NCBI RefSeq assembly: GCF_023347235.1
Contig: NZ_CP094467.1
Coordinates: forward strand, 1,612,001 to 1,676,000
Direction: 5' to 3'
Length of the DNA stretch: 64,000 bases
Source of the DNA: Faecalibacterium sp. I4-1-79
GTDB lineage: Bacteria; Bacillota; Clostridia; Oscillospirales; Ruminococcaceae
Positions 1-64,000 of the stretch are shown piece by piece. A model generated the notes under the pieces. The model ran no database searches, was not told the DNA's origin, and saw nothing but the letters and a program-made list of their open reading frames with translations. Position 1 is the stretch's first letter; the number at the start of each line of letters is the position of its first letter. Made by a program: the position numbers and the translations under genes.

Positions 1-378
1 AAGAACAATAAAGGCGAGTAAACCAATGGAGCCAATTATGAGAGAGGCTTTATTGAGAAAACGTGTTCGACGAATCTTCTTCATAAGGGCCTTGAAATCA
101 GAATCTTTATAGTTCTCACGGTCAACAGACTGAATAACTTCGGTATCAATATAAGGGGATTCTTTTGCTGTGTTTCGTCGTGCAGATTTATGCAGGGATT
201 CCTCTGTCGAGTAACTCAATCCGGTTCCGGGGATGGACGCTGTTTGTCTGATTTTTCCGTTGGCCGTTTTGGTGATTCGGTATCCGGGAACGCCCCACGA
301 ATACCCAATTCCGCTTCCTGAAATATTGATGCGGAAGCCGCCGCCAAGACGAATACTTTTTCTGTATCTGAATCCCAT
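1..378 (-). CDS. DUF4236 protein, C-terminus cut by window edge
   Basis: Read leftward from an ATG at 376-378 and open to the window edge. The N-terminus (MGFRYRKSIRLGGGFRINIS, then GYSWG and SIPGTGLSYS) matches the glycine-rich repeats of DUF4236 proteins. A basic stretch and a hydrophobic segment (ASLIIGSIGLLAFIVL) follow near residue 112, so it is probably membrane-anchored. Function of the family is unknown. It points away from the rest of the window, so it marks either the end of the prophage or a lysogenic cargo gene. Confidence 0.75.
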   Translation of the reverse strand, partial: MGFRYRKSIRLGGGFRINISGSGIGYSWGVPGYRITKTANGKIRQTASIPGTGLSYSTEESLHKSARRNTAKESPYIDTEVIQSVDRENYKDSDFKALMKKIRRTRFLNKASLIIGSIGLLAFIVL

Positions 379-492
379 AACCTCACAACCCTTTCTGTTA
401 TTTATTCACGGATTTCGGTAGATGGCTGGAATCTGCTTGTAAGCTGTCTTACTCTTTCCAATGGCGTGCTTGCGCCGGGAAGGAGTGAGAAG

Positions 493-624
493 ATGCCTGC
501 ATCGGATGAGCGCTCCAGACATGGAAATGTGCTTGATGATGTTCTTCGGGAAGAAATCAAGGATTTAACCCCGGAACAGGTCAAGCGGGTGCTTGAGTAC
601 ATCGAAACGCTGAAACAGCAGTAA
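493..624 (+). CDS. small 43-aa protein resembling the C-terminal tail of XRE repressors
   Basis: ATG preceded by a good ribosome site (GGAAGGAG) 7 nt upstream. The C-terminal half (LTPEQVKRVLEYIETLK) looks like the helix that ends many phage XRE repressors, including the neighbour at 674-997 (LTDDEMRKVIEYVRFVKFL). There is no HTH domain. It could be a truncated repressor, a small anti-repressor or a decayed gene; the clean ribosome site argues it is translated. Convergent with the repressor at 674-997 and followed by a shared terminator. Confidence 0.45.
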   Translation: MPASDERSRHGNVLDDVLREEIKDLTPEQVKRVLEYIETLKQQ

Positions 625-640
625 CGAGCACCGATGGCGC

Positions 641-672
641 GGACAGGCCCTCTTTGGGAGCCTGTCCTTTTT
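641..672. terminator. intrinsic terminator between convergent genes
   Basis: Eight-bp perfect stem GGACAGGC/GCCTGTCC (641-648 with 660-667), then TTTTT. It sits between the stop at 624 and the stop of the leftward repressor at 674. Confidence 0.75.
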
Positions 673-673
673 G

Positions 674-997
674 TTATTCGCGCAGGAATTTGACGAAGCG
701 GACGTACTCTATTACCTTTCGCATTTCATCATCTGTCAGATCGTGCGTGGAGTCCATGAGCCGCCTCTGCAAAGCGGAAAGATTCGACTCCGGGAAATCT
801 ACCTCCCCCCGGAGATAGGCTTCAGACACGCCATAGCGGGCGGCAATAGTGGCGATGTCCGAAGCGGTAGGAACAGATTTTCCCGCTTGCCAGCTCGCAA
901 CAAGGGTTCTGCTTTTCCCGCACAGGCGCGACATAAAAGCGCCCGATGAACCGTAATGTTCCATCAAATCGACAATGCGTTGGACAGTAATCGTCAT
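674..997 (-). CDS. XRE-family repressor R1
   Basis: A 107-aa protein starting MTITVQRIVDLMEHYG, with an HTH of the XRE type in the first 65 residues (SRLCGKSRTLVASWQAGKSVPT, then IAARYGVSEAYLRG) and a short C-terminal helix (DEMRKVIEYVRFVKFL). The start is the ATG at 997, which has purine-rich AAGAAAG upstream; a GTG at 1051 is possible but overlaps an operator. Its divergent promoter region carries three copies of a TAACA-nn-TGTTGGA palindrome, which are its likely own operators. Candidate lysogeny repressor. Confidence 0.85.
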   Translation of the reverse strand: MTITVQRIVDLMEHYGSSGAFMSRLCGKSRTLVASWQAGKSVPTASDIATIAARYGVSEAYLRGEVDFPESNLSALQRRLMDSTHDLTDDEMRKVIEYVRFVKFLRE

Positions 998-1042
998 CCT
1001 TTTTACCAGCTTTCTTTCTGAAATCTTGTGTAATACGCTGAA

Positions 1043-1123
1043 ATCCAACACTTGTTGGATTTGCGGTCTTGTCGTCTAACAGGTGTTGGATTATTATATA
1101 ATCACAGTCAAACATTTGTTGGA
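1043..1123. promoter_or_regulatory. operator cluster and divergent early promoter of R1
   Basis: Three related palindromes: ATCCAACACTTGTTGGAT at 1043-1060 (perfect 8-bp halves), TCTAACAGGTGTTGGA at 1076-1091 and CAAACATTTGTTGGA at 1109-1123. A possible rightward promoter is TTGTCG (1069-1074), 17 nt, TATTAT (1092-1097), with the second palindrome filling the spacer. This placement fits repression by the adjacent XRE protein. Confidence 0.6.
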
Positions 1124-1154
1124 CTGCATGAGCAACAACGGAGGTCGAAAAAAT

Positions 1155-1394
1155 ATGAAAATGGTAACGTACAAAGTGCTCAGCAAAGCAATGCGGGAGC
1201 TGACAGGGCAAGTCGCAGAGCTGGATGAAGCCATTGAAATCCGCTTGGTGTTTGGCGAAAAAGTTAAAATCACCATTTCGATGGACTGGGCAACAATGGA
1301 TGCAGCACGGGCCGCAGAACTCGCTGAGCATCTGGCAAAGGCAGCGGAGCTCGTGAACAACTTCAAGTACGCTGGTTATACGATTGTTAGATAA
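1155..1394 (+). CDS. 79-aa early phage protein, unknown
   Basis: First gene of the rightward operon facing R1. ATG chosen because GGAGGTCG lies just upstream. The protein is acidic with a central beta-rich part (EIRLVFGEKVKITISMD) and an alanine-rich helix (AARAAELAEHLAKAAEL). No family recognised. Confidence 0.65.
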   Translation: MKMVTYKVLSKAMRELTGQVAELDEAIEIRLVFGEKVKITISMDWATMDAARAAELAEHLAKAAELVNNFKYAGYTIVR

Positions 1395-1405
1395 GGGGAA
1401 TGGCC

Positions 1406-1993
1406 ATGAAGTATTCAGACATCAACAAGATGTTCACGACAGAGGTGAACAAGTATTTGGAGCAGGGGTATCGCTTCAACACCGCAAGCATGAATGGGAG
1501 TCAAGGTGAACTGGCCAAGGTCGATTTGACCAACGGAACTGAAATCATCCGCATTGTGGCCCGCACTTTTTCCAAGGAGTGGGATAAGCAGGGCGTCGAG
1601 CTGTTCGTTGGCCGCGTGGCCGAGAAAGAGGGCATTCGGCCAGATGTGGCCTATTGCGTCAACACGATTTGGAACGGACGCTTGGAACAAGTCAGCAGCC
1701 AGCGGTTCTACGAGGTGAGCGGCTACGGAGATTCCGACAAGTTCTATGGGACGGAAGCGGACGCCGAAGCGGTCAGCAAAGTCCGTATGAGCCGCTATGC
1801 GCAGAGGCCGAGCCGCAAGGCTGAGGACATGACCAACGCTGAAACCATCAAAATTGCGGTGCGGTTCATTCGCCGGAAGCTTGGCATCAAGAATGTGGAC
1901 AAGAAGCGCATTGAAGTGTTCCGCACGCCTGACCATCGGCACATCATCAATTATCGCGGCAAAGCATATCAGCTAAACAACAAGGAGGTTTGA
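1406..1993 (+). CDS. unknown early phage protein, 195 aa
   Basis: Starts MKYSDINKMFTTEVNKYLEQ; the ATG at 1406 has AAGGGG at a better distance than the ATG at 1400. Mixed alpha/beta, with a basic C-terminal third (RFIRRKLGIKNVDKKRIEVFR) that could bind nucleic acid. Followed without gap by the next gene. Family not recognised; such proteins recur in clostridial prophages near DUF3846 genes. Confidence 0.65.
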   Translation: MKYSDINKMFTTEVNKYLEQGYRFNTASMNGSQGELAKVDLTNGTEIIRIVARTFSKEWDKQGVELFVGRVAEKEGIRPDVAYCVNTIWNGRLEQVSSQRFYEVSGYGDSDKFYGTEADAEAVSKVRMSRYAQRPSRKAEDMTNAETIKIAVRFIRRKLGIKNVDKKRIEVFRTPDHRHIINYRGKAYQLNNKEV

Positions 1994-1995
1994 CT

Positions 1996-2223
1996 ATGTA
2001 TTGCAACAAGTTTTTCAGAACCGAAGAGGAGGCCAAGGCTTTCAAGAAGTCTCACGGCGGGGCGCTGTACAAGAACATCAAGGGGAGTCACACTCGGCAA
2101 TCGTACCGGGTAGAAGCGATGATGGCCGTGCAGGGCGGCTGGCTCCGCAGCGCAGAGGTAGATTCGTACCCGTTCTGTGTTGCATGGAATGGTGAGCCGC
2201 TGTCGGCCGGAAAGGAGATTTGA
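1996..2223 (+). CDS. small unknown early protein, 75 aa
   Basis: ATG at 1996 follows AAGGAGGT (1982-1989), which lies inside the end of the previous gene. Starts MYCNKFFRTEEEAKAFKKSHGG. A short alpha/beta protein with no recognised motif. Same operon as its neighbours. Confidence 0.6.
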   Translation: MYCNKFFRTEEEAKAFKKSHGGALYKNIKGSHTRQSYRVEAMMAVQGGWLRSAEVDSYPFCVAWNGEPLSAGKEI

Positions 2224-2226
2224 ACC

Positions 2227-2601
2227 ATGAAAGCGCTGAAGATTGAGCCGGGAAAGGCCCCGGAACGCATTGATATTCACAACGAGCTTGCAACCCTGCA
2301 AGACGCCGTGGGCGGCTACATTCAGGTGGTCTACCCGGACCCGCACCGCCCGGTGGGTTTGGTCTGCAACGAAGAGGGCAAGTACATGGGCCTCAAACCG
2401 AACCGGGCCCTGTACAGGGACGGCAAGCCTTACGACATCATTGTTGGCACGTTCTTCGTGGTGGGAGTCGATGAAGAGGACTTCACGGATCTGCGAGAAG
2501 AAGATGCAGCATATTTTGAGAAGCTGTTCCATTCGCCGGAGAAGTTTAAGTACTTCGCAGGGCGGCTGGTCATCTCCAAGGTGGTTTCTGGCGGGGCTTA
2601 A
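2227..2601 (+). CDS. DUF3846-type phage protein
   Basis: A 124-aa acidic protein. The opening (MKALKIEPGKAPERIDI, then LATLQDAVGGYIQVVYP) and the following LVCNEEGKYMGLKPNRAL match the DUF3846 family, which is common in Firmicutes phages and mobile elements and has no assigned function. Last gene of this early operon; its stop codon sits in the loop of a terminator. Confidence 0.8.
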   Translation: MKALKIEPGKAPERIDIHNELATLQDAVGGYIQVVYPDPHRPVGLVCNEEGKYMGLKPNRALYRDGKPYDIIVGTFFVVGVDEEDFTDLREEDAAYFEKLFHSPEKFKYFAGRLVISKVVSGGA

Positions 2602-2616
2602 TGGCCCCGCTTTTTT
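2591..2616 (+). terminator. intrinsic terminator of first early operon
   Basis: Stem GCGGGGC (2591-2597) with GCCCCGC (2604-2610), then TTTTTT. The TAA of the DUF3846 gene forms part of the loop. Confidence 0.85.
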
Positions 2617-2617
2617 C

Positions 2618-2756
2618 GAGAAGCATGCGAAAACAAGCAAAACAACCAAATGCTTGATTTGATAAGCAAAACAAACAAAACAAGCTGTTAATGTAAATGT
2701 TAATGTTAATGATTATGTATGAAGACTATCGTCTTCATCACGCGCGGGCGCGCGCG
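2618..2756. repeat. AT-rich low-complexity intergenic stretch with short repeats
   Basis: No gene. It contains repeated AAGCAAAACAA-like units (about 2634-2690), several TTAATG/TAAATG units (about 2688-2712), an inverted repeat TGAAGAC-n4-GTCTTCA near 2718-2736 and an alternating CGCG run near 2742. A 15-bp stretch (2638-2652) recurs exactly at 12003-12017 inside the DnaD-like gene. An AT-rich unwinding or protein-binding region is possible but unproven. Confidence 0.4.
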
Positions 2757-3008
2757 TTATATAGCCGACGACGACGAATCCAACTGATGAAGAACGGGGT
2801 CGTCCGTGCGGCCAAGCAGGTAGTCAACAGAGCAGGAGAGCGCATCGGCAATCTGGGCAAATGCAAGGTATGAGATTTCTTGCCCCTTAGCCATATGAGA
2901 CACCGTGTTGATGCCCATATCTAAGCCGGACAGCAGATCACCGAGCTTTATTCCTTGCTGGCGACTGCGCTCTTTGATGCGTTTTGCAATTTTTTGCGCA
3001 TCGTACAC
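2757..3008 (-). CDS. XRE-family repressor R2
   Basis: An 83-aa cI-like protein: a single HTH domain (IAKRIKERSRQQGIKLGDLL, then GINTVSHMAKGQEISY and IADALSCSVDYLLGRTDD). The ribosome site GGAGGTG precedes the start. It faces the operon beginning at 3146 across two copies of an 18-bp operator. Second of three leftward repressors in the first 6 kb. Confidence 0.9.
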   Translation of the reverse strand: MYDAQKIAKRIKERSRQQGIKLGDLLSGLDMGINTVSHMAKGQEISYLAFAQIADALSCSVDYLLGRTDDPVLHQLDSSSSAI

Positions 3009-3043
3009 AAAAACACCTCCTTAAACTGTGCAAAGTAACAAAT

Positions 3044-3130
3044 TCACCGGAAAAAGTGATTTGCGTCTTGAAAATCACCGGATAGAGTGATTATAATATA
3101 TCTAACAAATGATTCAAACATCTGTTAGAT
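3044..3130 (+). promoter_or_regulatory. rightward early promoter with two R2 operators and a TCTAACA palindrome pair
   Basis: Promoter TTGAAA (3068-3073), 18 nt, TATAAT (3092-3097). Two 18-bp near-identical palindromic sites, TCACCGGAAAAAGTGATT (3044-3061) and TCACCGGATAGAGTGATT (3075-3092), lie about three helical turns apart; the second fills the promoter spacer. Downstream of the -10, TCTAACA (3101-3107) and TGTTAGA (3123-3129) form a second type of inverted repeat like the sites near R1. Two regulators may therefore act here. Confidence 0.75.
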
Positions 3131-3145
3131 AGAAAGGACAACGCT

Positions 3146-3406
3146 ATGAGACTTCTTGTTGAGTACACCTCGCATGGCCGCGGCCCGGCAGCGCCGCAGA
3201 CCTACACCACCACGCTGGACATTGTGGACGATGTGGCGGAGCGGCTGTTAAAAGCCAAGACGCCGTACACGTTCCGGGAGCGGAAGCGCTGCACACGGGA
3301 AGCTCTGATTCTTGCGTTCCTGATTTACGACATCGAGAACCTGCAGGAACGGAGCTTCGGAGACAACGACCAGATTTTGAGCATCCGGCGGGATAGCAGG
3401 AGCTGA
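3146..3406 (+). CDS. unknown early protein, 86 aa
   Basis: First gene after the R2-controlled promoter; GAAAGGA upstream of the ATG. Starts MRLLVEYTSHGRGPAAPQTY, followed by a helical part with DDVAERLLKAKTPYTFRERK. Basic and probably cytoplasmic; no family recognised. Confidence 0.65.
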   Translation: MRLLVEYTSHGRGPAAPQTYTTTLDIVDDVAERLLKAKTPYTFRERKRCTREALILAFLIYDIENLQERSFGDNDQILSIRRDSRS

Positions 3407-3417
3407 GGGAGGACCAC

Positions 3418-3573
3418 ATGGTGAAGTTTGTAGCGCCCATGGCTACATGGGAAATCGTGGGCGGCGACCTGCCACCTGTCCGAGTTCGAGCCCGGACGTT
3501 CGATGAAGCACTTGCAAAGGCAAGGCTTCGTGATTCCGGCTATTGTGCCGGATGGGTCGTTGAGGAGGTCTGA
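3418..3573 (+). CDS. unknown small protein, 51 aa
   Basis: Starts MVKFVAPMATWEIVGGDLPP and ends GYCAGWVVEEV. GAGGGAGG lies 5 nt before the ATG, and spacing to both neighbours is minimal. The fold looks like a small beta-alpha-beta domain (a helix FDEALAKARL between strands). Unknown function. Confidence 0.6.
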   Translation: MVKFVAPMATWEIVGGDLPPVRVRARTFDEALAKARLRDSGYCAGWVVEEV

Positions 3574-3576
3574 ACC

Positions 3577-3897
3577 ATGGAAATCAAAAACGTGCACTGC
3601 GAGAAGCAAGCGCTGGAACTCTTCAGGATGATGCCGGACAACAAGAAGTCGTCTCTCCACAATGCGTTGAGCAGAAACCTTGAGTTTACAACTTCTTGGG
3701 GACTGGAACTTGGCGAACTCCGTGCTTATGAGAACGGTGTTTACATCACTCTCCAAGGTACCCGCTGCAGCTTTTCCGTGTATGCAGAGTTGGTGAACGG
3801 AAAGCCTGTTTTCAAGCGCAAGCCCCCTGAAAGCAAGCTCAGCCTGAAATTCAGAAGCGGCCTGCTGTTCGATGCTGGAGACTTCAACGAATTCTAA
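3577..3897 (+). CDS. unknown early protein, 106 aa
   Basis: Starts MEIKNVHCEKQALELFRMMP. N-terminal helix followed by strands (LRAYENGVYITLQG, CSFSVYAEL). The GGAGGT upstream lies in the end of the preceding gene. No recognised family. Confidence 0.6.
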   Translation: MEIKNVHCEKQALELFRMMPDNKKSSLHNALSRNLEFTTSWGLELGELRAYENGVYITLQGTRCSFSVYAELVNGKPVFKRKPPESKLSLKFRSGLLFDAGDFNEF

Positions 3898-3918
3898 ACA
3901 ATATTGGAGGACAAGACA

Positions 3919-4308
3919 ATGTTTAAGATCACCGACGCCGAGAAGCTGAGAGACGCTTACACCCTGCTGGCATTCATCCGGGACGACGCCACCGCCGAAC
4001 AGAAGTCCGGCATGGCCGCATTTATAGCCAACATCAAGAAGGAGATCCGGGCCTACAACAACCGCCCCGTTTCCAATGTGCGCATTATCAGTGCCGACTA
4101 TGACGGCCGTCTGGAGCTTGTTCAGCTGCCCGATAAGCTGGACGAGGCGCACGAGATGGACGCTACCAACTGGTTTCTTAACCATCATTATTTGAAGAGT
4201 TACAACAGCCCCTATGACTGCACAGGGCAGGAGTTCACGAATTGGTTCTATCTGTTCCGGCGGCGCGGTCACTGGTTCGCATATCATTCGGTCAGCTTTG
4301 ACGTTTAA
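3919..4308 (+). CDS. unknown early protein, 129 aa
   Basis: ATG at 3919 is placed 9 nt after TTGGAGG; a TTG at 3904 would put the start inside the ribosome site. Starts MFKITDAEKLRDAYTLLAFI. The C-terminal half is rich in aromatic residues (NWFLNHHYL, FTNWFYLFRRRGHWFAY). Same operon; unknown function. Confidence 0.6.
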   Translation: MFKITDAEKLRDAYTLLAFIRDDATAEQKSGMAAFIANIKKEIRAYNNRPVSNVRIISADYDGRLELVQLPDKLDEAHEMDATNWFLNHHYLKSYNSPYDCTGQEFTNWFYLFRRRGHWFAYHSVSFDV

Positions 4309-4328
4309 TCAAATTGGAGGTCTGAACG

Positions 4329-4553
4329 ATGAAAAAGATTGCAAACAAGTCCATTCCACTTTTTCAGCTGGAAGAGAGCCATTTGGAGAGCAAGTACCGC
4401 AGCGAGGGCTTCACGTATATGATCGTCAACGGCTATGAAGTCCGCTGGCCGAGGTGGGAGAACTTCGTGGCTGCGCTTGAAGATCGTACAGCGGAGTTCT
4501 TTCTCCCCGGTGGGACATGGGAGACACTGGGCGATGAAAGACCAGACTACTAA
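4329..4553 (+). CDS. unknown early protein, 74 aa
   Basis: TTGGAGG precedes the ATG. Starts MKKIANKSIPLFQLEESHLE and ends WETLGDERPDY. No recognised motif; same operon as neighbours. Confidence 0.55.
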   Translation: MKKIANKSIPLFQLEESHLESKYRSEGFTYMIVNGYEVRWPRWENFVAALEDRTAEFFLPGGTWETLGDERPDY

Positions 4554-4662
4554 GACCCCGCCTGATGATGGCCGCCGGTATCGGCCGAAACCATTTTCGT
4601 GGCATCACGAAGATGGTCGCGGGAACCAACACCGCAAACCAAGGAAAGGAAGATTCACATGA
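4534..4662 (+). CDS. possible small basic protein, 42 aa
   Basis: Overlaps the end of the preceding gene by 20 nt and the start of the next by 4 nt. Highly basic, proline- and histidine-rich (MKDQTTKTPPDDGRRYRPKP, then FSWHHEDGRGNQHRKPRKGR). The ribosome site is weak (GGGAG). It fills an otherwise uncoded 105-nt gap, which is the main argument that it is real. Confidence 0.4.
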   Translation: MKDQTTKTPPDDGRRYRPKPFSWHHEDGRGNQHRKPRKGRFT

Positions 4663-4991
4663 AGTATGAGATCTACCAGCTGAAAGAGGACACCATGGAG
4701 CAGGTAAAACTGCGATTCATGGCGTCCGATCAGGCCGCAGCGCTGGGCGGCATCCATCGGGAGAACTACCGTCTGGTGTACGAGGGTAATGTGGAAACCC
4801 GAAAGGATGCACAGCAGACGCTTGATGGCCTGTTCCGCAGATTCAACATAGACAGGCCCACAGGCTTCGAGGGCCACAGCTTGAGCGTGTCGGACATCAT
4901 TTACCTCGCCGATGGGGAATCCTCCGGCTGGTGGTTCTGCGATGCTTACGGTTGGAAGCTGCTGAGCGGAGAAGAATGGGGGCAGACCTGA
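4659..4991 (+). CDS. YodL-like phage protein
   Basis: A 110-aa protein starting MKYEIYQLKEDTMEQVKLRF. The conserved pattern of the YodL-like domain is visible: YEIYQLK at the N-terminus, YRLVYEG in the middle, and GHSLSVSDII with a tryptophan-rich end (ESSGWWFCDAYGW). The domain is frequent in Firmicutes phages and conjugative elements; role unknown. ATGA overlap with the previous gene. Confidence 0.75.
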   Translation: MKYEIYQLKEDTMEQVKLRFMASDQAAALGGIHRENYRLVYEGNVETRKDAQQTLDGLFRRFNIDRPTGFEGHSLSVSDIIYLADGESSGWWFCDAYGWKLLSGEEWGQT

Positions 4992-5194
4992 TGCGCCACT
5001 ACACAAAAGCGGAGTGGGGCAAGATCCCGGAGGCCTACAAGGGCCGCTGGGAGCCGACGCCGTTCAACCTTGAGCGGGTGAAGAGCGGGGAGCTTCCGGC
5101 AGAGTACATCGGCAAACGGAACACCATCGTCAATGACGAGCATCACGGCACGGTGCTTATCACCGAGGGCGCGCACTTCGTAATCGACGAATGA
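4991..5194 (+). CDS. unknown small early protein, 67 aa
   Basis: Starts MRHYTKAEWGKIPEAYKGRW; TGATG overlap with the YodL-like gene. An alternative ATG at 4976 has a slightly better purine-rich site and would add five residues. Ends ITEGAHFVIDE. Last gene of the operon; function unknown. Confidence 0.55.
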   Translation: MRHYTKAEWGKIPEAYKGRWEPTPFNLERVKSGELPAEYIGKRNTIVNDEHHGTVLITEGAHFVIDE

Positions 5195-5301
5195 ACACAA
5201 TCGCTCAAAGAGGCAATTTAAGCCGCTTTTTGTATCAAACGGCAAATTCCTTGCGGAAGAATCAAAAACGCAAAATAGAGCCATCTGAGCGGCTCTGAGA
5301 A

Positions 5302-5613
5302 CTATTTCCGCTGACTCAGAATGAATTGGAGATAATCTGTAACCTTTTGGCGTTCATCATCTGTCAGATTCATCCGCTGTACGGCGGGGTCAACGGTGCG
5401 CCCCATGAGGAAGTCCATAGAGCAGTCAAGATAGTCGGCAATACGCGCCAGACTGTCGGCGGAGATTTTTTTACCAAGTCGAAGATTGGAAAGCGTCCCC
5501 TTGCTCAAGTCGAGTTCGGCGAACATATCTTTCAGCTGGACATTGCGCGCCTTTGCCTGAATTTTGATATTTTCTGCAAGGGCAATAGAATCATACAAAT
5601 TTTGGGTCGGCAT
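5302..5613 (-). CDS. XRE-family repressor R3
   Basis: A 103-aa protein starting MPTQNLYDSIALAENIKIQA. HTH region KARNVQLKDMFAELDLSKGT, then ISADSLARIADYLDCSMDFL, with a C-terminal helix (LTDDERQKVTDYLQFILSQRK). The ATG at 5613 is preceded by TGAGG at 9 nt; upstream in-frame starts would read through the promoter. Third leftward repressor in the early region. Confidence 0.88.
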   Translation of the reverse strand: MPTQNLYDSIALAENIKIQAKARNVQLKDMFAELDLSKGTLSNLRLGKKISADSLARIADYLDCSMDFLMGRTVDPAVQRMNLTDDERQKVTDYLQFILSQRK

Positions 5614-5642
5614 TTTGTGTATCCTCACAAAATCTATCCACG

Positions 5643-5711
5643 GGCGTATTTCATCTTGAAATACGCCTAAAGAAAGATTATAATACACTTGTACAAAACA
5701 AATGTCAGATT
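5643..5711 (+). promoter_or_regulatory. strong rightward promoter with 11-bp palindromic operator
   Basis: TTGAAA (5656-5661), 17 nt, TATAAT (5679-5684). A perfect inverted repeat with half-site GGCGTATTTCA and a 3-nt centre spans 5643-5667 and overlaps the -35, as expected for an R3 operator. Just past the start site, ACAAATGTCAGATT (5698-5711) resembles in reverse the TCTAACA-nn-TGTT sites found near R1 and R2. Confidence 0.75.
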
Positions 5712-5950
5712 GAAAGGGTCAGCGCTTTCCATTCAGCGCGTTCCCCGAAGCCCCTCTGCAAAGGGGCTTCAACGTACCACGCAGTACAAACCATGCAAGT
5801 TGATTCCTCCTAATGACAGGCATCGCTGCAAAGCGCAGCGCCGATACTGCAAATCGGCGGTGCGCAGGTAAAGCGATTACTCCCCAAGAGCTTCTGCTTA
5901 ACAGCTTAAAGGCGGGGGAACGCGTTGAATGGTGGGTACTGGCCCTTTTA
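5690..5950 (+). ncRNA. candidate structured non-coding RNA
   Basis: About 300 nt downstream of a strong promoter with no convincing reading frame. Hairpins: GCGCT/AGCGC (5722-5739), GAAGCCCC/GGGGCTTC (5747-5770), CGCTGC/GCAGCG (5824-5840) and CGCCGAT/ATCGGCG (5839-5859, mutually exclusive at its edge with the previous one). The loops of the last three all contain CTGCAAA. No clear terminator before the next operator at 5963. Role unknown; a regulatory RNA or long leader are both possible. Confidence 0.4.
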
Positions 5951-5962
5951 GTCTATCAAAAA

Positions 5963-5992
5963 TCAAACAAGTGTTCAATACATTTGTTAGAT
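5963..5992. promoter_or_regulatory. operator-like palindromes upstream of HTH gene
   Basis: TCAAACAAGTGTTCAA (5963-5978) and ATACATTTGTTAGAT (5978-5992) resemble the sites at 1043-1123 and 3101-3130. They lie just before the ribosome site of the HTH gene at 6020. Confidence 0.5.
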
Positions 5993-6019
5993 AAATCTTT
6001 GTCGGGAAGGAGAAAAAAC

Positions 6020-6217
6020 ATGAAGAAAGTTCCGCTGCCAGAGTGGTGCGTGTCAGTCAAAAAAGCGATGGTTGAGCGCGACGATATGAGCGTCACCGAG
6101 TTGGCAAAAGAAATCGGGTACTCCCGCGCACACGTCAGCCAGGTCATCAATGGTACGATGGTGCCGTCTGCGAACATCAAGTCCGCGATTGAGTCCTGCC
6201 TGAACCTGCGGGCGTGA
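6020..6217 (+). CDS. small HTH regulator (Cro-like), 65 aa
   Basis: GGGAAGGAG precedes the ATG. The protein is almost only an HTH: MSVTELAKEIGYSRAHVSQV followed by INGTMVPSANIKSAIESCL. Small size and position after the repressors suggest a Cro-like or early activator role; target sites not determined. Confidence 0.8.
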   Translation: MKKVPLPEWCVSVKKAMVERDDMSVTELAKEIGYSRAHVSQVINGTMVPSANIKSAIESCLNLRA

Positions 6218-6259
6218 TTTCTTACATCATAAGTTTACCAGAAAGGAGAGTTGTGCGAA

Positions 6260-6709
6260 ATGGCGGTTGATTGCCAGAATATCTACAAAAACGCGCGGAA
6301 ATCTGCTGGTTTTACGCAGGAGAAGGCCGCACAGCTTTTGAGCGTGTCGGTCGATTCCCTGCGGGATTACGAGCAGAGCCAGCGCCCGGTGCCCAGCGAT
6401 GTGGCGAGTGCCATGTGCGATGTGTACCAAGCCCCGTATCTTGCGGTTCAGCACTTGCGCCTGTCCTCAGAGCTGGGCAAGCGGGTGGTGCCGGAGATTG
6501 AACTGAAAGATCTGCCGGAAGCTGTTATCGGCGTTTTGGCGGCGGTTCAAAAATTTATTATAAAGCGCGATGCGATGATAGAGATCGTTGCAGACGGGAA
6601 AATCGAAGAAGACGAACAGGCTGAATGGAATGAGATCATGGATCGAATGAACAACCTGTTCGTGGCGATGGCCAATATGCGTTTTTCGAAAGGAGGGCGT
6701 CGGACGTGA
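6260..6709 (+). CDS. XRE-type regulator, 149 aa
   Basis: Starts MAVDCQNIYKNARKSAGFTQ; an HTH (EKAAQLLSVSVDSLRDYEQS, QRPVPSDVASAMCDVYQAPY) occupies the first 70 residues. A C-terminal helical domain follows (IIKRDAMIEIVADGKIEEDE). Similar two-part proteins occur early in clostridial phages and mobile elements. ATG at 6260 with AAAGGAG at 11 nt. Confidence 0.75.
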   Translation: MAVDCQNIYKNARKSAGFTQEKAAQLLSVSVDSLRDYEQSQRPVPSDVASAMCDVYQAPYLAVQHLRLSSELGKRVVPEIELKDLPEAVIGVLAAVQKFIIKRDAMIEIVADGKIEEDEQAEWNEIMDRMNNLFVAMANMRFSKGGRRT

Positions 6710-7026
6710 AAGAATCGTACTTTATCGGCGTGAGCGAAGTGCAGGAAATTGTCGGATGCAGCAAATCCAGAGCCTATCAGTTTATCCAGCAGATGAACAA
6801 AGAGCTGGAAGCAAAGGGTCTGCTTACGTTTCCGGGCAGAGTGCCCCGGCGGTATGTGTTCGAGCGGTTCGGCATTACGGAGGTTCAGGATGATGCGAAA
6901 GGCAATAATCCCGCTGGTGGCAACAGCGGCGGCGCAACTACTGGTAATCGGAAGCATCGCCGCGGCGTTCGCTTTCCAACCGAAAGAAACGCAGCTCCCG
7001 ATAGCGATGATTCCTGTGCAAGCTGA
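6706..7026 (+). CDS. excisionase/DNA-binding-like protein with out-of-frame tail over next gene
   Basis: GTG start after AAAGGAGGG. Residues 5-60 (GVSEVQEIVGCSKSRAYQFI, ELEAKG, PGRVPRRYVFERFG) match the small winged-helix protein encoded beside the integrase at 62674-62859 (SQGLAYKMI, ELKAKG, GGRVSRRYY). The last 45 residues are low-complexity and overlap the N-terminus of the transglycosylase gene in another frame, so the functional part is probably only the first 60 residues. Confidence 0.65.
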   Translation: MKESYFIGVSEVQEIVGCSKSRAYQFIQQMNKELEAKGLLTFPGRVPRRYVFERFGITEVQDDAKGNNPAGGNSGGATTGNRKHRRGVRFPTERNAAPDSDDSCAS

Positions 7027-7507
7027 CATCGAGCAGGGTGAGTGCATCCGGCGAGACCCGGCTCCCTATGAGCCGATTACATACCATGTGCCGCTGGATG
7101 CGGATTTACAGCAGTATACAGCCGAGATGTGTGACTTGTACGAAGTTCCGCTGGAGCTGGCCTACGCCGTCATGCAGGTCGAGAGCGGCTATACGGTGAG
7201 CGCTACCAGCTCAACCGGGGATTATGGTCTGATGCAGATCAACAGCATCAATGCCGGATGGCTCAAAGATGAGCTGGGAGTCACGGATCTGCTGGATGCC
7301 GGACAGAACATCAAGGCTGGGTGCTATATGCTCGGAAGTTATCTTGCCCTGTACGATGGAGACATCAATCGAACTATGATGGCGTACAACCTTGGGAAGA
7401 GCGGGGCAGAAAAGGCTTGGAATGCAGGAACTCGCAGCACGGCCTACACCGACAAGGTGTGGAGCGCAATGGTTGGCCTTTTGGAGGAAGAAAGGGATGT
7501 TTCGTAA
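6890..7507 (+). CDS. membrane-anchored lytic transglycosylase (SLT domain)
   Basis: A 205-aa protein starting MMRKAIIPLVATAAAQLLVI, with a signal anchor at residues 4-28. SLT domain from about residue 85: catalytic glutamate in AYAVMQVESGY, then STGDYGLMQIN and NIKAGCYMLGSYL, and AYNLGKSGAEKA near the end. It would cut peptidoglycan outside the membrane. Finding it in the early region rather than in the lysis module is unusual for a phage and more typical of conjugative elements. GGAGG lies 5-8 nt before the ATGs at 6890 and 6893. Confidence 0.85.
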   Translation: MMRKAIIPLVATAAAQLLVIGSIAAAFAFQPKETQLPIAMIPVQADIEQGECIRRDPAPYEPITYHVPLDADLQQYTAEMCDLYEVPLELAYAVMQVESGYTVSATSSTGDYGLMQINSINAGWLKDELGVTDLLDAGQNIKAGCYMLGSYLALYDGDINRTMMAYNLGKSGAEKAWNAGTRSTAYTDKVWSAMVGLLEEERDVS

Positions 7508-7808
7508 GGTGATGCAAATGATTCAGGATTACGCGGAGAAGAAGCTGCTGGATGAAGTCTTTGCTACATACCTCGATGTGCAGGATGCCGCAGCTGAGAT
7601 GGCGCAGGTGCTCCCGTGTCCCCGGTGCGGGAAGCTGACCATGAAGATGCGCTTGCACAGCAACGCTCTTTCCCGTCAGGTTCCGGGCATCACGATTTGT
7701 GACCAGTGCGGAACCGAAGAAGCGCTGGATGCAATGGCGGGGAAGCCAAAGGATGCCCATGAATGGGCGCTGGTCAAAACCTACATGAAAGGAGCAAACC
7801 TCAAATGA
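7497..7808 (+). CDS. zinc-ribbon protein, 103 aa
   Basis: ATG follows TTGGAGG. N-terminal helix (KVMQMIQDYAEKKLLDEVFA), then two CxxC(G) knuckles: CPRCGK near residue 38 and CDQCG near residue 67, spaced like a treble/ribbon zinc site. Function not recognised. Confidence 0.65.
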   Translation: MFRKVMQMIQDYAEKKLLDEVFATYLDVQDAAAEMAQVLPCPRCGKLTMKMRLHSNALSRQVPGITICDQCGTEEALDAMAGKPKDAHEWALVKTYMKGANLK

Positions 7809-8191
7809 AGCGCAGGGAAAAGAAGCTGAGCGTGATGGATTGGGTACTCGTAGGACTGCTGGACACGCTGGCCGGGGTCGTAGCCGGAGGGTTGATGGCA
7901 ATATGGCAGTTGCCGAGCGCCTACCGCTGGCGTGGCTACTGGGCAATCGGCGGCGAATGGCTGCTTGTCATCATTGCAATCATCATGGCGGTGCGGCTGA
8001 CGCACGCATTCCAGATGTTCATGATTTTCGGAGGAAAGAAGCATGGTAAGATGCGCTCGGTGTCACAGGGTCATTACAGATCCGGCGGCAATCGAAGCGG
8101 GGTACGGCGCAAAGTGTTACGCCAAGGAGTTCGGCAAGAAGCTGAAATCGCCCGCAAGACCTCGCAAGGGAAAGAACGCTACACAGCCTAA
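7805..8191 (+). CDS. membrane protein with two transmembrane segments
   Basis: Starts MKRREKKLSVMDWVLVGLLD. Hydrophobic segments at about residues 11-35 and 52-78 (GEWLLVIIAIIMAVRLTHAF). The last 50 residues are basic and overlap the DUF6011 gene in another frame for 149 nt, so this tail may be poorly conserved. Possibly works with the transglycosylase two genes upstream; that is inference. Confidence 0.55.
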   Translation: MKRREKKLSVMDWVLVGLLDTLAGVVAGGLMAIWQLPSAYRWRGYWAIGGEWLLVIIAIIMAVRLTHAFQMFMIFGGKKHGKMRSVSQGHYRSGGNRSGVRRKVLRQGVRQEAEIARKTSQGKERYTA

Positions 8192-8297
8192 GAGCACCGC
8201 TGAGCGCCAAATCATCGGCCAACTCACGGTATATGACATACTCGCCGCACACGAAAAAAGCACCGACCAGAACGGCCGGTGCGCTACAAATGGATAG
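8043..8297 (+). CDS. DUF6011-type small zinc-binding protein
   Basis: CGGAGGAAAG precedes the ATG. The N-terminus MVRCARCHRVITDPAAIEAG, then YGAKCYAKEF, carries the CxxC...C pattern of DUF6011 proteins, which are common in mobile elements. The rest is basic and lysine-rich. Last gene before a terminator. Confidence 0.65.
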   Translation: MVRCARCHRVITDPAAIEAGYGAKCYAKEFGKKLKSPARPRKGKNATQPKSTAERQIIGQLTVYDILAAHEKSTDQNGRCATNG

Positions 8298-8471
8298 AGA
8301 CCCGCACATTCCGTTAGCGCTTGATGCAGGAACATCAAGCCGGAAAATACAGGTCTCCACCACACACAACCATATTGTAGCATATTCGGTTGGATTTTTC
8401 AACAGGTACGAAGCGGCGAGAAAGGACTATCCTTTCTGCCGTTTTTCTATGCAAAAATTAGGAGGTACAAC
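8298..8471 (+). terminator. intergenic gap with intrinsic terminator at 8415-8446
   Basis: Stem GGC-g-AGAAAGGA (8415-8426) with TCCTTTCT-GCC (8430-8440), then GTTTTTC. Ends the early control operon; the recombination operon starts 30 nt downstream with AGGAGG. No gene seen in 8298-8414. Confidence 0.7.
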
Positions 8472-9461
8472 ATGGAAAAAGAACTTACTGCCGCCGTAAC
8501 CACGCAGGAGCCGATGTTAGCCGACAGTCTGATTGTGGTGCAGCAGCTTCCCGTCATCAAGGAACAGCTGCACAGCATCAAGGCTCAGGCACAGGCGTCT
8601 GTGGCGGAAGCGCTGGCGCTGGTTTGCACGGAAGAAACGCTCAAGGTCGTCAAGGAGCAGCGGGCGAAGCTGAATCGTGACCGCAAGGATTTGGATGACC
8701 GCCGCGCAGTCGTTAAGAAGCAGATCATGAAGCCTTTTGAGGACTTCGATAAAGTTTACAAGGAGTGCGTCACCGATGTCTATGGCCCTGCGGATGAAGC
8801 GCTGAAAGGCAAAATCACGGATGTGGAAGCCGGCTTGAAAGCTGACAAGGAGAAGAAAGTGGTTGCTTACTTCGACGAGCTGGTCAAGGCAAACGGGGTC
8901 GAGTGGGTCAGCTATGAGGACATCGGTATTGCTGTTACCGTGACGGCGAGCCTGAAATCCTTGAAGAGCAAGGTCAAGGAATACGTTGACCGCGTGGTGG
9001 CTGATGTGAACTGCATCAATGGCATGGAGAATGCCCCGGAAGTTATGGCCGAGTACAAGCAGTGCCGCAATCTGGCCGTTGCGATTAACAGCGTGAGCCA
9101 GCGCAAAGACCGTGTGGCCCGCGAGGAAGCTGAACGGAAACAACGCCTTGAAGCCCAGCTTCGCGCGCAGGAAGCAGAGTCGGCGGTGCTGGATGCGGTG
9201 GAAGAAGAACTGGCAGCGCCGCAGGTCATGGGTACCGAGCCTCCGGTTATGGATGAGCAGGAGACCGAAGAAACCCAGCAGGAGAGCAAAGAACAGATCA
9301 TGACGGCCAAATTTGCTTTCATGGGCCGCACGTTCCAGTGCCACGGTACATTGACCCAGCTCCGGGAGCTGAAGTCTTTCGTAAATGAAAAAATCGACGA
9401 AATCCAGAAGCATATGGATTCCGTCGGCATTGAGAACGAGGAGGTAAGCGATAATGGCTAA
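8472..9461 (+). CDS. DUF1351 phage protein
   Basis: A 329-aa, highly charged helical protein (KEQRAKLNRDRKDLDDRRAV, then KKQIMKPFEDFDKVYKECV). This order and sequence fit the DUF1351 family that sits directly upstream of RecT in many Firmicutes phages. A proposed role in recombination comes only from that linkage. AGGAGG lies 8 nt upstream. Confidence 0.8.
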   Translation: MEKELTAAVTTQEPMLADSLIVVQQLPVIKEQLHSIKAQAQASVAEALALVCTEETLKVVKEQRAKLNRDRKDLDDRRAVVKKQIMKPFEDFDKVYKECVTDVYGPADEALKGKITDVEAGLKADKEKKVVAYFDELVKANGVEWVSYEDIGIAVTVTASLKSLKSKVKEYVDRVVADVNCINGMENAPEVMAEYKQCRNLAVAINSVSQRKDRVAREEAERKQRLEAQLRAQEAESAVLDAVEEELAAPQVMGTEPPVMDEQETEETQQESKEQIMTAKFAFMGRTFQCHGTLTQLRELKSFVNEKIDEIQKHMDSVGIENEEVSDNG

Positions 9462-10419
9462 AGCTATGCAGCCGCAGAAATTGTACTTCTCTCAGGCAAT
9501 GCAGACCGAGAAATACAAAAACCTCATAAATAATACCCTAGGCGACCCGGTACGCGCGGCACGATTCGCTGCAAATATCACTTCTGCTGTGGCAGTTAAC
9601 CCTACCTTGCAGGAGTGCGATGCGGGTACTATTTTGGCGGGTGCCCTTTTGGGCGAAAGCCTGCTCTTGCAGCCCTCCCCGCAGTTGGGCCAGTTCTACT
9701 TGGTGCCGTTCAAATCCAAAGCAAAACGTGACCGGCAGGGTAATGTGATTGAGCCGGCGTGTCTCAAGGCGCAATTCGTTTTGGGTTACAAGGGATACAT
9801 CCAGTTGGCTCTGAGAACGGGCCAGTACAAGCGCCTGAATGTCCTGGAAATCAAATCCGGGGAACTGGGCAGTTGGGATCCCTTTGAAGAGCGTTTCCAT
9901 GAAATGCACTTCATCGAAGATTTTGAAAAGCGTGCAGCAATGCCGACTGTGGGCTATATTGCCCACTTTGAGTATATCAATGGCTTCGAGAAAACTCTGT
10001 ACTGGACGGCAGACCAGATGATGTCTCATGCGGACAAGTACTCCCCGGCATTCAGCGCCGCCGCATATAAGAAGCTGCTGAATGGTGAAATCCCGCAGGA
10101 AGATATGTGGAAATATTCCAGCTTTTGGTACCGGGATTTTGACAGTATGGCAAAAAAGACTATGCTGCGCCAGCTGATTTCCAAATGGGGAATCATGACT
10201 GTTGAAATGACTACCGCTTATGAACGAGATGGTCGAGTGATGGTTCCCAACAGTGCGGATGACGGACTTCTGCCGGAGACGCCGGATTTCGCAGATGCCG
10301 GACAGAATGGACTCGGCGAGCAGAATCCGCCCAAAATCGAGCGGACGGCCAAGACTATGGATTTACCGGAGCCGGAAGCAGATGAAGTAAAAGCGGCTGT
10401 TGACTTGGCGGCACTCTGA
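9454..10419 (+). CDS. recT: RecT single-strand annealing recombinase
   Basis: A 321-aa protein with the RecT core: NPTLQECDAGTILAGALLGE, QLGQFYLVPFKSK, AQFVLGYKGYIQLALRTGQY, and WYRDFDSMAKKTMLRQLISK near residue 235. It pairs complementary single strands during phage recombination/replication. It overlaps the DUF1351 and metallo-beta-lactamase genes by 4-8 nt, forming one operon. No RecE exonuclease is obvious; the next gene may substitute. Confidence 0.92.
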   Translation: MAKAMQPQKLYFSQAMQTEKYKNLINNTLGDPVRAARFAANITSAVAVNPTLQECDAGTILAGALLGESLLLQPSPQLGQFYLVPFKSKAKRDRQGNVIEPACLKAQFVLGYKGYIQLALRTGQYKRLNVLEIKSGELGSWDPFEERFHEMHFIEDFEKRAAMPTVGYIAHFEYINGFEKTLYWTADQMMSHADKYSPAFSAAAYKKLLNGEIPQEDMWKYSSFWYRDFDSMAKKTMLRQLISKWGIMTVEMTTAYERDGRVMVPNSADDGLLPETPDFADAGQNGLGEQNPPKIERTAKTMDLPEPEADEVKAAVDLAAL

Positions 10420-11087
10420 TGGTCAAGTACAACATTATCAGCACCGGAAGCGACGGAAACGCCACGATTTTGGAAGAGTTTGTTCTGATAGACTGCGGCG
10501 TTCCATATAAGGCGCTGGAGCCGTATGTGCCGAAGCTGAAGTTGGTCCTACTCACCCATATCCACAGCGACCACTTCCAAAAGCGCACCATCAAGCGGCT
10601 TGCCAGTGAGCGGCCGACACTCCGCTTCGGGTGTTGCCGCTGGCTGGCGCCGCCGCTCATAGCTGCAGGGGTGCCGGAGCGTCAGATTGATGTGCTGGAA
10701 CCTCGGACCATGTATGGATACGGCCTATGCAATGTGATTCCGTTCATGCTGGTGCATAACGTGCCGAACTGCGGGTACAAGGTACATTTTCCATCTGGCA
10801 AGGTGATCTATGCCACCGACACCAACAATTTGAACGGTGTGCAAGCGCTCGGATATGACCTCTATTTGATAGAAGCCAATTATCGAGACGAGGACATTCA
10901 GGCCAAAATCGCAGAGAAAAAGGCTGCTGGACAGTATGCCTATGAGACGCAGGTGCTCAAGAATCACCTGTCGGAAGCAAAGTGCAATGATTTCTTGGCG
11001 AGAAATATGCAGGCGAACAGCGTGTATATTCCTATGCACGTTCATGTTGACAAGGAGAAAACGGATGGTCGTAACGGCGAAAATTGA
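10419..11087 (+). CDS. metallo-beta-lactamase-fold hydrolase/nuclease
   Basis: A 222-aa protein with the metal motif THIHSDHF near residue 46, a later ATDTNN aspartate and KNHLSEA/MHVHVD histidines. Such MBL-fold proteins directly follow recT in many Firmicutes phages and are thought to act as nucleases in recombination. Overlaps recT by one base (TGATG). Confidence 0.85.
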   Translation: MVKYNIISTGSDGNATILEEFVLIDCGVPYKALEPYVPKLKLVLLTHIHSDHFQKRTIKRLASERPTLRFGCCRWLAPPLIAAGVPERQIDVLEPRTMYGYGLCNVIPFMLVHNVPNCGYKVHFPSGKVIYATDTNNLNGVQALGYDLYLIEANYRDEDIQAKIAEKKAAGQYAYETQVLKNHLSEAKCNDFLARNMQANSVYIPMHVHVDKEKTDGRNGEN

Positions 11088-11727
11088 AAAGCTGGAAGAT
11101 GGAAAGCTCGTCCTGAAGCCCGATACGGACATCAGCCGCTTTGTGGAGCAGAAACGCCCCCGGCGGGTGGAAGTTCGGCTGGATGATGGACGCACGATTT
11201 CCGTTGACCAGCGCCGAAAGATTTTTGCCATCATCCGTGACATTTCTTTGTGGTCCGGCCATGAGCCGGAAGAACTTCGGCAGTATTTGGAATGGGATTT
11301 CTGCTCCCGCGCTATGCGGGAGTGGTTCTCCCTCTCAGACTGCGACATGACGACAGCACGAGAATTCATTACTTACCTGATTTCGTTTTGTTTCCACTGG
11401 GGCGTTCCGACCAAGGATAGTCTGCTGACGCAGACGGACGACATTGGAAAGTACCTGTACCTGTGCCTTGAAAATCGCCGCTGCGCAATTTGCAACCGTC
11501 CGGCGGAGGTGCATCACGTTGACCGTATCGGCATGGGTATGGACAGAGAAAAGGTCGTCCACGTTGGCCTGAACGCAATCGCACTTTGCCGAGCGCACCA
11601 CGAGGAAGCGCACCGCCGGGAGAAGGCATTGTTCGCTGAGTACCACATCTATGGAATCAAGCTGGACAAGCACCTGTGCAAAATTCTGAATTTACGAAGC
11701 GGAGAGCAGTCAAGTGAAAAACGATAA
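11065..11727 (+). CDS. putative HNHc nuclease (HNHc_6-like)
   Basis: A 220-aa protein starting MVVTAKIEKLEDGKLVLKPD; AAGGAG precedes the ATG. The C-terminus has CAICNRPAEVHHVDRIGMG, then LNAIALCRAHHEEAH: the HNH-like zinc/metal site with paired cysteines and HH. This family is found beside RecT in phages and probably acts in recombination or repair. Confidence 0.85.
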   Translation: MVVTAKIEKLEDGKLVLKPDTDISRFVEQKRPRRVEVRLDDGRTISVDQRRKIFAIIRDISLWSGHEPEELRQYLEWDFCSRAMREWFSLSDCDMTTAREFITYLISFCFHWGVPTKDSLLTQTDDIGKYLYLCLENRRCAICNRPAEVHHVDRIGMGMDREKVVHVGLNAIALCRAHHEEAHRREKALFAEYHIYGIKLDKHLCKILNLRSGEQSSEKR

Positions 11728-12448
11728 AAAGAGCGTTCTGCTTTATACAGAATGGGCAGAACCGCTGAGGAGCTTACCGCTTGAAGAAAAAGGGCGGATA
11801 TTCGACGCGATTCTTTCCTATACCGAAAATGGCAGGATGCCAAAATTTGAGAATCCGGCGACGGATATGGCTTTTCGGTGGATTCAGCAAAAATTGGATG
11901 AGAACATCCAGAAGTGGGAAGAGACAAGGGCTAAACGCGCTGCGGCAGGGAAAAGCGGCGGAGCGCCAAAAGGAAACTCAAATGCCAGAAAGCAGGAACA
12001 ATCAAAACAACCAAATGATAGTTTTGATTGTTCGGATACTCAGGAGGACGAACAGCAGGAGACATCAACCGGCCCGCCCGACGGAAAGCCGGAATCCTAC
12101 TGGGTCTGGGCTGGATGCGATAAGATGCTCACGCCTTATATGGCCTCAGAATTCCGGGGTCTGCGGGAAGCTGGTGTAGAGGATGCCTTAGTGGTGGCCG
12201 CGCTGAAAGAAGCGATGCGCCATCAAGCAAAGTATCCTTGGGTCTATGCCAAGCGTCTGCTTGACCAAGCAGCAGCACAAAAAATCACAACGCTGGAAGC
12301 GTGGGAAAAAGTACATATCACATACAAAGGAAACCGGGTTGACCGGGAGACGCCGAGTGGAAATAACTTCCTTGGCCTTGATAACAGCTTGAATCTCCTG
12401 AAAAGGAGACCTCTCAAAAAGCGGGTGGAGGAAGTTCCGCCGGACTAA
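11714..12448 (+). CDS. DnaD-like replication initiator with DUF6291-type N-terminus
   Basis: GTG start. Residues 1-60 (VLLYTEWAEPLRSLPLEEKG, IFDAILSYTENG) match DUF6291; the segment rich in K/A/G (RAKRAAAGKSGGAPKGNSNA) is a linker; residues 125-190 (ESYWVWAGCDKMLTPYMASE, AALKEAMRHQAKYPWVYAKR) look like a DnaD/DnaB2 helicase-loading domain. It would recruit the host helicase. A 13-bp inverted repeat lies inside the linker coding region. Confidence 0.75.
   Translation: MKNDKKSVLLYTEWAEPLRSLPLEEKGRIFDAILSYTENGRMPKFENPATDMAFRWIQQKLDENIQKWEETRAKRAAAGKSGGAPKGNSNARKQEQSKQPNDSFDCSDTQEDEQQETSTGPPDGKPESYWVWAGCDKMLTPYMASEFRGLREAGVEDALVVAALKEAMRHQAKYPWVYAKRLLDQAAAQKITTLEAWEKVHITYKGNRVDRETPSGNNFLGLDNSLNLLKRRPLKKRVEEVPPD
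11996..12033. repeat. 13-bp perfect inverted repeat inside initiator gene (candidate origin)
   Basis: GAACAATCAAAAC (11996-12008) and its exact complement GTTTTGATTGTTC (12021-12033) around a 12-nt AT-rich centre. Phages often place the origin inside the initiator gene. Part of the repeat (12003-12017) is identical to 2638-2652. Confidence 0.4.
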
Positions 12449-12460
12449 GGAGGTTTTCTA

Positions 12461-13405
12461 ATGGGAAGCGATATTCGCCATGTCCGCGGCGAGGCCCAGA
12501 AAGAGCTTGTGAAGAAGTTTGAAGTATTTACAAGCAAGGGGCGATCAAGGTGGCAGGTTTGGAGCGATTGGATTACGATAAGCGCCATTGCCGTGTCCAA
12601 CGCGACGGACAAGAGCCACTTCGATGAGCGGGAGCAGCAGTACATGACTATTGTGAAAAAGTACACGAAGCAGGAAGTGGACGCATTCGCGGATATGTTC
12701 TCGATTCTGGTTATGGCGTTGGAGGACAACTCGGAACAGGATTTCCTTGGCGAGCTGTATATGTGCTTGGGGCTTGGAAGTGACCACGCGGGCCAGTTCT
12801 TCACGCCTTACCACCTTTGCGAGTTTATGTCTGCGGTGACGACCCCGGCAGAAGAATTTCAGCAGAAAATCGGAGACAGGGGATGGGTCGCGGTCTGTGA
12901 CCCGACCTGCGGCGCGGGGGCCTTGCTGGTGGCGTTTGCAAACGAATGCAGGAAAAAAGGCATCAATTATCAGACGGATGTGCTGTTTGTGGCGCAGGAC
13001 ATTGACTACATCGTGGGTATGATGTGCTATCTGCAAATGAGTCTGCTTGGAATGCCGGGATATGTCGTCATCGGTGATACGCTTGCAAGCCCGTCTACGT
13101 CTTATGACAAAAGAGGGCTGCTTCCGGTTGACAACGGGAGCGTCTGGTACACGCCGCTGCTCAGGATCCCGGTTTGGCAGTATCGAATCTTTATGGCGCA
13201 GATGGAGCTGGTCACCCAGCCGATAAAGGAAGAATATGCTGCGGATGCGCCAAAATCCGAACCACAGAAAGCCCTTGAAGCCACAAAAAAGAGTAAGCAA
13301 CCAAAAGATACGGAAAAGCCAAAAGCCGCTAAAACGCCGCCCAAAGAGCCGGAGCAGGAACCGATGTTCTCTGAGGGTAAGGGCGGGCAGTTGAGCTTTT
13401 TCTGA
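12461..13405 (+). CDS. N6-adenine methylase-fold protein with clamp-binding-like tail
   Basis: A 314-aa protein related to HsdM-type methylases: HAGQFFTPYHLCEFM (residues 107-121) and the SAM motif DPTCGAGALLVAFANECRKK near residue 147. The usual catalytic NPP[FY] is not visible; the equivalent region reads IGDTLASPSTSYDKRG. The C-terminus is lysine/proline-rich and ends GGQLSFF, close to the QL[SD]LF beta-clamp-binding consensus. May be a non-catalytic or divergent methylase; the same operon carries a phage clamp. Confidence 0.75.
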   Translation: MGSDIRHVRGEAQKELVKKFEVFTSKGRSRWQVWSDWITISAIAVSNATDKSHFDEREQQYMTIVKKYTKQEVDAFADMFSILVMALEDNSEQDFLGELYMCLGLGSDHAGQFFTPYHLCEFMSAVTTPAEEFQQKIGDRGWVAVCDPTCGAGALLVAFANECRKKGINYQTDVLFVAQDIDYIVGMMCYLQMSLLGMPGYVVIGDTLASPSTSYDKRGLLPVDNGSVWYTPLLRIPVWQYRIFMAQMELVTQPIKEEYAADAPKSEPQKALEATKKSKQPKDTEKPKAAKTPPKEPEQEPMFSEGKGGQLSFF

Positions 13406-13417
13406 TAGGAGGACAAT

Positions 13418-13954
13418 ATGGATTCCACCACACACACCACAACCACAGTAGAGTTCGTCGATTGGCGGGCCAAGGCAAAAGAGAAGCTGGAGGCAGAGGA
13501 CAAGCTGTTCAAAGGCGGGCGCGCCGCCGCGAGCGTTCAGAGCTATGTGCTGCGGGCACTGCTGAACTTTGCAGATCAGGAGCCGCGCTTCGCTGAGGTC
13601 GTTTGTAACACGGAGCGCACGTTCTCTGAATGCTGCGCGGCAGTCGTGCACAATGCGGGAGAGGTTCTGTCTGACCTTGAAGCGTATCGCAAGGCCGTGC
13701 AGTTCTACTTCCCCAATGCTGAAATCTCGTTTTCGATAAACATCAATCTTACCGGAACGCCGCCGACGGAAGAAGAGATGCGGGCGCCGGCAACCATTAA
13801 ACCGGAGAACGCCACCCCGAATATTCCGAAACCGCAGGAGCCGGAAAAGGAGAAGCCTGACCAGAAGAAGCCGAAACCGGAGAAAAAGCCTGCAAAAAAG
13901 AAAGAGAAGCAGAGCGAGGATTCGATGCAGCTTTCCTTGGAGGGATGGTTCTGA
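13418..13954 (+). CDS. PcfK-like protein
   Basis: A 178-aa protein. The N-terminal domain (GGRAAASVQSYVLRALLNFA, CAAVVHNAGEVLSDLEAY) is PcfK-like; a long K/E/P-rich linker follows, and the end reads MQLSLEGWF, another clamp-binding-like tail. PcfK was named on the enterococcal plasmid pCF10 and recurs with PcfJ in phages and conjugative elements; function unknown. GGAGG precedes the ATG. Confidence 0.8.
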   Translation: MDSTTHTTTTVEFVDWRAKAKEKLEAEDKLFKGGRAAASVQSYVLRALLNFADQEPRFAEVVCNTERTFSECCAAVVHNAGEVLSDLEAYRKAVQFYFPNAEISFSININLTGTPPTEEEMRAPATIKPENATPNIPKPQEPEKEKPDQKKPKPEKKPAKKKEKQSEDSMQLSLEGWF

Positions 13955-14493
13955 TGGTTTTAGGATTCAAAGGTTTCAAGCCGGGCCTGATTGCTACGCT
14001 CGGCAATGGCAGCTATCAGTACCGGCCGGGCGAGGCGAGCAAGACGAAAAAAGCGAAATGCGCAAACGCAGGCTTCCATTACTGTCTGGATCCGCTTGAC
14101 TGCCTGAACTGGTACGCATGGGATGGCAAAAATGAATTTTGGGCCATTGCAGCCGGCGGTGACATTGACGAGGACGATTACAGGACACGAAGCAGTTGTA
14201 CCGAAATTGTCCCGCTGCGCAGGCTGAAAGAGGATGAATTTCTCTTTATGCACGCAAGGTATGCGTCTGAGCACCCGGCAGAGAAATTTGAGGACTGCTT
14301 CAAGAAACCGTTCCATATTGCGTATGGAAAGGGCAAGAAGCTGGCCGGAGAACTGGGAGAATGGCTCTGCTTCATCATCCAAGATCATCAGGAGCCCATC
14401 TGTATTGCACAGCTGATTGACGGCGTAAAGATTTTGCCGGGGAAGAACTACACGGCGGAGAGCTTGGAGGCGGCATGCAATGAAAAAGGCTGA
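13954..14493 (+). CDS. DUF7666-like phage protein
   Basis: A 179-aa protein starting MVLGFKGFKPGLIATLGNGS. GFKGF, QYRPGEA, CANAGFHYCLDPLDCLNWY and the later EWLCFIIQ follow the pattern of a small family (DUF7666-like) found next to PcfJ/PcfK in phages. Unknown function. TGATG overlap with pcfK-like. Confidence 0.6.
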   Translation: MVLGFKGFKPGLIATLGNGSYQYRPGEASKTKKAKCANAGFHYCLDPLDCLNWYAWDGKNEFWAIAAGGDIDEDDYRTRSSCTEIVPLRRLKEDEFLFMHARYASEHPAEKFEDCFKKPFHIAYGKGKKLAGELGEWLCFIIQDHQEPICIAQLIDGVKILPGKNYTAESLEAACNEKG

Positions 14494-16675
14494 AGAATTG
14501 AAACTTTATGCGCCGGAACCGAAACGGCCGGAGCTGGATGCGGCGCTGTCTATGTCAGTTGCCGAGGGGCAGGGCGTGGGCCGCTATATCAAGGGAAATG
14601 TGCTGACGGTGGCCGTCTGGGACAAAAAGGAAAAGCCGCTGGTCGTGTGGCGCTTTTTCAAAGATTACTGGACGGGAGAGCTTCGCGGGAATAAGAATCC
14701 GACCAAAGGCGAGCTTTCGCCGCTTCAAATCGAGGTCAAACCCTGCCAGTGCTTGACTTGGATAACCGAAGTGTCGGCAACAAAGGAAGAATCGGAGCTC
14801 CTGCAGAACTATTTTGATGACCGCAGACCGGGCTATCTGATTGGCATTGTGGAAGATGCGCTGTCTGCTCATACGCGGAAGAAGCGCGAAGAGCGCAACG
14901 CACGGCAGGAGGCTGAGACACAGAAGCTCTTTGAGAATCTGCCGGAGCCGCCGGAAGATCTCGGAAGACAGGTTTTGAAAGTATGCAGTGATGCGGGCTT
15001 TCTCTGGGTCACCAATGATAAGCAGAGTGTAGTTGATCCCGGCGGAGTTGAGAATAAAATCCCGATTCAGCGGGCGAGATGCGATAGCTGCGGTGGTGAA
15101 TACACGCTGTCGGAACCGCTCAAGCATAAGAGTACAGTGGTGTGCGAGTGCTGCGGGGAGAAAATGCAGGTTCGCAATACCCGCTATTCGGTCAAAAGAC
15201 TGTGGGCCGCAAGGACATTCCTTTGGAGCAAACCGCAGGGAGATGGGGTCTGGATTCGCCGTTATCTGGTGTATTTCGATTTCAGCAATCATCGGGCAGA
15301 ACTGGAATTTCATGGCCGGGGGATATGGTGGACGGACGGAAAGACCATCAAGCAGTGGAAACGCAGCTGGAGTGAAAAAGAGGAATATATTATGTGCCAG
15401 CGCCCGAATCTATCCGCAATGCTAACGGCCCCCTCTGGCCCGTATCAGCCGTACACGTTGGCATCCCATACTGACCAATTTGAAAGTGATGTTCGGAAAG
15501 TGCTGAAATCTGAATGGATGTACCAGTACGATAACCATCTCAACTTTCCGTGGGAAGTTCGTCAGTGGGAAATCGTGAATCGGTATCCGATGGCCGAAAG
15601 CCTTGTAAAAACGGGCTGGGCTGATGCACTGTGCTCTCAGGTATACGACGAATATGAACACAGCACCCGCATCAATCTTCGAGCAAAGACCTATTACGAT
15701 GTGTTTGGCTTAAATCGTCAGGAGCTGGCCGTGGTCGCACGAAGCAAAAAGTCGTTCCGCGAGGTGGATGATGCGCTGAAGTGGAAAGAAGCCGGCCTTG
15801 CAATCAATGACAAGAACATGAAGATGACGGCTAACATCCGAAATCTCTCAGGAATGGCCAAGACATTGCGGGAAAGTGGAATGACACGGAGCTTGAAATA
15901 TCTCCGCCAGCAGACAAGGCGAGTCACCGGAAGCTACAACGGCCAGATTGCTCTTCAAGTTGCATCGGACTGGTTGGACTACCTCGATATGGCCGGACAG
16001 ATGAAAATGAACTTGAATCTCGAAAAGGTTCGTTTCCCGCTGGATCTCAAGCGCCGCCATGATGATTTGGTTCTGGAGCGAAACAAGCAATGCCGAAAGG
16101 ACGCCTTGAGAGGTGCCGCAAGCAGCATCAAAAAGGAAGCCAAGGAGCTGGAGAATCAGTTCCATATCGAGAACATCTATAAGAAAATCCGTAAAATCTA
16201 CGAGTACGATGGAGCGGAATACATCATTCGGGTGCCGGATGGGGCAAAAGCCATTTTGGAAGAAAGCAGGTTTCTTGACCACTGCATCCAGCGCGGAACT
16301 AGGTACTTTGAGCGTATTGCCAAACGTGAGAGCTACATCTTCTTCATGCGGCGCAAGGCTGACCCGAATACCCCGTGGTATACCTTGGAGGTGGAGCCGG
16401 GCGGCACTGTCCGCCAAAAGCGCAGCTATAACAACGACCAGTACGCCGATTTGGAGGATGCGAAACCGTTTATTGCGGAATGGCAACAGGTCGTGCAGGG
16501 CCGCATGACAACGGCGGAAATTGATTTTGCACGGCAGTCCAAGGAAATCCGCGCACAGGAGTTTGCGGAACTCAAGGAGAACGGAAACATTATCCGCACG
16601 GGTACGAATGCTGGCAAGCTGCTGGTTGACGAACTGATGCACGACTTGATGGAGGTGGAAAAGCGTGTTGGCTAA
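14480..16675 (+). CDS. PcfJ-like protein
   Basis: A 731-aa protein. A middle zinc-ribbon (CDSCGGEYTL...CECCGEKM, residues 199-230) is followed by a large helical region and the PcfJ signature near residues 585-650 (YIIRVPDGAKAILEESRFLD, HCIQRGTRYFERIAKRESYI, FFMRRKADPNTPWYTLEVE). Found in phages and conjugative plasmids with PcfK; biochemical role unknown. Overlaps both neighbours, so strictly operonic. Confidence 0.88.
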   Translation: MKKAEELKLYAPEPKRPELDAALSMSVAEGQGVGRYIKGNVLTVAVWDKKEKPLVVWRFFKDYWTGELRGNKNPTKGELSPLQIEVKPCQCLTWITEVSATKEESELLQNYFDDRRPGYLIGIVEDALSAHTRKKREERNARQEAETQKLFENLPEPPEDLGRQVLKVCSDAGFLWVTNDKQSVVDPGGVENKIPIQRARCDSCGGEYTLSEPLKHKSTVVCECCGEKMQVRNTRYSVKRLWAARTFLWSKPQGDGVWIRRYLVYFDFSNHRAELEFHGRGIWWTDGKTIKQWKRSWSEKEEYIMCQRPNLSAMLTAPSGPYQPYTLASHTDQFESDVRKVLKSEWMYQYDNHLNFPWEVRQWEIVNRYPMAESLVKTGWADALCSQVYDEYEHSTRINLRAKTYYDVFGLNRQELAVVARSKKSFREVDDALKWKEAGLAINDKNMKMTANIRNLSGMAKTLRESGMTRSLKYLRQQTRRVTGSYNGQIALQVASDWLDYLDMAGQMKMNLNLEKVRFPLDLKRRHDDLVLERNKQCRKDALRGAASSIKKEAKELENQFHIENIYKKIRKIYEYDGAEYIIRVPDGAKAILEESRFLDHCIQRGTRYFERIAKRESYIFFMRRKADPNTPWYTLEVEPGGTVRQKRSYNNDQYADLEDAKPFIAEWQQVVQGRMTTAEIDFARQSKEIRAQEFAELKENGNIIRTGTNAGKLLVDELMHDLMEVEKRVG

Positions 16676-16859
16676 AATTGAACTTTCTCTCGCGCCCGCC
16701 AAAGCAAAGGGCCTTTCGGAAGATGAACGTCTGGATTTGGGGCGGCTGCTCCTGAAAGCGGGATACCGAGTTGATATTGTACGCCGCCGCCCGAATACCA
16801 ATCCGGGCACCCAGTACGAATATTTCATGGTTTTGGACAAAGGAGAGAATAATGCCTGA
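16665..16859 (+). CDS. unknown small protein, 64 aa
   Basis: GTG start preceded by GGAGGTGG; starts LAKIELSLAPAKAKGLSEDE. Short alpha/beta protein often seen after pcfJ in prophages. Function unknown. Confidence 0.6.
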   Translation: MLAKIELSLAPAKAKGLSEDERLDLGRLLLKAGYRVDIVRRRPNTNPGTQYEYFMVLDKGENNA

Positions 16860-17052
16860 CACCCGGAAGAATCACAACCCCAGCGGCGCGCCGGATCCTA
16901 CACGGGTTCGGGCAGAGAGCAACATCCAGAGGGAAGAAGCTCGTGCGAGTGAGCTTGTCCACGTCCTGCGTTATGTGGCAGGTGCCGCCGGGTTTGAAAT
17001 TGTGGAGCGAATTGTTCTCGTGGATAACCAGACGGGGAGGATTTATCGGTGA
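16852..17052 (+). CDS. unknown small protein, 66 aa
   Basis: AAAGGAG precedes the ATG. Starts MPDTRKNHNPSGAPDPTRVR; a helical segment (IQREEARASELVHVLRYVAG) follows. Overlaps both neighbours by 4-8 nt. Confidence 0.6.
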   Translation: MPDTRKNHNPSGAPDPTRVRAESNIQREEARASELVHVLRYVAGAAGFEIVERIVLVDNQTGRIYR

Positions 17053-18038
17053 ACAGAACAAAGAATGAGTTGGCCGATTATGCTTGGAATCCCGTGACGG
17101 GCTGTTTGAAGGACTGCCGGTATTGCTACGCAAGGAAAAGCACGTTGAGGTTTGCAAGCGATTGGCGACAAAATCTGGCGGAAAGGCCGAAGGTTCAGCA
17201 GGTCGGAGCGAACCTCTTTGAGCTGGACGCTCCATGGGAAACCACGAATAATCGCTTTCTGAACAACCCAACCGGATTTATGCCCACGATACATAAGTAT
17301 CGCATGGATTGGCCACAAAAGGTCAAGGTGGGCTCAACCATCATGGTATGCACGGACGGTGACTTGTTTGGTCCGTGGGTGCCGGAAGATTGGATCATTC
17401 AGGTATTCGCTGCGGCCGAAATGGCACCCCAGCACCAGTACATTTTCTTGACGCAGTATCCGGTGAGATATCAGAACCTTGCAAACCATGGGGTACTTCC
17501 ACAGAAAAACAATTTCTGGTACGGCTCTACCGCAACGATTCTGTCAGACAGCGTGTGGGCAAACGAAAAGTATAATACGTTCGTAGCCATAGAGCCGCTT
17601 CTCGGACCGTTTGAAGGCGATGCAACAAAAACGTTCCGAAAGCTGAAATGGGCAGTTATTGGAGCGGAAACAGGCCAAAATGCCAAAAAGGTTATTCCAA
17701 AGGCTGGATGGATACAGGACATTCTGACATCGGCAGATGCAGCTGGTACGCCGGTGTTTATGCGGAGCAACATGGAAAGCATAGTGGGCGCTGAGAATAT
17801 GCGCCGGGAAAAGCCTGCGGCATTTTTACAGAAAATCCCGACAGTGGAACAGAAAAAGCGGCTGTGGGAACATTGTACCGTTTGCGGCAAGTACCGGCCT
17901 ATGAAGGAAATGTACGCCCTGCTCCTGCGCAGAAAGCGTGGCGATAACCCGGAGCGGGTGGCTTATATGTGCCCTGAATGCTATGGAAAATTCAGCATGA
18001 AGCACTTTGAGAAAGGAGAAAAGGAAGATGAAGTTTGA
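17049..18038 (+). CDS. phage Gp37/Gp68 family (DUF5131) radical-SAM-like protein
   Basis: A 329-aa protein with GTG start after GGGGAGG. N-terminal NPVTGCLKDCRYCYARKSTL has the CxxxCxxC cluster of this family; further motifs are WPQKVKVGSTIMVCTDGDLF and WAVIGAETGQNAKK. The C-terminus adds a zinc ribbon (CTVCGKYRPMKEMYALLLRR, CPECYGKF). The family is widespread in phages; the reaction is unknown. Sits directly before the clamp gene. Confidence 0.88.
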   Translation: MNRTKNELADYAWNPVTGCLKDCRYCYARKSTLRFASDWRQNLAERPKVQQVGANLFELDAPWETTNNRFLNNPTGFMPTIHKYRMDWPQKVKVGSTIMVCTDGDLFGPWVPEDWIIQVFAAAEMAPQHQYIFLTQYPVRYQNLANHGVLPQKNNFWYGSTATILSDSVWANEKYNTFVAIEPLLGPFEGDATKTFRKLKWAVIGAETGQNAKKVIPKAGWIQDILTSADAAGTPVFMRSNMESIVGAENMRREKPAAFLQKIPTVEQKKRLWEHCTVCGKYRPMKEMYALLLRRKRGDNPERVAYMCPECYGKFSMKHFEKGEKEDEV

Positions 18039-19113
18039 GCGAAGCGAACTTGGAGCGCTGTTTTCCAAGTTGCGTACGGCGGTGCCGGAGGTTCGGGCGG
18101 TGGGCACCGATGATGCAGGAATCCTGTTGAGCGGCTCCAATGCATACGCCACCAATCTGGAACTGAGCGTCCGTGCTGGTCTGTCCAAGCCGGTTGAGCA
18201 GGATGTGGTGGTTCCACCGCGCGGTGTTGATTTTATCAGCGGCACGGTAGCACCGGAAATCAGCATCGAGGCCGATAAAGGAATCCTTACCGTGAAATCC
18301 GGCACGGCCAGGGCACGCCTGAACACAACGCCGGCAGAGAACTACCCGGAGTTTTCTGGCCCGGGCAATGATGCAAAGCGGTGTATCGTGGGGGCCAACG
18401 ATTTAAGCTGGGCAATCTCCAAAGTCCTCTATGCGGTGTCGAAGGACGAAAAACACCCTGCGCACCGTGGCCTGTGCTTCTCTCGGAAAGGCGAGGATGT
18501 GCTGGAAATCTGTGCGCTGGATGGATACCGGATGGCGATTGCCAGAATCAATTGCACAGCTGATGGTGATTTTCGCTTTACGCTTCCTGCGGCCACGGCA
18601 AAGGCAGTTGATACGCTTTCTATGGATGGTAGCGTGGAAATTGTGCGTGACCGGAAAAAGGCTGTTTTCAGTGACAGCAATTTCGAGGTGAAGTCCCGCC
18701 TGATTGCGGAACCGTTCCTGGACTATGGTAAGGTTGTGGCCCAGAGAAATGAAGGAACCCGAATTGCGCTTGACAGAAAAGAACTGCTGGGCGTTCTGGG
18801 TCGTGTCAAGCTGGCCCGGTCTGCAGACGCAAAGGAAAAGAGCGTTCTGGTAATGGACCTGGAACCCGGCGGCACTGGCAGAGCATCAATGCGCAGCACG
18901 ATCGCGCAAATGAATGAGGAGTTTTCCTTTAACGGAAAGTTGGAAGACCCCTTGCGAATCGGCTTCAACCTTGAATTTCTGAGCGAGGCTTTGAAGTCGA
19001 TGGAAGAGGACGAAGTCAGCGCATGGGTAGTTGGGCCGCTGTCCCCTGTAAAGCTGATTGAACCGCAGTATGAAGCGCTGGTGCTTCCCGTTAAGGTAAG
19101 GGGTGAAGCATGA
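18028..19113 (+). CDS. dnaN: phage DNA polymerase III beta sliding clamp
   Basis: A 361-aa protein with three clamp domains: MKFERSELGALFSKLRTAVP, middle domain around HRGLCFSRKGEDVLEICALD with GYRMA, and third domain ending VKLIEPQYEALVLPVKVRG. It would tether polymerase and partner proteins to DNA. Two proteins upstream end in QLSFF and QLSLE, resembling clamp-binding peptides. AAAGGAG precedes the ATG at 18028. Confidence 0.88.
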   Translation: MKFERSELGALFSKLRTAVPEVRAVGTDDAGILLSGSNAYATNLELSVRAGLSKPVEQDVVVPPRGVDFISGTVAPEISIEADKGILTVKSGTARARLNTTPAENYPEFSGPGNDAKRCIVGANDLSWAISKVLYAVSKDEKHPAHRGLCFSRKGEDVLEICALDGYRMAIARINCTADGDFRFTLPAATAKAVDTLSMDGSVEIVRDRKKAVFSDSNFEVKSRLIAEPFLDYGKVVAQRNEGTRIALDRKELLGVLGRVKLARSADAKEKSVLVMDLEPGGTGRASMRSTIAQMNEEFSFNGKLEDPLRIGFNLEFLSEALKSMEEDEVSAWVVGPLSPVKLIEPQYEALVLPVKVRGEA

Positions 19114-19556
19114 TGCAGGATAGAACTTTTCGCGGGCAGTCTGCAGATGGCGTTTGGCATGAAGGATTCCTGATTCGCTCCCCAGGTGTGAAAAACAGTC
19201 GCCCGGGCGAGGGCTGGTACATCAACTCCGAGCAAGAGCCGGCATACGCCCATCTGGTCAAGCCTTTTACAATCGGCATGAGCACTGGCGTAAAGGACAT
19301 GGAAGGAACGATGGTCTTTGAGGGCGACATCATCAAAACCACCGGCTCCAACGAGCGGATTTTCTCTGTGGAGTTTGGTGAGTACATTGCCTATGGCGTG
19401 GGCCATATCGGGTTCTACGCAAAGATTGCCGGCAAGAACTCACGCGACTACAACCCGTGCTGTCTTCGGGCGTTGCTCTACATTGGAAAAGTGGTTGGAA
19501 ACATGAGCGACACGCCATACCTGATGAAAGAAGCTGGAGAGGAGCAGAAAAAATGA
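19110..19556 (+). CDS. YopX family protein
   Basis: A 148-aa protein; KDMEGTMVFEGDIIKTTGSN is the conserved core of YopX proteins, preceded by VKPFTIGMSTGV and followed by beta strands. Common in SPbeta-like and clostridial phages; function unknown. ATGATG start overlapping the clamp gene. Confidence 0.88.
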   Translation: MMQDRTFRGQSADGVWHEGFLIRSPGVKNSRPGEGWYINSEQEPAYAHLVKPFTIGMSTGVKDMEGTMVFEGDIIKTTGSNERIFSVEFGEYIAYGVGHIGFYAKIAGKNSRDYNPCCLRALLYIGKVVGNMSDTPYLMKEAGEEQKK

Positions 19557-20107
19557 AATGGACTGAAACAATTACCCCGAAACAGGCAGCTGAAGAGCTG
19601 GGAGTACCTTATCACGGCTGGATGAGGGAGATGGATCGGGCGTGGATCAGCGAAGACCAGAAGTACAGCGTGATGTCTCGTTTGCTCCGCACGGAATGGG
19701 GCAAGGTCGAACACGTCACGATTACGGCGGCAGAGGGCGTTGGCCGGAGTGACGGCAGCGGGGATATCCCGTGGGCCGTCAAGATGGAAATTAAAAACGA
19801 CCTGTTCGGCGAGAAGCGAGTTGCCGTCGAAGTGTTCCCAACGCAGGACCGGCTGGTGGACGTCTGCGACTGCTATCACCTCTGGGTGTTTGAGAAAGGT
19901 TTCCAGCTTCCGTTCGGCATCCACCCGCGCGATAAGAAAACGGTGACGGTCAATCGCGGCAGTACCAGAGTTCGGGCCATTGACGGCGCAGGACGCGAAC
20001 ACAGCATCAAAGAGCTGCTGGAAGAGAATGGTGCGGCGGACGTTCCTAAACAGGCATATGCACAGGCTATGGCCGGGTATATGATGAAAAATCTTCTGGG
20101 AGGGTGA
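19553..20107 (+). CDS. unknown phage protein (DUF7694-like), 184 aa
   Basis: Starts MKWTETITPKQAAEELGVPY; residues 60-125 contain SGDIPWAVKMEIKNDLFGEK, VFPTQDRLVD and CYHLWVFEKGFQLPFGIHPR, a pattern also seen in phage and mobile-element proteins of the DUF7694 kind. GGAG lies before the ATG; 4-nt overlap with the YopX gene. Confidence 0.6.
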   Translation: MKWTETITPKQAAEELGVPYHGWMREMDRAWISEDQKYSVMSRLLRTEWGKVEHVTITAAEGVGRSDGSGDIPWAVKMEIKNDLFGEKRVAVEVFPTQDRLVDVCDCYHLWVFEKGFQLPFGIHPRDKKTVTVNRGSTRVRAIDGAGREHSIKELLEENGAADVPKQAYAQAMAGYMMKNLLGG

Positions 20108-20113
20108 TGCAAA

Positions 20114-20260
20114 ATGTGGCTTTGGATTGTGCTGGTGGTTCTGGCGGTGATGGCTGCACTTCTGATTTATGCGGCGTGCTGCGTGGATGGTGATATAGAC
20201 CGCCAGAGCGAAGCGCACCCGCCGAAACCAGAGAAAGGACGAGACGATGGCAAAGTATGA
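20114..20260 (+). CDS. small single-pass membrane protein, 48 aa
   Basis: Starts MWLWIVLVVLAVMAALLIYA, a transmembrane helix followed directly by a CC pair, then a charged tail ending KGRDDGKV. Overlaps the start of the next gene by 14 nt. Unknown role; the cysteine pair next to the helix hints at acylation or a disulphide but no lipobox is present. Confidence 0.55.
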   Translation: MWLWIVLVVLAVMAALLIYAACCVDGDIDRQSEAHPPKPEKGRDDGKV

Positions 20261-20432
20261 GATGCTTATCACTGCATCCGGGAAACGTGGCTCTGCACTC
20301 CTGCCGTGCGTTGTTGTCGATGAAAAGGGCATTAAGCGTGCTGCTGTACGAGCTAAGGCGATGGCCAGAGCTTGCTACCCGGAGTATGAAAAATTCAATG
20401 TGGTGAAGATGAAGGTGATTTCAGATGAATGA
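20247..20432 (+). CDS. unknown small protein, 61 aa
   Basis: Starts MAKYEMLITASGKRGSALLP; GAAAGGACGAG precedes the ATG. Small basic alpha/beta protein, overlaps neighbours on both sides. Confidence 0.55.
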   Translation: MAKYEMLITASGKRGSALLPCVVVDEKGIKRAAVRAKAMARACYPEYEKFNVVKMKVISDE

Positions 20433-20676
20433 AAAGGGATTGATGGAACAGTCGAACGCAGCGATTAAAGCGGCGCTGGAACTGTACGCGGCTGACCATG
20501 GGAAGTTGAACGATGGTGACAGCTTTACGACAAAGCTCAATAACTGTGTGCTCACCATTTCGCTGAAAGATGGGAGCTTGGACGTACAGTTTGACCCGGA
20601 CGCAGACGTCGCGGTGGACACCCCGTACACACTGGACATGAAGCTCGACATTTATGAGGAGAAAGACAATGGATGA
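20425..20676 (+). CDS. unknown acidic small protein, 83 aa
   Basis: Starts MNEKGLMEQSNAAIKAALEL; C-terminal part is acidic (VQFDPDADVAVDTPYTLDMK). No family recognised. Confidence 0.6.
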   Translation: MNEKGLMEQSNAAIKAALELYAADHGKLNDGDSFTTKLNNCVLTISLKDGSLDVQFDPDADVAVDTPYTLDMKLDIYEEKDNG

Positions 20677-21148
20677 GTACATCAACCGTGAGGACGTATT
20701 GAAATGCCTGGAGTATAACACGATTCAGAAGCCGAGTGCGAATGATGTTGTTTCTGCGACTCTCCGGGTAGCGCGGGAAAAGGTCGAGAAACTTCCTGTT
20801 GCACAGGAAGGAGCGCTACTTTCTTTCTGGCGCGATCCCGACAAAGACCCGCCGAAGGTAGAAACAGAAGTGCTAATTCTGTACTGCAACGAAATTGACG
20901 GGTACGGAATAACGACGGCGCATTATGAGGATGGAAACGTTTTTTTGCAAGATAGCGAATGGAATTGGGAGAATCTTCCCGATTGGGGGACATACGACGA
21001 GGAACAGGACGACTATCGAATCCCGAAAGGCTGGTGGGAATACCGCCACTTTAACCCGGATGAGGTTTACAACAATCGGGTTGATCGGCCTGTTGTTGGT
21101 TGGATGCCTTTGCCACCGAAGGAGATGACACAGAATGGCAATCAATAA
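20669..21148 (+). CDS. DUF551-type phage protein
   Basis: A 159-aa protein. Residues 1-45 (MDEYINREDVLKCLEYNTIQ, VEKLPVAQEG) and the later LSFWRDPDKDPPKVETEVLI, YGITTAHYEDG and terminal VVGWMPLPPKE match DUF551-containing phage proteins, whose function is unknown. GAGGAGAAAG precedes the ATG. Confidence 0.75.
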   Translation: MDEYINREDVLKCLEYNTIQKPSANDVVSATLRVAREKVEKLPVAQEGALLSFWRDPDKDPPKVETEVLILYCNEIDGYGITTAHYEDGNVFLQDSEWNWENLPDWGTYDEEQDDYRIPKGWWEYRHFNPDEVYNNRVDRPVVGWMPLPPKEMTQNGNQ

Positions 21149-21662
21149 GAAAACCCGTGAGGCGGTATACCGGAAGTACGGAGGTCGCTGCGCATATTGC
21201 GGCAGGGCGATTGCCTACAAAGATATGCAAGTAGATCACTTCCGACCGTTGCGGGTGTGGGATGAAGTAGATGGCGCGGCAGATGATATTTCAAACCTTA
21301 TGCCCGCCTGCCGGATGTGCAACCACTATAAGCGCGCAAACTCCCTGGAAGTATTTCGCCGGTATATTGCCGAGATCCCCCGTAAGCTGCGTGATAACTA
21401 TATTTATAAAATTGGCGTAGCTTACAGGAATATTATTGAAAACGAAAAGCCGATTAAGTTTTTCTTCGAAACTGAGGAGGCGAAGACCAACCCTGAATAT
21501 GCTATTACGAGCCCGGAGGACATGGCCCATTATTTGATGGATTTTTGCCATTGCCACTTGGCAACCGGAAATGGTTGCCCGGGCTGCCCGTTTGATAAAC
21601 CGACCAGCGACAACGGGGATGGAGAGTGCCGTTTATATGTCCCCGACGACTGGGATTTTTGA
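21135..21662 (+). CDS. HNH endonuclease
   Basis: A 175-aa protein with a classical HNH: CAYCGRAI (residues 16-23), MQVDHFRPLR, and NLMPACRMCNHYKRANS near residue 55. A C-terminal cysteine cluster (CHCHLATGNGCPGCPFDK) probably binds a second zinc. May be a homing-type or phage DNA-processing nuclease; it sits in the early region rather than beside the terminase. Confidence 0.85.
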   Translation: MAINKKTREAVYRKYGGRCAYCGRAIAYKDMQVDHFRPLRVWDEVDGAADDISNLMPACRMCNHYKRANSLEVFRRYIAEIPRKLRDNYIYKIGVAYRNIIENEKPIKFFFETEEAKTNPEYAITSPEDMAHYLMDFCHCHLATGNGCPGCPFDKPTSDNGDGECRLYVPDDWDF

Positions 21663-21673
21663 GGAGGTATAGA

Positions 21674-22345
21674 ATGGATAAGCAAAAGATTAAGAGTGTT
21701 CCGAGGCTGACGACCGACAACCCGGTGGACAATTTTCAGACTGCCCTCAACTTTACTGACGTCAGCGAGGACGGATGGGTATGGCTGCGGCAACCTGAAA
21801 TGGCACTGACCGAGTATGCGCGGCAGCTCGTCAAGGGGCATGGCAGCAGCATCGATCTGGGCTGCAACGATATGGAGCTCTCCGAAAGTCTGACCGATCA
21901 CCTCTTCGACGACCCGAAGCAGAGCATTGACGGACTGATCGCAGAGCACTACACGATTTTGTGGGCCTACGCGACCCTGCGGGAAAAGCTCAAATGGTAC
22001 GAGGATGCAGGAATCCCGGTCATTCCTAATTACGGTCTGAGTACCATCCGGCGGGCGATCAATCGGTACGGCACCGCCCCTCAGCTCCAGATGGCGATCA
22101 AGGAAATGTCAGAGCTCACGAAGGCGATCTGCAATCTCCAGCGGGCCGTAACCTTCAACTACCGCAACGGTGCGAAGATCAAGGTCGCCCACGAGAGCGT
22201 CAGGGAAGAAATCGCGGATGTTTACATCATGCTGGCGCAGCTCGTTGAGATCGTCGGCAAGCCTGAAGAGGTACAGCAGATCGTGCTCGAAAAGCTCGAA
22301 CAGCTCAAAGGCGACCTGGACGGCGGGGAGGTGCAAAGTGAGTAA
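21674..22345 (+). CDS. MazG-like nucleotide pyrophosphohydrolase
   Basis: A 223-aa protein. The C-terminal 90 residues contain the MazG-like helical metal site: QLQMAIKEMSELTKAICNLQ and REEIADVYIMLAQLVEIVG (the E..E and E..D pairs that bind Mg). It would hydrolyse an NTP/dNTP, trimming the nucleotide pool. The N-terminal 120 residues are not recognised. GGAGG before the ATG. Confidence 0.75.
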   Translation: MDKQKIKSVPRLTTDNPVDNFQTALNFTDVSEDGWVWLRQPEMALTEYARQLVKGHGSSIDLGCNDMELSESLTDHLFDDPKQSIDGLIAEHYTILWAYATLREKLKWYEDAGIPVIPNYGLSTIRRAINRYGTAPQLQMAIKEMSELTKAICNLQRAVTFNYRNGAKIKVAHESVREEIADVYIMLAQLVEIVGKPEEVQQIVLEKLEQLKGDLDGGEVQSE

Positions 22346-22940
22346 AGCTGTTTTACTGAGCATCCAGCCAAACTGGTGCAAGATGATCTGGGCAGGAATG
22401 AAGGAAGTCGAGGTGCGCAAGACTCGCCCGACACTGGAAACACCGTTCAAGGCGTACATCTACTGCACCGGTCACGATGGCTGGGTTATGAAGTCGCCCA
22501 AGGCTGGCGTGCAGAAAATGGACAGCAGAGTGATCGGCGAGTTCACCTGCGACAAAATCGACAAGCTCGTCCACGTCGGAACGATGATGGACATAAACAT
22601 TTTGACATCGGACGGGTGGTATAAACCGGCAGATGCACTGCTTCAAGCCGCCTGCCTGACCGAAGAAACCGTTAAAAAATATCTGCAAGGTCGTAATGGC
22701 TACGGCTGGCACATCTCTGACCTGAAGATTTATGACAAGCCCAGAGACCTTGATGAATTTTCAAGATTTGGTTTTTTGGGAATGGGCAGATCAAATTGTG
22801 TTTGCGGAAATTGGCGTTGTGAAAACTATGAACCGTCTTATCACTACATGATTCCACCGACTTGCAAAATCGACGGATGTTCCATTTGCCGCCCGCCTCA
22901 AAGCTGGTGCTATGTGGAGGATGCAGAATGTACGTCATGA
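22338..22940 (+). CDS. ASCH/PUA-like domain protein
   Basis: A 200-aa protein with GTG start after GGAGGTG. AVLLSIQPNWCKMIWAGMKE and VEVRKTRP...PFKAYIYCT are the conserved N-terminal half of ASCH-type domains, predicted to bind RNA or modified bases. The C-terminus is cysteine-rich (CVCGNWRCENYE, CKIDGCSICRPPQSWC) and may bind zinc. Confidence 0.75.
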   Translation: MSKAVLLSIQPNWCKMIWAGMKEVEVRKTRPTLETPFKAYIYCTGHDGWVMKSPKAGVQKMDSRVIGEFTCDKIDKLVHVGTMMDINILTSDGWYKPADALLQAACLTEETVKKYLQGRNGYGWHISDLKIYDKPRDLDEFSRFGFLGMGRSNCVCGNWRCENYEPSYHYMIPPTCKIDGCSICRPPQSWCYVEDAECTS

Positions 22941-23239
22941 ATAAAAAATGGGACTCCATCACGAACATTGCCCAGTGCACCAGCGTGTATGTGAGTCCTG
23001 AGCATGAAATAAAGGCGGTACCCACTGGAGGCGGAAATGTCTATCGTCTGGGGCAGTATGAAACAGCGGAAATCGCCCGCGCTGTCCTGAATGACCTGTA
23101 TATGCACATTCCGACTGGCTGCATCTACCAGATGCCGAATGACCAACGAGCACGGGTGCTGGTCCGCGGCATGAGCGATGAACGGCCTGAAAAGTTTGCT
23201 GGGAACGGCAAGAAGCCGGTGCGTAGGGGAGGATCCTGA
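22928..23239 (+). CDS. unknown early protein, 103 aa
   Basis: ATG after GGAGGATGCAG. Starts MYVMNKKWDSITNIAQCTSV; contains ETAEIARAVLNDLYMHIPTG. Resembles small phage proteins that keep a local record of a sequence-context (no family assigned). C-terminus basic. Confidence 0.55.
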   Translation: MYVMNKKWDSITNIAQCTSVYVSPEHEIKAVPTGGGNVYRLGQYETAEIARAVLNDLYMHIPTGCIYQMPNDQRARVLVRGMSDERPEKFAGNGKKPVRRGGS

Positions 23240-23428
23240 TGGCAAAGAAACATCATTGGGGTCGAAAAGACAGGCCGCAGAGGGTATGTAATCCTGATTA
23301 CTTGCCCCAATTGTATGTACGTCGGAGAGGGTGACAGCTGGTGCGACAAAATCGGAAAAATCGTTCTTTCTGACTGGGAGCCTACAGAGTATTACATGGG
23401 GTGCTGCAAGAAAGGAAAAGAAAAGTGA
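23239..23428 (+). pseudogene. probable frameshifted small cysteine protein
   Basis: The ATG at 23239 opens a frame that stops after 31 codons (MAKKHHWGRKDRPQRVCNPD). Shifting frame within the first codons gives a much more protein-like sequence to the TGA at 23426-23428: IIGVEKTGRRGYVILITCPN, then CMYVGEGDSWCDKIGKIVL and MGCCKKGKEK. Removing one A in the A-run near 23248 would restore MAKNIIGVEK. Either a mutation, an assembly error or a small programmed shift. Confidence 0.45.
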
Positions 23429-23673
23429 CCGCATTAGAGATTTTCAAAACTATTTTGAAGTGGCTTCAGATTATGGCAGTGAGCTATGCAACTGGGGTGC
23501 TCATTGCGTCTGAAATTCCTAAAAGAAAAGCACCACTATGTGACAAGTGTGCCCATCTGCGCTTTAAAAGGGCAAAAAACGATGTGTGCTGCAGATATGT
23601 CTGCAATTTTTGGGATCTGCCACCCTTTGACGATCCCCCAGAGTTTTGCAATAGATTTGAGGAGAAAAAATGA
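23425..23673 (+). CDS. small protein with hydrophobic N-terminus and cysteine cluster
   Basis: An 82-aa protein with GTG start after AAGGAAAAG. Residues 4-30 are hydrophobic (FKTILKWLQIMAVSYATGVL); the rest holds CDKCAHLRF, CCRYVCNFWD and PPEFCNRFEEK, a likely zinc site. Unknown function. Confidence 0.55.
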   Translation: MTALEIFKTILKWLQIMAVSYATGVLIASEIPKRKAPLCDKCAHLRFKRAKNDVCCRYVCNFWDLPPFDDPPEFCNRFEEKK

Positions 23674-23876
23674 AAGCATACGTTGAACCTAGAAGCCGGG
23701 AATGCCCGTTCTGTGGTGCACCGACCTATGAAGTCGTGAGCGTCACGGGCATGAAATGCGTTCGGTGCACCAATAAGAAAAACTGCGGTGCAATCGTCAG
23801 TTTCAACAACAAGGACTGTGATGAACGCGGTGTTTCGCCGGCGGTGTACTTCAATCGGCGGGCAGGAAAGGAGTGA
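23670..23876 (+). CDS. Lar-like zinc-finger protein
   Basis: A 68-aa protein: CPFCGAPTYEVVSVTGMKCV, RCTNKKNCGAIV and a final YFNRRAG arrangement match the small Lar/restriction-alleviation-like zinc proteins common in phages. In some phages these blunt type I restriction, but similarity here is limited to the zinc knuckles and tail. Confidence 0.65.
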   Translation: MKAYVEPRSRECPFCGAPTYEVVSVTGMKCVRCTNKKNCGAIVSFNNKDCDERGVSPAVYFNRRAGKE

Positions 23877-23882
23877 ATAAGG

Positions 23883-24287
23883 GTGCCGTGCTATGAGGTC
23901 GCAATCGAAGCAAGAAAAAATGATACGGCAGAAAAATGTATGTTTTCTGCATGGATTCGTGGAGAAAACACTCCGAAAGCCGTAGAAGAAGCCTTGCAGA
24001 AAGTAGCTTATGAACACCCCAATTTTGGAATGCTGCGCCCAGTATGCGTAGAAGAGCAAAAACCGGTAGCAGCGTGTTGGCGGGAAACATCGGCACCTCG
24101 CCGGCAGTGGAAAATAGTTCATAAATACAAAGTGGAATATAGATTCCCAGTGAGTAATAGGGAACTGCTCAAAAAATCTTATGTGTGGGCAGTATCCGCA
24201 GAAGAAGCTGTGGGCTATGCAAAAGAGAACGTTGGAATTTCGGGACTTATAGTGAATGCGGAGGAATCTAATGAATCTGATTCGTGA
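23883..24287 (+). CDS. unknown protein, 134 aa
   Basis: GTG start after AAAGGAGTG. Two similar halves seem present: an N-terminal CMFSAWIRGENTPKAVEEAL and a C-terminal LLKKSYVWAVSAEEAVGYAK, each a strand plus alanine-rich helix, suggesting a duplicated small domain. Base composition is lower in GC than neighbours. Function unknown. Confidence 0.55.
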   Translation: MPCYEVAIEARKNDTAEKCMFSAWIRGENTPKAVEEALQKVAYEHPNFGMLRPVCVEEQKPVAACWRETSAPRRQWKIVHKYKVEYRFPVSNRELLKKSYVWAVSAEEAVGYAKENVGISGLIVNAEESNESDS

Positions 24288-24423
24288 AATTTTCTTTAGT
24301 CCGATGGTCGTGGATGCGGCCGGAATTATCCTGATCGTGGCCGCATTGCCCATGGCGGGCTGGTCCTGGGCTGTGAATCACATGGCGGGCCCGAAGGCAA
24401 AAAATGCAAAGGAGGGCACATGA
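24271..24423 (+). CDS. small membrane protein, 50 aa
   Basis: GGAGG precedes the ATG. Starts MNLIREIFFSPMVVDAAGII and continues LIVAALPMAGWSWAVNH: one transmembrane helix. ATGA overlap with the next gene. Unknown. Confidence 0.5.
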   Translation: MNLIREIFFSPMVVDAAGIILIVAALPMAGWSWAVNHMAGPKAKNAKEGT

Positions 24424-24551
24424 AAGCACATCTGGCGTTCCTGTGCAATGGCCGGTGTCAGTGGTGCAAAAGCCGTTGGGACTGCGGCAAAGCGAGAAGA
24501 TTCCTAGCAAAAATTTTCGGGTGCAAAGATTGGAGATGGCAAAACAGATGA
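24420..24551 (+). CDS. small cysteine-rich protein, 43 aa
   Basis: Starts MKAHLAFLCNGRCQWCKSRW, then DCGKARRFLAKIFGCKDWRW. AAGGAGGG lies just before the ATG. Five cysteines in two clusters plus basic/aromatic residues suggest a zinc-binding nucleic acid binder; not recognised. Confidence 0.5.
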   Translation: MKAHLAFLCNGRCQWCKSRWDCGKARRFLAKIFGCKDWRWQNR

Positions 24552-25240
24552 AGAACATTCGCCAGCAGCGGGCTGATGAACGGGATAAAGCGGCGCAGAT
24601 CTTCACTTGGTGTATGGTGGTGGCTATGCACCAGGAAGAGGGCATTGGAGCCACACGCTTGGAGCGGGCCTGTAATGAGATGCACGAGTTTCAGCAGCGG
24701 TATAGGACAAAAATCCTGACCGAGAACCGCAAGAGTGCAACGGATGCCATGCGGGAGGACTTGAAAGGCATCTGTGATTTTGAGGTCCGGCTTCCGCAGA
24801 CCAAGGCTCCGCGCAACCGCAGGGAAGAGCAGCTCCGCATGGCCCAGAACGAGGGCGCAGAGATCGCCTGGCTGGTTATGGCGGCAACAACGCACCTGAC
24901 CTTCGGCTTCGGCAAGGAACGGCTTGCCCGCTTGAAGCAGGAAACGCTGGATAACTACCGGCAGTACATCGGATGGGTAGAGCAGGACGGTGAAGCCTAT
25001 GCAATGGAACTGCTTCGCCGCTGTTCGGAACAGGCTTTGCAGGAAGAACTCAAAATCAACGATATGCGGGAAAGCAAAGGTTATATCCTGCCCGGCGGCT
25101 CCGCAGAAGCCCAGAGGGCAGATATGCTGCGGGCAATGGAGGCCGTATCGGCTAAGATGGCAGCAGAGCGCGGCATTACCCGCCAGCCGCTGGCCGTTTT
25201 GAGCCAGAGTGAAATTTCCCGCCGCATGAGCGCAATTTGA
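24536..25240 (+). CDS. unknown helical protein, 234 aa
   Basis: Starts MAKQMKNIRQQRADERDKAA (ATG at 24548 is an alternative with better spacing to GGAG). Almost entirely helical; the core EGAEIAWLVMAATTHLTFGF and later SEQALQEELKINDMRESKGY are not recognised. Last gene of the early region before the late-regulator-like gene. Confidence 0.6.
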   Translation: MAKQMKNIRQQRADERDKAAQIFTWCMVVAMHQEEGIGATRLERACNEMHEFQQRYRTKILTENRKSATDAMREDLKGICDFEVRLPQTKAPRNRREEQLRMAQNEGAEIAWLVMAATTHLTFGFGKERLARLKQETLDNYRQYIGWVEQDGEAYAMELLRRCSEQALQEELKINDMRESKGYILPGGSAEAQRADMLRAMEAVSAKMAAERGITRQPLAVLSQSEISRRMSAI

Positions 25241-25341
25241 GCAAACAAAAAGAGGACTGCTTGCGCAATCCCCCGAGAAAAGCAATTCTATTATACCTAA
25301 ATTGATGGATTTTGGCAACGTAGAACAGGAGGATGCGCAAA

Positions 25342-25908
25342 ATGACTATCCCGGAAGATATGATGGCGTTCATCGAAGAAACTGCCCGCAAAGCTGCCCG
25401 CGAGGGTGCAAAGGAAGTTGTGGCCGAGCAGGCCCGTAAAGCCGCAGGCCGGTGTGACCGCCGGTTGCGGAACACGAAGTTGCTCCTGAAGAACTACCGG
25501 ATGTTCAAAAAACATTGCACGGGTGCGGTCTATACGGACGAGGTTGGCGAACATGATGGTCAGGAGGAAGAAACCGCACTGGAACTGCTGGACATGATGC
25601 TCCAGCGGAACAATGCCATTACGGTTGAATCCATCCGCAACAGCTGCCGGCGCACTAAAATCATGATTCGCCATATCGATGCAATGCTTGGCCTGTACGA
25701 AACCTACTGCGCCCAGAGCGACAATGAAGCTCTGAAGCGGGGCCTGCGCATCATCAAGGCCATGTACATTGACGAGACCGCCAAGCCTGTGGAGCAGATT
25801 GCGATGCAGGAAAACGTGAGCGCCCGGCAGGTTTACCGTGACCATGATGCAGCAGTGGATAAAATCTCGATGCTGATGTTTGGTATCGACGCATTGGAAA
25901 TGTCTTAG
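25342..25908 (+). CDS. ArpU/sigma-like late transcription regulator
   Basis: A 188-aa helical protein (ATG at 25342, nine nt after AGGAGG). Near the end, KPVEQIAMQENVSARQVYRD followed by HDAAVDKISMLMFG reads as an HTH of the sigma-70 region 4 / ArpU type. Its position between early and packaging genes is that of late-gene regulators in Firmicutes phages. Tandem repeats abutting a promoter start 4 nt after its stop. Confidence 0.65.
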   Translation: MTIPEDMMAFIEETARKAAREGAKEVVAEQARKAAGRCDRRLRNTKLLLKNYRMFKKHCTGAVYTDEVGEHDGQEEETALELLDMMLQRNNAITVESIRNSCRRTKIMIRHIDAMLGLYETYCAQSDNEALKRGLRIIKAMYIDETAKPVEQIAMQENVSARQVYRDHDAAVDKISMLMFGIDALEMS

Positions 25909-25911
25909 TCC

Positions 25912-26021
25912 GATGTCAAAAAGATGTCATGGACGCGTCACGGCAAAAGTGGTACAATAATACCGTAAAATTCTAATCATAGCGCATTGCCCGCCCGGTT
26001 TCGCCACCGGACGGGTATTTT
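25912..26021 (+). promoter_or_regulatory. candidate late promoter with tandem repeats and leader terminator
   Basis: GATGTCA occurs twice, at 25912-25918 and 25923-25929, 11 bp apart and abutting a -35-like TGGACG (25930-25935); TACAAT follows at 25953-25958 after 17 nt. A hairpin CCCG-c-CCGG/CCGG-a-CGGG (25990-26015) with TATTTTTA follows about 30 nt after the expected start site. This looks like activator-dependent transcription with a possible attenuator. Confidence 0.5.
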
Positions 26022-26102
26022 TATGCCCAGAAAGGAGGAAAGATACCGCCGCTCCCTAATTTGTTCCGCAACGCCAGCGGAAAAGCAAAGAAGGGAGAAA
26101 AA

Positions 26103-26690
26103 ATGAATCAGCAAGTAGTGTATCAGGATATTTCGCAGATCCATCCCTATGAGAACAACCCCAGAAACAACGAAGCAGCCGTTGGTCCGGTAGCCCAAAG
26201 CATCAAGGAATTTGGATTCCGGGTGCCCATCTTGATTGATGGAAAAGGCACGATCATTGCCGGACACACCCGCTATGAGGCCGCAAAACGGCTGGGCATG
26301 GACAAAGTGCCCTGCATCCGGGTCGATGACCTGACGGACGCGCAGGTCAAGGCGTACCGTATTGCAGACAACAAGGTAGCAGAGGCATCTTCTTGGAATG
26401 ACGATATCCTCCGCGCCGAAATGGATGCACTGCAGGCGCTGGATGTGGATCTGAGCAGCACCGGCTTCAGTGAAGTGGAACTTGATGGCCTGCTTCGGGA
26501 TGTGGATGATTCCGATTTTGAGGAATTCTTCACAGAGCCTGCCCAGCAGCCGCCCAAAGTGGCCGATACAGGTTCGGACCCTGAAAGCCAGCAATCTGGA
26601 CAGCCTGCACCTTTTCAGCCCGCTACGGCGCAACAGAACGGCTCTAAGCTTATCCAATGCCCACACTGCGGAGAATGGTTTGAAACATGA
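26103..26690 (+). CDS. ParB-like nuclease/partition-domain protein
   Basis: A 195-aa protein. ParB N-terminal domain: DISQIHPYENNPRNNEAAVG, AQSIKEFGFRVPILID, IIAGHTRYEAAKRLGMDKVP, AYRIADNKVAEASSW. A proline/glutamine-rich linker leads to a C-terminal zinc knuckle (CPHCGEWFET). Overlaps the DpdA-like gene by 4 nt, so it may be the partner of that enzyme rather than a partition protein; ParB-type phage proteins also occur near terminases. Confidence 0.85.
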   Translation: MNQQVVYQDISQIHPYENNPRNNEAAVGPVAQSIKEFGFRVPILIDGKGTIIAGHTRYEAAKRLGMDKVPCIRVDDLTDAQVKAYRIADNKVAEASSWNDDILRAEMDALQALDVDLSSTGFSEVELDGLLRDVDDSDFEEFFTEPAQQPPKVADTGSDPESQQSGQPAPFQPATAQQNGSKLIQCPHCGEWFET

Positions 26691-27436
26691 GGCTGTGTTT
26701 GGCGGGAACCTTCCCGTCGGAGAAAATTGTGCGGGAAAACAGGCCGGAGTACGTTCTGGAGAGCTTTTTCTATATCAAGCCGTGGCAGGTCGAGGAAATG
26801 CCAAAATGGAAGATGTTTCTGCTCGACAGCGGGGCATTCACGTTTATGCACGGGGTAGAGGCTTCATCAAAGCCGGTGGATTGGGACGGGTACCTAAGCA
26901 GGTATATCGAATTCATCAACCGCCACGATGTGCAGCACTTCTTCGAGTTGGACGTAGATATCATCGTAGGCTATGATGCCGTAAAGCGCATGAGAGCCCG
27001 CCTTGAAGCTGAGACGGGCAAGCAGAGCATTCCAGTCTGGCATCGCTCCCGCGGCCTTGACGAATTTAAAAGCCTGTGCAGGGACTATCCCTATATCGGC
27101 ATCGGTGGCTTCGCAATCAAGCACATTCAGCCCAGCGAGTACGGCTACATCAAACGGCTGGTGCAGTATGCGAACGCCTGCGGGGTGCGGGTGCACGGTC
27201 TGGGCTACACCAAAAAGGACGCGGTTGACTTTGGCTTTTATAGCGTGGACAGCACCACATGGACTACACAGGTCAATTTTGGCGGCTTGTCCTACTTCAA
27301 CGGCTCAGAAATGGTTGTGGTCAGACCCCCGAAGGGCATGATAGGCGCAGACTACCGGATTCGCCGAGAGTATGCGCTGAAAGAGTGGATCAAATACCAG
27401 AAGTACCTTGATACGAAAGGAAAATGGCGTGGATAA
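26687..27436 (+). CDS. DpdA-like DNA 7-deazaguanine transglycosylase (TGT family)
   Basis: A 249-aa protein. TGT-type features in order: LLDSGAF (residues 45-51, general acid/base Asp47), ELDVD (87-91), SIPVWH (114-119), YIGIGG (136-141), VHGLG (169-173) and SVDSTTW (186-192), where Asp188 is the expected nucleophile. No zinc site of tRNA-type TGT is visible. This pattern is that of DpdA enzymes, which swap guanine in DNA for a 7-deazaguanine. Flanked by ParB-like, methyltransferase, QueF-like and QueT-like genes. Confidence 0.75.
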   Translation: MRLCLAGTFPSEKIVRENRPEYVLESFFYIKPWQVEEMPKWKMFLLDSGAFTFMHGVEASSKPVDWDGYLSRYIEFINRHDVQHFFELDVDIIVGYDAVKRMRARLEAETGKQSIPVWHRSRGLDEFKSLCRDYPYIGIGGFAIKHIQPSEYGYIKRLVQYANACGVRVHGLGYTKKDAVDFGFYSVDSTTWTTQVNFGGLSYFNGSEMVVVRPPKGMIGADYRIRREYALKEWIKYQKYLDTKGKWRG

Positions 27437-28274
27437 AGATATCGTATACCGCGTTGAGGATGGCATGGACAGAGAAAAAATTCTCTGCACCACCTACCAG
27501 ATGCGGAATTTTTATATGCAGTTCAGAGACGGTTTCTTCACCAATCTGGACGTAATGAACTATATCCAGCACCTTGCCGCCGCCCACATGGCGAAAAAGG
27601 GCATGAACGTGCTGGATGTGTGCTGCGGCCGCTCTCTGATGCTCCCACTGCTGCGCTACTACGCAAAGGATATTGCATCCTATACCGGCGTAGACATCAG
27701 CAAAGCGAACATCAAAGAGGCTATGCGCGGCGCAACCGCAAAGAACCTTGAACCTAAAGATCTGACTTCCTACTACCCGTTCCGGGTGGGTTGGAAGCTG
27801 GGCAACGTTGCTGAGATGTCGAAAGTCATCCCGGCGGGGTTTGCCGATTTTGTGATTTACACCTCTGCCATTGAGCATATGCACCCTACGGACGGCGCAA
27901 AAAGCCTTGCAGAATGCTACAAGGTGATGAAGCCGGGTGCAAAGATGTTTCTCTCCTGTCCGAACACCCCGGGCAATGGGTATCAGACCCAGTACCGCGC
28001 TCATGTCTATGAGTGGGGCTACGATGAACTGAAAGCCAAGCTGGCCGAAATCGGATTCAGCATTGTGCAGGAGGTTGGTCTGGTCACCAGCGTCCGGGAG
28101 ATGGACGAGTTCTATTCCAAGCAGGAACCGGCGCTGCGGGACTTCTACACCCGTATGAAAGCCTATGTCCCATCTGCGTTCCTCACAGCCTTTATGGCAA
28201 TTCCGTTCCCGCGTGAGGCAAAAGAGCTGCTGTTCATCGTTCAGAAGCCGAAAGGAGAAGAAAACAATGGCTAA
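27429..28274 (+). CDS. class I SAM-dependent methyltransferase
   Basis: A 281-aa protein with GTG start after AAAGGA, overlapping the DpdA-like gene by 8 nt. Motif I VLDVCCGRSLMLPLLRYYAK, acidic loop GVDIS, and the later FVIYTSAIEHM and KPGAKMFLSCPNTP are standard Rossmann methyltransferase motifs. Small-molecule or base methylation cannot be told apart from sequence; context suggests action on the deazaguanine or its DNA form. Confidence 0.8.
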   Translation: MDKDIVYRVEDGMDREKILCTTYQMRNFYMQFRDGFFTNLDVMNYIQHLAAAHMAKKGMNVLDVCCGRSLMLPLLRYYAKDIASYTGVDISKANIKEAMRGATAKNLEPKDLTSYYPFRVGWKLGNVAEMSKVIPAGFADFVIYTSAIEHMHPTDGAKSLAECYKVMKPGAKMFLSCPNTPGNGYQTQYRAHVYEWGYDELKAKLAEIGFSIVQEVGLVTSVREMDEFYSKQEPALRDFYTRMKAYVPSAFLTAFMAIPFPREAKELLFIVQKPKGEENNG

Positions 28275-28578
28275 GTTTGAAAATCGCTACGGCGTGCGTA
28301 AAATCGTCTATAAGCAGAAATGCCGGTGCTTCTGCCCCATCGGAAAGACAGACTACACCAATGAATTTACTGTGACCATGGAGCCGGCAGAGATTATTCC
28401 GGACTACTGCGAAATCGACAAGTTCATCCGTGAATGTCTGGAAGGTGAAAATCTCGTCATCGAGGAAGCAGCCAGCAAGCTGAAGAAGAAGCTTGTTGAG
28501 GATGTGCACCCCAGCTGGATCGTGGTCGAATCTGCGGTGAACGACGCATCCCACGGCAATGTGGTCGTTATGGTATGA
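28267..28578 (+). CDS. QueF/QueD-like T-fold protein
   Basis: A 103-aa protein. CFCPIGKTDYTNEF (residues 21-34) resembles the CPxTGQPDF motif of preQ0 reductase QueF, with Cys23 and Asp29 as candidate catalytic residues, though one residue closer together than in QueF. The later LVIEEAASKLKKKLVEDVHP and WIVVES fit a tunnelling-fold helix and strand. It might convert preQ0 to preQ1 or act as a divergent T-fold enzyme. Confidence 0.5.
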   Translation: MAKFENRYGVRKIVYKQKCRCFCPIGKTDYTNEFTVTMEPAEIIPDYCEIDKFIRECLEGENLVIEEAASKLKKKLVEDVHPSWIVVESAVNDASHGNVVVMV

Positions 28579-28592
28579 GGGGGGCAGGGGAT

Positions 28593-29054
28593 ATGAGAAA
28601 CACCAAAGCCCTATGCCAGACCGCAGTTGTCGCGGCTCTATATGTCGCATTAACCACCCTGAACCCGCTGTCATGGGGAGTTATCCAGTTCCGGGTGGCT
28701 AATATGCTGTGCGCCCTCCCGTTCAAGGATAAGCGGTACGCCCCGGCGGTTCTGCTGGGGATTGCAATCGCAAATGCAACGAGCCCTTTCGGCCCGGTCG
28801 ATGTGCTCTTTGGCCTGCTGGCTGAGGGGACTGCATACGCACTGGTGGTCTGGGGGCCGTGGAAAAGGCTGGGGATTCTGTGGAAAGCAGTCATCCTATC
28901 CCTGTCCGTGGCTCTGTTCATCGGCGTGGAACTGTCTATGATGGTCGGTGCACCGTTCTGGTTGACAAGTGCTGGCCTGTTCGTGGGCACATTCCTGGCC
29001 GTGGAACTGGGAAACTTGATGATCTCCAAAACCGCTCTCGCAAAGGTCGTGTGA
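28593..29054 (+). CDS. QueT-type queuosine precursor transporter
   Basis: A 153-aa membrane protein with about five hydrophobic segments. AALYVALTTLNPLSWGVIQF, RVANMLCALPF and GIAIANATSPFGPVDVLFGL match QueT-family proteins, the substrate-binding component of ECF-type uptake of queuosine precursors. The ribosome site AGGGGGGCAGGGG precedes the ATG. Presence in a phage suggests it imports preQ0/preQ1 for DNA modification. Confidence 0.8.
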   Translation: MRNTKALCQTAVVAALYVALTTLNPLSWGVIQFRVANMLCALPFKDKRYAPAVLLGIAIANATSPFGPVDVLFGLLAEGTAYALVVWGPWKRLGILWKAVILSLSVALFIGVELSMMVGAPFWLTSAGLFVGTFLAVELGNLMISKTALAKVV

Positions 29055-29167
29055 GAGGGACCGCGGCGCTGGCTCTGAAAAGGGTCGGCGCTTTTTCTTC
29101 GAAACAACACAACAGCCCGGGTAGATACCGGGACAGAAAATGAAGAAGGATAGTGGTGGCGATGTAG

Positions 29168-30010
29168 ATGGAAACGCGAGATAATGCGTTCACCCTTTAT
29201 AAGAAGGGGATGGGATGCACCGAAATCGCAAAGAAGCTGGGCGTATCGCTGAACACTGTGAAATCGTGGAAGAGGCGCTATTGGGATGCACAAAAGGGTG
29301 CACCCAAGAAATGCACCCCGCCGCACCCCAAGGGTGCATCTTCCAAGTGCGCCCAGAAAGCCCCGCAGGATGACAAGCCAAAGCCGGGCGCACCGCTGGG
29401 TAATGTCAATGCAGTTGGCAACCATGGAGGCGCGCCGCCGGGTAACCAGAATGCCTTGAAACACGGTGGCTGGTCTGCGGTGATGTTTGGTTCTTTTTCA
29501 GAGGAAAACCAAAAAGCCATTCAGGACTGCACGAAGGACGTTGATGCAGAAGACCTGTTGATACAGGAACTCCAACTGCTGACCGCCCGGGAAGCTTTTC
29601 TGCTTCAACGCATTTCCGCTGTTCAAGAGAAGAAACAGCACATTCAATCGGTGCATACCTCTAAGTCTGGCAGATCGTTTACTCGCTTGGACGAGGACAA
29701 GGAAAAAGAAGCCCACGATAAGGAGGTTTACATTGAGCGGATAGATGCCAAAGTCGATCGGGAAGAAAGGCTCCCCGGCACCACCGTGGAGACATCAACC
29801 ACCGTCGAATCAAGCTACCTTATCGTGGAACGCTTAGAGCGGCTATTGACCGATGTACAGCGCCAGAAGTCCAAGGTGATACAACAGCTTGCTGACCTGC
29901 GCAGAATGAGCAACAGCGGCAAGAATGAGTTGGTAGACGATTGGGTTGCGGCAGTCGAGGCGGCAGACACGGAAGCGGAGGATGTGGACGATGGCACTGA
30001 GACAACGTGA
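29168..30010 (+). CDS. terS: terminase small subunit
   Basis: A 280-aa protein. N-terminal HTH (NAFTLYKKGMGCTEIAKKLG, VSLNTVKSWKRRYWDAQKG), then the linker GAPLGNVNAVGNHGGAPPGN with QNALKHGGWS typical of PBSX-like small terminases, and a long coiled coil. It recognises packaging sites on phage DNA. Overlaps the large subunit gene by 20 nt. Confidence 0.88.
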   Translation: METRDNAFTLYKKGMGCTEIAKKLGVSLNTVKSWKRRYWDAQKGAPKKCTPPHPKGASSKCAQKAPQDDKPKPGAPLGNVNAVGNHGGAPPGNQNALKHGGWSAVMFGSFSEENQKAIQDCTKDVDAEDLLIQELQLLTAREAFLLQRISAVQEKKQHIQSVHTSKSGRSFTRLDEDKEKEAHDKEVYIERIDAKVDREERLPGTTVETSTTVESSYLIVERLERLLTDVQRQKSKVIQQLADLRRMSNSGKNELVDDWVAAVEAADTEAEDVDDGTETT

Positions 30011-31388
30011 AGTCTTTGCCAAGCGGATCCCGCTGTACCGTAAAGACCCTTGCTTGTTCTTCAAAGAGGTCACTGGCTTCAAGCCTGATCCGTGGCAAAA
30101 AGAAGCCGCCACAGCTATTGCACAACACCGCAAGGTTTCGATTCGCTCAGGACAGGGCGTTGGAAAGACTGCTTTTGAAGCGAACCTAGTCCTTTGGTTT
30201 CTTTCCTGTTTCCCGTATCCCCGCGTCGTGTGCACGGCACCGACCCGCCAGCAGTTGAACGATGTGCTCTGGGCTGAGATTGCCAAGTGGCAGGAACGCA
30301 GCCCTGTCTTGCAGGCTATGCTTGTGTGGACAAAGACTCGTGTTTACATGAGAGGACATGAGAAACGCTGGTTCGCCGTGGCTCGCACAGCCACCAAGCC
30401 GGAGAATATGCAGGGCTTCCACGAAGATAATATGCTTTTCGTGGTGGACGAGGCATCTGGCGTTGCTGACCCCATCATGGAGGCTATACAGGGTACGCTT
30501 TCCGGCGATAACAACCGCTTACTGATGTGCGGAAACCCAACGCAGAACACGGGCACATTCCACGATTCGCACACCGTGGACGCCCAGTCCTACTACTGCA
30601 TGAAGGTGTCCAGTAGGGACAGCCCCCGCACGAATAAGCAGAATATCGCTGACTTGGAGCGGAAGTTCGGCAAGAACAGCAATGTAGTCCGTGTCCGTGT
30701 TGACGGAGAGTTCCCGGAGAATGAGGACGATGTCTTTATTCCGATGGCACTCGCAACAAAGGCCGTCAATACTGAACCTCTGGAGCATTGTGCTCCAGCC
30801 CGGATCTCCATCGGGTGTGACGTAGCCCGCTTTGGCAACGATGATACGGCCATTGCACAGAACATTGATGGAGATATCCAAAAGCTGGTCACGCGCCATG
30901 GTCAAGACCTATACGCTACGGCAGACGATATCATTGCGATATATAAAACCATGCGTGCAGCGTATCCGCAGTACCGCGGTCTGATTTACGCGGTCATTGA
31001 TGACACCGGCGTTGGCGGAGGCGTGACCGACATACTCAACCGAGAAAAGATTCGGCAGAAGCTAACCAAGCTGATGGTCGTGCCGGTAAACTTCTCCAGC
31101 GCTGTGCCGGACAAGGAAGCCGCCGGGCGCTATGCAGATATCGCAACGTGGATGTGGGCGGTCCTACGGGATATGGCCACGGCGGGCACCCTGCACATCC
31201 CGAACGATTCAACCCTGATAGGGCAGCTTACCACCCGCAAATATATCTTTAGCGGTGCTCCTGCAAAGTTGAAGCTTGAAAGCAAGGATGCCTTGAAGAA
31301 GCGTGGCCTGACCAGCCCTGACCGCGCTGATGCGGTAGCCCTTGCGCTGTATGAGGGCGGCATCTTTGATGTACGCAGTCTGATATGA
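29991..31388 (+). CDS. terL: terminase large subunit
   Basis: A 465-aa protein starting MALRQREVFAKRIPLYRKDP. ATPase: Walker A RSGQGVGKTA near residue 60, Walker B NMLFVVDEASG near 150. Nuclease: SIGCDVARFGNDDTAIAQ near 270 and VIDDTGVGGGVTDIL near 340, ending SPDRADAVALALY. Powers headful or site-specific DNA packaging. GGAGG precedes the ATG. Confidence 0.93.
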   Translation: MALRQREVFAKRIPLYRKDPCLFFKEVTGFKPDPWQKEAATAIAQHRKVSIRSGQGVGKTAFEANLVLWFLSCFPYPRVVCTAPTRQQLNDVLWAEIAKWQERSPVLQAMLVWTKTRVYMRGHEKRWFAVARTATKPENMQGFHEDNMLFVVDEASGVADPIMEAIQGTLSGDNNRLLMCGNPTQNTGTFHDSHTVDAQSYYCMKVSSRDSPRTNKQNIADLERKFGKNSNVVRVRVDGEFPENEDDVFIPMALATKAVNTEPLEHCAPARISIGCDVARFGNDDTAIAQNIDGDIQKLVTRHGQDLYATADDIIAIYKTMRAAYPQYRGLIYAVIDDTGVGGGVTDILNREKIRQKLTKLMVVPVNFSSAVPDKEAAGRYADIATWMWAVLRDMATAGTLHIPNDSTLIGQLTTRKYIFSGAPAKLKLESKDALKKRGLTSPDRADAVALALYEGGIFDVRSLI

Positions 31389-31408
31389 TAGCCGGAAAGG
31401 AGAAAAAG

Positions 31409-33748
31409 GTGAAAAGAGTTATCCCCGGAAAAATCAAAACGCAGCTTCGCCTCGACGGCTATTACAACGTTCTGAACAAGTATGGTACCCAGCACGACAG
31501 CACCGAGTATTACCAGTGGGCAACCGGTGCAGCTGTGACGGATGCGGAATTGGCTGACCTTTATGCAGGAAACGGACTATTCTCAACCATCATTGATGCC
31601 CCGGCAGACGATGCCACCAAGAACGGTATCGACCTTGGCATCAAGGATAAGGATTTGCAGAAGCGTCTTGACGACCATCTGCAGACTATCCACTACCAAA
31701 GCAGGCTCGCGAAAGCGTTAAAATGGGCACGACTGTTTGGCGGCTCTGCTGTTGTTATGCTGGTGGATGATGGTAGACTTCTTCAGGATCCGCTGAACTG
31801 GCGGGATGTTCATGGCGTGGAAGAACTGCTGATTTACGGACGGAATGAGGTGTTTCCGCTGTGGATCAACGGCTATGAGAACAACCCTGACGATGAAAAC
31901 TACCGCAAAGGCGGTACGGGCATCCCGGAGTTTTACCAGGTGAACAGTGTGTATGGCAGCTATGTAGTGCATTCTTCCCGCTGCCTGATATTCCATAACG
32001 GAGAGATTCCCGAAGGCTCCACGATGGCCAATCTCTATCGAACATGGGGCATCCCGGAGTATATGCGCATCCGTGAAGAACTGCGGAATGCCAGCATCGG
32101 CCCGGGCTACTCTATTCGCCTGCTGGAACGGCTGTCGATGGTGACATACAAAATGAAGAACCTTGCCAATGTTCTGTCCACGGCAGACGGTGACGATACG
32201 GTGCTTCAGCGTATGGAAATGCTTGACCTTGCCCGCAATCTGCTGAATATGGTCTTTATTGATGCAGATGGCGAAGATGTAGGCATTCAATCCCTGTCTG
32301 TGGCCGGCGTTAAGGACATCTTGGACAATGCCTGCGCAATGCTGTCCGCTGTGAGCCATATCCCGCAAACAAGGCTCTTTGGCCGCTCTCCAGCGGGCGA
32401 GAATGCTACCGGTGAAGGGGATATGGAGAACTATAAGGAGGCTGTGTCCGGCATCCAGTCTGGCGACCTCCGGGACAATACTCGCACGCTGGTCGAACTG
32501 ATTCTGCGCGGAATGGTGTGGAACGGCGAAATCAAAGAGGTGCCGGAGTACACCATCACATACAAGAGCGCATGGAGCCTGTCTGATGATGAAAAGGCTA
32601 CGCAGGACCAGGCGAATGCCGCGGCCCAACTTACCAGAGCACAGACTGTGTCTACCTACGTTACAGCTGGCATTTTGGAAATTCCCGAGGTTCGTCAGTC
32701 CTTGGCGCAGGATGAACAGTTTGACCCTGAAAACATCATCACAGAAGCAGATGTCAATCAGGACTGGGGCTTGGGTGGGGCTGACGTTCCCCAGCCGACC
32801 AATCCGCAGAACCCGCCTGCGGCAGGCAACCTGGTTACGGATGAAGGAGAATGCGGTTATGTTGCCGGCTTTGTCTTGAACGATGGGAAAATCCTCTGCG
32901 GACAACGTTCTGATGGGCAAGGCTGGTGCGGCCCTGGCGGTCACATCGAACCCGGAGAAACACCGAGCGTGGCGTTCCGCCGGGAAGCAAAGGAAGAGTT
33001 CAATATTGACGTGGGGGATATTACTTATCTCGGCAACTGCAAGGGCAAGCCGGATGAGGTACTTCCCGTTCAGATCTACCGCGTCAATAGCTTCGATGGT
33101 GTGCCCCGATGCGACCAAAAGGAGATGTTCACGGCTACATGGATGCTCCCTGAACAGATTTTGAAGCAGGATGTGCCCGGCGGGCTTGTGTTTGAACCGT
33201 TTCTCAGAAGCGTGAAAGAATACCTTGACCGGCTGGGCATTACACTGGATGATTTTGACGAGAGCAAGCACAACCGCGATGAGGATGGAAGGTTCTCCAG
33301 TTCTGGCGGCTCTACATCATCAAAAGATGTATCGAGCGAGGAAAATTCATCAAAAGACTTGAATGATTCTCAAAGTCATGCTAAAATAAATTCTAACGCA
33401 GTTTCGGCAAAAGGCGCGAACACTTTCAAGGTGAAAGGTTTCCCCAACAAGCAGAAGCTGAACAACCACTGGCAGAATGGAAGAACTCACGCCGCTGAGT
33501 ACGCTCCCGATGGCATTACGACAAAGGAGCAGTACGAAAAGCGGGCGGTTCAACTTTTGGAAAGCCCGTGCGGAAACGGCATAAAAGGCTACAAGACAAA
33601 AGATGGCCTTGTGTGCCGGTATGACGCGAAGAAAAATGACTTTGCAAAAGGTTCCCCAGAGAAGGGCGTAAGAACGATGTTCAAGCCTGACGATGGGGAA
33701 GATTACTATAAACGTCAGCTTGAACTGGAAGGAATCGAAGATGACTGA
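31409..33748 (+). CDS. portal protein fused to Nudix hydrolase and C-terminal toxin-like domain
   Basis: A 779-aa, three-part protein. Residues 1-460 are a DUF1073-type portal (GLFSTIIDAPADDATKNGID, ALKWARLFGGSAVVMLVDDG, SHIPQTRLFGRSPAGENATG). Residues 483-600 form a Nudix domain with a full Nudix box (GHIEPGETPSVAFR, then REAKEEFN; box starts near 511). A Ser-rich linker follows (630-665), then about 105 residues (KVKGFPNKQKLNNHW to FKPDDGEDYYKRQLE) resembling BECR-type nuclease tails of polymorphic toxins. GTG at 31409 follows AAAGGAG; ATG at 31385 is an alternative. Confidence 0.82.
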   Translation: MKRVIPGKIKTQLRLDGYYNVLNKYGTQHDSTEYYQWATGAAVTDAELADLYAGNGLFSTIIDAPADDATKNGIDLGIKDKDLQKRLDDHLQTIHYQSRLAKALKWARLFGGSAVVMLVDDGRLLQDPLNWRDVHGVEELLIYGRNEVFPLWINGYENNPDDENYRKGGTGIPEFYQVNSVYGSYVVHSSRCLIFHNGEIPEGSTMANLYRTWGIPEYMRIREELRNASIGPGYSIRLLERLSMVTYKMKNLANVLSTADGDDTVLQRMEMLDLARNLLNMVFIDADGEDVGIQSLSVAGVKDILDNACAMLSAVSHIPQTRLFGRSPAGENATGEGDMENYKEAVSGIQSGDLRDNTRTLVELILRGMVWNGEIKEVPEYTITYKSAWSLSDDEKATQDQANAAAQLTRAQTVSTYVTAGILEIPEVRQSLAQDEQFDPENIITEADVNQDWGLGGADVPQPTNPQNPPAAGNLVTDEGECGYVAGFVLNDGKILCGQRSDGQGWCGPGGHIEPGETPSVAFRREAKEEFNIDVGDITYLGNCKGKPDEVLPVQIYRVNSFDGVPRCDQKEMFTATWMLPEQILKQDVPGGLVFEPFLRSVKEYLDRLGITLDDFDESKHNRDEDGRFSSSGGSTSSKDVSSEENSSKDLNDSQSHAKINSNAVSAKGANTFKVKGFPNKQKLNNHWQNGRTHAAEYAPDGITTKEQYEKRAVQLLESPCGNGIKGYKTKDGLVCRYDAKKNDFAKGSPEKGVRTMFKPDDGEDYYKRQLELEGIEDD

Positions 33749-33938
33749 GAAAATCCTCTGCCCGGTATGTGGGCAGCATAGCTTTGATGAAGACAACGAT
33801 TTTGAGGAATGCCCTGTGTGCGGCTGGGTAAATGATGGCGTGCAGAGAGCGGATCCTGATTATCGCGGCGGTTATAACCGCATCAGCCTGAACGAAGCTA
33901 AAAAGAAGTTTGCCGAAGGCAAAAAGGTGTTTGACTAA
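33741..33938 (+). CDS. CPCC-type cysteine-rich protein, candidate immunity protein
   Basis: A 65-aa protein overlapping the end of the portal-toxin gene. CPVCGQHSFDEDNDFEECPV, CGWVNDGVQRADPDYRGGYN and ISLNEAKKKFAEGK follow the CPCC family exactly. CPCC proteins are frequent immunity partners next to polymorphic toxins, so neutralising the toxin-like tail of the portal is the best guess. Followed directly by a terminator. Confidence 0.82.
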   Translation: MTEKILCPVCGQHSFDEDNDFEECPVCGWVNDGVQRADPDYRGGYNRISLNEAKKKFAEGKKVFD

Positions 33939-33951
33939 AATATTGGCGTTG

Positions 33952-33999
33952 AGAGCCTTTGCAGGTGACGTGAAAGCGTCCCTCGCAAAGGCTCTTTTT
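33952..33999 (+). terminator. intrinsic terminator after immunity gene
   Basis: Eleven-bp stem AGAGCCTTTGC (33952-33962) with GCAAAGGCTCT (33985-33995), T-run to 33999. Immediately upstream of the tRNA cluster. Confidence 0.85.
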
Positions 34000-34003
34000 G
34001 TTT

Positions 34004-34079
34004 GCAGTCATAGCTCAGTTGGTAGAGTGCCTGCCCTCCAAGCAGGATGCCGCGGGTTCAAGCCCCGTTGACTGCTCCA
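34004..34079 (+). tRNA. tRNA-Gly (TCC)
   Basis: Acceptor GCAGTCA/TGACTGC perfect; anticodon stem CCTGC/GCAGG with loop CCTCCAA; T-arm GCGGG-TTCAAGC-CCCGT with one end mismatch; U73 and encoded CCA. Loop position 33 is C instead of the near-universal U, so anticodon assignment (TCC) assumes a normal seven-base loop. Confidence 0.85.
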
Positions 34080-34081
34080 TA

Positions 34082-34156
34082 TCGAGGGTTGGCCAAGTTG
34101 GATAAGGCATGGGCCTTTGATTCCCAGACCGCCGGTTCGAGCCCGGTACCCTCGAC
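34082..34156 (+). tRNA. tRNA-Gln (TTG)
   Basis: Acceptor TCGAGGG/CCCTCGA perfect; D-arm GGC/GGC region GGCCAAGTTGGATAAGGC; anticodon stem TGGGC/TCCCA with a closing mismatch and loop CTTTGAT; T-arm GCCGG-TTCGAGC-CCGGT. No encoded CCA. Confidence 0.85.
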
Positions 34157-34162
34157 TTTTAT

Positions 34163-34239
34163 GCTGGTGTAGCTCAATAGGATAGAGCAGGCGACTTGTA
34201 AACGTCAGGTTGTGGGTTCAATCCCCACCCCCAGCACCA
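34163..34239 (+). tRNA. tRNA-Thr (TGT)
   Basis: Acceptor GCTGGTG/CCCCAGC with one weak pair; D-arm AGCTCAATAGGATAGAGC; anticodon loop CTTGTAA (TGT) on an imperfect stem; T-arm GTGGG-TTCAATC-CCCAC; A73 and encoded CCA. Confidence 0.85.
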
Positions 34240-34441
34240 CCCGCCGTACACCGTAATCGGCACCTCGATGGCATGAGGGAGCACTGACCCTGCTCCTAAC
34301 AGACCGCTGCGAAGTGTTCTGGCCTGTTCCATGACAGAGCCAGCGCGGAGCCATAAACCGCGTTCCTTCCGCTTCGCGCTTGGACGGATGCGCGCTGTAA
34401 GCAAAAGGTCAAAATTCAAGTGCTGCATGCCATAAGAACAA
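34240..34441 (+). ncRNA. uncoded 200-nt stretch between tRNAs and terminator, possible RNA
   Basis: No reading frame with a ribosome site. GC-rich with several complementary segments (for example AGCGCG and CGCGCT around 34350-34395) and directly followed by a strong terminator, so it is the 3' end of the tRNA transcript or a separate small RNA. No known family recognised. Confidence 0.3.
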
Positions 34442-34477
34442 AGACCCTGCATCAAGGTGGAGATGCAGGGTCTTTTT
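34442..34477 (+). terminator. intrinsic terminator before MuF gene
   Basis: Eleven-bp stem AGACCCTGCAT (34442-34452) with ATGCAGGGTCT (34463-34473), then TTTTT. Confidence 0.85.
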
Positions 34478-34524
34478 GATGCCTGCAAAGGGAAGATGGT
34501 TCCCAGAAAGATAAAGAGGTGGAT

Positions 34525-35445
34525 ATGCCTGTGAAGAATAATGGGCCCGGCATGACCGGGCGCTCTTCAATGACGAAAAAATCAAAGATCGAGCCGGAGT
34601 ATCCGCAGTGGGCAGAAAGCAAGATGCGCGCAATCGAAAATCGGCGGTTGAAAGAACTGCAGAAGATTGTGCGAGAATCCATGCCTGAAATTCTGGCTAT
34701 CGCTGCGGAAGAACAGAAAACCGGCTCCGACAGCATCAGACATGATGGATACAGCGACATGGTTCGCCGCATCCAGAACAGGTTCCGCATTATGCGTGAC
34801 CGGCTCAGTCGGCGGCTGAAAACCGATCCGTTGGAACGAGATGTTCGCCGGTGCGCTGACTACACCGACCGGCGGCAACTCAAAGAATGGCAGCGCAGCG
34901 TGCGCGCCACGCTGGGAGTGGATATCCATGATGATTTCTTTCTCGGCGAAAGATACGACCTGATGCTTAAAAGATGGGTTGAGCAAAATGTCAGCTTCAT
35001 TACCAGCATTGAAAGCGACTGCTTCGATGATATGGAGAACGTCATTATTGAGGGTTTCGCAAAAGGCCGCACCCCGGCGGCGATTTCCAATGAAATCCAA
35101 CGCCGGTTTGATGTGACCAAGTCAAAAGCGAATCTTCTTGCGCGTGACCAGGTGGGCACCCTGAGCGCGAATCTGACCCGCACAAGGCAGGAATCCGCTG
35201 GGGTGGAGGAATATATCTGGAGCTCGTCAGGTGATGAACGTGTGCGCGAATGCCACCGTGAACTTGACGGTCGGAAATTCCGTTATGATGACCCGCCGGC
35301 CATGTGGTACATGACAAAGCACGGCAAAGTGTATAGCGGGCGGCATTGCAATCCCGGAGAGGACTACCAGTGCCGCTGTGTTGCAAAACCTGTCTTTAAC
35401 TTCGATAGGCTGAATTCTGCAGCCTTTAAGGAGAAGAAACAATGA
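34525..35445 (+). CDS. phage minor head protein (MuF-like)
   Basis: A 306-aa protein starting MPVKNNGPGMTGRSSMTKKS. C-terminal MuF signature: YIWSSSGDERVRECHRELDG, KFRYDDPPAMWYM, and HCNPGEDYQCRCVAKPVF with its zinc-type Cys/His pattern. Acts in DNA ejection or head assembly next to the portal. AAAGAGGTGG precedes the ATG at 34525. Confidence 0.88.
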   Translation: MPVKNNGPGMTGRSSMTKKSKIEPEYPQWAESKMRAIENRRLKELQKIVRESMPEILAIAAEEQKTGSDSIRHDGYSDMVRRIQNRFRIMRDRLSRRLKTDPLERDVRRCADYTDRRQLKEWQRSVRATLGVDIHDDFFLGERYDLMLKRWVEQNVSFITSIESDCFDDMENVIIEGFAKGRTPAAISNEIQRRFDVTKSKANLLARDQVGTLSANLTRTRQESAGVEEYIWSSSGDERVRECHRELDGRKFRYDDPPAMWYMTKHGKVYSGRHCNPGEDYQCRCVAKPVFNFDRLNSAAFKEKKQ

Positions 35446-36815
35446 AACAGAATACCCCGCCGCTAGTCCTTCGGAGTGAAATGCGGACAGACAGTGTGCC
35501 TGTCGATGAGCATTACAGCACCGAGGGATATTTTTATGATAACCCCATCCTGACCCGCACGGGCATCTTCAAGTACACGCTGGAAGATGGCTCGGAGCGT
35601 CGAGAATTGCGCAGGCCGGAAGATGTTTTTGACCCGGAGAGCCTTGCAAGCTATGAGGGAAAACCCATCATCATAACCCACGATGCGCGGGTGATCGACA
35701 AGGACAATGCCCGCCGGGAGAGAGTGGGAACAATCCTGACTCCTGGACAGCAGGACGGAGAAAACGTCCGTGCAAAAATCGTCATTGATGACCCGGACGC
35801 GGTAAAGGCATCCGGCCTGCGGGAACTGTCTGTTGGGTACTATCAGGATCTTATCATGGAACACGGAGAATGGAACGGAGAGCCGTATGATGCAATCCAG
35901 ACCCATATCCGAGTCAATCATCTGGCGCTGGTTGCTGTCGCTCGCGCCGGTGATGATGCCCGCCTGAATATGGACAGTCAAGATAACAATGGAGGTATGA
36001 CCCCTATGGATGAGAACGAGAAGATGAACAACCCCACTCAGGACGATGATACCACCGTGGACACTACGAAGCCTACCACCGATGATGGTGAGGATGCGGG
36101 TGGTCCCCCTGCGGCTCCCGGCCTTGACCCCGTTGGCGTTCAGGCAGCAATCAAAGCGTACCTGGCGGCAACAACTGGCGGCGCTACTGCTGACGATGAA
36201 AATGACCCGGCGGCAGGCGGTGAGCCTGCAAAGCCCACCGAGGATGATGGTGAGGATGATTCCACTAAGCCCGATGCGCTGGCAGAGATTACCGCCCGCC
36301 GTGATGCCATGGAGGACGGTCAGGCCAAAGCGGACATTAACACCCTGCTGTCCATGCTGGATGCCGCAAATGCCCGCGCTGATGCCGCAGAGGACGATAC
36401 CAAGCCCACTGAGGACGAGGATGATAACCCGGATGATTCCAACAGTCAGCTGAACCATGACAGCGCCAGCGCTATTGCGGCGCAGGTCAGCCAGCGTGTG
36501 GAACTGTGTCGGCTGGGCGATAAGCTGCATCTGGATGGCATGGAATCCATGCCGGTAATGCAGGCAAAGAAAAAGGTCGTTCATGCCGTTATTCCGGGTA
36601 TGCGTCTGGATGGCAAGAGCAAAGCCTACATCAACGCGGCTTTTGATATCGCCAAGGGTAAAATCAATGGTCGCAAGACTGTGGCAGACCAGCGTCGTCA
36701 GGTGTTCAATGCTGATTCCGCAAATGCGGCAGTCCGCAATGCGGGCAAGAAGAACGACCCTGATGCGGCCCGCAATCGTATGATCCAGCGTCATGCTGGC
36801 GAGAAGGAGGACTAA
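35442..36815 (+). CDS. DUF2213 head maturation protease/scaffold-like protein
   Basis: A 457-aa protein. Residues 1-170 (YSTEGYFYDNPILTRTGIFK, YEGKPIIITHDARVIDKDNA, RELSVGYYQDLI, HIRVNHLALVAVARAGDDAR) match DUF2213, a probable prohead protease. The middle is an acidic scaffold-like stretch rich in D/E/T/P (residues 185-345). It would shape the capsid and be cleaved on maturation. Confidence 0.85.
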   Translation: MKQNTPPLVLRSEMRTDSVPVDEHYSTEGYFYDNPILTRTGIFKYTLEDGSERRELRRPEDVFDPESLASYEGKPIIITHDARVIDKDNARRERVGTILTPGQQDGENVRAKIVIDDPDAVKASGLRELSVGYYQDLIMEHGEWNGEPYDAIQTHIRVNHLALVAVARAGDDARLNMDSQDNNGGMTPMDENEKMNNPTQDDDTTVDTTKPTTDDGEDAGGPPAAPGLDPVGVQAAIKAYLAATTGGATADDENDPAAGGEPAKPTEDDGEDDSTKPDALAEITARRDAMEDGQAKADINTLLSMLDAANARADAAEDDTKPTEDEDDNPDDSNSQLNHDSASAIAAQVSQRVELCRLGDKLHLDGMESMPVMQAKKKVVHAVIPGMRLDGKSKAYINAAFDIAKGKINGRKTVADQRRQVFNADSANAAVRNAGKKNDPDAARNRMIQRHAGEKED

Positions 36816-36818
36816 GCT

Positions 36819-37307
36819 ATGAGCAATATGGCAGTACAGATGAACTACGGCGAGCCTAGCTGCGGTATGCCCGGCCTGCTTTATGACCGTGCGAATTACG
36901 ATGCAGTCACCCGCCGGAACAGCGCAGAGGATGGCAAGCTGTTCTTTGGCTGCGGCGTTGTGCAGGGTGCGGAGCCCGGCAAGGACATCACCCTTCCCGC
37001 AACCGGCGCGACCGCCGAGAAGTTCGAGGGCGTTGTGATGTACAGCGCCAATACGGAGATGGACGATGATGGTGCTGTACTCCTGCGCAAAGGCCAGATT
37101 CTGGATGTCTGCCAGACCGGCAAGATGTGGGTGCAGCTGGCCGATCAGGCGGAACCTGCTTACGGTCAGCCGGTTTATCTTGTGATTACCGGCGACGATG
37201 CAGGCAAGTTCACCCCGACCAAGGACACCAATCTGGCGGTCAAGGCCCGCTTCATCGGTGCGGCCCAGAACGGCATTGCACCCGCCCAGTTCGCAGAGCA
37301 GATCTAA
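36819..37307 (+). CDS. head decoration / structural cement protein
   Basis: A 162-aa beta-rich protein between scaffold and major capsid: ADQAEPAYGQPVYLVITGDD and KARFIGAAQNGIAPAQFAEQ are typical of Gp24-like cement proteins of DUF2213/DUF2184 phages. No membrane or signal segment. Confidence 0.75.
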   Translation: MSNMAVQMNYGEPSCGMPGLLYDRANYDAVTRRNSAEDGKLFFGCGVVQGAEPGKDITLPATGATAEKFEGVVMYSANTEMDDDGAVLLRKGQILDVCQTGKMWVQLADQAEPAYGQPVYLVITGDDAGKFTPTKDTNLAVKARFIGAAQNGIAPAQFAEQI

Positions 37308-37318
37308 GGAGGTTCAAT

Positions 37319-38383
37319 ATGGCTAAGTACAATCCTTTCGACCCCGCCAACGGTTACAGCGAGGAAGACCGCCTTGCCCTGAACGGAAAGTGTGCCTCCC
37401 TGATTAACCAGGCATATAAGAACCCGTTCCCCGGCACGAAGATTCGTCTGGATGGAGCCGACAATGCAGGCATCTTCTTCGCCAAGCAGCTGGCGCATGT
37501 CAAGACCAAGGCGTACGATAAGGACTTCCCGGAGCTGTCCGGCCTGAAGATCTTCCCTCAGACCAGCGAAACCGATGAGGGAGCTGCGTATATCGAATAC
37601 TACAGCTATGAGCCGGTTGGCTTTGCTGATGTTATCGCCAACTACGCCAGCGACCTGCCCCGTGTCGATGTGAAGGGCACTCCCCATCGTGCGGAAATTG
37701 TCAACATCGGCGACAGCTACGGCTACAACGTGCAGGAACTGCGTGCCTGCCGCCGCAATGCGGTGCTGGGTATTATGAAGTCTCTGGACTCTGCGCGTGC
37801 TGAAGCGGCCCGCCGGGTGTACGATGTCAAGGTGAATCACCTGATTTGGCACGGCGACGAGAAGACGGGCATCATCGGCGTTCTGTCCTCCGGCAATAAC
37901 ATCCCCATCTATACACTGCAGAACGGCGCAGCCGGTAAGGCCGACTGGGCATCCAAGACCGCAGACGAGATTGCGGCCGACATTGCCGGCATCCTGAACT
38001 ACATCGACACCCTGACCCAGAATGTGGAGCACCCGGACAGCTGGGTCATGCCCAACGACCTGTACACCAGCCTGAACCTGCGCCGCATCGATGGCACCGG
38101 CGAATCTGTTCTGTCCTACATCAAGGATCACACTCCCCAGATTAAGAACTGGGAAGTTGCCGGCGAACTGTCCAAGGGCAACAAGGACTATAACAGCACC
38201 GGCAAGAACATCGGCCTGCTGTATACCAAAGACTCGGACAAGATGTCCCACGAGGTTCCCATGGCTTTCCTCCAGCACGCGCCGCAGGATCGCAACCTGG
38301 AAATCGTCATCAACTGTGAGGGCCGCGATGCAGGCATGATGATTCCTTATCCTCTGTCTGCCTGCCTGGTCTACGGCCTGTAA
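37319..38383 (+). CDS. major capsid protein (DUF2184 type)
   Basis: A 354-aa protein starting MAKYNPFDPANGYSEEDRLA after AAGGAGG. FPQTSETDEGAAYIEYYSYE, VDVKGTPHRAEIVNIGDSYG, YNVQELRACR and AFLQHAPQDRNLEIVINCEG match HK97-fold capsid proteins of the DUF2184 family. Forms the head shell. Confidence 0.9.
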   Translation: MAKYNPFDPANGYSEEDRLALNGKCASLINQAYKNPFPGTKIRLDGADNAGIFFAKQLAHVKTKAYDKDFPELSGLKIFPQTSETDEGAAYIEYYSYEPVGFADVIANYASDLPRVDVKGTPHRAEIVNIGDSYGYNVQELRACRRNAVLGIMKSLDSARAEAARRVYDVKVNHLIWHGDEKTGIIGVLSSGNNIPIYTLQNGAAGKADWASKTADEIAADIAGILNYIDTLTQNVEHPDSWVMPNDLYTSLNLRRIDGTGESVLSYIKDHTPQIKNWEVAGELSKGNKDYNSTGKNIGLLYTKDSDKMSHEVPMAFLQHAPQDRNLEIVINCEGRDAGMMIPYPLSACLVYGL

Positions 38384-38398
38384 GAAAGGAGCAACACC

Positions 38399-38614
38399 AT
38401 GAAGATCAAAAACATTTCTGTGAAGCCCATCTGTATCGGCGATGCATCCCTGCTGCCGGGCGATACTGCAGAAGTCGGTGACACCTTTGCTGACGCTGTT
38501 GGCTTTTACATCAGCATGGGACTGATGCAGGAAGTGCAGGAGAAGAAGACACGCGGTAAGGCCAAGGCTGGGCAGGAGCCCGATTCCGATGCTCCGGCAG
38601 AGGCTGAATCCTGA
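38399..38614 (+). CDS. small head-associated protein, 71 aa
   Basis: AAAGGAG precedes the ATG. Starts MKIKNISVKPICIGDASLLP; beta-rich, ending with a charged tail. Small proteins of this type follow the capsid gene in related phages (head-tail or decoration role); function unproven. Confidence 0.65.
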   Translation: MKIKNISVKPICIGDASLLPGDTAEVGDTFADAVGFYISMGLMQEVQEKKTRGKAKAGQEPDSDAPAEAES

Positions 38615-38997
38615 TGGATGCACCTGATATCGCCGCCATTACCAAAATTGTAAAGATGGTGGGCACCGAGTTTAAAGCCATGCCGGATGAAGATATTTCG
38701 TTCTGGATTGGCCTGCAAGCACCGGTTATTTCGCAGAAAAAATTCGGAGCGGACTATAACCTGGCCGTGGCGCTTCTGGTGTGTCATGCTATGAAAATGG
38801 CAGGCAATGGCGACAGTTCTCTTGGAACCATTGCAAACACCGGGCGACTTGCCAGCGTATCTGAAGGTGGCGTAAGCATTTCCTTTGCTACCAGCACCGC
38901 CGGGACTACCGGGGATGCTGAGTACCAGCTTACTTCCTACGGCTTGCAGTTTATTTCGATTCGGAACCGGCACATCGTGCCTATCATGATTCGATAA
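38614..38997 (+). CDS. head-tail connector (DUF4054)
   Basis: A 127-aa protein: MPDEDISFWIGLQAPVISQK, YNLAVALLVCHAMKMAGNGD and SISFATSTAGTTGDAEYQLT match DUF4054 connectors, which sit between portal and tail. TGATG overlap with the previous gene. Confidence 0.82.
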   Translation: MDAPDIAAITKIVKMVGTEFKAMPDEDISFWIGLQAPVISQKKFGADYNLAVALLVCHAMKMAGNGDSSLGTIANTGRLASVSEGGVSISFATSTAGTTGDAEYQLTSYGLQFISIRNRHIVPIMIR

Positions 38998-39009
38998 GGA
39001 GACCGTCCC

Positions 39010-39540
39010 ATGGCGGTAGTTGGAGACATCGGACTTGACCTGACACCAGAGGGCAGAGCGGCGATGGAGCGCCTGAACGAACTGGCCGATGTGACTATAG
39101 AGGTAGGGTATCAGGCAGGCCAAGAGGCGGCTGACGATGAAACATCACTGGCCGAGGTTGCCTACTGGAACCACTACGGAACCCTCCACAAAGACGGTTC
39201 TGTGATGATTCCAGCCCGTCCTTTTATGGACACCATCAAAAAGCACTCGGATGAACTGTCAGAGTTTTCGCAGCAGGCCCTGTCCTCATTGGAAACAGCT
39301 GATGCAGTTGCCGATGCGATAGGTTCGCAGGCAAAGTCCATGATTCAGGATGCAATCAAGGATGAGGAATGGGCACCCAATGCGCCCATTACCATCGAGG
39401 GCGGCTGGATGATGAATGAATATGGCAAGAAAGGCCCGGTGCCTGTGCATATTGAGGGCAAAAGTTCCACGAAGCCCCTGATTGATACGGGCACTTTGCG
39501 TCAGAACTGCCAGTACGTTATCACGAAAGGAAAGAAATGA
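39010..39540 (+). CDS. tail completion/neck protein (virion morphogenesis type)
   Basis: A 176-aa protein. VAYWNHYGTLHKDGSVMIPA, RPFMDTIKKH and a late KPLIDTGTLRQNCQYVI are the hallmark motifs of HK97 gp10/Mu-like virion morphogenesis proteins. Connects head and tail. Confidence 0.8.
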   Translation: MAVVGDIGLDLTPEGRAAMERLNELADVTIEVGYQAGQEAADDETSLAEVAYWNHYGTLHKDGSVMIPARPFMDTIKKHSDELSEFSQQALSSLETADAVADAIGSQAKSMIQDAIKDEEWAPNAPITIEGGWMMNEYGKKGPVPVHIEGKSSTKPLIDTGTLRQNCQYVITKGKK

Positions 39541-39899
39541 ACATCTTTAAGCAGATGTACACTGTGCGCCGCTATAAGGGCACCAGCTGGGACAGCGGCA
39601 CGGCCGAAACAACTTACTCGGATATGCAGCTTCCGCTCGATGTACAGGCCAAAACGCGCCGCAATCAGGACGATGCTTCCGGTCGCTCTACGACCGGCGT
39701 TCTGACTGTGTATAGCGATGTCCAGCTTCTTCCTACGGAACCGGATAAACAGACAACGGGAGATCGTCTGCTTTACATGGGGCAGTGGTACGCCTGCAAA
39801 TCGTCCATCTACTGGGGAAACACCATCCTGAAGCACTGGATATCGGAGTTTGAAGCCGTTGAGGGCGAGAAAGGGGAGAATGCCAATGACACCAGCTGA
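39537..39899 (+). CDS. head-tail joining protein, unknown family
   Basis: A 120-aa beta-rich protein (LPLDVQAKTRRNQDDASGRS, LLYMGQWYACKSS). Its place between gp10-like and neck genes supports a head-tail joining role. ATGA overlap with the preceding gene. Confidence 0.65.
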   Translation: MNIFKQMYTVRRYKGTSWDSGTAETTYSDMQLPLDVQAKTRRNQDDASGRSTTGVLTVYSDVQLLPTEPDKQTTGDRLLYMGQWYACKSSIYWGNTILKHWISEFEAVEGEKGENANDTS

Positions 39900-40476
39900 G
39901 TGCCGCGAGGCGGTTCGGCTCATGTTTGTGGAACTGTACCCCCATTGCACAGTGATTTACAGCTACCCCAATTCTGTGCGCCCGCCGCTCCCGTATGTCG
40001 TTCTGGATTTTGAACGCATCGACCAGGTTGGTTCATTTGAATGCATCGAGGATGGGATTCTTTGGCAGGAAAAATGCAAACGCATTCCGTTTTCTGCTGA
40101 ACTGGTCACCGAGAGCAAGACAGAGCACGCCGCCGGGGTGAAAAAGGTTGGTTTGTCAACGGCTGTAGATGACCTTGAACAGGCTGCTCAGTTCTTTGAT
40201 AGCCAATACGCGGGTGACAAAATGCGTGCCATGAACATCACGGTATGTGCAGACGGATCACCTGAAGCAATCCACAACAGCGCGCCCGGCGTAGAGAGGG
40301 CGCGCTGTTCCTTTTATGTGGACTTTGTGCAGAGTACGAAGGAGTACGCTGCTTTGGCTCCGGCTGACGGAGAATATTCGGAAGACCATGCCAGCGCGGC
40401 ATCCAAAACGGTCGCGGACATGAAAGCCGGATGGTTTGATGAGGTTGAAGTCGAGAAGAAATTTGAAGATGAGTAA
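39886..40476 (+). CDS. neck/tail terminator-type protein
   Basis: A 196-aa protein starting MTPAECREAVRLMFVELYPH (AAGGGGAG 8 nt upstream favours this ATG). PPLPYVVLDFERIDQVG and RCSFYVDFVQSTKEY are seen in the neck or tail-terminator proteins placed directly before DUF3383 sheaths. Acidic, helical C-terminus. Confidence 0.7.
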   Translation: MTPAECREAVRLMFVELYPHCTVIYSYPNSVRPPLPYVVLDFERIDQVGSFECIEDGILWQEKCKRIPFSAELVTESKTEHAAGVKKVGLSTAVDDLEQAAQFFDSQYAGDKMRAMNITVCADGSPEAIHNSAPGVERARCSFYVDFVQSTKEYAALAPADGEYSEDHASAASKTVADMKAGWFDEVEVEKKFEDE

Positions 40477-40491
40477 AGGAGTGAAAGCAAC

Positions 40492-41535
40492 GTGAATATC
40501 GACAAAATCGTTGAGGTCAATATCCAGATTTCTGAGGCGATGTCCATCGATGGCGGCTACGATACCATTCTTATCATGGGCCCGCTGCCGAAAACGCCCG
40601 GTGGTCGTGTTACGCCTGATGTGGCGGGCTATGCCAGTCTGCAGGACCTCAAAGGGGCCGGCTTTACGTCTGATGATCCTGTGTACATCGCGGCCAGCAA
40701 GGTGTTTGGCCAGTCGCCGAAGCCGCCTGCAGTCATGATTGCGGTGCAGAAGTTGTCCAGCGGTTCCACCGAAAAGGTGGATGTGACCCTTGACCGGGCC
40801 ATTGGTATGCCGGGCTGGTACTGCATCTGCCCGGCGGGCATCAAGGAGGACTTTTACCAGAGCATCGCGGACTGGACAGAAGCAAATGAAAAACTCTGCG
40901 TCTGCGAAACTACTGGTATTTCGTCCTCTCCGGTATCGGATGCTATGCTGCGCACCGCAGTGATTCATGCGACCGCAGAGAATGACTGTGTGAACTGCGC
41001 CTACGCTGCCCGGTTCCTTTCCTATGACCCGGGCAGTGAGCAGTGGTGCTTCAAGTCGCTTTCCATGGTGTCTGCGCAGGGTCTGTCAACTACGGATATT
41101 GCAAGCCTGGAAGCACGCAATATTTCGTACTATACGACCGTTGGCAGCAAGGCCATGGTGCAGGGCGGCAAGGTGAGCGGCGGCGAATGGATTGACACCA
41201 TCCGCTTCCGTGACTGGCTGAAGACCGAGATTCAGTCCAAGGTGCTGAACCTGCTCCTAGGACTGCCCAAGGTGCCCTACACCGACCAGGGCATCGCGCT
41301 GGTACAGAATGCTGTTATTGATGCCCTGGAAGAGGGCGTGCGTGCTGGTGGCATTGTGCAGGATGCTTCCTCTGATGATGGAGAAGCATCCCGCGCCTAT
41401 ACCGTCACGGTGCCGCGTGCAGCCGACCTGGATGCCGCAACCCGCAAGAGCCGCCGCCTTACCGGTGTGACGTGGACTGCGCAGCTGGCGGGCGCACTGA
41501 TCGCCGCAAAAATTGGCGGCACACTGAATTACTGA
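40492..41535 (+). CDS. tail sheath protein (DUF3383)
   Basis: A 347-aa protein with GTG start. DTILIMGPLPKTPGGRVTPD, ASKVFGQSPKPPAVMIAVQK, and the C-terminal AYTVTVPRAADLDAATRKSR with LTGVTWTAQLAGALIAAKIG match DUF3383 contractile sheath proteins. Shows that the phage is a myovirus. Confidence 0.9.
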   Translation: MNIDKIVEVNIQISEAMSIDGGYDTILIMGPLPKTPGGRVTPDVAGYASLQDLKGAGFTSDDPVYIAASKVFGQSPKPPAVMIAVQKLSSGSTEKVDVTLDRAIGMPGWYCICPAGIKEDFYQSIADWTEANEKLCVCETTGISSSPVSDAMLRTAVIHATAENDCVNCAYAARFLSYDPGSEQWCFKSLSMVSAQGLSTTDIASLEARNISYYTTVGSKAMVQGGKVSGGEWIDTIRFRDWLKTEIQSKVLNLLLGLPKVPYTDQGIALVQNAVIDALEEGVRAGGIVQDASSDDGEASRAYTVTVPRAADLDAATRKSRRLTGVTWTAQLAGALIAAKIGGTLNY

Positions 41536-41552
41536 GAAAGGAGCACCGCTAA

Positions 41553-41978
41553 ATGCGTGGAGATGTAACTGTCTATTCCCCGAAAAACGTTTTATGCACT
41601 ATGGGCATTCATATCGCATCGGGCTTTACGGAAGATGGTTTTATCACCATCACTCCGCAGGGCGATGGTGTGACAGATGAAGCCGGCGCAGATGGCGAAG
41701 TGGTCATTTCGATTCCGGATGATCCTCGCTACGAAATCAAGCTGGTCCTGCAGTACGGTTCCAAAACAAACAACTGGCTGCTGAAGCAGTACAACAATAA
41801 CAAACAGACCCCGGGCAACGGCCTTTTCAATATGCAGGTCAAGGATCTGGGCTCTAACCCGGACTTCACAGCGTCCAAGGCATGGGTTTCCAAGCCTGCC
41901 CCGTGCGCTTACGGTAAGACCGGCCAGAGTCAGGAGTGGACACTGCGGGCTGTTGGCAAGATGGAACCGAAGAACTGA
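41553..41978 (+). CDS. tail tube protein (DUF3277)
   Basis: A 141-aa protein: DGFITITPQGDGVTDEAGAD, GEVVISIPDDPRYEIKLVLQ and GSNPDFTASKAWVSKPAPCA match DUF3277 tail tubes that always follow DUF3383 sheaths. AAAGGAG precedes the ATG. Confidence 0.9.
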   Translation: MRGDVTVYSPKNVLCTMGIHIASGFTEDGFITITPQGDGVTDEAGADGEVVISIPDDPRYEIKLVLQYGSKTNNWLLKQYNNNKQTPGNGLFNMQVKDLGSNPDFTASKAWVSKPAPCAYGKTGQSQEWTLRAVGKMEPKN

Positions 41979-41994
41979 AAGGAGAAAACCTGAT

Positions 41995-42510
41995 ATGAAA
42001 ATGAAACGCATGGAGATGCGCGACATCACGGTTGGCGAATACCAGTTCAAGGTTCGTCCATTCGGTGCCAAGGATGCCACCTACATTTTTGGCGATGTTG
42101 CATCTATCATCCTGCCGATTCTGGGCACCGTGTCGGTTGCTAGCGACGATAAGGATGCTGTCAACATGGAAATGTTTGACGGGATGGACATGGACAAAGA
42201 CTCGCTGGTCAAGGCGCTTGCCCGCATCAATGGCAACGCATTGAGCAAACTGGTGAGTGAGCTCCTGCTGGATCACAGCAACATCCGCATTTTGGATCCT
42301 GAGAAAAACACTTATGAGGTCATGGGCGAGGATGATTTTGATGAAATTTTCTGCCAGTACCTCGCCGGAATGCTCAATCTTTGTGCTGAGGTCATTCGCT
42401 TAAACTTCAGCGGTTTTTTCAAAGATGCGAGCACCCTCTTTGGAGGCCTTATCAAAGTGCGCCGGGCGGGCAGCTCGAACAGTACGGAGAGTTCGACAAC
42501 GACAGAGTAA
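41995..42510 (+). CDS. tail assembly chaperone, short (G) form
   Basis: A 171-aa protein starting MKMKRMEMRDITVGEYQFKV. Mostly helical, between tube and tape measure where chaperones sit. Its last 30 residues are low-complexity (SSNSTESSTTTE), typical of a frame read past a programmed slip. U UUU UUC lies at 42414-42420 in the right phase for a -1 shift. Confidence 0.8.
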   Translation: MKMKRMEMRDITVGEYQFKVRPFGAKDATYIFGDVASIILPILGTVSVASDDKDAVNMEMFDGMDMDKDSLVKALARINGNALSKLVSELLLDHSNIRILDPEKNTYEVMGEDDFDEIFCQYLAGMLNLCAEVIRLNFSGFFKDASTLFGGLIKVRRAGSSNSTESSTTTE

Positions 42511-42680
42511 CGAACCTTGAATGGATTATGTATACCCTGATTCGTGAGCGGGTGGCTTCGATGTACGAACTGACCTATGTTTATAATCTGGATGAAATGC
42601 TAAAACTCTACGACCTGATTATGATGCAGCGGGACATTGAGTACGCCAAAAGCCAAGAGGACAGAAGGGGGGATACATAA
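42414..42680 (+). CDS. tail assembly chaperone T domain, made by -1 frameshift
   Basis: Open frame with no own ribosome site that continues to a TAA at 42678-42680. From the slippery T-TTT-TTC the -1 frame reads on to GEFDNDRVTNLEWIMYTLIR, ERVASMYELTYVYNLDEMLK and YDLIMMQRDIEYAKSQEDR, a compact helical domain of the kind that recruits the tape measure. The full GT product would span 41995-42680. Confidence 0.7.
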   Translation, partial: FFQRCEHPLWRPYQSAPGGQLEQYGEFDNDRVTNLEWIMYTLIRERVASMYELTYVYNLDEMLKLYDLIMMQRDIEYAKSQEDRRGDT

Positions 42681-44615
42681 GTGGCGGCGAAGGAAACTGT
42701 AATCGGAAAGTTCGTCAATCAAATTCTGTTCAAGGTCGATAAAAGCTCTGTTGATGACGCAAAAAGCGCTATCAGCGAAGTAAAAGGCTTTGCAGCTAAA
42801 GCACTTGGCGCAATCGGCATCGGCTTTTCCTTTACTAAGCTTGCTAGTCTTGCAGAGGAATTTGGCAGTATCAACGATACCATCCGCGGGGCAACCCGCG
42901 AGATGGGAGACCAAGCGGATATCCAGCAGAAGATTCTGAAAGGGGCTCAGGATTGCCGTGAAGAATACGGGGTCATGGCCGGAGATGTGACAAAGCTGGT
43001 GCAGCTGAACAGTAAGCTGTTCCCAGTTGATGATGCTGTGAAGTTTGTTTCGCTTGTCGAAAAGCTGGAAAAAGGCTCCGGCAGAGAAGCAAATCTTGAC
43101 AACACCATGAGTGTACTGCAAAAGGCTATATCTTCGGGCAAGCTGGACAAATCTGGCTTTTCCAACTTAAAAACGGCTGCCCCAGAGGTGGTGAAAGCCA
43201 TTTCGTCTGCAATGGGAGTGTCCGAAAAGCAACTCCAAAATCTGGCAGAGAGCGGAAAACTTTCCGCAAAGCAACTGAAAGAAGCGTTCTTTGCGGCGGA
43301 AAGCGACATTCAAAAGAACTTTGATGAACTCGGTTTCGGCATCGGGGACGCTCTTACTTATGTCAGAAATCAGTGGGGGCTTTGGCTTGCAGGCGCAGAT
43401 GACATGCTTGGCATTACAACCAGTATTGGCAAAACAATAAAAACCATAAGCGATTTCCTGATAGGAAAAGCACAACGGCTGACTTCGTGGCTGAAAAATA
43501 TTGCCGAGAAACTTGGCGGCGTGGAACAGCTGCTGAAGCTGATCGTGATGGTCGCAACGGCTCTATTCCTTGCCACCAATGGAAGCAAGATTCTGTCTTT
43601 TTTGGCAGGCGCGGTGAAACTCCTGCAAGGATTTAATCTGCAAACTGCCCTTGCGGCCGCAAAATGGCTTTTGCTGTTCCTTGTGCTGGAAGATGTTTTC
43701 ACCTTCCTGCAAGGCGGCGACAGCGTCTTTGGCCGGCTCCTGAGCGAAGCTGGTGTTGACGTTGATGCATTGCGAGAGAAAATCAGCGCATTCTTTGAGG
43801 GAGCAAAGCAATTTGGCCGAGATGCTCTTGATTCACTGGGTCAGTTCTGGGAGGAGCACAAAGGCACGATTCTAGTTGTCTTGCAAGCCCTGTGGCAAGG
43901 ACTGGTTGACCTGACCGCAGACATCATCACGCTGGGCGGGCACCTGTTTGATCTTCTGGCTGGCTTGATTACAGGCTTTCAGACCGGTGATTGGACGCAA
44001 TTCCTGACCGGCTGCAAGGAACTGTGGCAGGATTTTCTTGACATCCTGAATGGCCTGGGACGGGCTGCTTTTGGCGAAACCTGGGAACCGCTGAAAGAAA
44101 GCGCACAGGCAATCTGGGATTGGCTGAAGGGATTCTTTGACTGGTTCGGCGATAAAATCACCTGGGCCAAGAACCTGTGGAACGGCGTGAAGAATTTCTT
44201 TACCGGCGGAAACGACGATGGCTCCGATGATTCTGATGGAGGGGACGGTTCTGACAAGAACCCGTCTGGCTTTAGCGGTATGGGAGGCGGGAAGCCCTCT
44301 GGCGGCAGCGGCCGCACAAGCAGTGGAAATTCGCCGACAGGGGTGCAGACTTCTTCTGGGAGTACTGCTGCAAGCAGAAACGCCGCCAGCGCGTTTATTT
44401 CGGGAGGAAGGCCGGTGTCTACAACAACGGCATCACAGCGGCCGATTGCTCAAACCACGAACACCAAAAACATCACTGTAAAACAGGAAAACCGACAAAG
44501 CTACACGTTCCAAGTGTCTGATCGCAATGCCGCATCCAAACTGCAGTCTACCGTGAGTTCGCAGTCCTCGCAATCTACGAAAGATTTGGCGCATGCGCTT
44601 AATTACGGGAGGTGA
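42681..44615 (+). CDS. tape measure protein
   Basis: A 644-aa protein with GTG start directly after the chaperone. Helical N-terminus (AKSAISEVKGFAAKALGAIG), hydrophobic segments at about residues 285-340 (LLKLIVMVATALFLATNGSK, AAKWLLLFLVLEDVFTFLQG), tryptophan-rich repeats near 480-510 and a Gly/Ser linker near the end. Short for a tape measure, implying a short tail tube, or a truncated form with separate lysis domains absent. Confidence 0.85.
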   Translation: MAAKETVIGKFVNQILFKVDKSSVDDAKSAISEVKGFAAKALGAIGIGFSFTKLASLAEEFGSINDTIRGATREMGDQADIQQKILKGAQDCREEYGVMAGDVTKLVQLNSKLFPVDDAVKFVSLVEKLEKGSGREANLDNTMSVLQKAISSGKLDKSGFSNLKTAAPEVVKAISSAMGVSEKQLQNLAESGKLSAKQLKEAFFAAESDIQKNFDELGFGIGDALTYVRNQWGLWLAGADDMLGITTSIGKTIKTISDFLIGKAQRLTSWLKNIAEKLGGVEQLLKLIVMVATALFLATNGSKILSFLAGAVKLLQGFNLQTALAAAKWLLLFLVLEDVFTFLQGGDSVFGRLLSEAGVDVDALREKISAFFEGAKQFGRDALDSLGQFWEEHKGTILVVLQALWQGLVDLTADIITLGGHLFDLLAGLITGFQTGDWTQFLTGCKELWQDFLDILNGLGRAAFGETWEPLKESAQAIWDWLKGFFDWFGDKITWAKNLWNGVKNFFTGGNDDGSDDSDGGDGSDKNPSGFSGMGGGKPSGGSGRTSSGNSPTGVQTSSGSTAASRNAASAFISGGRPVSTTTASQRPIAQTTNTKNITVKQENRQSYTFQVSDRNAASKLQSTVSSQSSQSTKDLAHALNYGR

Positions 44616-44621
44616 TGCCTG

Positions 44622-45185
44622 ATGGAAGCGACACAGCCCGCTCGACTTGGAGATTTTGAGTTTGACGCTATCATCAAACGCCCGGAAACATTGTCCAGCA
44701 AGATCCCGGGCTATGCAACGGAAGAAGGATATAGCGCCAGTGACCACATCTGTCTGGAAGCGGTGACGCTTGATGTCACAGCTGTGATTTCTAACGCGCC
44801 GATTACATGGGCGGACCGGCACCCGGCATCATCGAGCCGGGTGCAAAGCGCAGTAGAAGAACTGCGTCAGCTGTGGGAAAAAAGAATGCCAATGACCTTT
44901 ACGGCCGGAGGCGATAGCTATGAGAACGTCTGCATCGAAAGTGTGACGTTCCCCAAAGAGGAAAGCAACAGCGAGCGTATTGAACTGAAGTTGAAGCAGG
45001 TGTCTATCAATTCGACAGAAACTGCCAATATCAGCATAAAGTATGCTCGAGGGGGAACGTCTAAAAAGAATACTGGCGCGAGCCAGAAGAGCACCTCCAC
45101 AGCAAAATCTTCCGATAGCGGAAAATCTTCTTCCCGCAGCAGCATTCTTTGTTCTGGGGCAAAAGCCATTGGATTGTTTAAGTGA
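44622..45185 (+). CDS. baseplate protein (Dit-like or LysM-adaptor type)
   Basis: A 187-aa protein; beta-rich N-terminus (FEFDAIIKRPETLSSKIPGY, HICLEAVTLDVTAVISNA), with Ser/Lys-rich C-terminal linker. Position after the tape measure is that of the tail-baseplate connector; family assignment tentative. Confidence 0.65.
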   Translation: MEATQPARLGDFEFDAIIKRPETLSSKIPGYATEEGYSASDHICLEAVTLDVTAVISNAPITWADRHPASSSRVQSAVEELRQLWEKRMPMTFTAGGDSYENVCIESVTFPKEESNSERIELKLKQVSINSTETANISIKYARGGTSKKNTGASQKSTSTAKSSDSGKSSSRSSILCSGAKAIGLFK

Positions 45186-45192
45186 GGTATAG

Positions 45193-45525
45193 ATGATGGA
45201 TTTGGAATACTATGAGATCTCTGTACCAGACCGAAACGATTCCATTATGCGCGTGAACCTTGACGAAGTATATTACAATCTTCGGCTAACATGGAACGCA
45301 TACGGCGGTTTTTGGATGCTTAGCATCTACGATGCAGAAATGAATATTATCCTCGGCATGGCGAGGCTCGTGCCGGGGACAATTTGGAATTTCTACTATC
45401 AAACCCAAGGAGGCCCGCCGGGCGTCCTTGGCGTTGAAACGGAGCAGGAAACAATTGGCCGCAACGATTTTGTAGACGGAAAGGCGAAACTGCTATACCT
45501 TCCTGCAAGACAGCTTGGAGTGTGA
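45193..45525 (+). CDS. baseplate plug-like protein
   Basis: A 110-aa protein: LDEVYYNLRLTWNAYGGFWM, LSIYDAEMNIILGMARLVPG and YYLPARQLGV-like ending are typical of small DUF6983-type plug proteins in myovirus baseplates. Low GC compared with head genes. Confidence 0.7.
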   Translation: MMDLEYYEISVPDRNDSIMRVNLDEVYYNLRLTWNAYGGFWMLSIYDAEMNIILGMARLVPGTIWNFYYQTQGGPPGVLGVETEQETIGRNDFVDGKAKLLYLPARQLGV

Positions 45526-45528
45526 CAG

Positions 45529-46425
45529 ATGGATATCTGGAATAGACAGTACCGAGTAAGAATTGGGAAAAATAATTCTGTCGGTCGTGAAATCGGAAAA
45601 CCCAACGAAAAAACGAAGAGGGCTATCCGATGTTCCTTTTCCTGTGAAATTGGTGATAGTTCAAGTTCTAATACGGGGAAAATCACACTTTGGAATCTGG
45701 CAGATGAAACCTTGCGCCTTTTGGAGCAGGAAGATTGCCTGATTGAGCTGCGCGCTGGATATGGTGATGACCTGCCCGTTATTATGGGCGGTTCTTTGAC
45801 GTGCTTTGAAACGGAAACAAACGGAGCGGACCGGCAGACCACAATTGAGTTTGTGGACAGCTTTACATCCGCACGAGATACAACGGTGAGCCTGAGTTAT
45901 TCGGGCGTTGTGAACGGAGAAAAAATCGTCAGGGATGTTGCCCAGGAAATGGGATGTGAAGTCAAACTTTCCCCCAAGGCCAAAATGATCGACTTTAAGA
46001 ATTTTGCTTTTGTTGGCACAGGAAAGACGCTTATCGGGCGGCTGTGCGACAGAAGCAAACTTCGCTGGAGTGTTCAGAATGGTATTATTCAGATATGCGC
46101 ACTGGATGAACCGCTAACGATGGCGGCTTATGTCCTTTCGGCCGATTCCGGCATGATCGGTTCACCGAAGCCTTTCTTTGAATCCGCATCGACCAGCAGC
46201 AAATCTTCAACGAGTAAGAACGCGAGTTCCAATACGACCAAAAGAAAGGCCAAGAAAGGCATTGAGGTTACGTATTGCCTGAATGGCCATATTCAGATTG
46301 ACGATTATGTGAAAGTAGAATCCCGAGAGGATAAGGGAAACTACCGGGCGTCAAAAATCAGGTTCATTGGCGATACGGAGGGCGACGATTGGCAATGCGT
46401 TGGGCAATTTGTGGAGGTGAAATAG
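45529..46425 (+). CDS. baseplate hub protein
   Basis: A 298-aa protein starting MDIWNRQYRVRIGKNNSVGR. SCEIGDSSSSNTGKITLWNL, ELRAGYGDDLPVIMGG and TTIEFVDSFTSARDTTVSLS match the gp44/gpD-like hubs that surround the spike. A Ser/Lys linker interrupts the C-terminal domain. Confidence 0.82.
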   Translation: MDIWNRQYRVRIGKNNSVGREIGKPNEKTKRAIRCSFSCEIGDSSSSNTGKITLWNLADETLRLLEQEDCLIELRAGYGDDLPVIMGGSLTCFETETNGADRQTTIEFVDSFTSARDTTVSLSYSGVVNGEKIVRDVAQEMGCEVKLSPKAKMIDFKNFAFVGTGKTLIGRLCDRSKLRWSVQNGIIQICALDEPLTMAAYVLSADSGMIGSPKPFFESASTSSKSSTSKNASSNTTKRKAKKGIEVTYCLNGHIQIDDYVKVESREDKGNYRASKIRFIGDTEGDDWQCVGQFVEVK

Positions 46426-46426
46426 C

Positions 46427-47122
46427 GTGGATCAGGACTTCCGCGATGCAGTCGTGAGCATCATCGACCAGTACATGAGGGATAATATCCACACCTCGGC
46501 ACCTGCTAAGGTTGGTAACGTGTCCGAAAATTTCACTGCTGAACTAACGCCGGATTTGAAAGTGACGACCGATGATGATAGGGAAGTACCCTACCCTAAA
46601 ATTTCGGGCACGGCTATCCTGATGCCTACCGGAGCAGGCGGCACAATCGGGTTTGCCTTTCCTGTGCATTCCGGGGATGGATGTGTGGCTATTTTTGGAG
46701 AGGGCGGCTCTGGAACGGATTTGAAGTGGGACTTATCCAACGCAACCTTGCTGCCGGGCTTGCCTGCATCGTCTAGCGAGCAGGTTAAGCGTGCCGGAAG
46801 TGAGGACGCAGCAGTTGTTTTTGCGCCGACCGCGACCATCACGGTCAAGAAAGACTGCATCGAACTGAAAAAGCAAGACACAACCATAACATTGAAAGAC
46901 AGTTCCGTCTTTGTTCAAAGAGGCGGTTCTAACATCGAGGTGACGGATGGCAGTACCAAAATTACCACTCCGTTGCTTGATGTTACCGGCAATACGGAAA
47001 TCAAAGGCAACATTCAGGTGCAAGGAAACGTGAACATTTCTGGCACGCTGGTACTTGGTGGCATCGTAATGAATACGCATACCCATGCTGGCGTACACGG
47101 AAAGACAGGAGGTCCGCAGTAA
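46427..47122 (+). CDS. baseplate spike protein (gpV/Gp138-like)
   Basis: A 231-aa protein with GTG start. OB-like N-terminus (SAPAKVGNVSENFTAELTPD, GAGGTIGFAFPVHSGDGCVA), beta-helix stalk of short repeats (VTGNTEIKGNIQVQGNVNIS) and an HxH tip (NTHTHAGVHG) that usually holds iron. Pierces the cell surface. Confidence 0.87.
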   Translation: MDQDFRDAVVSIIDQYMRDNIHTSAPAKVGNVSENFTAELTPDLKVTTDDDREVPYPKISGTAILMPTGAGGTIGFAFPVHSGDGCVAIFGEGGSGTDLKWDLSNATLLPGLPASSSEQVKRAGSEDAAVVFAPTATITVKKDCIELKKQDTTITLKDSSVFVQRGGSNIEVTDGSTKITTPLLDVTGNTEIKGNIQVQGNVNISGTLVLGGIVMNTHTHAGVHGKTGGPQ

Positions 47123-47502
47123 TGGCATTGAAAGACCTTGCGCTTGCTGCTGATGGTGATTTATACATCAACGAAACCGGCGATTTTGAAATCATCGATG
47201 CCGTTCGGCAGGGTGTGCAAATTCGTCTGCGCTGGATCAAAGGAGAATGGGTGTTCAATACCGCTATGGGCACGCCTTACTTTGAAACAATCCTTGTGAA
47301 GGTTCCGAATCGAGCCTTGATCGAGAAGGCCCTGCGAGACCAAATCCTTGCCGTTGATGGCGTAACAGGGGTGGGCACCATCAACCTTATAAAGGATGCA
47401 AAAACCAGAACGCTCCGAGCGTCTTTTACCGCGACCACCACCGAAGGAGAAATAGAAAGCGAGGTGGAACTGTCCCATGTCGGACTACGGAGTGACGGAT
47501 AA
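47122..47502 (+). CDS. baseplate wedge protein (gp25/DUF2634-like)
   Basis: A 126-aa protein: LALAADGDLYINETGDFEII, RQGVQIRLRWIKGEWVFNTA and GTPYFETILVKVPNRALIEK match W/gp25-type wedge proteins. ATG overlaps the spike gene stop. Confidence 0.85.
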   Translation: MALKDLALAADGDLYINETGDFEIIDAVRQGVQIRLRWIKGEWVFNTAMGTPYFETILVKVPNRALIEKALRDQILAVDGVTGVGTINLIKDAKTRTLRASFTATTTEGEIESEVELSHVGLRSDG

Positions 47503-48991
47503 GGGCTTTCAAATGCGCCGACTGGATGAAATTTACACCGACATCTGCAAAAGGTTCAAGGATGAAGTCGGGGTTGACCCATCGGAAAATCCGCAAAGCG
47601 TGATGAATGTCCTCTTTACGATTTTTGCCGATGCCCCTGCGGAGCTCTGGGAAGCCTTTGCTGCTGCATACCAGCAGCTTTTCCCGAACACTGCACGAGG
47701 GGTAGCCTTGGACAACGTAATGCAGGTTGGCGGCGTAAGCCGTATCGGCCAAGCAAAGACCAAGTATTCCATCTCCTGCACAGGTCAGGAAGGAACGGTA
47801 ATTCCTGTTGGCGCACTGATCCAGTCGAGCAACCGTCCGCAGAGAACATTCCAAGCGGCCAGTGCATCTACGATTTCCAGTTCTAACTGGCGGCGTCTCT
47901 CTATTCGGCCAATTGAGAGCATTTCAGGAGAGTTTACGTTCGATTTTGGCGTTTCCCGCAATGCGACCAGCGGAGAAGTTGGAACGTATGCAGAAAGTTC
48001 CGGCATCACCAAGAAAATGACGGTCACGTCATACAGTGATGCGTACTCCCAGATGCTTGCGGCCATGCAGGGCTTTGAAGCGCTTGCAAAATTCGGGATT
48101 TCGGTTTCGGACGAAGCTGATGAGCAGGGAGAACATTCTATCGTTCTTACGGCGGCAGGTGCATCCGATAGCTTTTCGGCATCGCTTTGCAAGTACATTA
48201 CAGTGACCGAGGTAACAAGCAATATTATGTTTGAAAGCGCCGAATATGGAAGTTTTGTGCTTGCAGATGGCGTTATCACACAAATTGTCACTACGGTCGA
48301 TGGCTGGACATCCTGCACAAACGAGATTCCGCCAATCAAAGGACGGCTCACGCAAACCGATGCCGAGGCCATATCCAGCTATACGAACCGCGTTGCGAGC
48401 CGCGGTACGGGCACCGTTGCAAGCATCGTGTCCCTTCTGTATAGCGATGTGGATGGCGTTACTTTTGCGGCCGGATACGAGAACTACAACGACACGGTGG
48501 ATGCAGCAGGCAGACCACCGCACAGCATCGAAATTGTGGTGCAGGGCGGTAGCGATGAAGATGTGGCAAACATCATCTGGAAAAACAAGGCGGGCGGCAT
48601 CCGAGCGTATGGGAGCCACTACGCCTATGCTACGGATGTCAATGGCAATCGGCAGTATCTGGAATTTACTCGAGTGAATGACGTTTATCTGCTGCTCTCT
48701 GTTACGGTTACGAGTTCTGGCGGGCTGGACGATGATTATGCGGCGAGAATCAAGTCCCTGCTGATGGAAGAAATTCTTTCAGCAGGCACAACAATTCGCC
48801 TGCAAACGTTCATCCGCCCCATCATGGAAAGCGTGTCCGGCGTTGATTATGTCGAAATCCGAGGCTTATTGAGCGAAAAACCGGACATTGAAGGAGTTGC
48901 CGATAATTCTATGCTGACAGGCATTGTCCCGGTTGAAATCAACCAACAGCCGGTTCTTAGCATGAGCGGCATCCGGGTGGTGAAAGCATGA
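47477..48991 (+). CDS. baseplate J-like protein
   Basis: A 504-aa protein: DEIYTDICKRFKDEVGVDPS, SVMNVLFTIFADAPAELWEA, ARGVALDNVMQVGGVSRIGQ and SCTGQEGTVIPVGALIQSSN are the N-terminal hallmark of gpJ wedges; PPHSIEIVVQGGSDEDVANI lies in the middle domain. Links baseplate to fibres. Confidence 0.9.
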   Translation: MSDYGVTDKGFQMRRLDEIYTDICKRFKDEVGVDPSENPQSVMNVLFTIFADAPAELWEAFAAAYQQLFPNTARGVALDNVMQVGGVSRIGQAKTKYSISCTGQEGTVIPVGALIQSSNRPQRTFQAASASTISSSNWRRLSIRPIESISGEFTFDFGVSRNATSGEVGTYAESSGITKKMTVTSYSDAYSQMLAAMQGFEALAKFGISVSDEADEQGEHSIVLTAAGASDSFSASLCKYITVTEVTSNIMFESAEYGSFVLADGVITQIVTTVDGWTSCTNEIPPIKGRLTQTDAEAISSYTNRVASRGTGTVASIVSLLYSDVDGVTFAAGYENYNDTVDAAGRPPHSIEIVVQGGSDEDVANIIWKNKAGGIRAYGSHYAYATDVNGNRQYLEFTRVNDVYLLLSVTVTSSGGLDDDYAARIKSLLMEEILSAGTTIRLQTFIRPIMESVSGVDYVEIRGLLSEKPDIEGVADNSMLTGIVPVEINQQPVLSMSGIRVVKA

Positions 48992-49221
48992 TTGACGCTT
49001 ATAAGGAAATGTATGGCAAACTGCCGATGCAGTTTCAACTGGAGTCTTACGAAGAGAGCAAACTGGGGGACTATATTTGCGATACCGTAGATGATCTGAA
49101 GGATTTACCAGAAGATTGCGAAATGGGAAGCATTGCCAGAATTATAACCCCGCCTGCAATCTATCGAAAGAACTCAGCCGGGAAATGGATTTTGCAGTTT
49201 TCCAGCAAAGGGGTATCCTAA
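48988..49221 (+). CDS. small tail protein, 77 aa
   Basis: Starts MIDAYKEMYGKLPMQFQLES; ATGA overlap with the J-like gene and followed directly by the DUF2612 gene. Acidic; no family recognised. Baseplate accessory by position. Confidence 0.6.
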   Translation: MIDAYKEMYGKLPMQFQLESYEESKLGDYICDTVDDLKDLPEDCEMGSIARIITPPAIYRKNSAGKWILQFSSKGVS

Positions 49222-49802
49222 TGGGCTACGAAGTTCTGAAAGAAACACCTCTCAGCGTTGAAAAAATGTCAAACCTTGATGGCATCATCTGGGCCGTTGC
49301 GCCGGAATATGAAAACGCCTCTCTGTTTCTGGGCGGTCTGGAAAATCTGAACAATTTTGATAGCTGCACAGGTGTTTGGCTTGACCGGCTTGGACAGCTG
49401 GTCTGCTTGACCCGCCAGCAGGCTGGAGCAATGATTGGAAGCCGAGAACTTGCGGATAATGACGATATTTATCGCGTCTGCCTGAAGTATAAGGCTTTTG
49501 TCAATTCCTGCCGCTGTACGCCGGATGAAATCATTGAAGCAACCAAAATCATCTTCGGAGCAACGCAGGTGGTTTATAGTGAACGCCGAGATGTTCCGGC
49601 GACAATCTTCCTTTCGATTTCGGCACCGTTTTCTGATATGGTCATGTCTATTTTGGGAACGCATGACCTTATTGTACGCCCGGCCGGAGTAAAAGTTCGC
49701 GTGGATTGCTCGACCGAGGACGCAGAAACCTTTGGATTTGTGGATCTCAATCCGCGAGTTGCAGGTTTCGGCGAGGGAATGTTTGCACAGTCCATCAATT
49801 AA
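49221..49802 (+). CDS. DUF2612 baseplate/tail-fibre connector
   Basis: A 193-aa protein: GVWLDRLGQLVCLTRQQAGA, DDIYRVCLKYKAFVNSCRCT and PDEIIEATKIIFGATQVVYS match DUF2612 proteins that follow gpJ in Firmicutes myophages. Connects fibre to wedge. Confidence 0.82.
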   Translation: MGYEVLKETPLSVEKMSNLDGIIWAVAPEYENASLFLGGLENLNNFDSCTGVWLDRLGQLVCLTRQQAGAMIGSRELADNDDIYRVCLKYKAFVNSCRCTPDEIIEATKIIFGATQVVYSERRDVPATIFLSISAPFSDMVMSILGTHDLIVRPAGVKVRVDCSTEDAETFGFVDLNPRVAGFGEGMFAQSIN

Positions 49803-49818
49803 CTGGGGGTGATTTATT

Positions 49819-50850
49819 ATGGCAGAAGGTCGTGCAGGAGCGCTTGAAGATTATGCAACTGCGGCGTTTTCTGTGTCTGGCGTGAAGCAAGACATTTCGT
49901 TGGAGGATTGGAAAGGCGGCTGGGCTTCTATTGTCGGCGGTTTGAACGGAAAGCCGACAAGCCAGCAGTTCAACATGGTTACATATATTTTGAGTGCCCT
50001 GCTGAATCAGGCCATTTCCGACCTGTCTACCGTTAAGGGAACGGCAAACAGCGCGTTGCCTAAGAGCGATTTTACGGCGAAACAGATTGTGGCCCTGCTG
50101 GCTGCATACGGGCTGATGGAAGGCTGTGATGCCGATACGGTTGATGGTAAACACGCGAATGCTTTTGCACCGTCTACGCATGAACATTCTGCAAGCCAGA
50201 TTACAAGCGGGAACCTTCCGATTGAACGCGGTGGTACAGGTTCTGGCACCTCCGCTGATGCCTGCAAAAACCTTGGCGCAATGCGCAATGTGGGCGGCAC
50301 GTTCACCGGAACGGTGTATTTTGCAAACGGCACGGTACATTATGTGACATCCGCAGGTGATGCACACTTTAAGTCTTTGTCGGTGTCAGGTGATATTTCC
50401 GCGCAGCGTGTCTACGATGCGGTCTACAACGACTATGCGGAGCTCATGCCGCGTGGCGAGCAGACCGAACCCGGTGATATTATCGCTCTGGATACTGGGA
50501 GCCAGATGGAACGGTATATCAAGGCCACGAACCTATCTAGCCGTATCGCAGGCATCCACACGGATGAGTACGCTATGCTCATTGGTGGAAATAAAGTGGT
50601 TGAAGGGCAGGATTTCCTTGAGGAAAACCTGCCCGATTTTATTCCGGTGTCCTTAGCAGGACGTGTTCACACGAAAGTGGTTGGACCTGTCCATACGGGC
50701 GATTACATCGTTCTGTCCAGCGCGCCCGGCGTTGGGCGCGCGGTCGGCTCGTGCGAATCGTACCCGGCGAACAAAATTGTGGGATACGCCTGTGAGGGTG
50801 ATAACCGCACGGATCTGCGGCTTGTGAAGGTGAGAGTAGGTGGTGTGTGA
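49819..50850 (+). CDS. tail fibre protein
   Basis: A 343-aa protein. Fibre motifs ADTVDGKHANAFAPSTHEHS and GNLPIERGGTGSGTSADACK, which occur in stalk regions of many fibres; the C-terminal domain (AVYNDYAELMPRGEQTEPGD, IIALDTG, GYACEGDNRTDLRLVKVRVG) resembles fibre chaperone or autoprotease-like ends. It ends in a TGATG overlap with the cysteine-comb gene, so the two are translationally coupled. Confidence 0.85.
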   Translation: MAEGRAGALEDYATAAFSVSGVKQDISLEDWKGGWASIVGGLNGKPTSQQFNMVTYILSALLNQAISDLSTVKGTANSALPKSDFTAKQIVALLAAYGLMEGCDADTVDGKHANAFAPSTHEHSASQITSGNLPIERGGTGSGTSADACKNLGAMRNVGGTFTGTVYFANGTVHYVTSAGDAHFKSLSVSGDISAQRVYDAVYNDYAELMPRGEQTEPGDIIALDTGSQMERYIKATNLSSRIAGIHTDEYAMLIGGNKVVEGQDFLEENLPDFIPVSLAGRVHTKVVGPVHTGDYIVLSSAPGVGRAVGSCESYPANKIVGYACEGDNRTDLRLVKVRVGGV

Positions 50851-51950
50851 TGGCTCAAAGAAGCACAAAGGTTTACTCGGCCGACTACACAGAACTTAAA
50901 AAACAGCTGGACGCTGAACTTAATCGTCGCGGAAAAAGCGAAGGGACAGGACAGGGCCAGAGCGTTGGAAGCATGGCGGCTTATATCAGTTCTTTTTCTG
51001 TCGTCCCTGCGGCCGGTAGGCAAATTACCAATGAGCACATCCAGAAAATTACACAGCCTATCTCGGCGATTACCGGAAGCGCTATCACACCGGAAAACGG
51101 CTCCAAGGTCGCTGCAGATGTGCTCACCCGGGCGGCTGCACTGCTTAGCCAATTGAGCGCGATTTCTGAAACTGCAACATCCAGCGGCTGCGGCGGGGCT
51201 TGCTCGGGGCTCTGCACTACGGGTTGCTATTCAGCCTGTTCCAGCTGTACCGGCTCATGTACGGGAGGCTGTACCGGCTCGTGCACAAAAAGCTGTGCCA
51301 ATGATTGCACCGGCTCATGCACCGGCTCTTGTGTGAGCACTTGCACAGGGACTTGCACGGGTTCCTGCACTAAGTCGTGCGCCAACGACTGTACCAGCAC
51401 CTGTACAGGCACCTGTACTGGCAGCTGTACCGGCACCTGCACAGGAACCTGTACGAAGACGTGTGCCAATGACTGCGGGGGAAGTTGTGCTGGCGGTTGC
51501 ACAGGTACATGCGCTGGAACGTGCGTAGGCACTTGTACTGGTAGTTGCACAGGAAGCTGTACAAAGACGTGTGCGGATAACTGCACTAACAATTGCAAGA
51601 CATCCTGCAAGGGAGGATGTTCTGGTAGTTGTGATGGATGTTCAAGTACTTGTGAGGGAAGCTGTAGCGCAAATTGCGCAGACGACTGTGCAAGTAACTG
51701 TACCACGAACTGCAAAAGCTATTGCGCTAGTGACTGTCAGGAAACCTGCACGGGTTCAGGTTGCCTTTTGAACTGTGAATCGGGCTGTTCTAATAGTTGC
51801 AAGGGTTCATGCAATTCGCACTGCGGCGAGCGCTGTACGAGCAGTTGCGATACCAGTTGCGACGGTTGCTCTGGCTCCTGCAGTGGTAGCTGTAGTGGTA
51901 GCTGCAGCGGGAGTTGTGGAGGAAATTGTTCTGGAGGACTTTTGTGGTAA
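50850..51950 (+). CDS. CXXX-repeat protein with about 63 cysteines
   Basis: A 366-aa protein. Residues 1-110 form an ordinary polar N-terminal domain (STKVYSADYTELKKQLDAEL, AAYISSFSVVPAAGRQITNE). From about residue 115 to the end, cysteine occurs nearly every fourth position (CTGSCTGGCTGSCTKSC, CANDCTGSC and variants), interrupted by a few CxxC and one CxxxxC. A C-TKS/T-C-AND-C block recurs every 28 residues three times. Spacer residues are small (T, G, S, N). The linked radical SAM enzyme and helper point to a modified repeat protein on the phage tail. Confidence 0.85.
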   Translation: MAQRSTKVYSADYTELKKQLDAELNRRGKSEGTGQGQSVGSMAAYISSFSVVPAAGRQITNEHIQKITQPISAITGSAITPENGSKVAADVLTRAAALLSQLSAISETATSSGCGGACSGLCTTGCYSACSSCTGSCTGGCTGSCTKSCANDCTGSCTGSCVSTCTGTCTGSCTKSCANDCTSTCTGTCTGSCTGTCTGTCTKTCANDCGGSCAGGCTGTCAGTCVGTCTGSCTGSCTKTCADNCTNNCKTSCKGGCSGSCDGCSSTCEGSCSANCADDCASNCTTNCKSYCASDCQETCTGSGCLLNCESGCSNSCKGSCNSHCGERCTSSCDTSCDGCSGSCSGSCSGSCSGSCGGNCSGGLLW

Positions 51951-51962
51951 TAGGAGAATGAT

Positions 51963-52547
51963 ATGGAAATGACTGTTCGTTATGCAAAAAATGCTGATGC
52001 TGATGTTGATGCATCATACCTCCGCAATCTGCCGCTTATCAAACTACTTCAGCAGGAACCGGTAAATACAGAGGACTGGGATGTGCTTCTTTCTGCAACA
52101 CCCAATGGAGAAGACAAGCTGCTTTGGTGCCTTAGTTATGTTGGAGCCCTTTGCGCTCTTGATGCAACGGATTTTGATAACTGGTTTATCTACTGTTTGA
52201 CTGTAATCGATTCGGCGCTGGAGGCTTGCAAAATTGAGAGCGCGTCCGAAGAGCGCAAAAATCTTCTGGCCCTTGGTTTGGCAGCACGGACGTTCAATTT
52301 TTCCGCAAATCCTGTCACTAAGCAGCTGAAATGTGGAGATACACTGCGGAGTGCCGGGGAATATGCCTGCTCTGAGGATGCAGATATCTTTGCGATGTGG
52401 TACGTTCTTCGTACTTTAACCGATTACCTTCGGCTGAACTTCAATGAAAATCTTCGGGCACTTACTTCTGCAATGGGAGCCATGAACAAAATTCGGGCCC
52501 GGTATACTCAGATCGTGGGGCGACTTCCCAAGATTGATGCTTGCTGA
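51963..52547 (+). CDS. unknown protein of the CXXX locus, 194 aa
   Basis: Starts MEMTVRYAKNADADVDASYL after TAGGAG. All-helical (LLWCLSYVGALCALDATDFD, MWYVLRTLTDYLRLNFNENL). No family recognised. Position between the repeat protein and its probable maturation genes suggests a scaffold or partner protein; this is inference. Confidence 0.65.
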   Translation: MEMTVRYAKNADADVDASYLRNLPLIKLLQQEPVNTEDWDVLLSATPNGEDKLLWCLSYVGALCALDATDFDNWFIYCLTVIDSALEACKIESASEERKNLLALGLAARTFNFSANPVTKQLKCGDTLRSAGEYACSEDADIFAMWYVLRTLTDYLRLNFNENLRALTSAMGAMNKIRARYTQIVGRLPKIDAC

Positions 52548-52561
52548 GAAAGGATGCCAAC

Positions 52562-52864
52562 ATGAAGATTATTGAACTGTCCCAAGTCGAAAGCGAGACT
52601 GTGGAACGGGCATTTTATGAGGTTGATTCATACGAAAAAATTATGGCAGTACTCAACCGCCAACTGAACGCCAAAGCAAACTCCGATACAAAGGAAATTA
52701 TCATGCACTATGCGGAACTGTGCCGTATGGCCCACATGAAACTGCAGATGGCGCAGAACGCGGTACTGAAAAACCACATCGATTTGAGCAGTGAACCTTT
52801 CAACGGATACCAATTTGACTTTGGACGGAAGGAGGTGCAGTTGTTTGAAAAGCAAACGGTTTGA
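52562..52864 (+). CDS. small helical protein, candidate CXXX-repeat modification helper
   Basis: A 100-aa protein starting MKIIELSQVESETVERAFYE (GAAAGGA 8 nt upstream). Two long helices (SYEKIMAVLNRQLNAKANSD, LCRMAHMKLQMAQNAVLKNH). Ends overlapping the radical SAM gene by 20 nt. Size and linkage match the small helper protein named with CXXX-repeat peptide modification systems; sequence match not verified. Confidence 0.6.
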   Translation: MKIIELSQVESETVERAFYEVDSYEKIMAVLNRQLNAKANSDTKEIIMHYAELCRMAHMKLQMAQNAVLKNHIDLSSEPFNGYQFDFGRKEVQLFEKQTV

Positions 52865-54185
52865 GGATTACGGAAACTCTGTCCAGAGACTGTACTGCCG
52901 TGATTTACCTGAAACGCGAAGTGCTTGTCGCAATGTTACATTTCAGGTGACCAGCGGGTGCAATCTCAGATGTTCGTATTGCTACGAGCATCACAAAGGA
53001 GCGGAGAGTATGACTCCCGAAACCGGCAAAAGAATCGTTGATTATCTGCTGGATCTGTATAAGCAGAACACCTCTGACTTCGTCAACCAAGACACAAAAG
53101 CCGTTGTTCTTGACTTTATCGGGGGAGAGCCTTTGCTGGAAGCCCCCTTGATTGAATGCATCTGCGATTACTGGTTTGAGCAATGCTGGAAACGCAGTAT
53201 CCCTCTTGCGCCGTTTACCAGAATTTCGTTTGCCACAAACGGTCAGCTGTGGTTCAGTCCTGAAGCGCAGCACCTTTTTGAGAAATATCATGAAATGATG
53301 TCCGTTACCGTCAGCATTGACGGCGTGCAGGAGCTTCATGATATGTACCGACTTGATGAACATGGAAACGGAAGCTTCGCAAAGGCGTGGAAAGCGTTTC
53401 AGGACAGTAAAAAGTACGGCTGGAACGGTTCAACGAAAATGACTTTTGTTCCCGGTTCGTTCAAGTATATCGCAGATAGCATCATAATGATGCTGAATGA
53501 GGGATGCGACAGCATTGCCTGTAACTATGCTTATGAGCCTCTTTATAATCCGTCAGATGGCTATGTTTTGTACAGCCAATTGAAAATTGTGGCTAACTAC
53601 ATTGTGAACAATAGGCTGGATGTGCTGGTCACAATTTTTGACAGCCTCTTAGGGGGGAGAGCTAAAGACAATCACAACTTTTGTGGTGGCACGGGCTCTA
53701 TGCTATCGTTTGCTCCTGATGGATCTGCGTACCCCTGCATTCGATACGCACCCATTAGTATTGGCGAGGAAAAGTCGAAGAAAGTTCGCTTCGGCAGCGT
53801 CTATGATGGTCTGTATACCACTGATTCCCAACGCAAGGCTAAAGCAGAACTCGATGCGATTACCCTCACCTCACAGTCTGAGCAGAAGTGTATTGACTGC
53901 CCTGTATCTGCCGGCTGTGGCTGGTGTTCCGGTTTGAACTATGAGATGTACGGCACAGCCAATAAACGCTTTACGGGCATCTGCTGGGCTCATAAAGCCC
54001 GCGTTCTTGCAAGCGCATACTATCACAACCGGCGGTACATCGAAATAGGGGATTGCCTTCCCATCAAGGCTGAACTGCCAAAAGATGATGCTCTCGAGAT
54101 ACTTCCCGCTGCCGACTATGAAGAGTTTCTTAAAATCGAAAGAGCAGCCCTTCTGAAATTCGCTGATGAAAATGGAATCGGCTGA
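52845..54185 (+). CDS. radical SAM/SPASM peptide maturase (CXXX-repeat target type)
   Basis: A 446-aa protein; TTG start chosen for the perfect AAGGAGGTG 7 nt upstream. Radical SAM cluster CNLRCSYCY (Cys39, 43, 46), then FIGGEPLL and ISFATNGQLW with VSIDGVQELHD. C-terminal SPASM-like cysteines at 280, 298, 349, 352, 358, 361 and 380 (CIDCPVSAGCGWC) would hold auxiliary clusters. Such enzymes install thioether or other carbon-linked crosslinks on peptides. Substrate is presumably the cysteine comb two genes upstream. Confidence 0.88.
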   Translation: MKSKRFEDYGNSVQRLYCRDLPETRSACRNVTFQVTSGCNLRCSYCYEHHKGAESMTPETGKRIVDYLLDLYKQNTSDFVNQDTKAVVLDFIGGEPLLEAPLIECICDYWFEQCWKRSIPLAPFTRISFATNGQLWFSPEAQHLFEKYHEMMSVTVSIDGVQELHDMYRLDEHGNGSFAKAWKAFQDSKKYGWNGSTKMTFVPGSFKYIADSIIMMLNEGCDSIACNYAYEPLYNPSDGYVLYSQLKIVANYIVNNRLDVLVTIFDSLLGGRAKDNHNFCGGTGSMLSFAPDGSAYPCIRYAPISIGEEKSKKVRFGSVYDGLYTTDSQRKAKAELDAITLTSQSEQKCIDCPVSAGCGWCSGLNYEMYGTANKRFTGICWAHKARVLASAYYHNRRYIEIGDCLPIKAELPKDDALEILPAADYEEFLKIERAALLKFADENGIG

Positions 54186-54196
54186 AAGGAGAATGT

Positions 54197-54784
54197 ATGG
54201 CGATTCTGATTGCGAGTACCCTGCTGGAAACCGAAACCGAGGCATGGTACTCATTCTATGTGGACACGATGGAAGATGTCAAAGGTCTGCCTACGAGCAA
54301 AAGCACGGGTTCATCGTACAAGGTCAAAAAATTTGCAAAGCCGGCCAGTCAGGCATACTGCATCGAAATGGCGGCGCAATACGTCCTGGACGGTAATGAT
54401 GAATGGCGGTTGCTCTATGCAATCCGCGATGATGTGGCAGATGCAATTCTGAAAAATGTGGAAGAAATCAAGCAGATCGTTGCCAATACCAGCGCATCGG
54501 AACAGGCTGCGGCGCGGAGCGCATCTGCGGCAAATGCCAGCGCAATCGCGGCCAGCAAGTCCGAAAGAATCTCCACAGAAAATGCGTCTTCTGCGGCGGC
54601 AAGTGAGCGCGCATCGAGGGATAGTGCATTAGACGCAAGAGCTGCCGAAGGAAATACGCTGAACTACATGAACCGGACAGCGGACATTGCCAATCAGGTG
54701 GCAGGGTCGGCGGCATCTATCAATTTTGCATTCGGACCGGATGTCGATGGCCGTTTCTCCTTTTTTGTCCGCAGGAGCAGTTAA
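54197..54784 (+). CDS. coiled-coil tail protein with short C-terminal tip motif
   Basis: A 195-aa protein. N-terminal globular part (MAILIASTLLETETEAWYSF), then about 85 residues of alanine/serine/glutamate coiled coil (ASEQAAARSASAANASAIAA) and a terminal INFAFGPDVDGRFSFFVRRS. The same end motif GPDxxGRxSFF closes the 87-aa protein at 55051-55314. Probably a trimeric fibre or adaptor. AAAGGAG precedes the ATG. Confidence 0.7.
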   Translation: MAILIASTLLETETEAWYSFYVDTMEDVKGLPTSKSTGSSYKVKKFAKPASQAYCIEMAAQYVLDGNDEWRLLYAIRDDVADAILKNVEEIKQIVANTSASEQAAARSASAANASAIAASKSERISTENASSAAASERASRDSALDARAAEGNTLNYMNRTADIANQVAGSAASINFAFGPDVDGRFSFFVRRSS

Positions 54785-54845
54785 AATCACGGATTCCGTG
54801 ATTTTCTAACAAAAATCAGATTTACAGATGTTGCATGGCTATAAT
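54784..54845 (+). promoter_or_regulatory. terminator-like palindrome and promoter before the DGR unit
   Basis: An 11-bp inverted repeat (half-site AAAATCACGGA, 54784-54806) follows the fibre stop codon at once. TATAAT at 54840-54845 with only a weak -35 (CAGATT, 17 nt upstream) may start a separate transcript for the downstream receptor-binding and DGR genes. TCTAACAAAAATCAGATTT (54805-54823) lies between and recalls the early operator sequence. Confidence 0.45.
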
Positions 54846-54861
54846 CTGGAAAGGAGTTTCT

Positions 54862-55038
54862 ATGTTCAAAGTTATGCAGCAGTATGGCACCGTAGCCCAG
54901 CCGGCCACGGTGTACTACTGCGACGATGAAGCAGACCTGCAGAATATCAAATCTGCACCGATGGGGGCGCAAGCACTGGTTATCCACACAGGCAATATCT
55001 ATATCGCCGATTCTACCGGGAAGTTCTACCCGATGTAA
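54862..55038 (+). CDS. small tail-accessory protein, 58 aa
   Basis: GGAAAGGAG precedes the ATG at 54862. Starts MFKVMQQYGTVAQPATVYYC; a small beta-rich protein ending IYIADSTGKFYPM. Function unknown; position suggests a fibre adaptor. Confidence 0.65.
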   Translation: MFKVMQQYGTVAQPATVYYCDDEADLQNIKSAPMGAQALVIHTGNIYIADSTGKFYPM

Positions 55039-55050
55039 GGATGGTGGCGT

Positions 55051-55314
55051 ATGATTGATATTTTGACCTACGCAATCGCTCGCAGGAAATCAGCAGCAAA
55101 ATTGGATGAACTGTATAGTCAGACAAAAGCTGTTGCGGATGCGGCGAAAGATAGTGCAGAGACCAGCAAGGCCGCTGCCGAGACATCGAAGGATCTGCTG
55201 AACAAGACGACAGCTGCGGCCCAGCAGGCTGCAGCAAGTGCTGCTGCTACAAACTATGCGCTTGGCCCGGACGAGAGTGGCCGACTGTCGTTTTTCATCA
55301 AGAAAAGCACCTAA
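55051..55314 (+). CDS. coiled-coil tail protein with shared tip motif, 87 aa
   Basis: Starts MIDILTYAIARRKSAAKLDE; alanine/serine/lysine coiled coil (AKDSAETSKAAAETSKDLLN) ending NYALGPDESGRLSFFIKKST. The end is paralogous to that of 54197-54784. Directly upstream of the variable protein, so it may attach that protein to the fibre. Confidence 0.65.
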   Translation: MIDILTYAIARRKSAAKLDELYSQTKAVADAAKDSAETSKAAAETSKDLLNKTTAAAQQAAASAAATNYALGPDESGRLSFFIKKST

Positions 55315-55329
55315 AAGGGGGTATAAGAA

Positions 55330-57057
55330 ATGGCTGACACATGGGAACTTATCAATCATCCTCTGACCGATGAAACCGGTCTGGTACTGGCCGCTCAGAT
55401 GAAACGCCAAAATGACATTTTGGCAGGCATTGCTGCTGGTACTGCCGGTGCGGAATTCGTGGATGCAACATTCCGCGGTCTGCTGGATGGCAAAAATACC
55501 ACAGAAATCTTCTGGAGCTGGTGGCCGCTGTCTGCCGGTGATGGCGTGACGAAGTATCAGCGTCTGGAACGCTTTGCGAAAATGCTCGCAGAGAGCGCTC
55601 GCAGCAAAACCTACACCGTTCGCTTCTACAGTGATGATGTGAGTGGTGATTACACCGGCACCCCGCTGGATGATCTGGCAGACGGGCGTGAAGCGGCTCC
55701 GCTTCTGACTGACACCAGCCCGGAAACCGCAGACTGGTCGGAAGAGGATCCTTTCACATGGTACATTCGCGCCAATGCGCTGTCCTTGGAAGATGGCACG
55801 ATGAACGTGCTGGCAGTTGAGGGTGAAACCGGGTTTGATCTTTCCGGCGAAACCGCACCCGTTTACTGCTTCGCTCTGTCCTTGATGCTGAAGGAGTGGG
55901 AGGATGGCGCATACCTGTATAACTCTTTCCGCACCTTCGAGGGCGGCGGCTATGATCCTATGGCTGGCGATGTGGCCCCTGATAAGAGTCGCCGCTGGCT
56001 GACATGGCACCCGGCTTTCCTTGGCGGCAAAAATTCCAAGGGTGGAATGACCAGCGGTGCTGGACTGCCCCCGATGCCGTGGACAAGCGCCAACGCAGCT
56101 ATCCCTATGGCTCGTAAGATTACCGCTTATGATGCCCTGTGGACTGACTGCGACCAGCAGTATGTTCTGGCCCAATGGCGGTTGCGCCATTGGACGCTGA
56201 GCAACAGCGGCAAGCTGGAGGGCTGCACTGTCTATAATTACCAGTACAGCCCTGCTGTGGCGGAAACTGGAGTAAAGCGAGTGCTCGTGACGAAAGCGCA
56301 GGGGGCAAATTTCCTCGTGGGCTCTGCTGTTTGCATGGGTGAGCGTGGCGAGAATACGGGAACGGACCGCAACACGGACTATAATCATAATATTTTCAAC
56401 TGGGCCAAGATTTCCAGCATTACCAATGTGACCGTGAGCGAGACCGAGTATGTGGCTCTGAACCTTGAGTTGGATTCTCCTATCGACACTACGACCACGA
56501 TGCTGGTATCTACTATGCCGTGGGAGTCCGGCACAACAGAGGGCGTGCAGGGGCATAGCGATGGATGTCGGGGTAATCTGACGAACGGAAAATATCCGTA
56601 CCGTGTGGCCGGCATCGAGATGCAGATCGGCGCTTATACGGAACAGCTTGACCCTCTGTGGAAAGCCAGCATCGTGGACGATGACCACTGGCACTATGAC
56701 GCGTTCTCCTGCAAGAGCGGTGAGAAGCAGGTTGGTTCTATCTCCTCGGACTATGCCCAGACCGGCTCCTTCGACCTGAACGACAAGGCGACTTGGTCGT
56801 GGCACTATATCCGTAAGCTGGGCAAGTTGGGTACGGAAGCCATGATGTATGAAAAGTTCAATGGCAGCGGTTCCACCTATGTACGGGCTGCGTTCGTTTC
56901 GCCCGGTTCGGCGGGTCTGTACGCCCCGTGGCGCGGTGGCGGCCTGGGTGACGGTGCTCCCTGCGGCCTGCCTTGCGCGTATGGCCACCTTTCCCCGGCG
57001 TCCTCGTGCTGGAACGGCGTGCCCCGGCTTGCTGGCTCGGGCAAAAAGAGAGGGTGA
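55330..57057 (+). CDS. DGR variable receptor-binding protein
   Basis: A 575-aa protein starting MADTWELINHPLTDETGLVL, AAQMKRQNDILAG. Middle: WHPAFLGGKNSKGGMTSGAG, PPMPWTSANAAIPM. The C-terminus (about 519-568) is the variable region and reads SPGSAGLYAPWRGGGLGDGA, with NGVPRLAG after it, a C-type-lectin-like DGR fold. Ten residues differ from those the template would encode: 523, 538, 540, 544, 551, 553, 554, 558, 560 and 567. Probably the tail tip protein that touches the host. Confidence 0.9.
   Translation: MADTWELINHPLTDETGLVLAAQMKRQNDILAGIAAGTAGAEFVDATFRGLLDGKNTTEIFWSWWPLSAGDGVTKYQRLERFAKMLAESARSKTYTVRFYSDDVSGDYTGTPLDDLADGREAAPLLTDTSPETADWSEEDPFTWYIRANALSLEDGTMNVLAVEGETGFDLSGETAPVYCFALSLMLKEWEDGAYLYNSFRTFEGGGYDPMAGDVAPDKSRRWLTWHPAFLGGKNSKGGMTSGAGLPPMPWTSANAAIPMARKITAYDALWTDCDQQYVLAQWRLRHWTLSNSGKLEGCTVYNYQYSPAVAETGVKRVLVTKAQGANFLVGSAVCMGERGENTGTDRNTDYNHNIFNWAKISSITNVTVSETEYVALNLELDSPIDTTTTMLVSTMPWESGTTEGVQGHSDGCRGNLTNGKYPYRVAGIEMQIGAYTEQLDPLWKASIVDDDHWHYDAFSCKSGEKQVGSISSDYAQTGSFDLNDKATWSWHYIRKLGKLGTEAMMYEKFNGSGSTYVRAAFVSPGSAGLYAPWRGGGLGDGAPCGLPCAYGHLSPASSCWNGVPRLAGSGKKRG
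56886..57034 (+). repeat. DGR variable repeat (VR)
   Basis: 149 bp in the 3' end of the variable gene, aligned without gaps to TR at 57181-57329 (offset 295). Sixteen positions differ and every one is A in TR; changes are to G, C and T. None of the 127 non-A template positions differs. The VR ends 20 bp before the stop codon. Confidence 0.95.
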
Positions 57058-57058
57058 A

Positions 57059-57147
57059 TATGTGCCGTAGGCACATAGAGGGGGTGTAACCCCCTAATCC
57101 CCGTTCACGTTTCCCAGCTTGCGCCGATGGTTTACCATCGGCGCAAG
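57059..57147. promoter_or_regulatory. three hairpins between VR and TR
   Basis: Hairpin 1: TATGTGCC/GGCACATA with GTA loop (57059-57077), starting 24 bp after VR. Hairpin 2: AGGGGGT/ACCCCCT with GTA loop (57079-57095). Hairpin 3: CTTGCGCCGATGG/CCATCGGCGCAAG with TTTA loop (57118-57147). In the Bordetella phage DGR a hairpin/cruciform just after VR helps target recognition; hairpin 1 or 2 is well placed. Hairpin 3 may terminate the target transcript or shape the TR RNA. Confidence 0.7.
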
Positions 57148-57180
57148 CCGATTATTTTATGGAGCAATGAAGCGGCGTGT

Positions 57181-57329
57181 GGCTGCGTTCATTTCGCCCG
57201 GTTCGGCGGGTCTGTACGCCCCGTGGCGCGGTGGCAACCTGAATGACGGTGCTAACTGCGGCCTGCCTTGCGCGAATGGCAACAATTCCCCGGCGAACTC
57301 GAGCTGGAACGGCGTGCCCCGGAATGCTG
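57181..57329 (+). repeat. DGR template repeat (TR), probably transcribed as RNA
   Basis: 149 bp, partner of VR. Read in the VR frame it has eight Asn AAY codons at the variable sites; AAY codons cannot mutate at A to a stop. It lies between the target gene and the RT in the usual order. A short open frame across it (with its own stop at 57338-57340) is a consequence of copying VR and not evidence of a protein. Confidence 0.93.
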
Positions 57330-57573
57330 ATGATAAATAGCCCTCAAAAGGGCATAAGCGTTTCATTGCGCCTGTGGCTTGACCACTAAGATCATGTTAT
57401 ACCGACACCATGCAGCTGAGCGTTTCGAGATATACGGACGCATTGGTGAGAGCGTGGCCGCAGTTTTTGGGACTGCGTGGCGGTGAGTAGTAGAAATCCG
57501 TTTTGCCTGATTTAAGGCCTGAAACGGCAACCGAAATCCGTTGAACATCAGCAAGTTTGGAGGCTTTAAGGAT

Positions 57574-58818
57574 ATGAAAACAAAGAGGTACTTGTCGCTC
57601 AATCATGAAATGTGCGAGCGTGCTGTCCTTGAAGCTTTTGATAAGAAATGGTTCCGCCGGGATTACCTCGCTACGGTGGAAAAATATGGAGGTGTAAGCC
57701 GTGCACAACTATCGAGCGCCGCCCGCGTAAACGACTGGAACCCGCGTTTAGAAGCCGTAAATGGGATTGCTCTTGAAATGGAGCAACGGATAGAAGATTT
57801 GTTGGACGGAGAAACAGACGACCTTGATCTTGACCCTGTGAGCGTGTTCTACAGAATTGATGGAATCAGCATGAAACGGCGGGAACTGTCTAACTGCTGT
57901 CCAATGCACCAAGCTTTTGGGCATTTGGCGGTACTTGGACTTCGCCCGTTGCTTCAGGCAAAACTGTTGCCGTATCAATTTGCCAGTATTCCCGGCAAGG
58001 GACAAATCGCTTTGAAGCGTCAAGTCGAGCGTTGGCTTCGCAGAAAAAGTCTTGGCATACAGTATGCAATAAAGCTGGATGTGCAGGGGGCATACGCCCA
58101 CACAAAACAGGAACTTGTGATGAAGATCCTGCAGAAAGAAATCCCGGGAGCAACATGGCTTCTGGCTGTTGTCAAATGTCTTTTAGCAATGGCTCCGGGT
58201 GAGGGATTGCTTATCGGCGGCTATCTTGAAGCGTGGCTTTTTAACCTTGTTGCCAGCTATATGCTGGTCAAGGTCATGAGTTATGCAAAGATTCGCCGTG
58301 GAGCATCCACGCGATTCGTGATCCGCAGCGGTAGCTATATGGATGACCTTGTTTTGTTTGGCCGACGATGGGCTGACATACAGAGTGCAGCCCGAAAATT
58401 GACTAAGTGGGCGCTGACCGAACTGGGATTGACAATAAAAAACGAGTGGGTTCGTGTGGACTTTCTTAGCGCCGCTGAAGAGCATCAACGCAGACACCTA
58501 ACGGGAGCGGCAAAAGGATGCCCGGGTTTGGATATGGCTGGCTATGTGATGCACCGTACCTACACCACGATACGCCCCAGAATTTTTCTGAGGGCTCGGC
58601 GGCAGTACATTCGAGCCAAGGCTGATGTTTCACGAAATGGATATGTGCCGGTCTGGCGGTCATACAAGCTGGTCAGCTATAACGGCTATTTTGACTGGAC
58701 AAAATCTCGTGCAATCAGCGAAGCCCTAAAACAGAAAAAGCTGTTCACGGCCGCAAAAGTAGCAATCCGCGTAACGGCACAAAGAAATGCAATGAAGAAA
58801 GTGAGGATAGCAGCATGA
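57574..58818 (+). CDS. DGR reverse transcriptase
   Basis: A 414-aa protein (ATG at 57574, TTGGAGG at 10 nt). RT motif A KLDVQGAYAH (Asp169), motif C SYMDDLVLFG (YMDD 255-258), and QFASIPGKGQIALKRQVERW before them. The motif-4 segment is IGGYLEAW (214-221) where most DGR RTs have IG-x-x-x-SQ. The basic C-terminus resembles a thumb. Copies TR RNA with adenine errors for VR replacement. No Avd-like gene is seen beside it. Confidence 0.92.
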   Translation: MKTKRYLSLNHEMCERAVLEAFDKKWFRRDYLATVEKYGGVSRAQLSSAARVNDWNPRLEAVNGIALEMEQRIEDLLDGETDDLDLDPVSVFYRIDGISMKRRELSNCCPMHQAFGHLAVLGLRPLLQAKLLPYQFASIPGKGQIALKRQVERWLRRKSLGIQYAIKLDVQGAYAHTKQELVMKILQKEIPGATWLLAVVKCLLAMAPGEGLLIGGYLEAWLFNLVASYMLVKVMSYAKIRRGASTRFVIRSGSYMDDLVLFGRRWADIQSAARKLTKWALTELGLTIKNEWVRVDFLSAAEEHQRRHLTGAAKGCPGLDMAGYVMHRTYTTIRPRIFLRARRQYIRAKADVSRNGYVPVWRSYKLVSYNGYFDWTKSRAISEALKQKKLFTAAKVAIRVTAQRNAMKKVRIAA

Positions 58819-59147
58819 TTTTTACCGAGAACCTTGACCATAATCCGCAGGCGGTAACGCTGGAAAAACTGCCGGACGGTACGGCTTGGCTGTACCTGCG
58901 TAAGGACGCTCATGAGGTACGAACCGAGGCTCCCGAAGGAGAGCAGGGCGGTACTTCGTGGGAGTGCACCACGGCTCTTTGCAAGTTGGGTTCCGATTAT
59001 GCAGAGGAAACCGTGGAAAGCATCACGGCGGCGGCTGATGATTGGTGGGTCTATGCAGAAGCATGGACGACCGCTGATGAAGCTGCGCCCTCTCTGGAAG
59101 AGCGTGTGAGCGTGCTGGAAACTCTGTTTATGGGAGGTGAGCTGTAA
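58815..59147 (+). CDS. small tail protein, 110 aa
   Basis: Starts MIFTENLDHNPQAVTLEKLP; ATGA overlap with the RT gene. Acidic, beta-rich, with SLEERVSVLETLFMGGEL coiled-coil end, as in proteins that pair with XkdX-type peptides at tail gene ends. It lacks the basic helical bundle of Avd, so an accessory DGR role is unlikely. Confidence 0.6.
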   Translation: MIFTENLDHNPQAVTLEKLPDGTAWLYLRKDAHEVRTEAPEGEQGGTSWECTTALCKLGSDYAEETVESITAAADDWWVYAEAWTTADEAAPSLEERVSVLETLFMGGEL

Positions 59148-59287
59148 TGGGCAAGGAACAGTTTTATCGCACTATGTACCGCATGAAGAAGATCACCGCT
59201 GCAGGCGTGTGGGAAAAGGTTGACGAGGGCGAGCTGACCAAGGCGCAGGCCTTGCGTATCTGCGGTCCGCGACCGAAGGAATCCTGA
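59147..59287 (+). CDS. XkdX-like small protein, 46 aa
   Basis: Starts MGKEQFYRTMYRMKKITAAG and continues VWEKVDEGELTKAQALRICG. The pattern YRxMYRxKKIT...VxEGxLTKxQxxxICG is typical of XkdX phage proteins that close tail operons. GGGAGGTG before the ATG. Confidence 0.75.
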   Translation: MGKEQFYRTMYRMKKITAAGVWEKVDEGELTKAQALRICGPRPKES

Positions 59288-59303
59288 TGGAAGGTGCTTT
59301 TAT

Positions 59304-59459
59304 TTGAGCCGAGAACAAAAGCTCGAAGTTTTGTTAGCATCGGCGGTTCATCTTCTGGATTGCTGGGAGGACATTTCAGCTGAAACAGGAGAAGAGCCTG
59401 AAAATTATGGTGAGCAGAGAGCAATCCTGCAAGCCGAATACGATGCTATAAAGTGTTGA
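59304..59459 (+). CDS. small acidic protein, 51 aa
   Basis: TTG start 8 nt after GGAAGGTG; starts SREQKLEVLLASAVHLLDCW, acidic helical, ends AEYDAIKC. No family recognised. Ends just before a terminator. Confidence 0.5.
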   Translation: MSREQKLEVLLASAVHLLDCWEDISAETGEEPENYGEQRAILQAEYDAIKC

Positions 59460-59463
59460 GAGA

Positions 59464-59493
59464 AGCCGTGCTGATGGTCAGCGCGGCTTTTTT
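59464..59493 (+). terminator. intrinsic terminator of the tail/DGR operon
   Basis: Eleven-bp stem AGCCGTGCTGA (59464-59474) with TCAGCGCGGCT (59478-59488, one G-U), then TTTTTT. It lies inside a possible N-terminal extension of the endolysin, which argues the endolysin starts later. Confidence 0.8.
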
Positions 59494-59515
59494 GTTTGGA
59501 ATAGAGGTGGATTTT

Positions 59516-60178
59516 TTGATTTCTCCGTATAAGGGCACTTTCAGAGTGTCGCAGGCATACCGAAACCTGCGAGCAAACGGTACATATCACCAAGGATATG
59601 ATCTCGTGGGCATTGGAGACAAAAGCATCTATTGCCCGGTTTACGGTACGGTTATTCGTGCTGGATGGGAGTGTGCAACGCTTCCGAAGAAAGGTTTTGG
59701 CCAGCGTGTTGTGGTTCGTATCGGCAGCACTGCCTACTATATGTATTTTGGGCATCTGTCCAAAATCAACGTGGCCGTCGGGCAGAAGCTGAAACCGGGA
59801 GATCTGATTGGTGTTGAGGGCAGCACCGGCCACAGCACCGGAAGTCACCTGCATTGGGAAATTCGCATCAACGATATTTCTACTGGGTATGTATCGGTGC
59901 ATCAGTACGCAGGCATCCCGAATGTGGCAGGCTCTACTGCATACACGTCCAACTGGGTCGCAGAACTTTTCGGACCCAGCAACCTGAAAAAGTCCACCAG
60001 CGGCTTCCCGCAGCGCTTGTACAATTCGGTGCTGCAGGGTGCACTGGGAATCGACAAGGACGGTATCTTCGGGGCGAATACCGAAAAAACAGTCAAGGAG
60101 TTCCAGAGTGCTCACGGTCTGACAGCTGATGGCATTGCTGGAGCAAAGACAAAGGCGGCTCTCGCTAAGCAGCTTTGA
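59516..60178 (+). CDS. endolysin: M23 peptidase with peptidoglycan-binding domain
   Basis: A 220-aa protein. TTG start after AGAGGTGG, downstream of the terminator. M23 LytM domain: HQGYDLVGIG (metal His/Asp, residues about 26-35), YYMYFGHLSKI and HSTGSHLHWEIRIN. C-terminal PG_binding_1 domain with DGIFGANTEKTVKEFQSAHG and LTADGIAGAKTKAAL. Cleaves cell-wall peptide bonds at lysis. No signal peptide, so it needs the holin for release. Confidence 0.9.
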   Translation: MISPYKGTFRVSQAYRNLRANGTYHQGYDLVGIGDKSIYCPVYGTVIRAGWECATLPKKGFGQRVVVRIGSTAYYMYFGHLSKINVAVGQKLKPGDLIGVEGSTGHSTGSHLHWEIRINDISTGYVSVHQYAGIPNVAGSTAYTSNWVAELFGPSNLKKSTSGFPQRLYNSVLQGALGIDKDGIFGANTEKTVKEFQSAHGLTADGIAGAKTKAALAKQL

Positions 60179-60197
60179 GAGAAAGGGGTTATAATCT

Positions 60198-60506
60198 ATG
60201 AGCGTTATGAATATTGTTACCGCCTGTATCGTGATTCTGATTATGGCAGTTCTGTCCGTCGTGGCGATTCGCTTCGGCTATAAGGCGCTTCTGATTGAGT
60301 GGGCAATCGATGCTATCTCCAAAGCGGAGAAGGAGTTCGTTGGTACCAAACTGGGCGAGGCGCGCCTTGCGGTTGTTGTGTCTTGGCTGCGTGAAAAGGT
60401 GCCTGCACCGATTCGCTTCCTTGTGACGGACGACTTAATTCGCAAAGCAGTCCAGACATCGTTTAACGCTGCAAAGTCTGGGCTGGAGGTGCTGAAGAAT
60501 GCTTAA
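60198..60506 (+). CDS. holin-like membrane protein
   Basis: A 102-aa protein with one N-terminal transmembrane helix (IVTACIVILIMAVLSVVAIR, FGYKALLIEWAID) and an amphipathic rest. Size, topology and placement after the endolysin fit an LL-H-type holin. AAAGGGG precedes the ATG. Confidence 0.7.
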   Translation: MSVMNIVTACIVILIMAVLSVVAIRFGYKALLIEWAIDAISKAEKEFVGTKLGEARLAVVVSWLREKVPAPIRFLVTDDLIRKAVQTSFNAAKSGLEVLKNA

Positions 60507-60582
60507 GCGGCTTGTGGATTGGCTCTTGGATCGTCTTCCCGTAACGAGATGGATCGAATTGCTGACACAGCCGGAGGACTGA
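60499..60582 (+). CDS. possible 27-aa lysis peptide
   Basis: ATG overlapping the holin-like gene end; MLKRLVDWLLDRLPVTRWIE then LLTQPED, an amphipathic basic helix. GGAGGTGC lies before the ATG. Short, but it fills the gap between two lysis genes. Confidence 0.4.
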   Translation: MLKRLVDWLLDRLPVTRWIELLTQPED

Positions 60583-60595
60583 AAGGAGGATGTAG

Positions 60596-60988
60596 GTGCT
60601 TGCAGAGACAGCTGAAACAGTCACTGTCGCCGTTCCGGCGTGGCTTTTAGCGGTAGTTGCTTTTCTTGGAACACTTCTGGGTGGAGCGATTAGTTTTGCT
60701 GTGAATCAAATCCTTATCAAGGGAGCTGCTGATCGTGCCGCAAAGAAACGCGAAAAGGACGATGAGCGGCGCCGAGAACGGTATATTTTGCAGATGGACA
60801 GCCGAAAGGCTACATTTGACCTGCTATCCTGCATTTGTGCCGGCATTGAGCGAATGGAGACCGAAACGGGTCAGATTTATTGGAATGGAGAACTGAAAAG
60901 AAGCCTTGCACATCTGGAAGGTGTGGATGAGCGATATAGGGAATCCGACCAACGCCAGCTTGCCGACCTGAATACTCGGAGCAAATGA
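60596..60988 (+). CDS. membrane protein with coiled coil, lysis module
   Basis: A 130-aa protein with GTG start after GGAGGATG. N-terminal transmembrane helix (AWLLAVVAFLGTLLGGAISF), then a very charged coiled coil (KKREKDDERRRERYILQMDS). Holin or spanin-like accessory by context. Confidence 0.6.
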   Translation: MLAETAETVTVAVPAWLLAVVAFLGTLLGGAISFAVNQILIKGAADRAAKKREKDDERRRERYILQMDSRKATFDLLSCICAGIERMETETGQIYWNGELKRSLAHLEGVDERYRESDQRQLADLNTRSK

Positions 60989-60990
60989 TT

Positions 60991-61049
60991 ACACCCCCGT
61001 TACCCATCAGACTATAAGTCGAAGTGGGTAACGGGGGTGTTTTTTTTTG
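60991..61049 (+). terminator. strong terminator at end of phage late operon
   Basis: Sixteen-bp perfect stem (60991-61006 with 61025-61040; half-site ACACCCCCGTTACCCA) followed by a run of T to 61049. One of the strongest hairpins in the window. Confidence 0.95.
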
Positions 61050-61082
61050 CTTTTTTACGATAAAAAATAACAAGATTCGTGA

Positions 61083-61120
61083 TAATCTAACATTTTCCTG
61101 ACTTTTCCAGTGGAAAAAGT
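61083..61120. promoter_or_regulatory. palindromic operator and TCTAACA half-site before HTH gene
   Basis: TCTAACA at 61086-61092, then an almost perfect palindrome ACTTTTCCA-G-TGGAAAAAGT (61101-61120). Both lie upstream of the HTH gene at 61151. Confidence 0.5.
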
Positions 61121-61150
61121 TATCTTTTATTGTAAGGAGCGAGCGAGAAT

Positions 61151-61423
61151 ATGATTAGAATTTTACTGTCCAAGAAGCTAGGCGAGCTGAAATGGACGCA
61201 AGCAGATCTGGCACGCGCCACGGGCATTCGCCCCACTACAATCAGCGACTACTACAACGAAATCGCCGAGCGGATGAATCTGAACCATTTAGACCTCATC
61301 TGCGAAGCGCTGGACTGCAGCCCGACTGAGATACTGGTTCGGGAACCGAATCCTGAGCCGAGGGTGCGAAACCGGACCGGCTTTGAAAAGCCTGTGACAG
61401 GCCAAAGAAAAGACGGCGAGTGA
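61151..61423 (+). CDS. small XRE-type HTH protein, 90 aa
   Basis: AAGGAG precedes the ATG. LSKKLGELKWTQADLARATG, IRPTTISDYYN and NLNHLDLICEALDCSPTEIL form an HTH of the clostridial Cro-like type. Located alone after the late terminator; may regulate lysogeny from the right end of the prophage. Confidence 0.85.
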   Translation: MIRILLSKKLGELKWTQADLARATGIRPTTISDYYNEIAERMNLNHLDLICEALDCSPTEILVREPNPEPRVRNRTGFEKPVTGQRKDGE

Positions 61424-61836
61424 GAGAGGGGACAGCGTAAAGCTGTCCTCTTTTTCTATGCCCATTGACGCTTCTTGCAAACAGGTGTATTATAATAATG
61501 TATCTAACACCTGAATGAACCACTTGATAGATAGTCAAAGACCCGTGACATCAATTTGACAGCAATCCATTGTGCACTCAAAAACACACAATGGAAGCAA
61601 CGGAATTTATGCACGCCAAAACCGGAAAAATGGACTTGGTATAACCAAAAACCTACTTTCCGGAATTGAGCTCGAGTAATCTGCAAAACCTGAAAAGTAT
61701 TGATGCAATGCAATATTTTGAGAGCCAAAAGGCTCTGTGATACTGCTTTGATACTATCAGGCGATTATTCATAAAGAGAGACATGAGAATGCCCTCTGAG
61801 AAACGGTAAGTTTTTCAGAGGGCATTTTTGTGTCTT
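61424..61836 (+). promoter_or_regulatory. non-coding 410-bp junction: promoter, operator and terminator
   Basis: No gene seen. TTGACG (61465-61470), 17 nt, TATTAT (61488-61493) is a rightward promoter followed by TCTAACACCTG (61503-61513), like early operators. A hairpin ATGCCCTCTGA/TCAGAGGGCAT (61789-61825) with T-run ends the stretch. Between them is an AT-rich segment where the junction of two integrated elements probably lies; direct repeats GATACT at 61738-61743 and 61750-61755 are the only notable short repeats. Confidence 0.5.
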
Positions 61837-62340
61837 TTATTCTTTACGCCACTTTTTCTTCGGCTCGTACCGGCCGCAGCCGTCGGCGGTCTGTGGCCAG
61901 TTGAGCTTCCATTCCAGATACTCTTCCTTGGTGATCTCGCCCTCCCGGAGCTGCTTCTTGCGGAGCTGCCACTCCTTTAAGAACTCATCCAGCAGGCGAT
62001 AGCGGAAGCTGACTGCCATGTGCTTTTCCGGGAAATTTGGGTCGGTGGTGTCTGTGACCTCGTAGAGCCGGGTGCCGGGATAGTGCTCATCCAGTTCGAA
62101 CAGAGTGTACATCACATCCTCTGCGGCGTACAAGGTCGGCTCATAGAGGGAACGGTAGTTCACGTCCAGCACCTCCGCAATCTTGCGGAGCAACTCTTCT
62201 TTAGGAGTGCGGGTGTTGCTTTCGTATTGTGCGATACGGATGTCTGCGCTCTTCTCCTCAAACCCGATGGCAATGCCCAGTTCTTTCTGGGTCATACCTC
62301 GGAGGTTGCGGGCACGTTTGATGCGGTCACCGACTGCCAT
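61837..62340 (-). CDS. XRE repressor of the right-hand element
   Basis: A 167-aa protein; ATG at 62340 after GGAGG. N-terminal HTH: MAVGDRIKRARNLRGMTQKE, LGIAIGFEEKSADIRIAQYE, NTRTPKEELLRKIAEVLDVN. The C-terminal part (EDVMYTLFELDEHYPGTRLY, EFLKEWQLRKKQLREGEITK) is typical of repressors in clostridial integrative elements. Divergent from xis-int. Confidence 0.88.
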   Translation of the reverse strand: MAVGDRIKRARNLRGMTQKELGIAIGFEEKSADIRIAQYESNTRTPKEELLRKIAEVLDVNYRSLYEPTLYAAEDVMYTLFELDEHYPGTRLYEVTDTTDPNFPEKHMAVSFRYRLLDEFLKEWQLRKKQLREGEITKEEYLEWKLNWPQTADGCGRYEPKKKWRKE

Positions 62341-62449
62341 GCGATTGCCTCCTGACTTAAACATATTTGTTGAACCTAGTATAGCACAGAAAAATAGGAG
62401 GTGCAATAGAAAATAAACAAAAAAGTTTAAGATTTTACCTGAAAACCTC

Positions 62450-62478
62450 TTGACTTAACGGAATGTGTTTAGTATAAT
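62450..62478 (+). promoter_or_regulatory. consensus promoter for xis-int
   Basis: TTGACT (62450-62455), 17 nt, TATAAT (62473-62478). Leads into a 195-nt leader with no convincing gene, then the excisionase. Control by the divergent repressor is likely. Confidence 0.8.
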
Positions 62479-62673
62479 GAGAGCACAAAAAGATAAGCAA
62501 AAATGCTTAGTAAAATTGAATGACCGCCAAACTGACCCAAACCGCCAAGACCTTCCGAAAGGAAGCGAGCGCTCCGCAAGGGGACGGCACAGCACCGCAA
62601 AGGGGATATGCCTGCCGGAAGTCAGCGAGGATGAAGCGGCACCGAAACGAAACCAACAAGGAAAGGACAGAAA

Positions 62674-62859
62674 ATGGCAAACAGCATTTTTATCAAGGCA
62701 GACGAGCTGGCAAAGGAACTGGACATCTCCCAGGGTCTGGCGTACAAGATGATCGCCCAGTGGAACGAGGAACTGAAGGCCAAGGGCTACACGACCGTAG
62801 GAGGCCGGGTGAGCAGGAGGTACTATCAGGAGAAGATCTACGGGGCAGGGGAGGAGTGA
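62674..62859 (+). CDS. xis: excisionase-like winged-helix protein
   Basis: A 61-aa protein: ADELAKELDISQGLAYKMIA, WNEELKAKGYTTVGGRVSRR. Small DNA-binding protein located 4 nt before the integrase, as excisionases are. It is homologous to the N-terminus of the protein at 6706-7026. AAGGAAAGGAC precedes the ATG. Confidence 0.8.
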   Translation: MANSIFIKADELAKELDISQGLAYKMIAQWNEELKAKGYTTVGGRVSRRYYQEKIYGAGEE

Positions 62860-62863
62860 TAAG

Positions 62864-63940
62864 ATGCCAGCCTACAAGGACAGCAAACAGGGCACATGGT
62901 ACGCTTCCTTTTACTTCGAAAACTGGCAAGGTGTGAAGCAGAAGAAGCTGAAACGGGGGTTTGCCACCAAGAAGGACGCTCTGGCGTGGGAGCGGGAGTT
63001 CCTTCTTCAGCAGGCGGCAGACCTGACCATGACCTTTGAAGCCTTCGTGGAAATTTATATCACGGACAAGAAAAAGCGACTCCGGGAAAACACCTGGTCT
63101 ACCAAAGAGCACATCATCCGAACGAAAATCTTACCGTATTTCAAAGAAAAGCGGCTCAGCGAGATAAAGCCACGGGATGTGATCGAATGGCAGAACGAGA
63201 TGCTGAACTACCGGGACAAAAACGGCAAGGCCTACTCACCGACCTACCTCAAGACGCTGCATGGACAACTCAGTGCCATCCTGAATCACGCCGTCCGGTT
63301 CTACGGGCTGAAATCAAACGCAGCAGCAACAGCCGGGTGCATGGGGTCAGAAAAGCACAAGGAAATGCTTTTCTGGACAAAGGAGGAGTACCTCAAGTTT
63401 GCAGAAGCGATGATGGACAAGCCGCAATCCTATTACGCTTTTGAGGTCCTCTACTGGTGTGGCATCCGGGAGGGCGAATTGCTGGCTCTGACCCCGGCAG
63501 ACTTCGACTTGGACAAGGGGCTGCTCTCCATCACCAAATCCTATCAAAGGCTGAAAGGCCGGGATGTGATCACCGACCCGAAAACACCCAAGAGCGTCCG
63601 GGTCATCCAGATGCCGCAGTTTCTGACGGACGAGATCAGAGACTATCTGAAATCCCTCTACAAAGTCCAGCCAGACCAGCGGATCTTTGAGGTGACCAAG
63701 AGCTACCTGCACCACGAGATGGACAGGGGAGCCAAGGAGGCCGGGGTGAAGCGGATACGAATCCACGACCTGCGGCACTCCCATGTATCACTGTTGATCG
63801 AGATGGGCTTCTCGGCTCTGGCAATTGCAGACCGGGTGGGGCATGAGAGCGTGGACATCACCTATAAGTACGCCCACCTTTTCCCCTCAAAGCAGCAGGA
63901 GATGGCGCAGAAGCTGGACATGGAGCGAAGGGAGGGATGA
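62864..63940 (+). CDS. int: tyrosine site-specific integrase
   Basis: A 358-aa protein. N-terminal AP2-like arm domain (YKDSKQGTWYASFYFENWQG, KRGFATKKDALAWEREF), core-binding domain (FEAFVEIYITDKKKRLRENT) and catalytic domain with Arg in CGIREGELLAL, HDLRHSHVSLL (His-x-x-Arg-His), GHESVDITYKYAHL with the nucleophile tyrosine. Full length. Belongs with the repressor and xis beside it. Confidence 0.93.
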   Translation: MPAYKDSKQGTWYASFYFENWQGVKQKKLKRGFATKKDALAWEREFLLQQAADLTMTFEAFVEIYITDKKKRLRENTWSTKEHIIRTKILPYFKEKRLSEIKPRDVIEWQNEMLNYRDKNGKAYSPTYLKTLHGQLSAILNHAVRFYGLKSNAAATAGCMGSEKHKEMLFWTKEEYLKFAEAMMDKPQSYYAFEVLYWCGIREGELLALTPADFDLDKGLLSITKSYQRLKGRDVITDPKTPKSVRVIQMPQFLTDEIRDYLKSLYKVQPDQRIFEVTKSYLHHEMDRGAKEAGVKRIRIHDLRHSHVSLLIEMGFSALAIADRVGHESVDITYKYAHLFPSKQQEMAQKLDMERREG

Positions 63941-63942
63941 AG

Positions 63943-64000
63943 ATGGAACGAGTACTCGACCAGCAAGGCCGCTGGCGGAACAAGGTGGTGGCCTTCCGAA
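63943..64000 (+). CDS. start of a mobilization-type protein, cut by window edge
   Basis: Begins MERVLDQQGRWRNKVVAFR; AAGGGAGGG lies before the ATG. This opening resembles small MobC/relaxosome-like or replication-linked proteins downstream of integrases in clostridial integrative elements. Only 19 codons visible. Confidence 0.45.
   Translation, partial: MERVLDQQGRWRNKVVAFR

What the first reader, a model, noticed from the sequence alone, without database searches (positions are those of the whole stretch)
50850..54185. CXXX-repeat protein plus radical SAM/SPASM maturase inside a phage tail operon
Seen: a tail fibre gene is translationally coupled to a protein with about 63 cysteines at every fourth residue over some 250 residues, followed by two helical proteins and a radical SAM enzyme with CxxxCxxC and seven SPASM-type cysteines, then more coiled-coil tail genes. 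Known: CXXX-repeat peptide maturases and their small helper have been named in bacterial peptide-modification loci. Inference: the phage decorates its tail with a large enzymatically crosslinked, rigid or metal-binding cysteine comb, possibly for receptor binding, mucus adhesion or stability. A 28-residue super-repeat suggests growth by duplication.
Basis: partly seen in the sequence, partly recalled or inferred. Interest (0 to 1): 0.93.

Follow-up and report, generated by a model that had tools for sequence, protein, structure and literature searches.

The report
Enzyme-matured cysteine rod in phage tails
A prophage of a gut bacterium, and many other phages, carry next to their tail genes a protein with a cysteine at every fourth position and the radical enzyme that probably crosslinks it, which suggests that viruses harden part of their tails with a chemistry otherwise known from bacterial peptides.

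Summary
At 50850-54185, in a contractile-tail prophage, lie a 366-aa protein with 63 Cys (58 of 62 gaps equal four), a 194-aa protein, a ~100-aa helper and a radical SAM/SPASM enzyme homologous to the CXXX-repeat maturase TIGR04115 (293.7 bits, under its 350 cut-off). The same order follows a tail-fibre ORF in L001, L007 and L300.

The pairing is general: of viral contigs found by the enzyme alone, 66 of 78 (at least 300 bits, not dereplicated) have a CXXX ORF on the same strand; of cellular homologues under 200 bits, 1 of 46. Between two phages 62 of 62 aligned cysteines are conserved, 33 despite a codon change.

In six of six jumbo phages fetched (SPN3US, CR5, phiEaH2, Huxley, Phobos, Caitlin) two CXXX ORFs lie between tail-region structural genes and a radical SAM pair; none of the 12 is annotated in its own frame.

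Most likely: crosslinking in the cytoplasm makes a stiff rod or adhesin anchored on the tail. Gene association and selection on cysteine are shown; virion presence and chemistry are inferred. Against: one stop-recoded phage clade keeps helper and enzyme with no CXXX ORF in the DNA held.

The parts
49819..50850 (+). Tail-fibre ORF (343 aa) directly upstream, overlapping the CXXX start by one base
   Evidence: PHROG tail-fibre matches, best E 0.0015; ORF coordinates
50850..51950 (+). CXXX-repeat protein, 366 aa: anchor domain residues 1-113, 63 Cys in residues 114-360
   Evidence: TIGR04114 36.5 bits (cut-off 20), TIGR04117 43.8 bits (cut-off 50); PHROG_6085 E 2.7e-22; spacing test
51963..52547 (+). 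194-aa protein of unknown family; an ORF of similar size lies at the same place in L001, L007 and L300
   Evidence: no match
52562..52864 (+). Small helper (100 aa), two long helices plus a beta hairpin
   Evidence: model mean pLDDT 91.4; no NCBIfam match itself, 2 of 20 aligned helpers match TIGR04116 weakly, best E 0.0043
52845..54185 (+). Radical SAM/SPASM enzyme, TTG start inferred, overlaps the helper
   Evidence: TIGR04115 E 2.4e-87, 293.7 bits, cut-off 350; PF04055 46.9 bits; invariant Cys
54197..54784 (+). Next tail-region ORF (195 aa), weak tail-fibre PHROG matches
   Evidence: best E 0.0071
55330..57057 (+). Target of a diversity-generating retroelement (variable repeat 56886-57034); context, not claimed as part of the mechanism
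   Evidence: PHROG_17147 E 6.8e-222; repeat comparison

Best explanation
The cassette is a maturation system for a tail part. The CXXX protein is translated together with the tail fibre. In the cytoplasm the radical SAM/SPASM enzyme, with the small helper presenting the substrate, links cysteine sulfurs to nearby residues (most likely as thioethers to small residues three or four positions away), turning the Ser/Thr/Gly/Cys repeat into a stiff rod that is stable where disulfides would be reduced. The N-terminal helical domain is not a cleaved leader but the anchor that docks the rod on the distal tail, where it acts as stalk, spike or adhesin. Shown here: gene order, recurrence of the pairing, conservation of the cysteines, tail-gene context. 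Inferred: enzyme-substrate relation (about 0.85), location in the tail (about 0.7), thioether chemistry (about 0.5), mechanical or adhesive role (about 0.45).
For: Enzyme and CXXX ORF on one strand in 66 of 78 viral loci of at least 300 bits and 28 of 34 cellular ones, against 1 of 46 cellular homologues under 200 bits (not dereplicated). Dereplicated viral set: 58 of 66, but this set includes loci found by the CXXX pattern itself. Window against L001: 62 of 62 aligned Cys conserved, 33 with a TGC/TGT difference, while 140 of 186 other residues are identical. Flanking ORFs match tail-fibre, collar, virion-structural and endolysin PHROGs and Pfam tail-fibre, CBM_5_12 and lysis families; a control set from enzyme-free viral loci gives head, helicase, exonuclease and other families, none of the 25 shown with more than two members. 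Same order after a tail-fibre ORF in L001, L007, L300. Anchor domain in 48 of 65 CXXX ORFs of the dereplicated set; all 72 ORF entries that match its profile have CXXX repeats (entries not dereplicated). It lies C-terminal of the Cys region in L214, and some loci have a second CXXX ORF without it (L169, L203, L215), which fits an anchor better than a leader. Jumbo phages: two CXXX ORFs beside a virion structural gene and a radical SAM pair in 6 of 6 fetched. Closest solved relative by profile is 5wgg (E 1.7e-44; recalled as the SCIFF thioether maturase CteB); next NCBIfam model after TIGR04115 is the ranthipeptide maturase PapB.
Against: No chemistry or virion data. Ten viral loci of a TAG-recoded clade have the enzyme, with helper and tail genes in those looked at (L149, L171, L189, L204), and no CXXX ORF in the DNA held, up to about 8 kb each side. 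Cellular systems put twin-arginine signals on CXXX proteins (signals read by eye), so the repeat is not tail-specific. The main texts of three SPN3US papers, searched by term, name no such virion protein. The repeat itself is not modelled (pLDDT under 50), so rigidity is a guess. The enzyme is under the TIGR04115 cut-off.
Confidence: 0.6

Rival explanations
1. The CXXX protein is a tail component, but its cysteines bind metal or form disulfides after lysis; the radical SAM enzyme makes some other change at few sites.
For: Dense Cys could ligate metal; radical SAM/SPASM enzymes catalyse several reaction types (NCBIfam list). The repeat is not modelled.
Against: Nearest characterised relatives by profile make thioethers (5wgg as CteB is recalled); the enzyme tracks CXXX proteins of many lengths and lineages.
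Confidence: 0.15
2. The CXXX protein is not a virion part but a peptide product (bacteriocin, signal or lysogenic trait) that merely lies in the late operon.
For: Bacterial CXXX loci look like peptide-modification loci with export (L008; Tat genes by eye). Related enzymes mature bacteriocins.
Against: No exporter or protease family was matched among the cassette and the neighbouring ORFs scanned (ten ORFs). Position between tail and lysis genes recurs. It occurs in jumbo phages fetched from isolates as well as in prophages. Anchor domain is about 110 aa, long for a leader.
Confidence: 0.13
3. The main substrate is another tail protein; the CXXX protein is an accessory or a sulfur store.
For: The TAG-recoded clade keeps enzyme and helper beside tail genes with no CXXX ORF in reach.
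Against: The CXXX ORF is the constant partner in 66 of 78 viral and 28 of 34 cellular loci of at least 300 bits, the latter including loci without tail genes.
Confidence: 0.08
4. Chance or low-complexity artefact.
For: A nine-fold Cys-codon pattern also hits many period-12 repeats in viral DNA.
Against: Shuffle test, cysteine conservation with codon changes and the enzyme pairing.
Confidence: 0.01

Closest known systems
CXXX-repeat peptide / radical SAM system (NCBIfam TIGR04114, 04115, 04116, 04117, 04119)
   Same: Target with Cys at every fourth residue, radical SAM/SPASM enzyme, small helper with a similar C-terminal motif
   Different: Enzyme under the TIGR04115 cut-off; helper without a match itself; TIGR04119 partner not found among the ORFs scanned; an extra 194-aa protein; phage tail operon; no signal peptide seen
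Ranthipeptide maturases PapB (NF047865) and SCIFF maturase CteB (5wgg; name recalled)
   Same: Radical SAM plus SPASM cysteines; profile similarity E 7.6e-39 and 1.7e-44
   Different: PapB score 133.8 against a cut-off of 340; substrate is a large protein with dozens of cysteines, not a short precursor
PHROG_6085 and PHROG_1802
   Same: Phage families matched by the CXXX protein and the enzyme
   Different: Labelled 'unknown function' and 'radical SAM domain-containing protein'; the output draws no link between them
Cellular twin-arginine CXXX loci (L008, L223 and others)
   Same: Same repeat and enzyme family; L008 meets TIGR04116 and TIGR04119 cut-offs
   Different: Export signal and, in L008, Tat genes (by eye) instead of an anchor domain and tail genes; enzymes form a separate group in the tree

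Membership tests
CXXX-repeat radical SAM system | Target over the TIGR04114 repeat cut-off | tested here: met
   36.5 bits, cut-off 20
CXXX-repeat radical SAM system | Target over the TIGR04117 paralog cut-off | tested here: not met
   43.8 bits, cut-off 50
CXXX-repeat radical SAM system | Enzyme over the TIGR04115 cut-off | tested here: not met
   293.7 bits over model positions 2-359 of 359, cut-off 350
CXXX-repeat radical SAM system | Helper of TIGR04116 | tested here: inconclusive
   window helper no match; 2 of 20 aligned helpers match weakly, best E 0.0043
CXXX-repeat radical SAM system | TIGR04119 partner | tested here: not met
   no match among the ten window ORFs scanned
PapB ranthipeptide maturase (NF047865) | Curated cut-off | tested here: not met
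   133.8 bits, cut-off 340
Ranthipeptide | Cys thioether to a non-alpha carbon | not testable with these tools
   needs mass spectrometry
Radical SAM/SPASM enzyme | CxxxCxxC and conserved auxiliary Cys | tested here: met
   PF04055 46.9 bits; 3 plus 7 invariant Cys in 12 of 12
Phage virion protein | Encoded among tail genes | tested here: met
Phage virion protein | Present in purified virions | not testable with these tools
   supplementary tables of SPN3US proteomics were not readable here; passages

The most novel reading that the evidence does not exclude
Tailed phages of several lineages have recruited radical SAM chemistry to build a virion part: a genetically encoded poly-thioether rod with a cysteine at every fourth residue, docked on the tail. 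In the SPN3US-like jumbo phages the genes are hidden by missing or wrong-frame annotation, so that a crosslinked tail component may have been overlooked in a phage with published virion proteomics.
Probability: 0.5. Interest if true: 0.93.

Novelty: new variant of a known kind. Interest (0 to 1): 0.85.

Why it matters
If true, virion assembly includes RiPP-type radical chemistry, giving phages a covalently crosslinked fibre that can be made in a reducing cytoplasm. It would give a biological role to an uncharacterised maturase family, offer a genetically programmed crosslinked polymer, and correct the annotation of a tail-region locus in a group of jumbo phages. Those phages make the question testable at once, partly by re-searching data that exist.

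Tried and rejected
Chance or low-complexity artefact: rejected by the shuffle test and by cysteine conservation despite codon changes.

Enzyme without CXXX: of the 12 viral loci over 300 bits, two are a short contig (L197) or end in the enzyme (L205); ten have an enzyme frame that is whole only with TAG read as Gln, and still no CXXX ORF. The contigs L157 and L160 of the same clade have a second enzyme with a CXXX ORF about 2 kb on. Six cellular loci over 300 bits lack one too; I did not follow them.

Origin: the quick tree puts 61 of 63 rows labelled phage, with 7 genome rows and one more, in one group (SH-aLRT 94); L063 and L134 fall with cellular systems, and the two jumbo phages on a long branch that the tool flags as unsure. 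Recruitment in several lineages is therefore likely, not proven. A 'careful' tree was not run.

Folds: no PDB match at E 0.001 or better for the anchor domain model or the helper model; two BFVD matches of the CXXX model, one named 'TNFR-Cys domain-containing protein'. No near DNA match of 40000-62000 in the phage collection. No solved chain matches the CXXX profile at E 0.01.

Literature: no paper with 'CXXX repeat', TIGR04114 or TIGR04115; searches listed nothing that I recognised as radical SAM modified phage tails, judging by titles and starts of abstracts; only open-access papers are covered. Haft and Basu 2011 is not held. PMC12750041 passages are irrelevant.
Full report
OBSERVATION. The window is 1612001-1676000 of a 3.23 Mb contig. 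A same-genus genome contig, G329:C65 (24,610 bases), has the length of a Faecalibacterium gallinarum contig (L227), and the two enzyme rows are identical in the tree, so the host is probably a Faecalibacterium. ORFs upstream match terminase, portal, head, tail sheath, tape measure and baseplate wedge families: a contractile-tailed prophage. After the tail-fibre ORF come the CXXX ORF, a 194-aa ORF, a small helper and the enzyme, then further tail-region ORFs and a diversity-generating retroelement whose 16 differences between template and variable repeat all lie at template adenines.

The CXXX protein has 63 Cys in residues 114-360, 58 of 62 gaps equal to four; shuffles reach 17 at most. In the units, position 2 is most often Gly (29), position 1 Thr, Ser or Ala (23, 9, 9), position 3 Ser, Thr, Asn, Gly or Asp (22, 13, 7, 5, 5). 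NCBIfam: TIGR04114 over its cut-off, TIGR04117 under; enzyme TIGR04115 E 2.4e-87 but under its cut-off; helper and 194-aa protein unmatched.

RELATIVES. L001 (enzyme 80% identical) has the whole operon. The faecal phage record MT835573 (L007, 55.9%) and a same-family bacterial genome (L300) have the same order after an upstream ORF that resembles the window's tail fibre by eye; in L300 the helper match is weak (L015, E 0.027). Window and L001 CXXX proteins (63 and 62 Cys) align with 62 of 62 Cys conserved, 33 of them with a TGC/TGT difference, against 140 of 186 identical other residues. Selection holds the cysteines.

GENERALITY. A CXXX ORF on the enzyme's strand is present in 66 of 78 viral loci of at least 300 bits, 0 of 2 viral loci of 200-300 bits (both start at a contig end), 28 of 34 cellular loci of at least 300 bits, and 1 of 46 under 200 bits. 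These counts are not dereplicated; after dereplication of 86 viral loci, a few of them found by the CXXX pattern itself, 58 of 66 have one.

CONTEXT. 123 flanking ORFs of the dereplicated loci match tail-fibre, tail-collar, virion-structural and endolysin PHROGs most often among named families, and Phage_tail_fib, CBM_5_12 and lysis families of Pfam, with single or double matches to others such as tubulin-like, SSB and terminase. 123 control ORFs from viral loci without the enzyme give head, helicase, exonuclease and other families, one of them tail fibre, none of those shown with more than two members. The tool shows 25 families only, so the contrast is qualitative.

ANCHOR DOMAIN. 48 of 65 CXXX ORFs of the dereplicated loci carry the N-domain; all 72 ORF entries that match its profile in the loci held then also have CXXX repeats (entries include near copies). 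AlphaFold gives three main helices (10-29, 61-75, 89-103; ten-residue blocks there 69-88) and no structure for the repeat. The domain lies C-terminal of the Cys region in L214 and, by eye, in L014. Other phages use other attachments: in the jumbo phages a short segment with tail-fibre-like motifs (by eye), in L072 a weak F5/8 type C match under its cut-off and a PHROG tail-protein match (E 2.9e-11), in L134 a Gly-rich segment (by eye). L169, L203 and L215 have a second CXXX ORF without the domain. This argues for an anchor rather than a cleaved leader.

JUMBO PHAGES. In SPN3US, CR5, phiEaH2, Huxley, Phobos and Caitlin (6 of 6 fetched; one search lists 83 phage records matching the enzyme, 47 over at least 80% of it) two CXXX ORFs of 130-156 codons between stops with 20-21 Cys, a small gene with a similar start and few Cys, and a gene of about 300 codons lie between a gene called virion structural protein and a radical SAM pair. 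None of the 12 CXXX ORFs is annotated in its own frame: the genes deposited there are absent, on the other strand or in another frame, while the small gene is annotated in five of the six. SPN3US RefSeq gp100 is the wrong frame of a CXXX ORF. One gene beyond the structural gene lies a 5.2-kb gene that matches by size gp168, a virion protein called a baseplate/tail-fibre candidate (PMC5694885, section 12 read). A later paper set Cys carbamidomethylation as fixed and searched 273 phage sequences (PMC10052503, passages). Published searches could thus easily have missed these proteins; that is inference, as I could not see their sequence lists or supplementary tables.

AGAINST. One phage clade with reassigned TAG codons has tail genes, helper and enzyme and no CXXX ORF in the DNA held, up to about 8 kb each side. 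It is nested among CXXX-bearing phages (five rows, one of which, L157, has a second enzyme with a CXXX ORF), so loss, relocation or a changed substrate is likely; I cannot tell which. Cellular homologues include Bacteroidales proteins with twin-arginine signals (by eye), so the repeat has uses outside phages.

MECHANISM. The enzyme profile's best solved relative is 5wgg (recalled as CteB), and the next NCBIfam model after TIGR04115 is PapB; both are thioether makers (PapB: start of the abstract of PMC9413430; CteB recalled). A thioether ladder formed in the cytoplasm would stiffen a rod where disulfides cannot form. I hold this the likeliest reading, with the odds given above. The retroelement next door targets another tail protein; no link to the cassette is claimed.

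NOVELTY. The CXXX/radical SAM kind is known from family models. Its systematic use in phage tails was not found in the open-access literature searched. Faecalibacterium prophages rich in retroelements have been described (PMC11792537, listing only; no occurrence of 'radical SAM' counted there).

Noticed in passing
L139, L140, L302-L305 (CR5, SPN3US, phiEaH2, Huxley, Phobos, Caitlin): Two CXXX genes per phage (12 of 12) have no annotation in their own frame; wrong-frame or opposite-strand genes are deposited over most of them.
   Followed up: yes
L148, L149, L151, L158, L168, L171, L178, L179, L189, L204; also L144, L157, L160, L199, L217: The enzyme frame in these viral loci is whole, or longer, only when TAG is read as an amino acid: stop-recoded phages. 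The first ten have no CXXX ORF in reach.
   Followed up: partly
L247-L250 (Margulisbacteria, including Candidatus Termititenax): CXXX proteins of 498-672 codons with 79-122 Cys beside a divergent enzyme; in L248 the neighbouring ORFs look like flagellar genes by eye.
   Followed up: no
L008 2222-6270 and Bacteroidales loci such as L223: CXXX proteins with twin-arginine signals; in L008 the enzyme, TIGR04119 and TIGR04116 partners are followed by ORFs that look like TatA and TatC by eye: a possible dedicated export of folded CXXX proteins.
   Followed up: no
window 55330-58818: Diversity-generating retroelement: variable repeat 56886-57034, template 57181-57329, 16 of 16 differences at template adenines, reverse transcriptase 57541-58818.
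   Followed up: partly
L169, L203, L215: Pairs of CXXX genes: one short with the anchor domain and few Cys, one with many Cys and no anchor domain.
   Followed up: no
L185, L221: The part after the Cys region matches the end of PHROG_37329, a 594-position family of unknown function; the same module may occur on other phage proteins.
   Followed up: no
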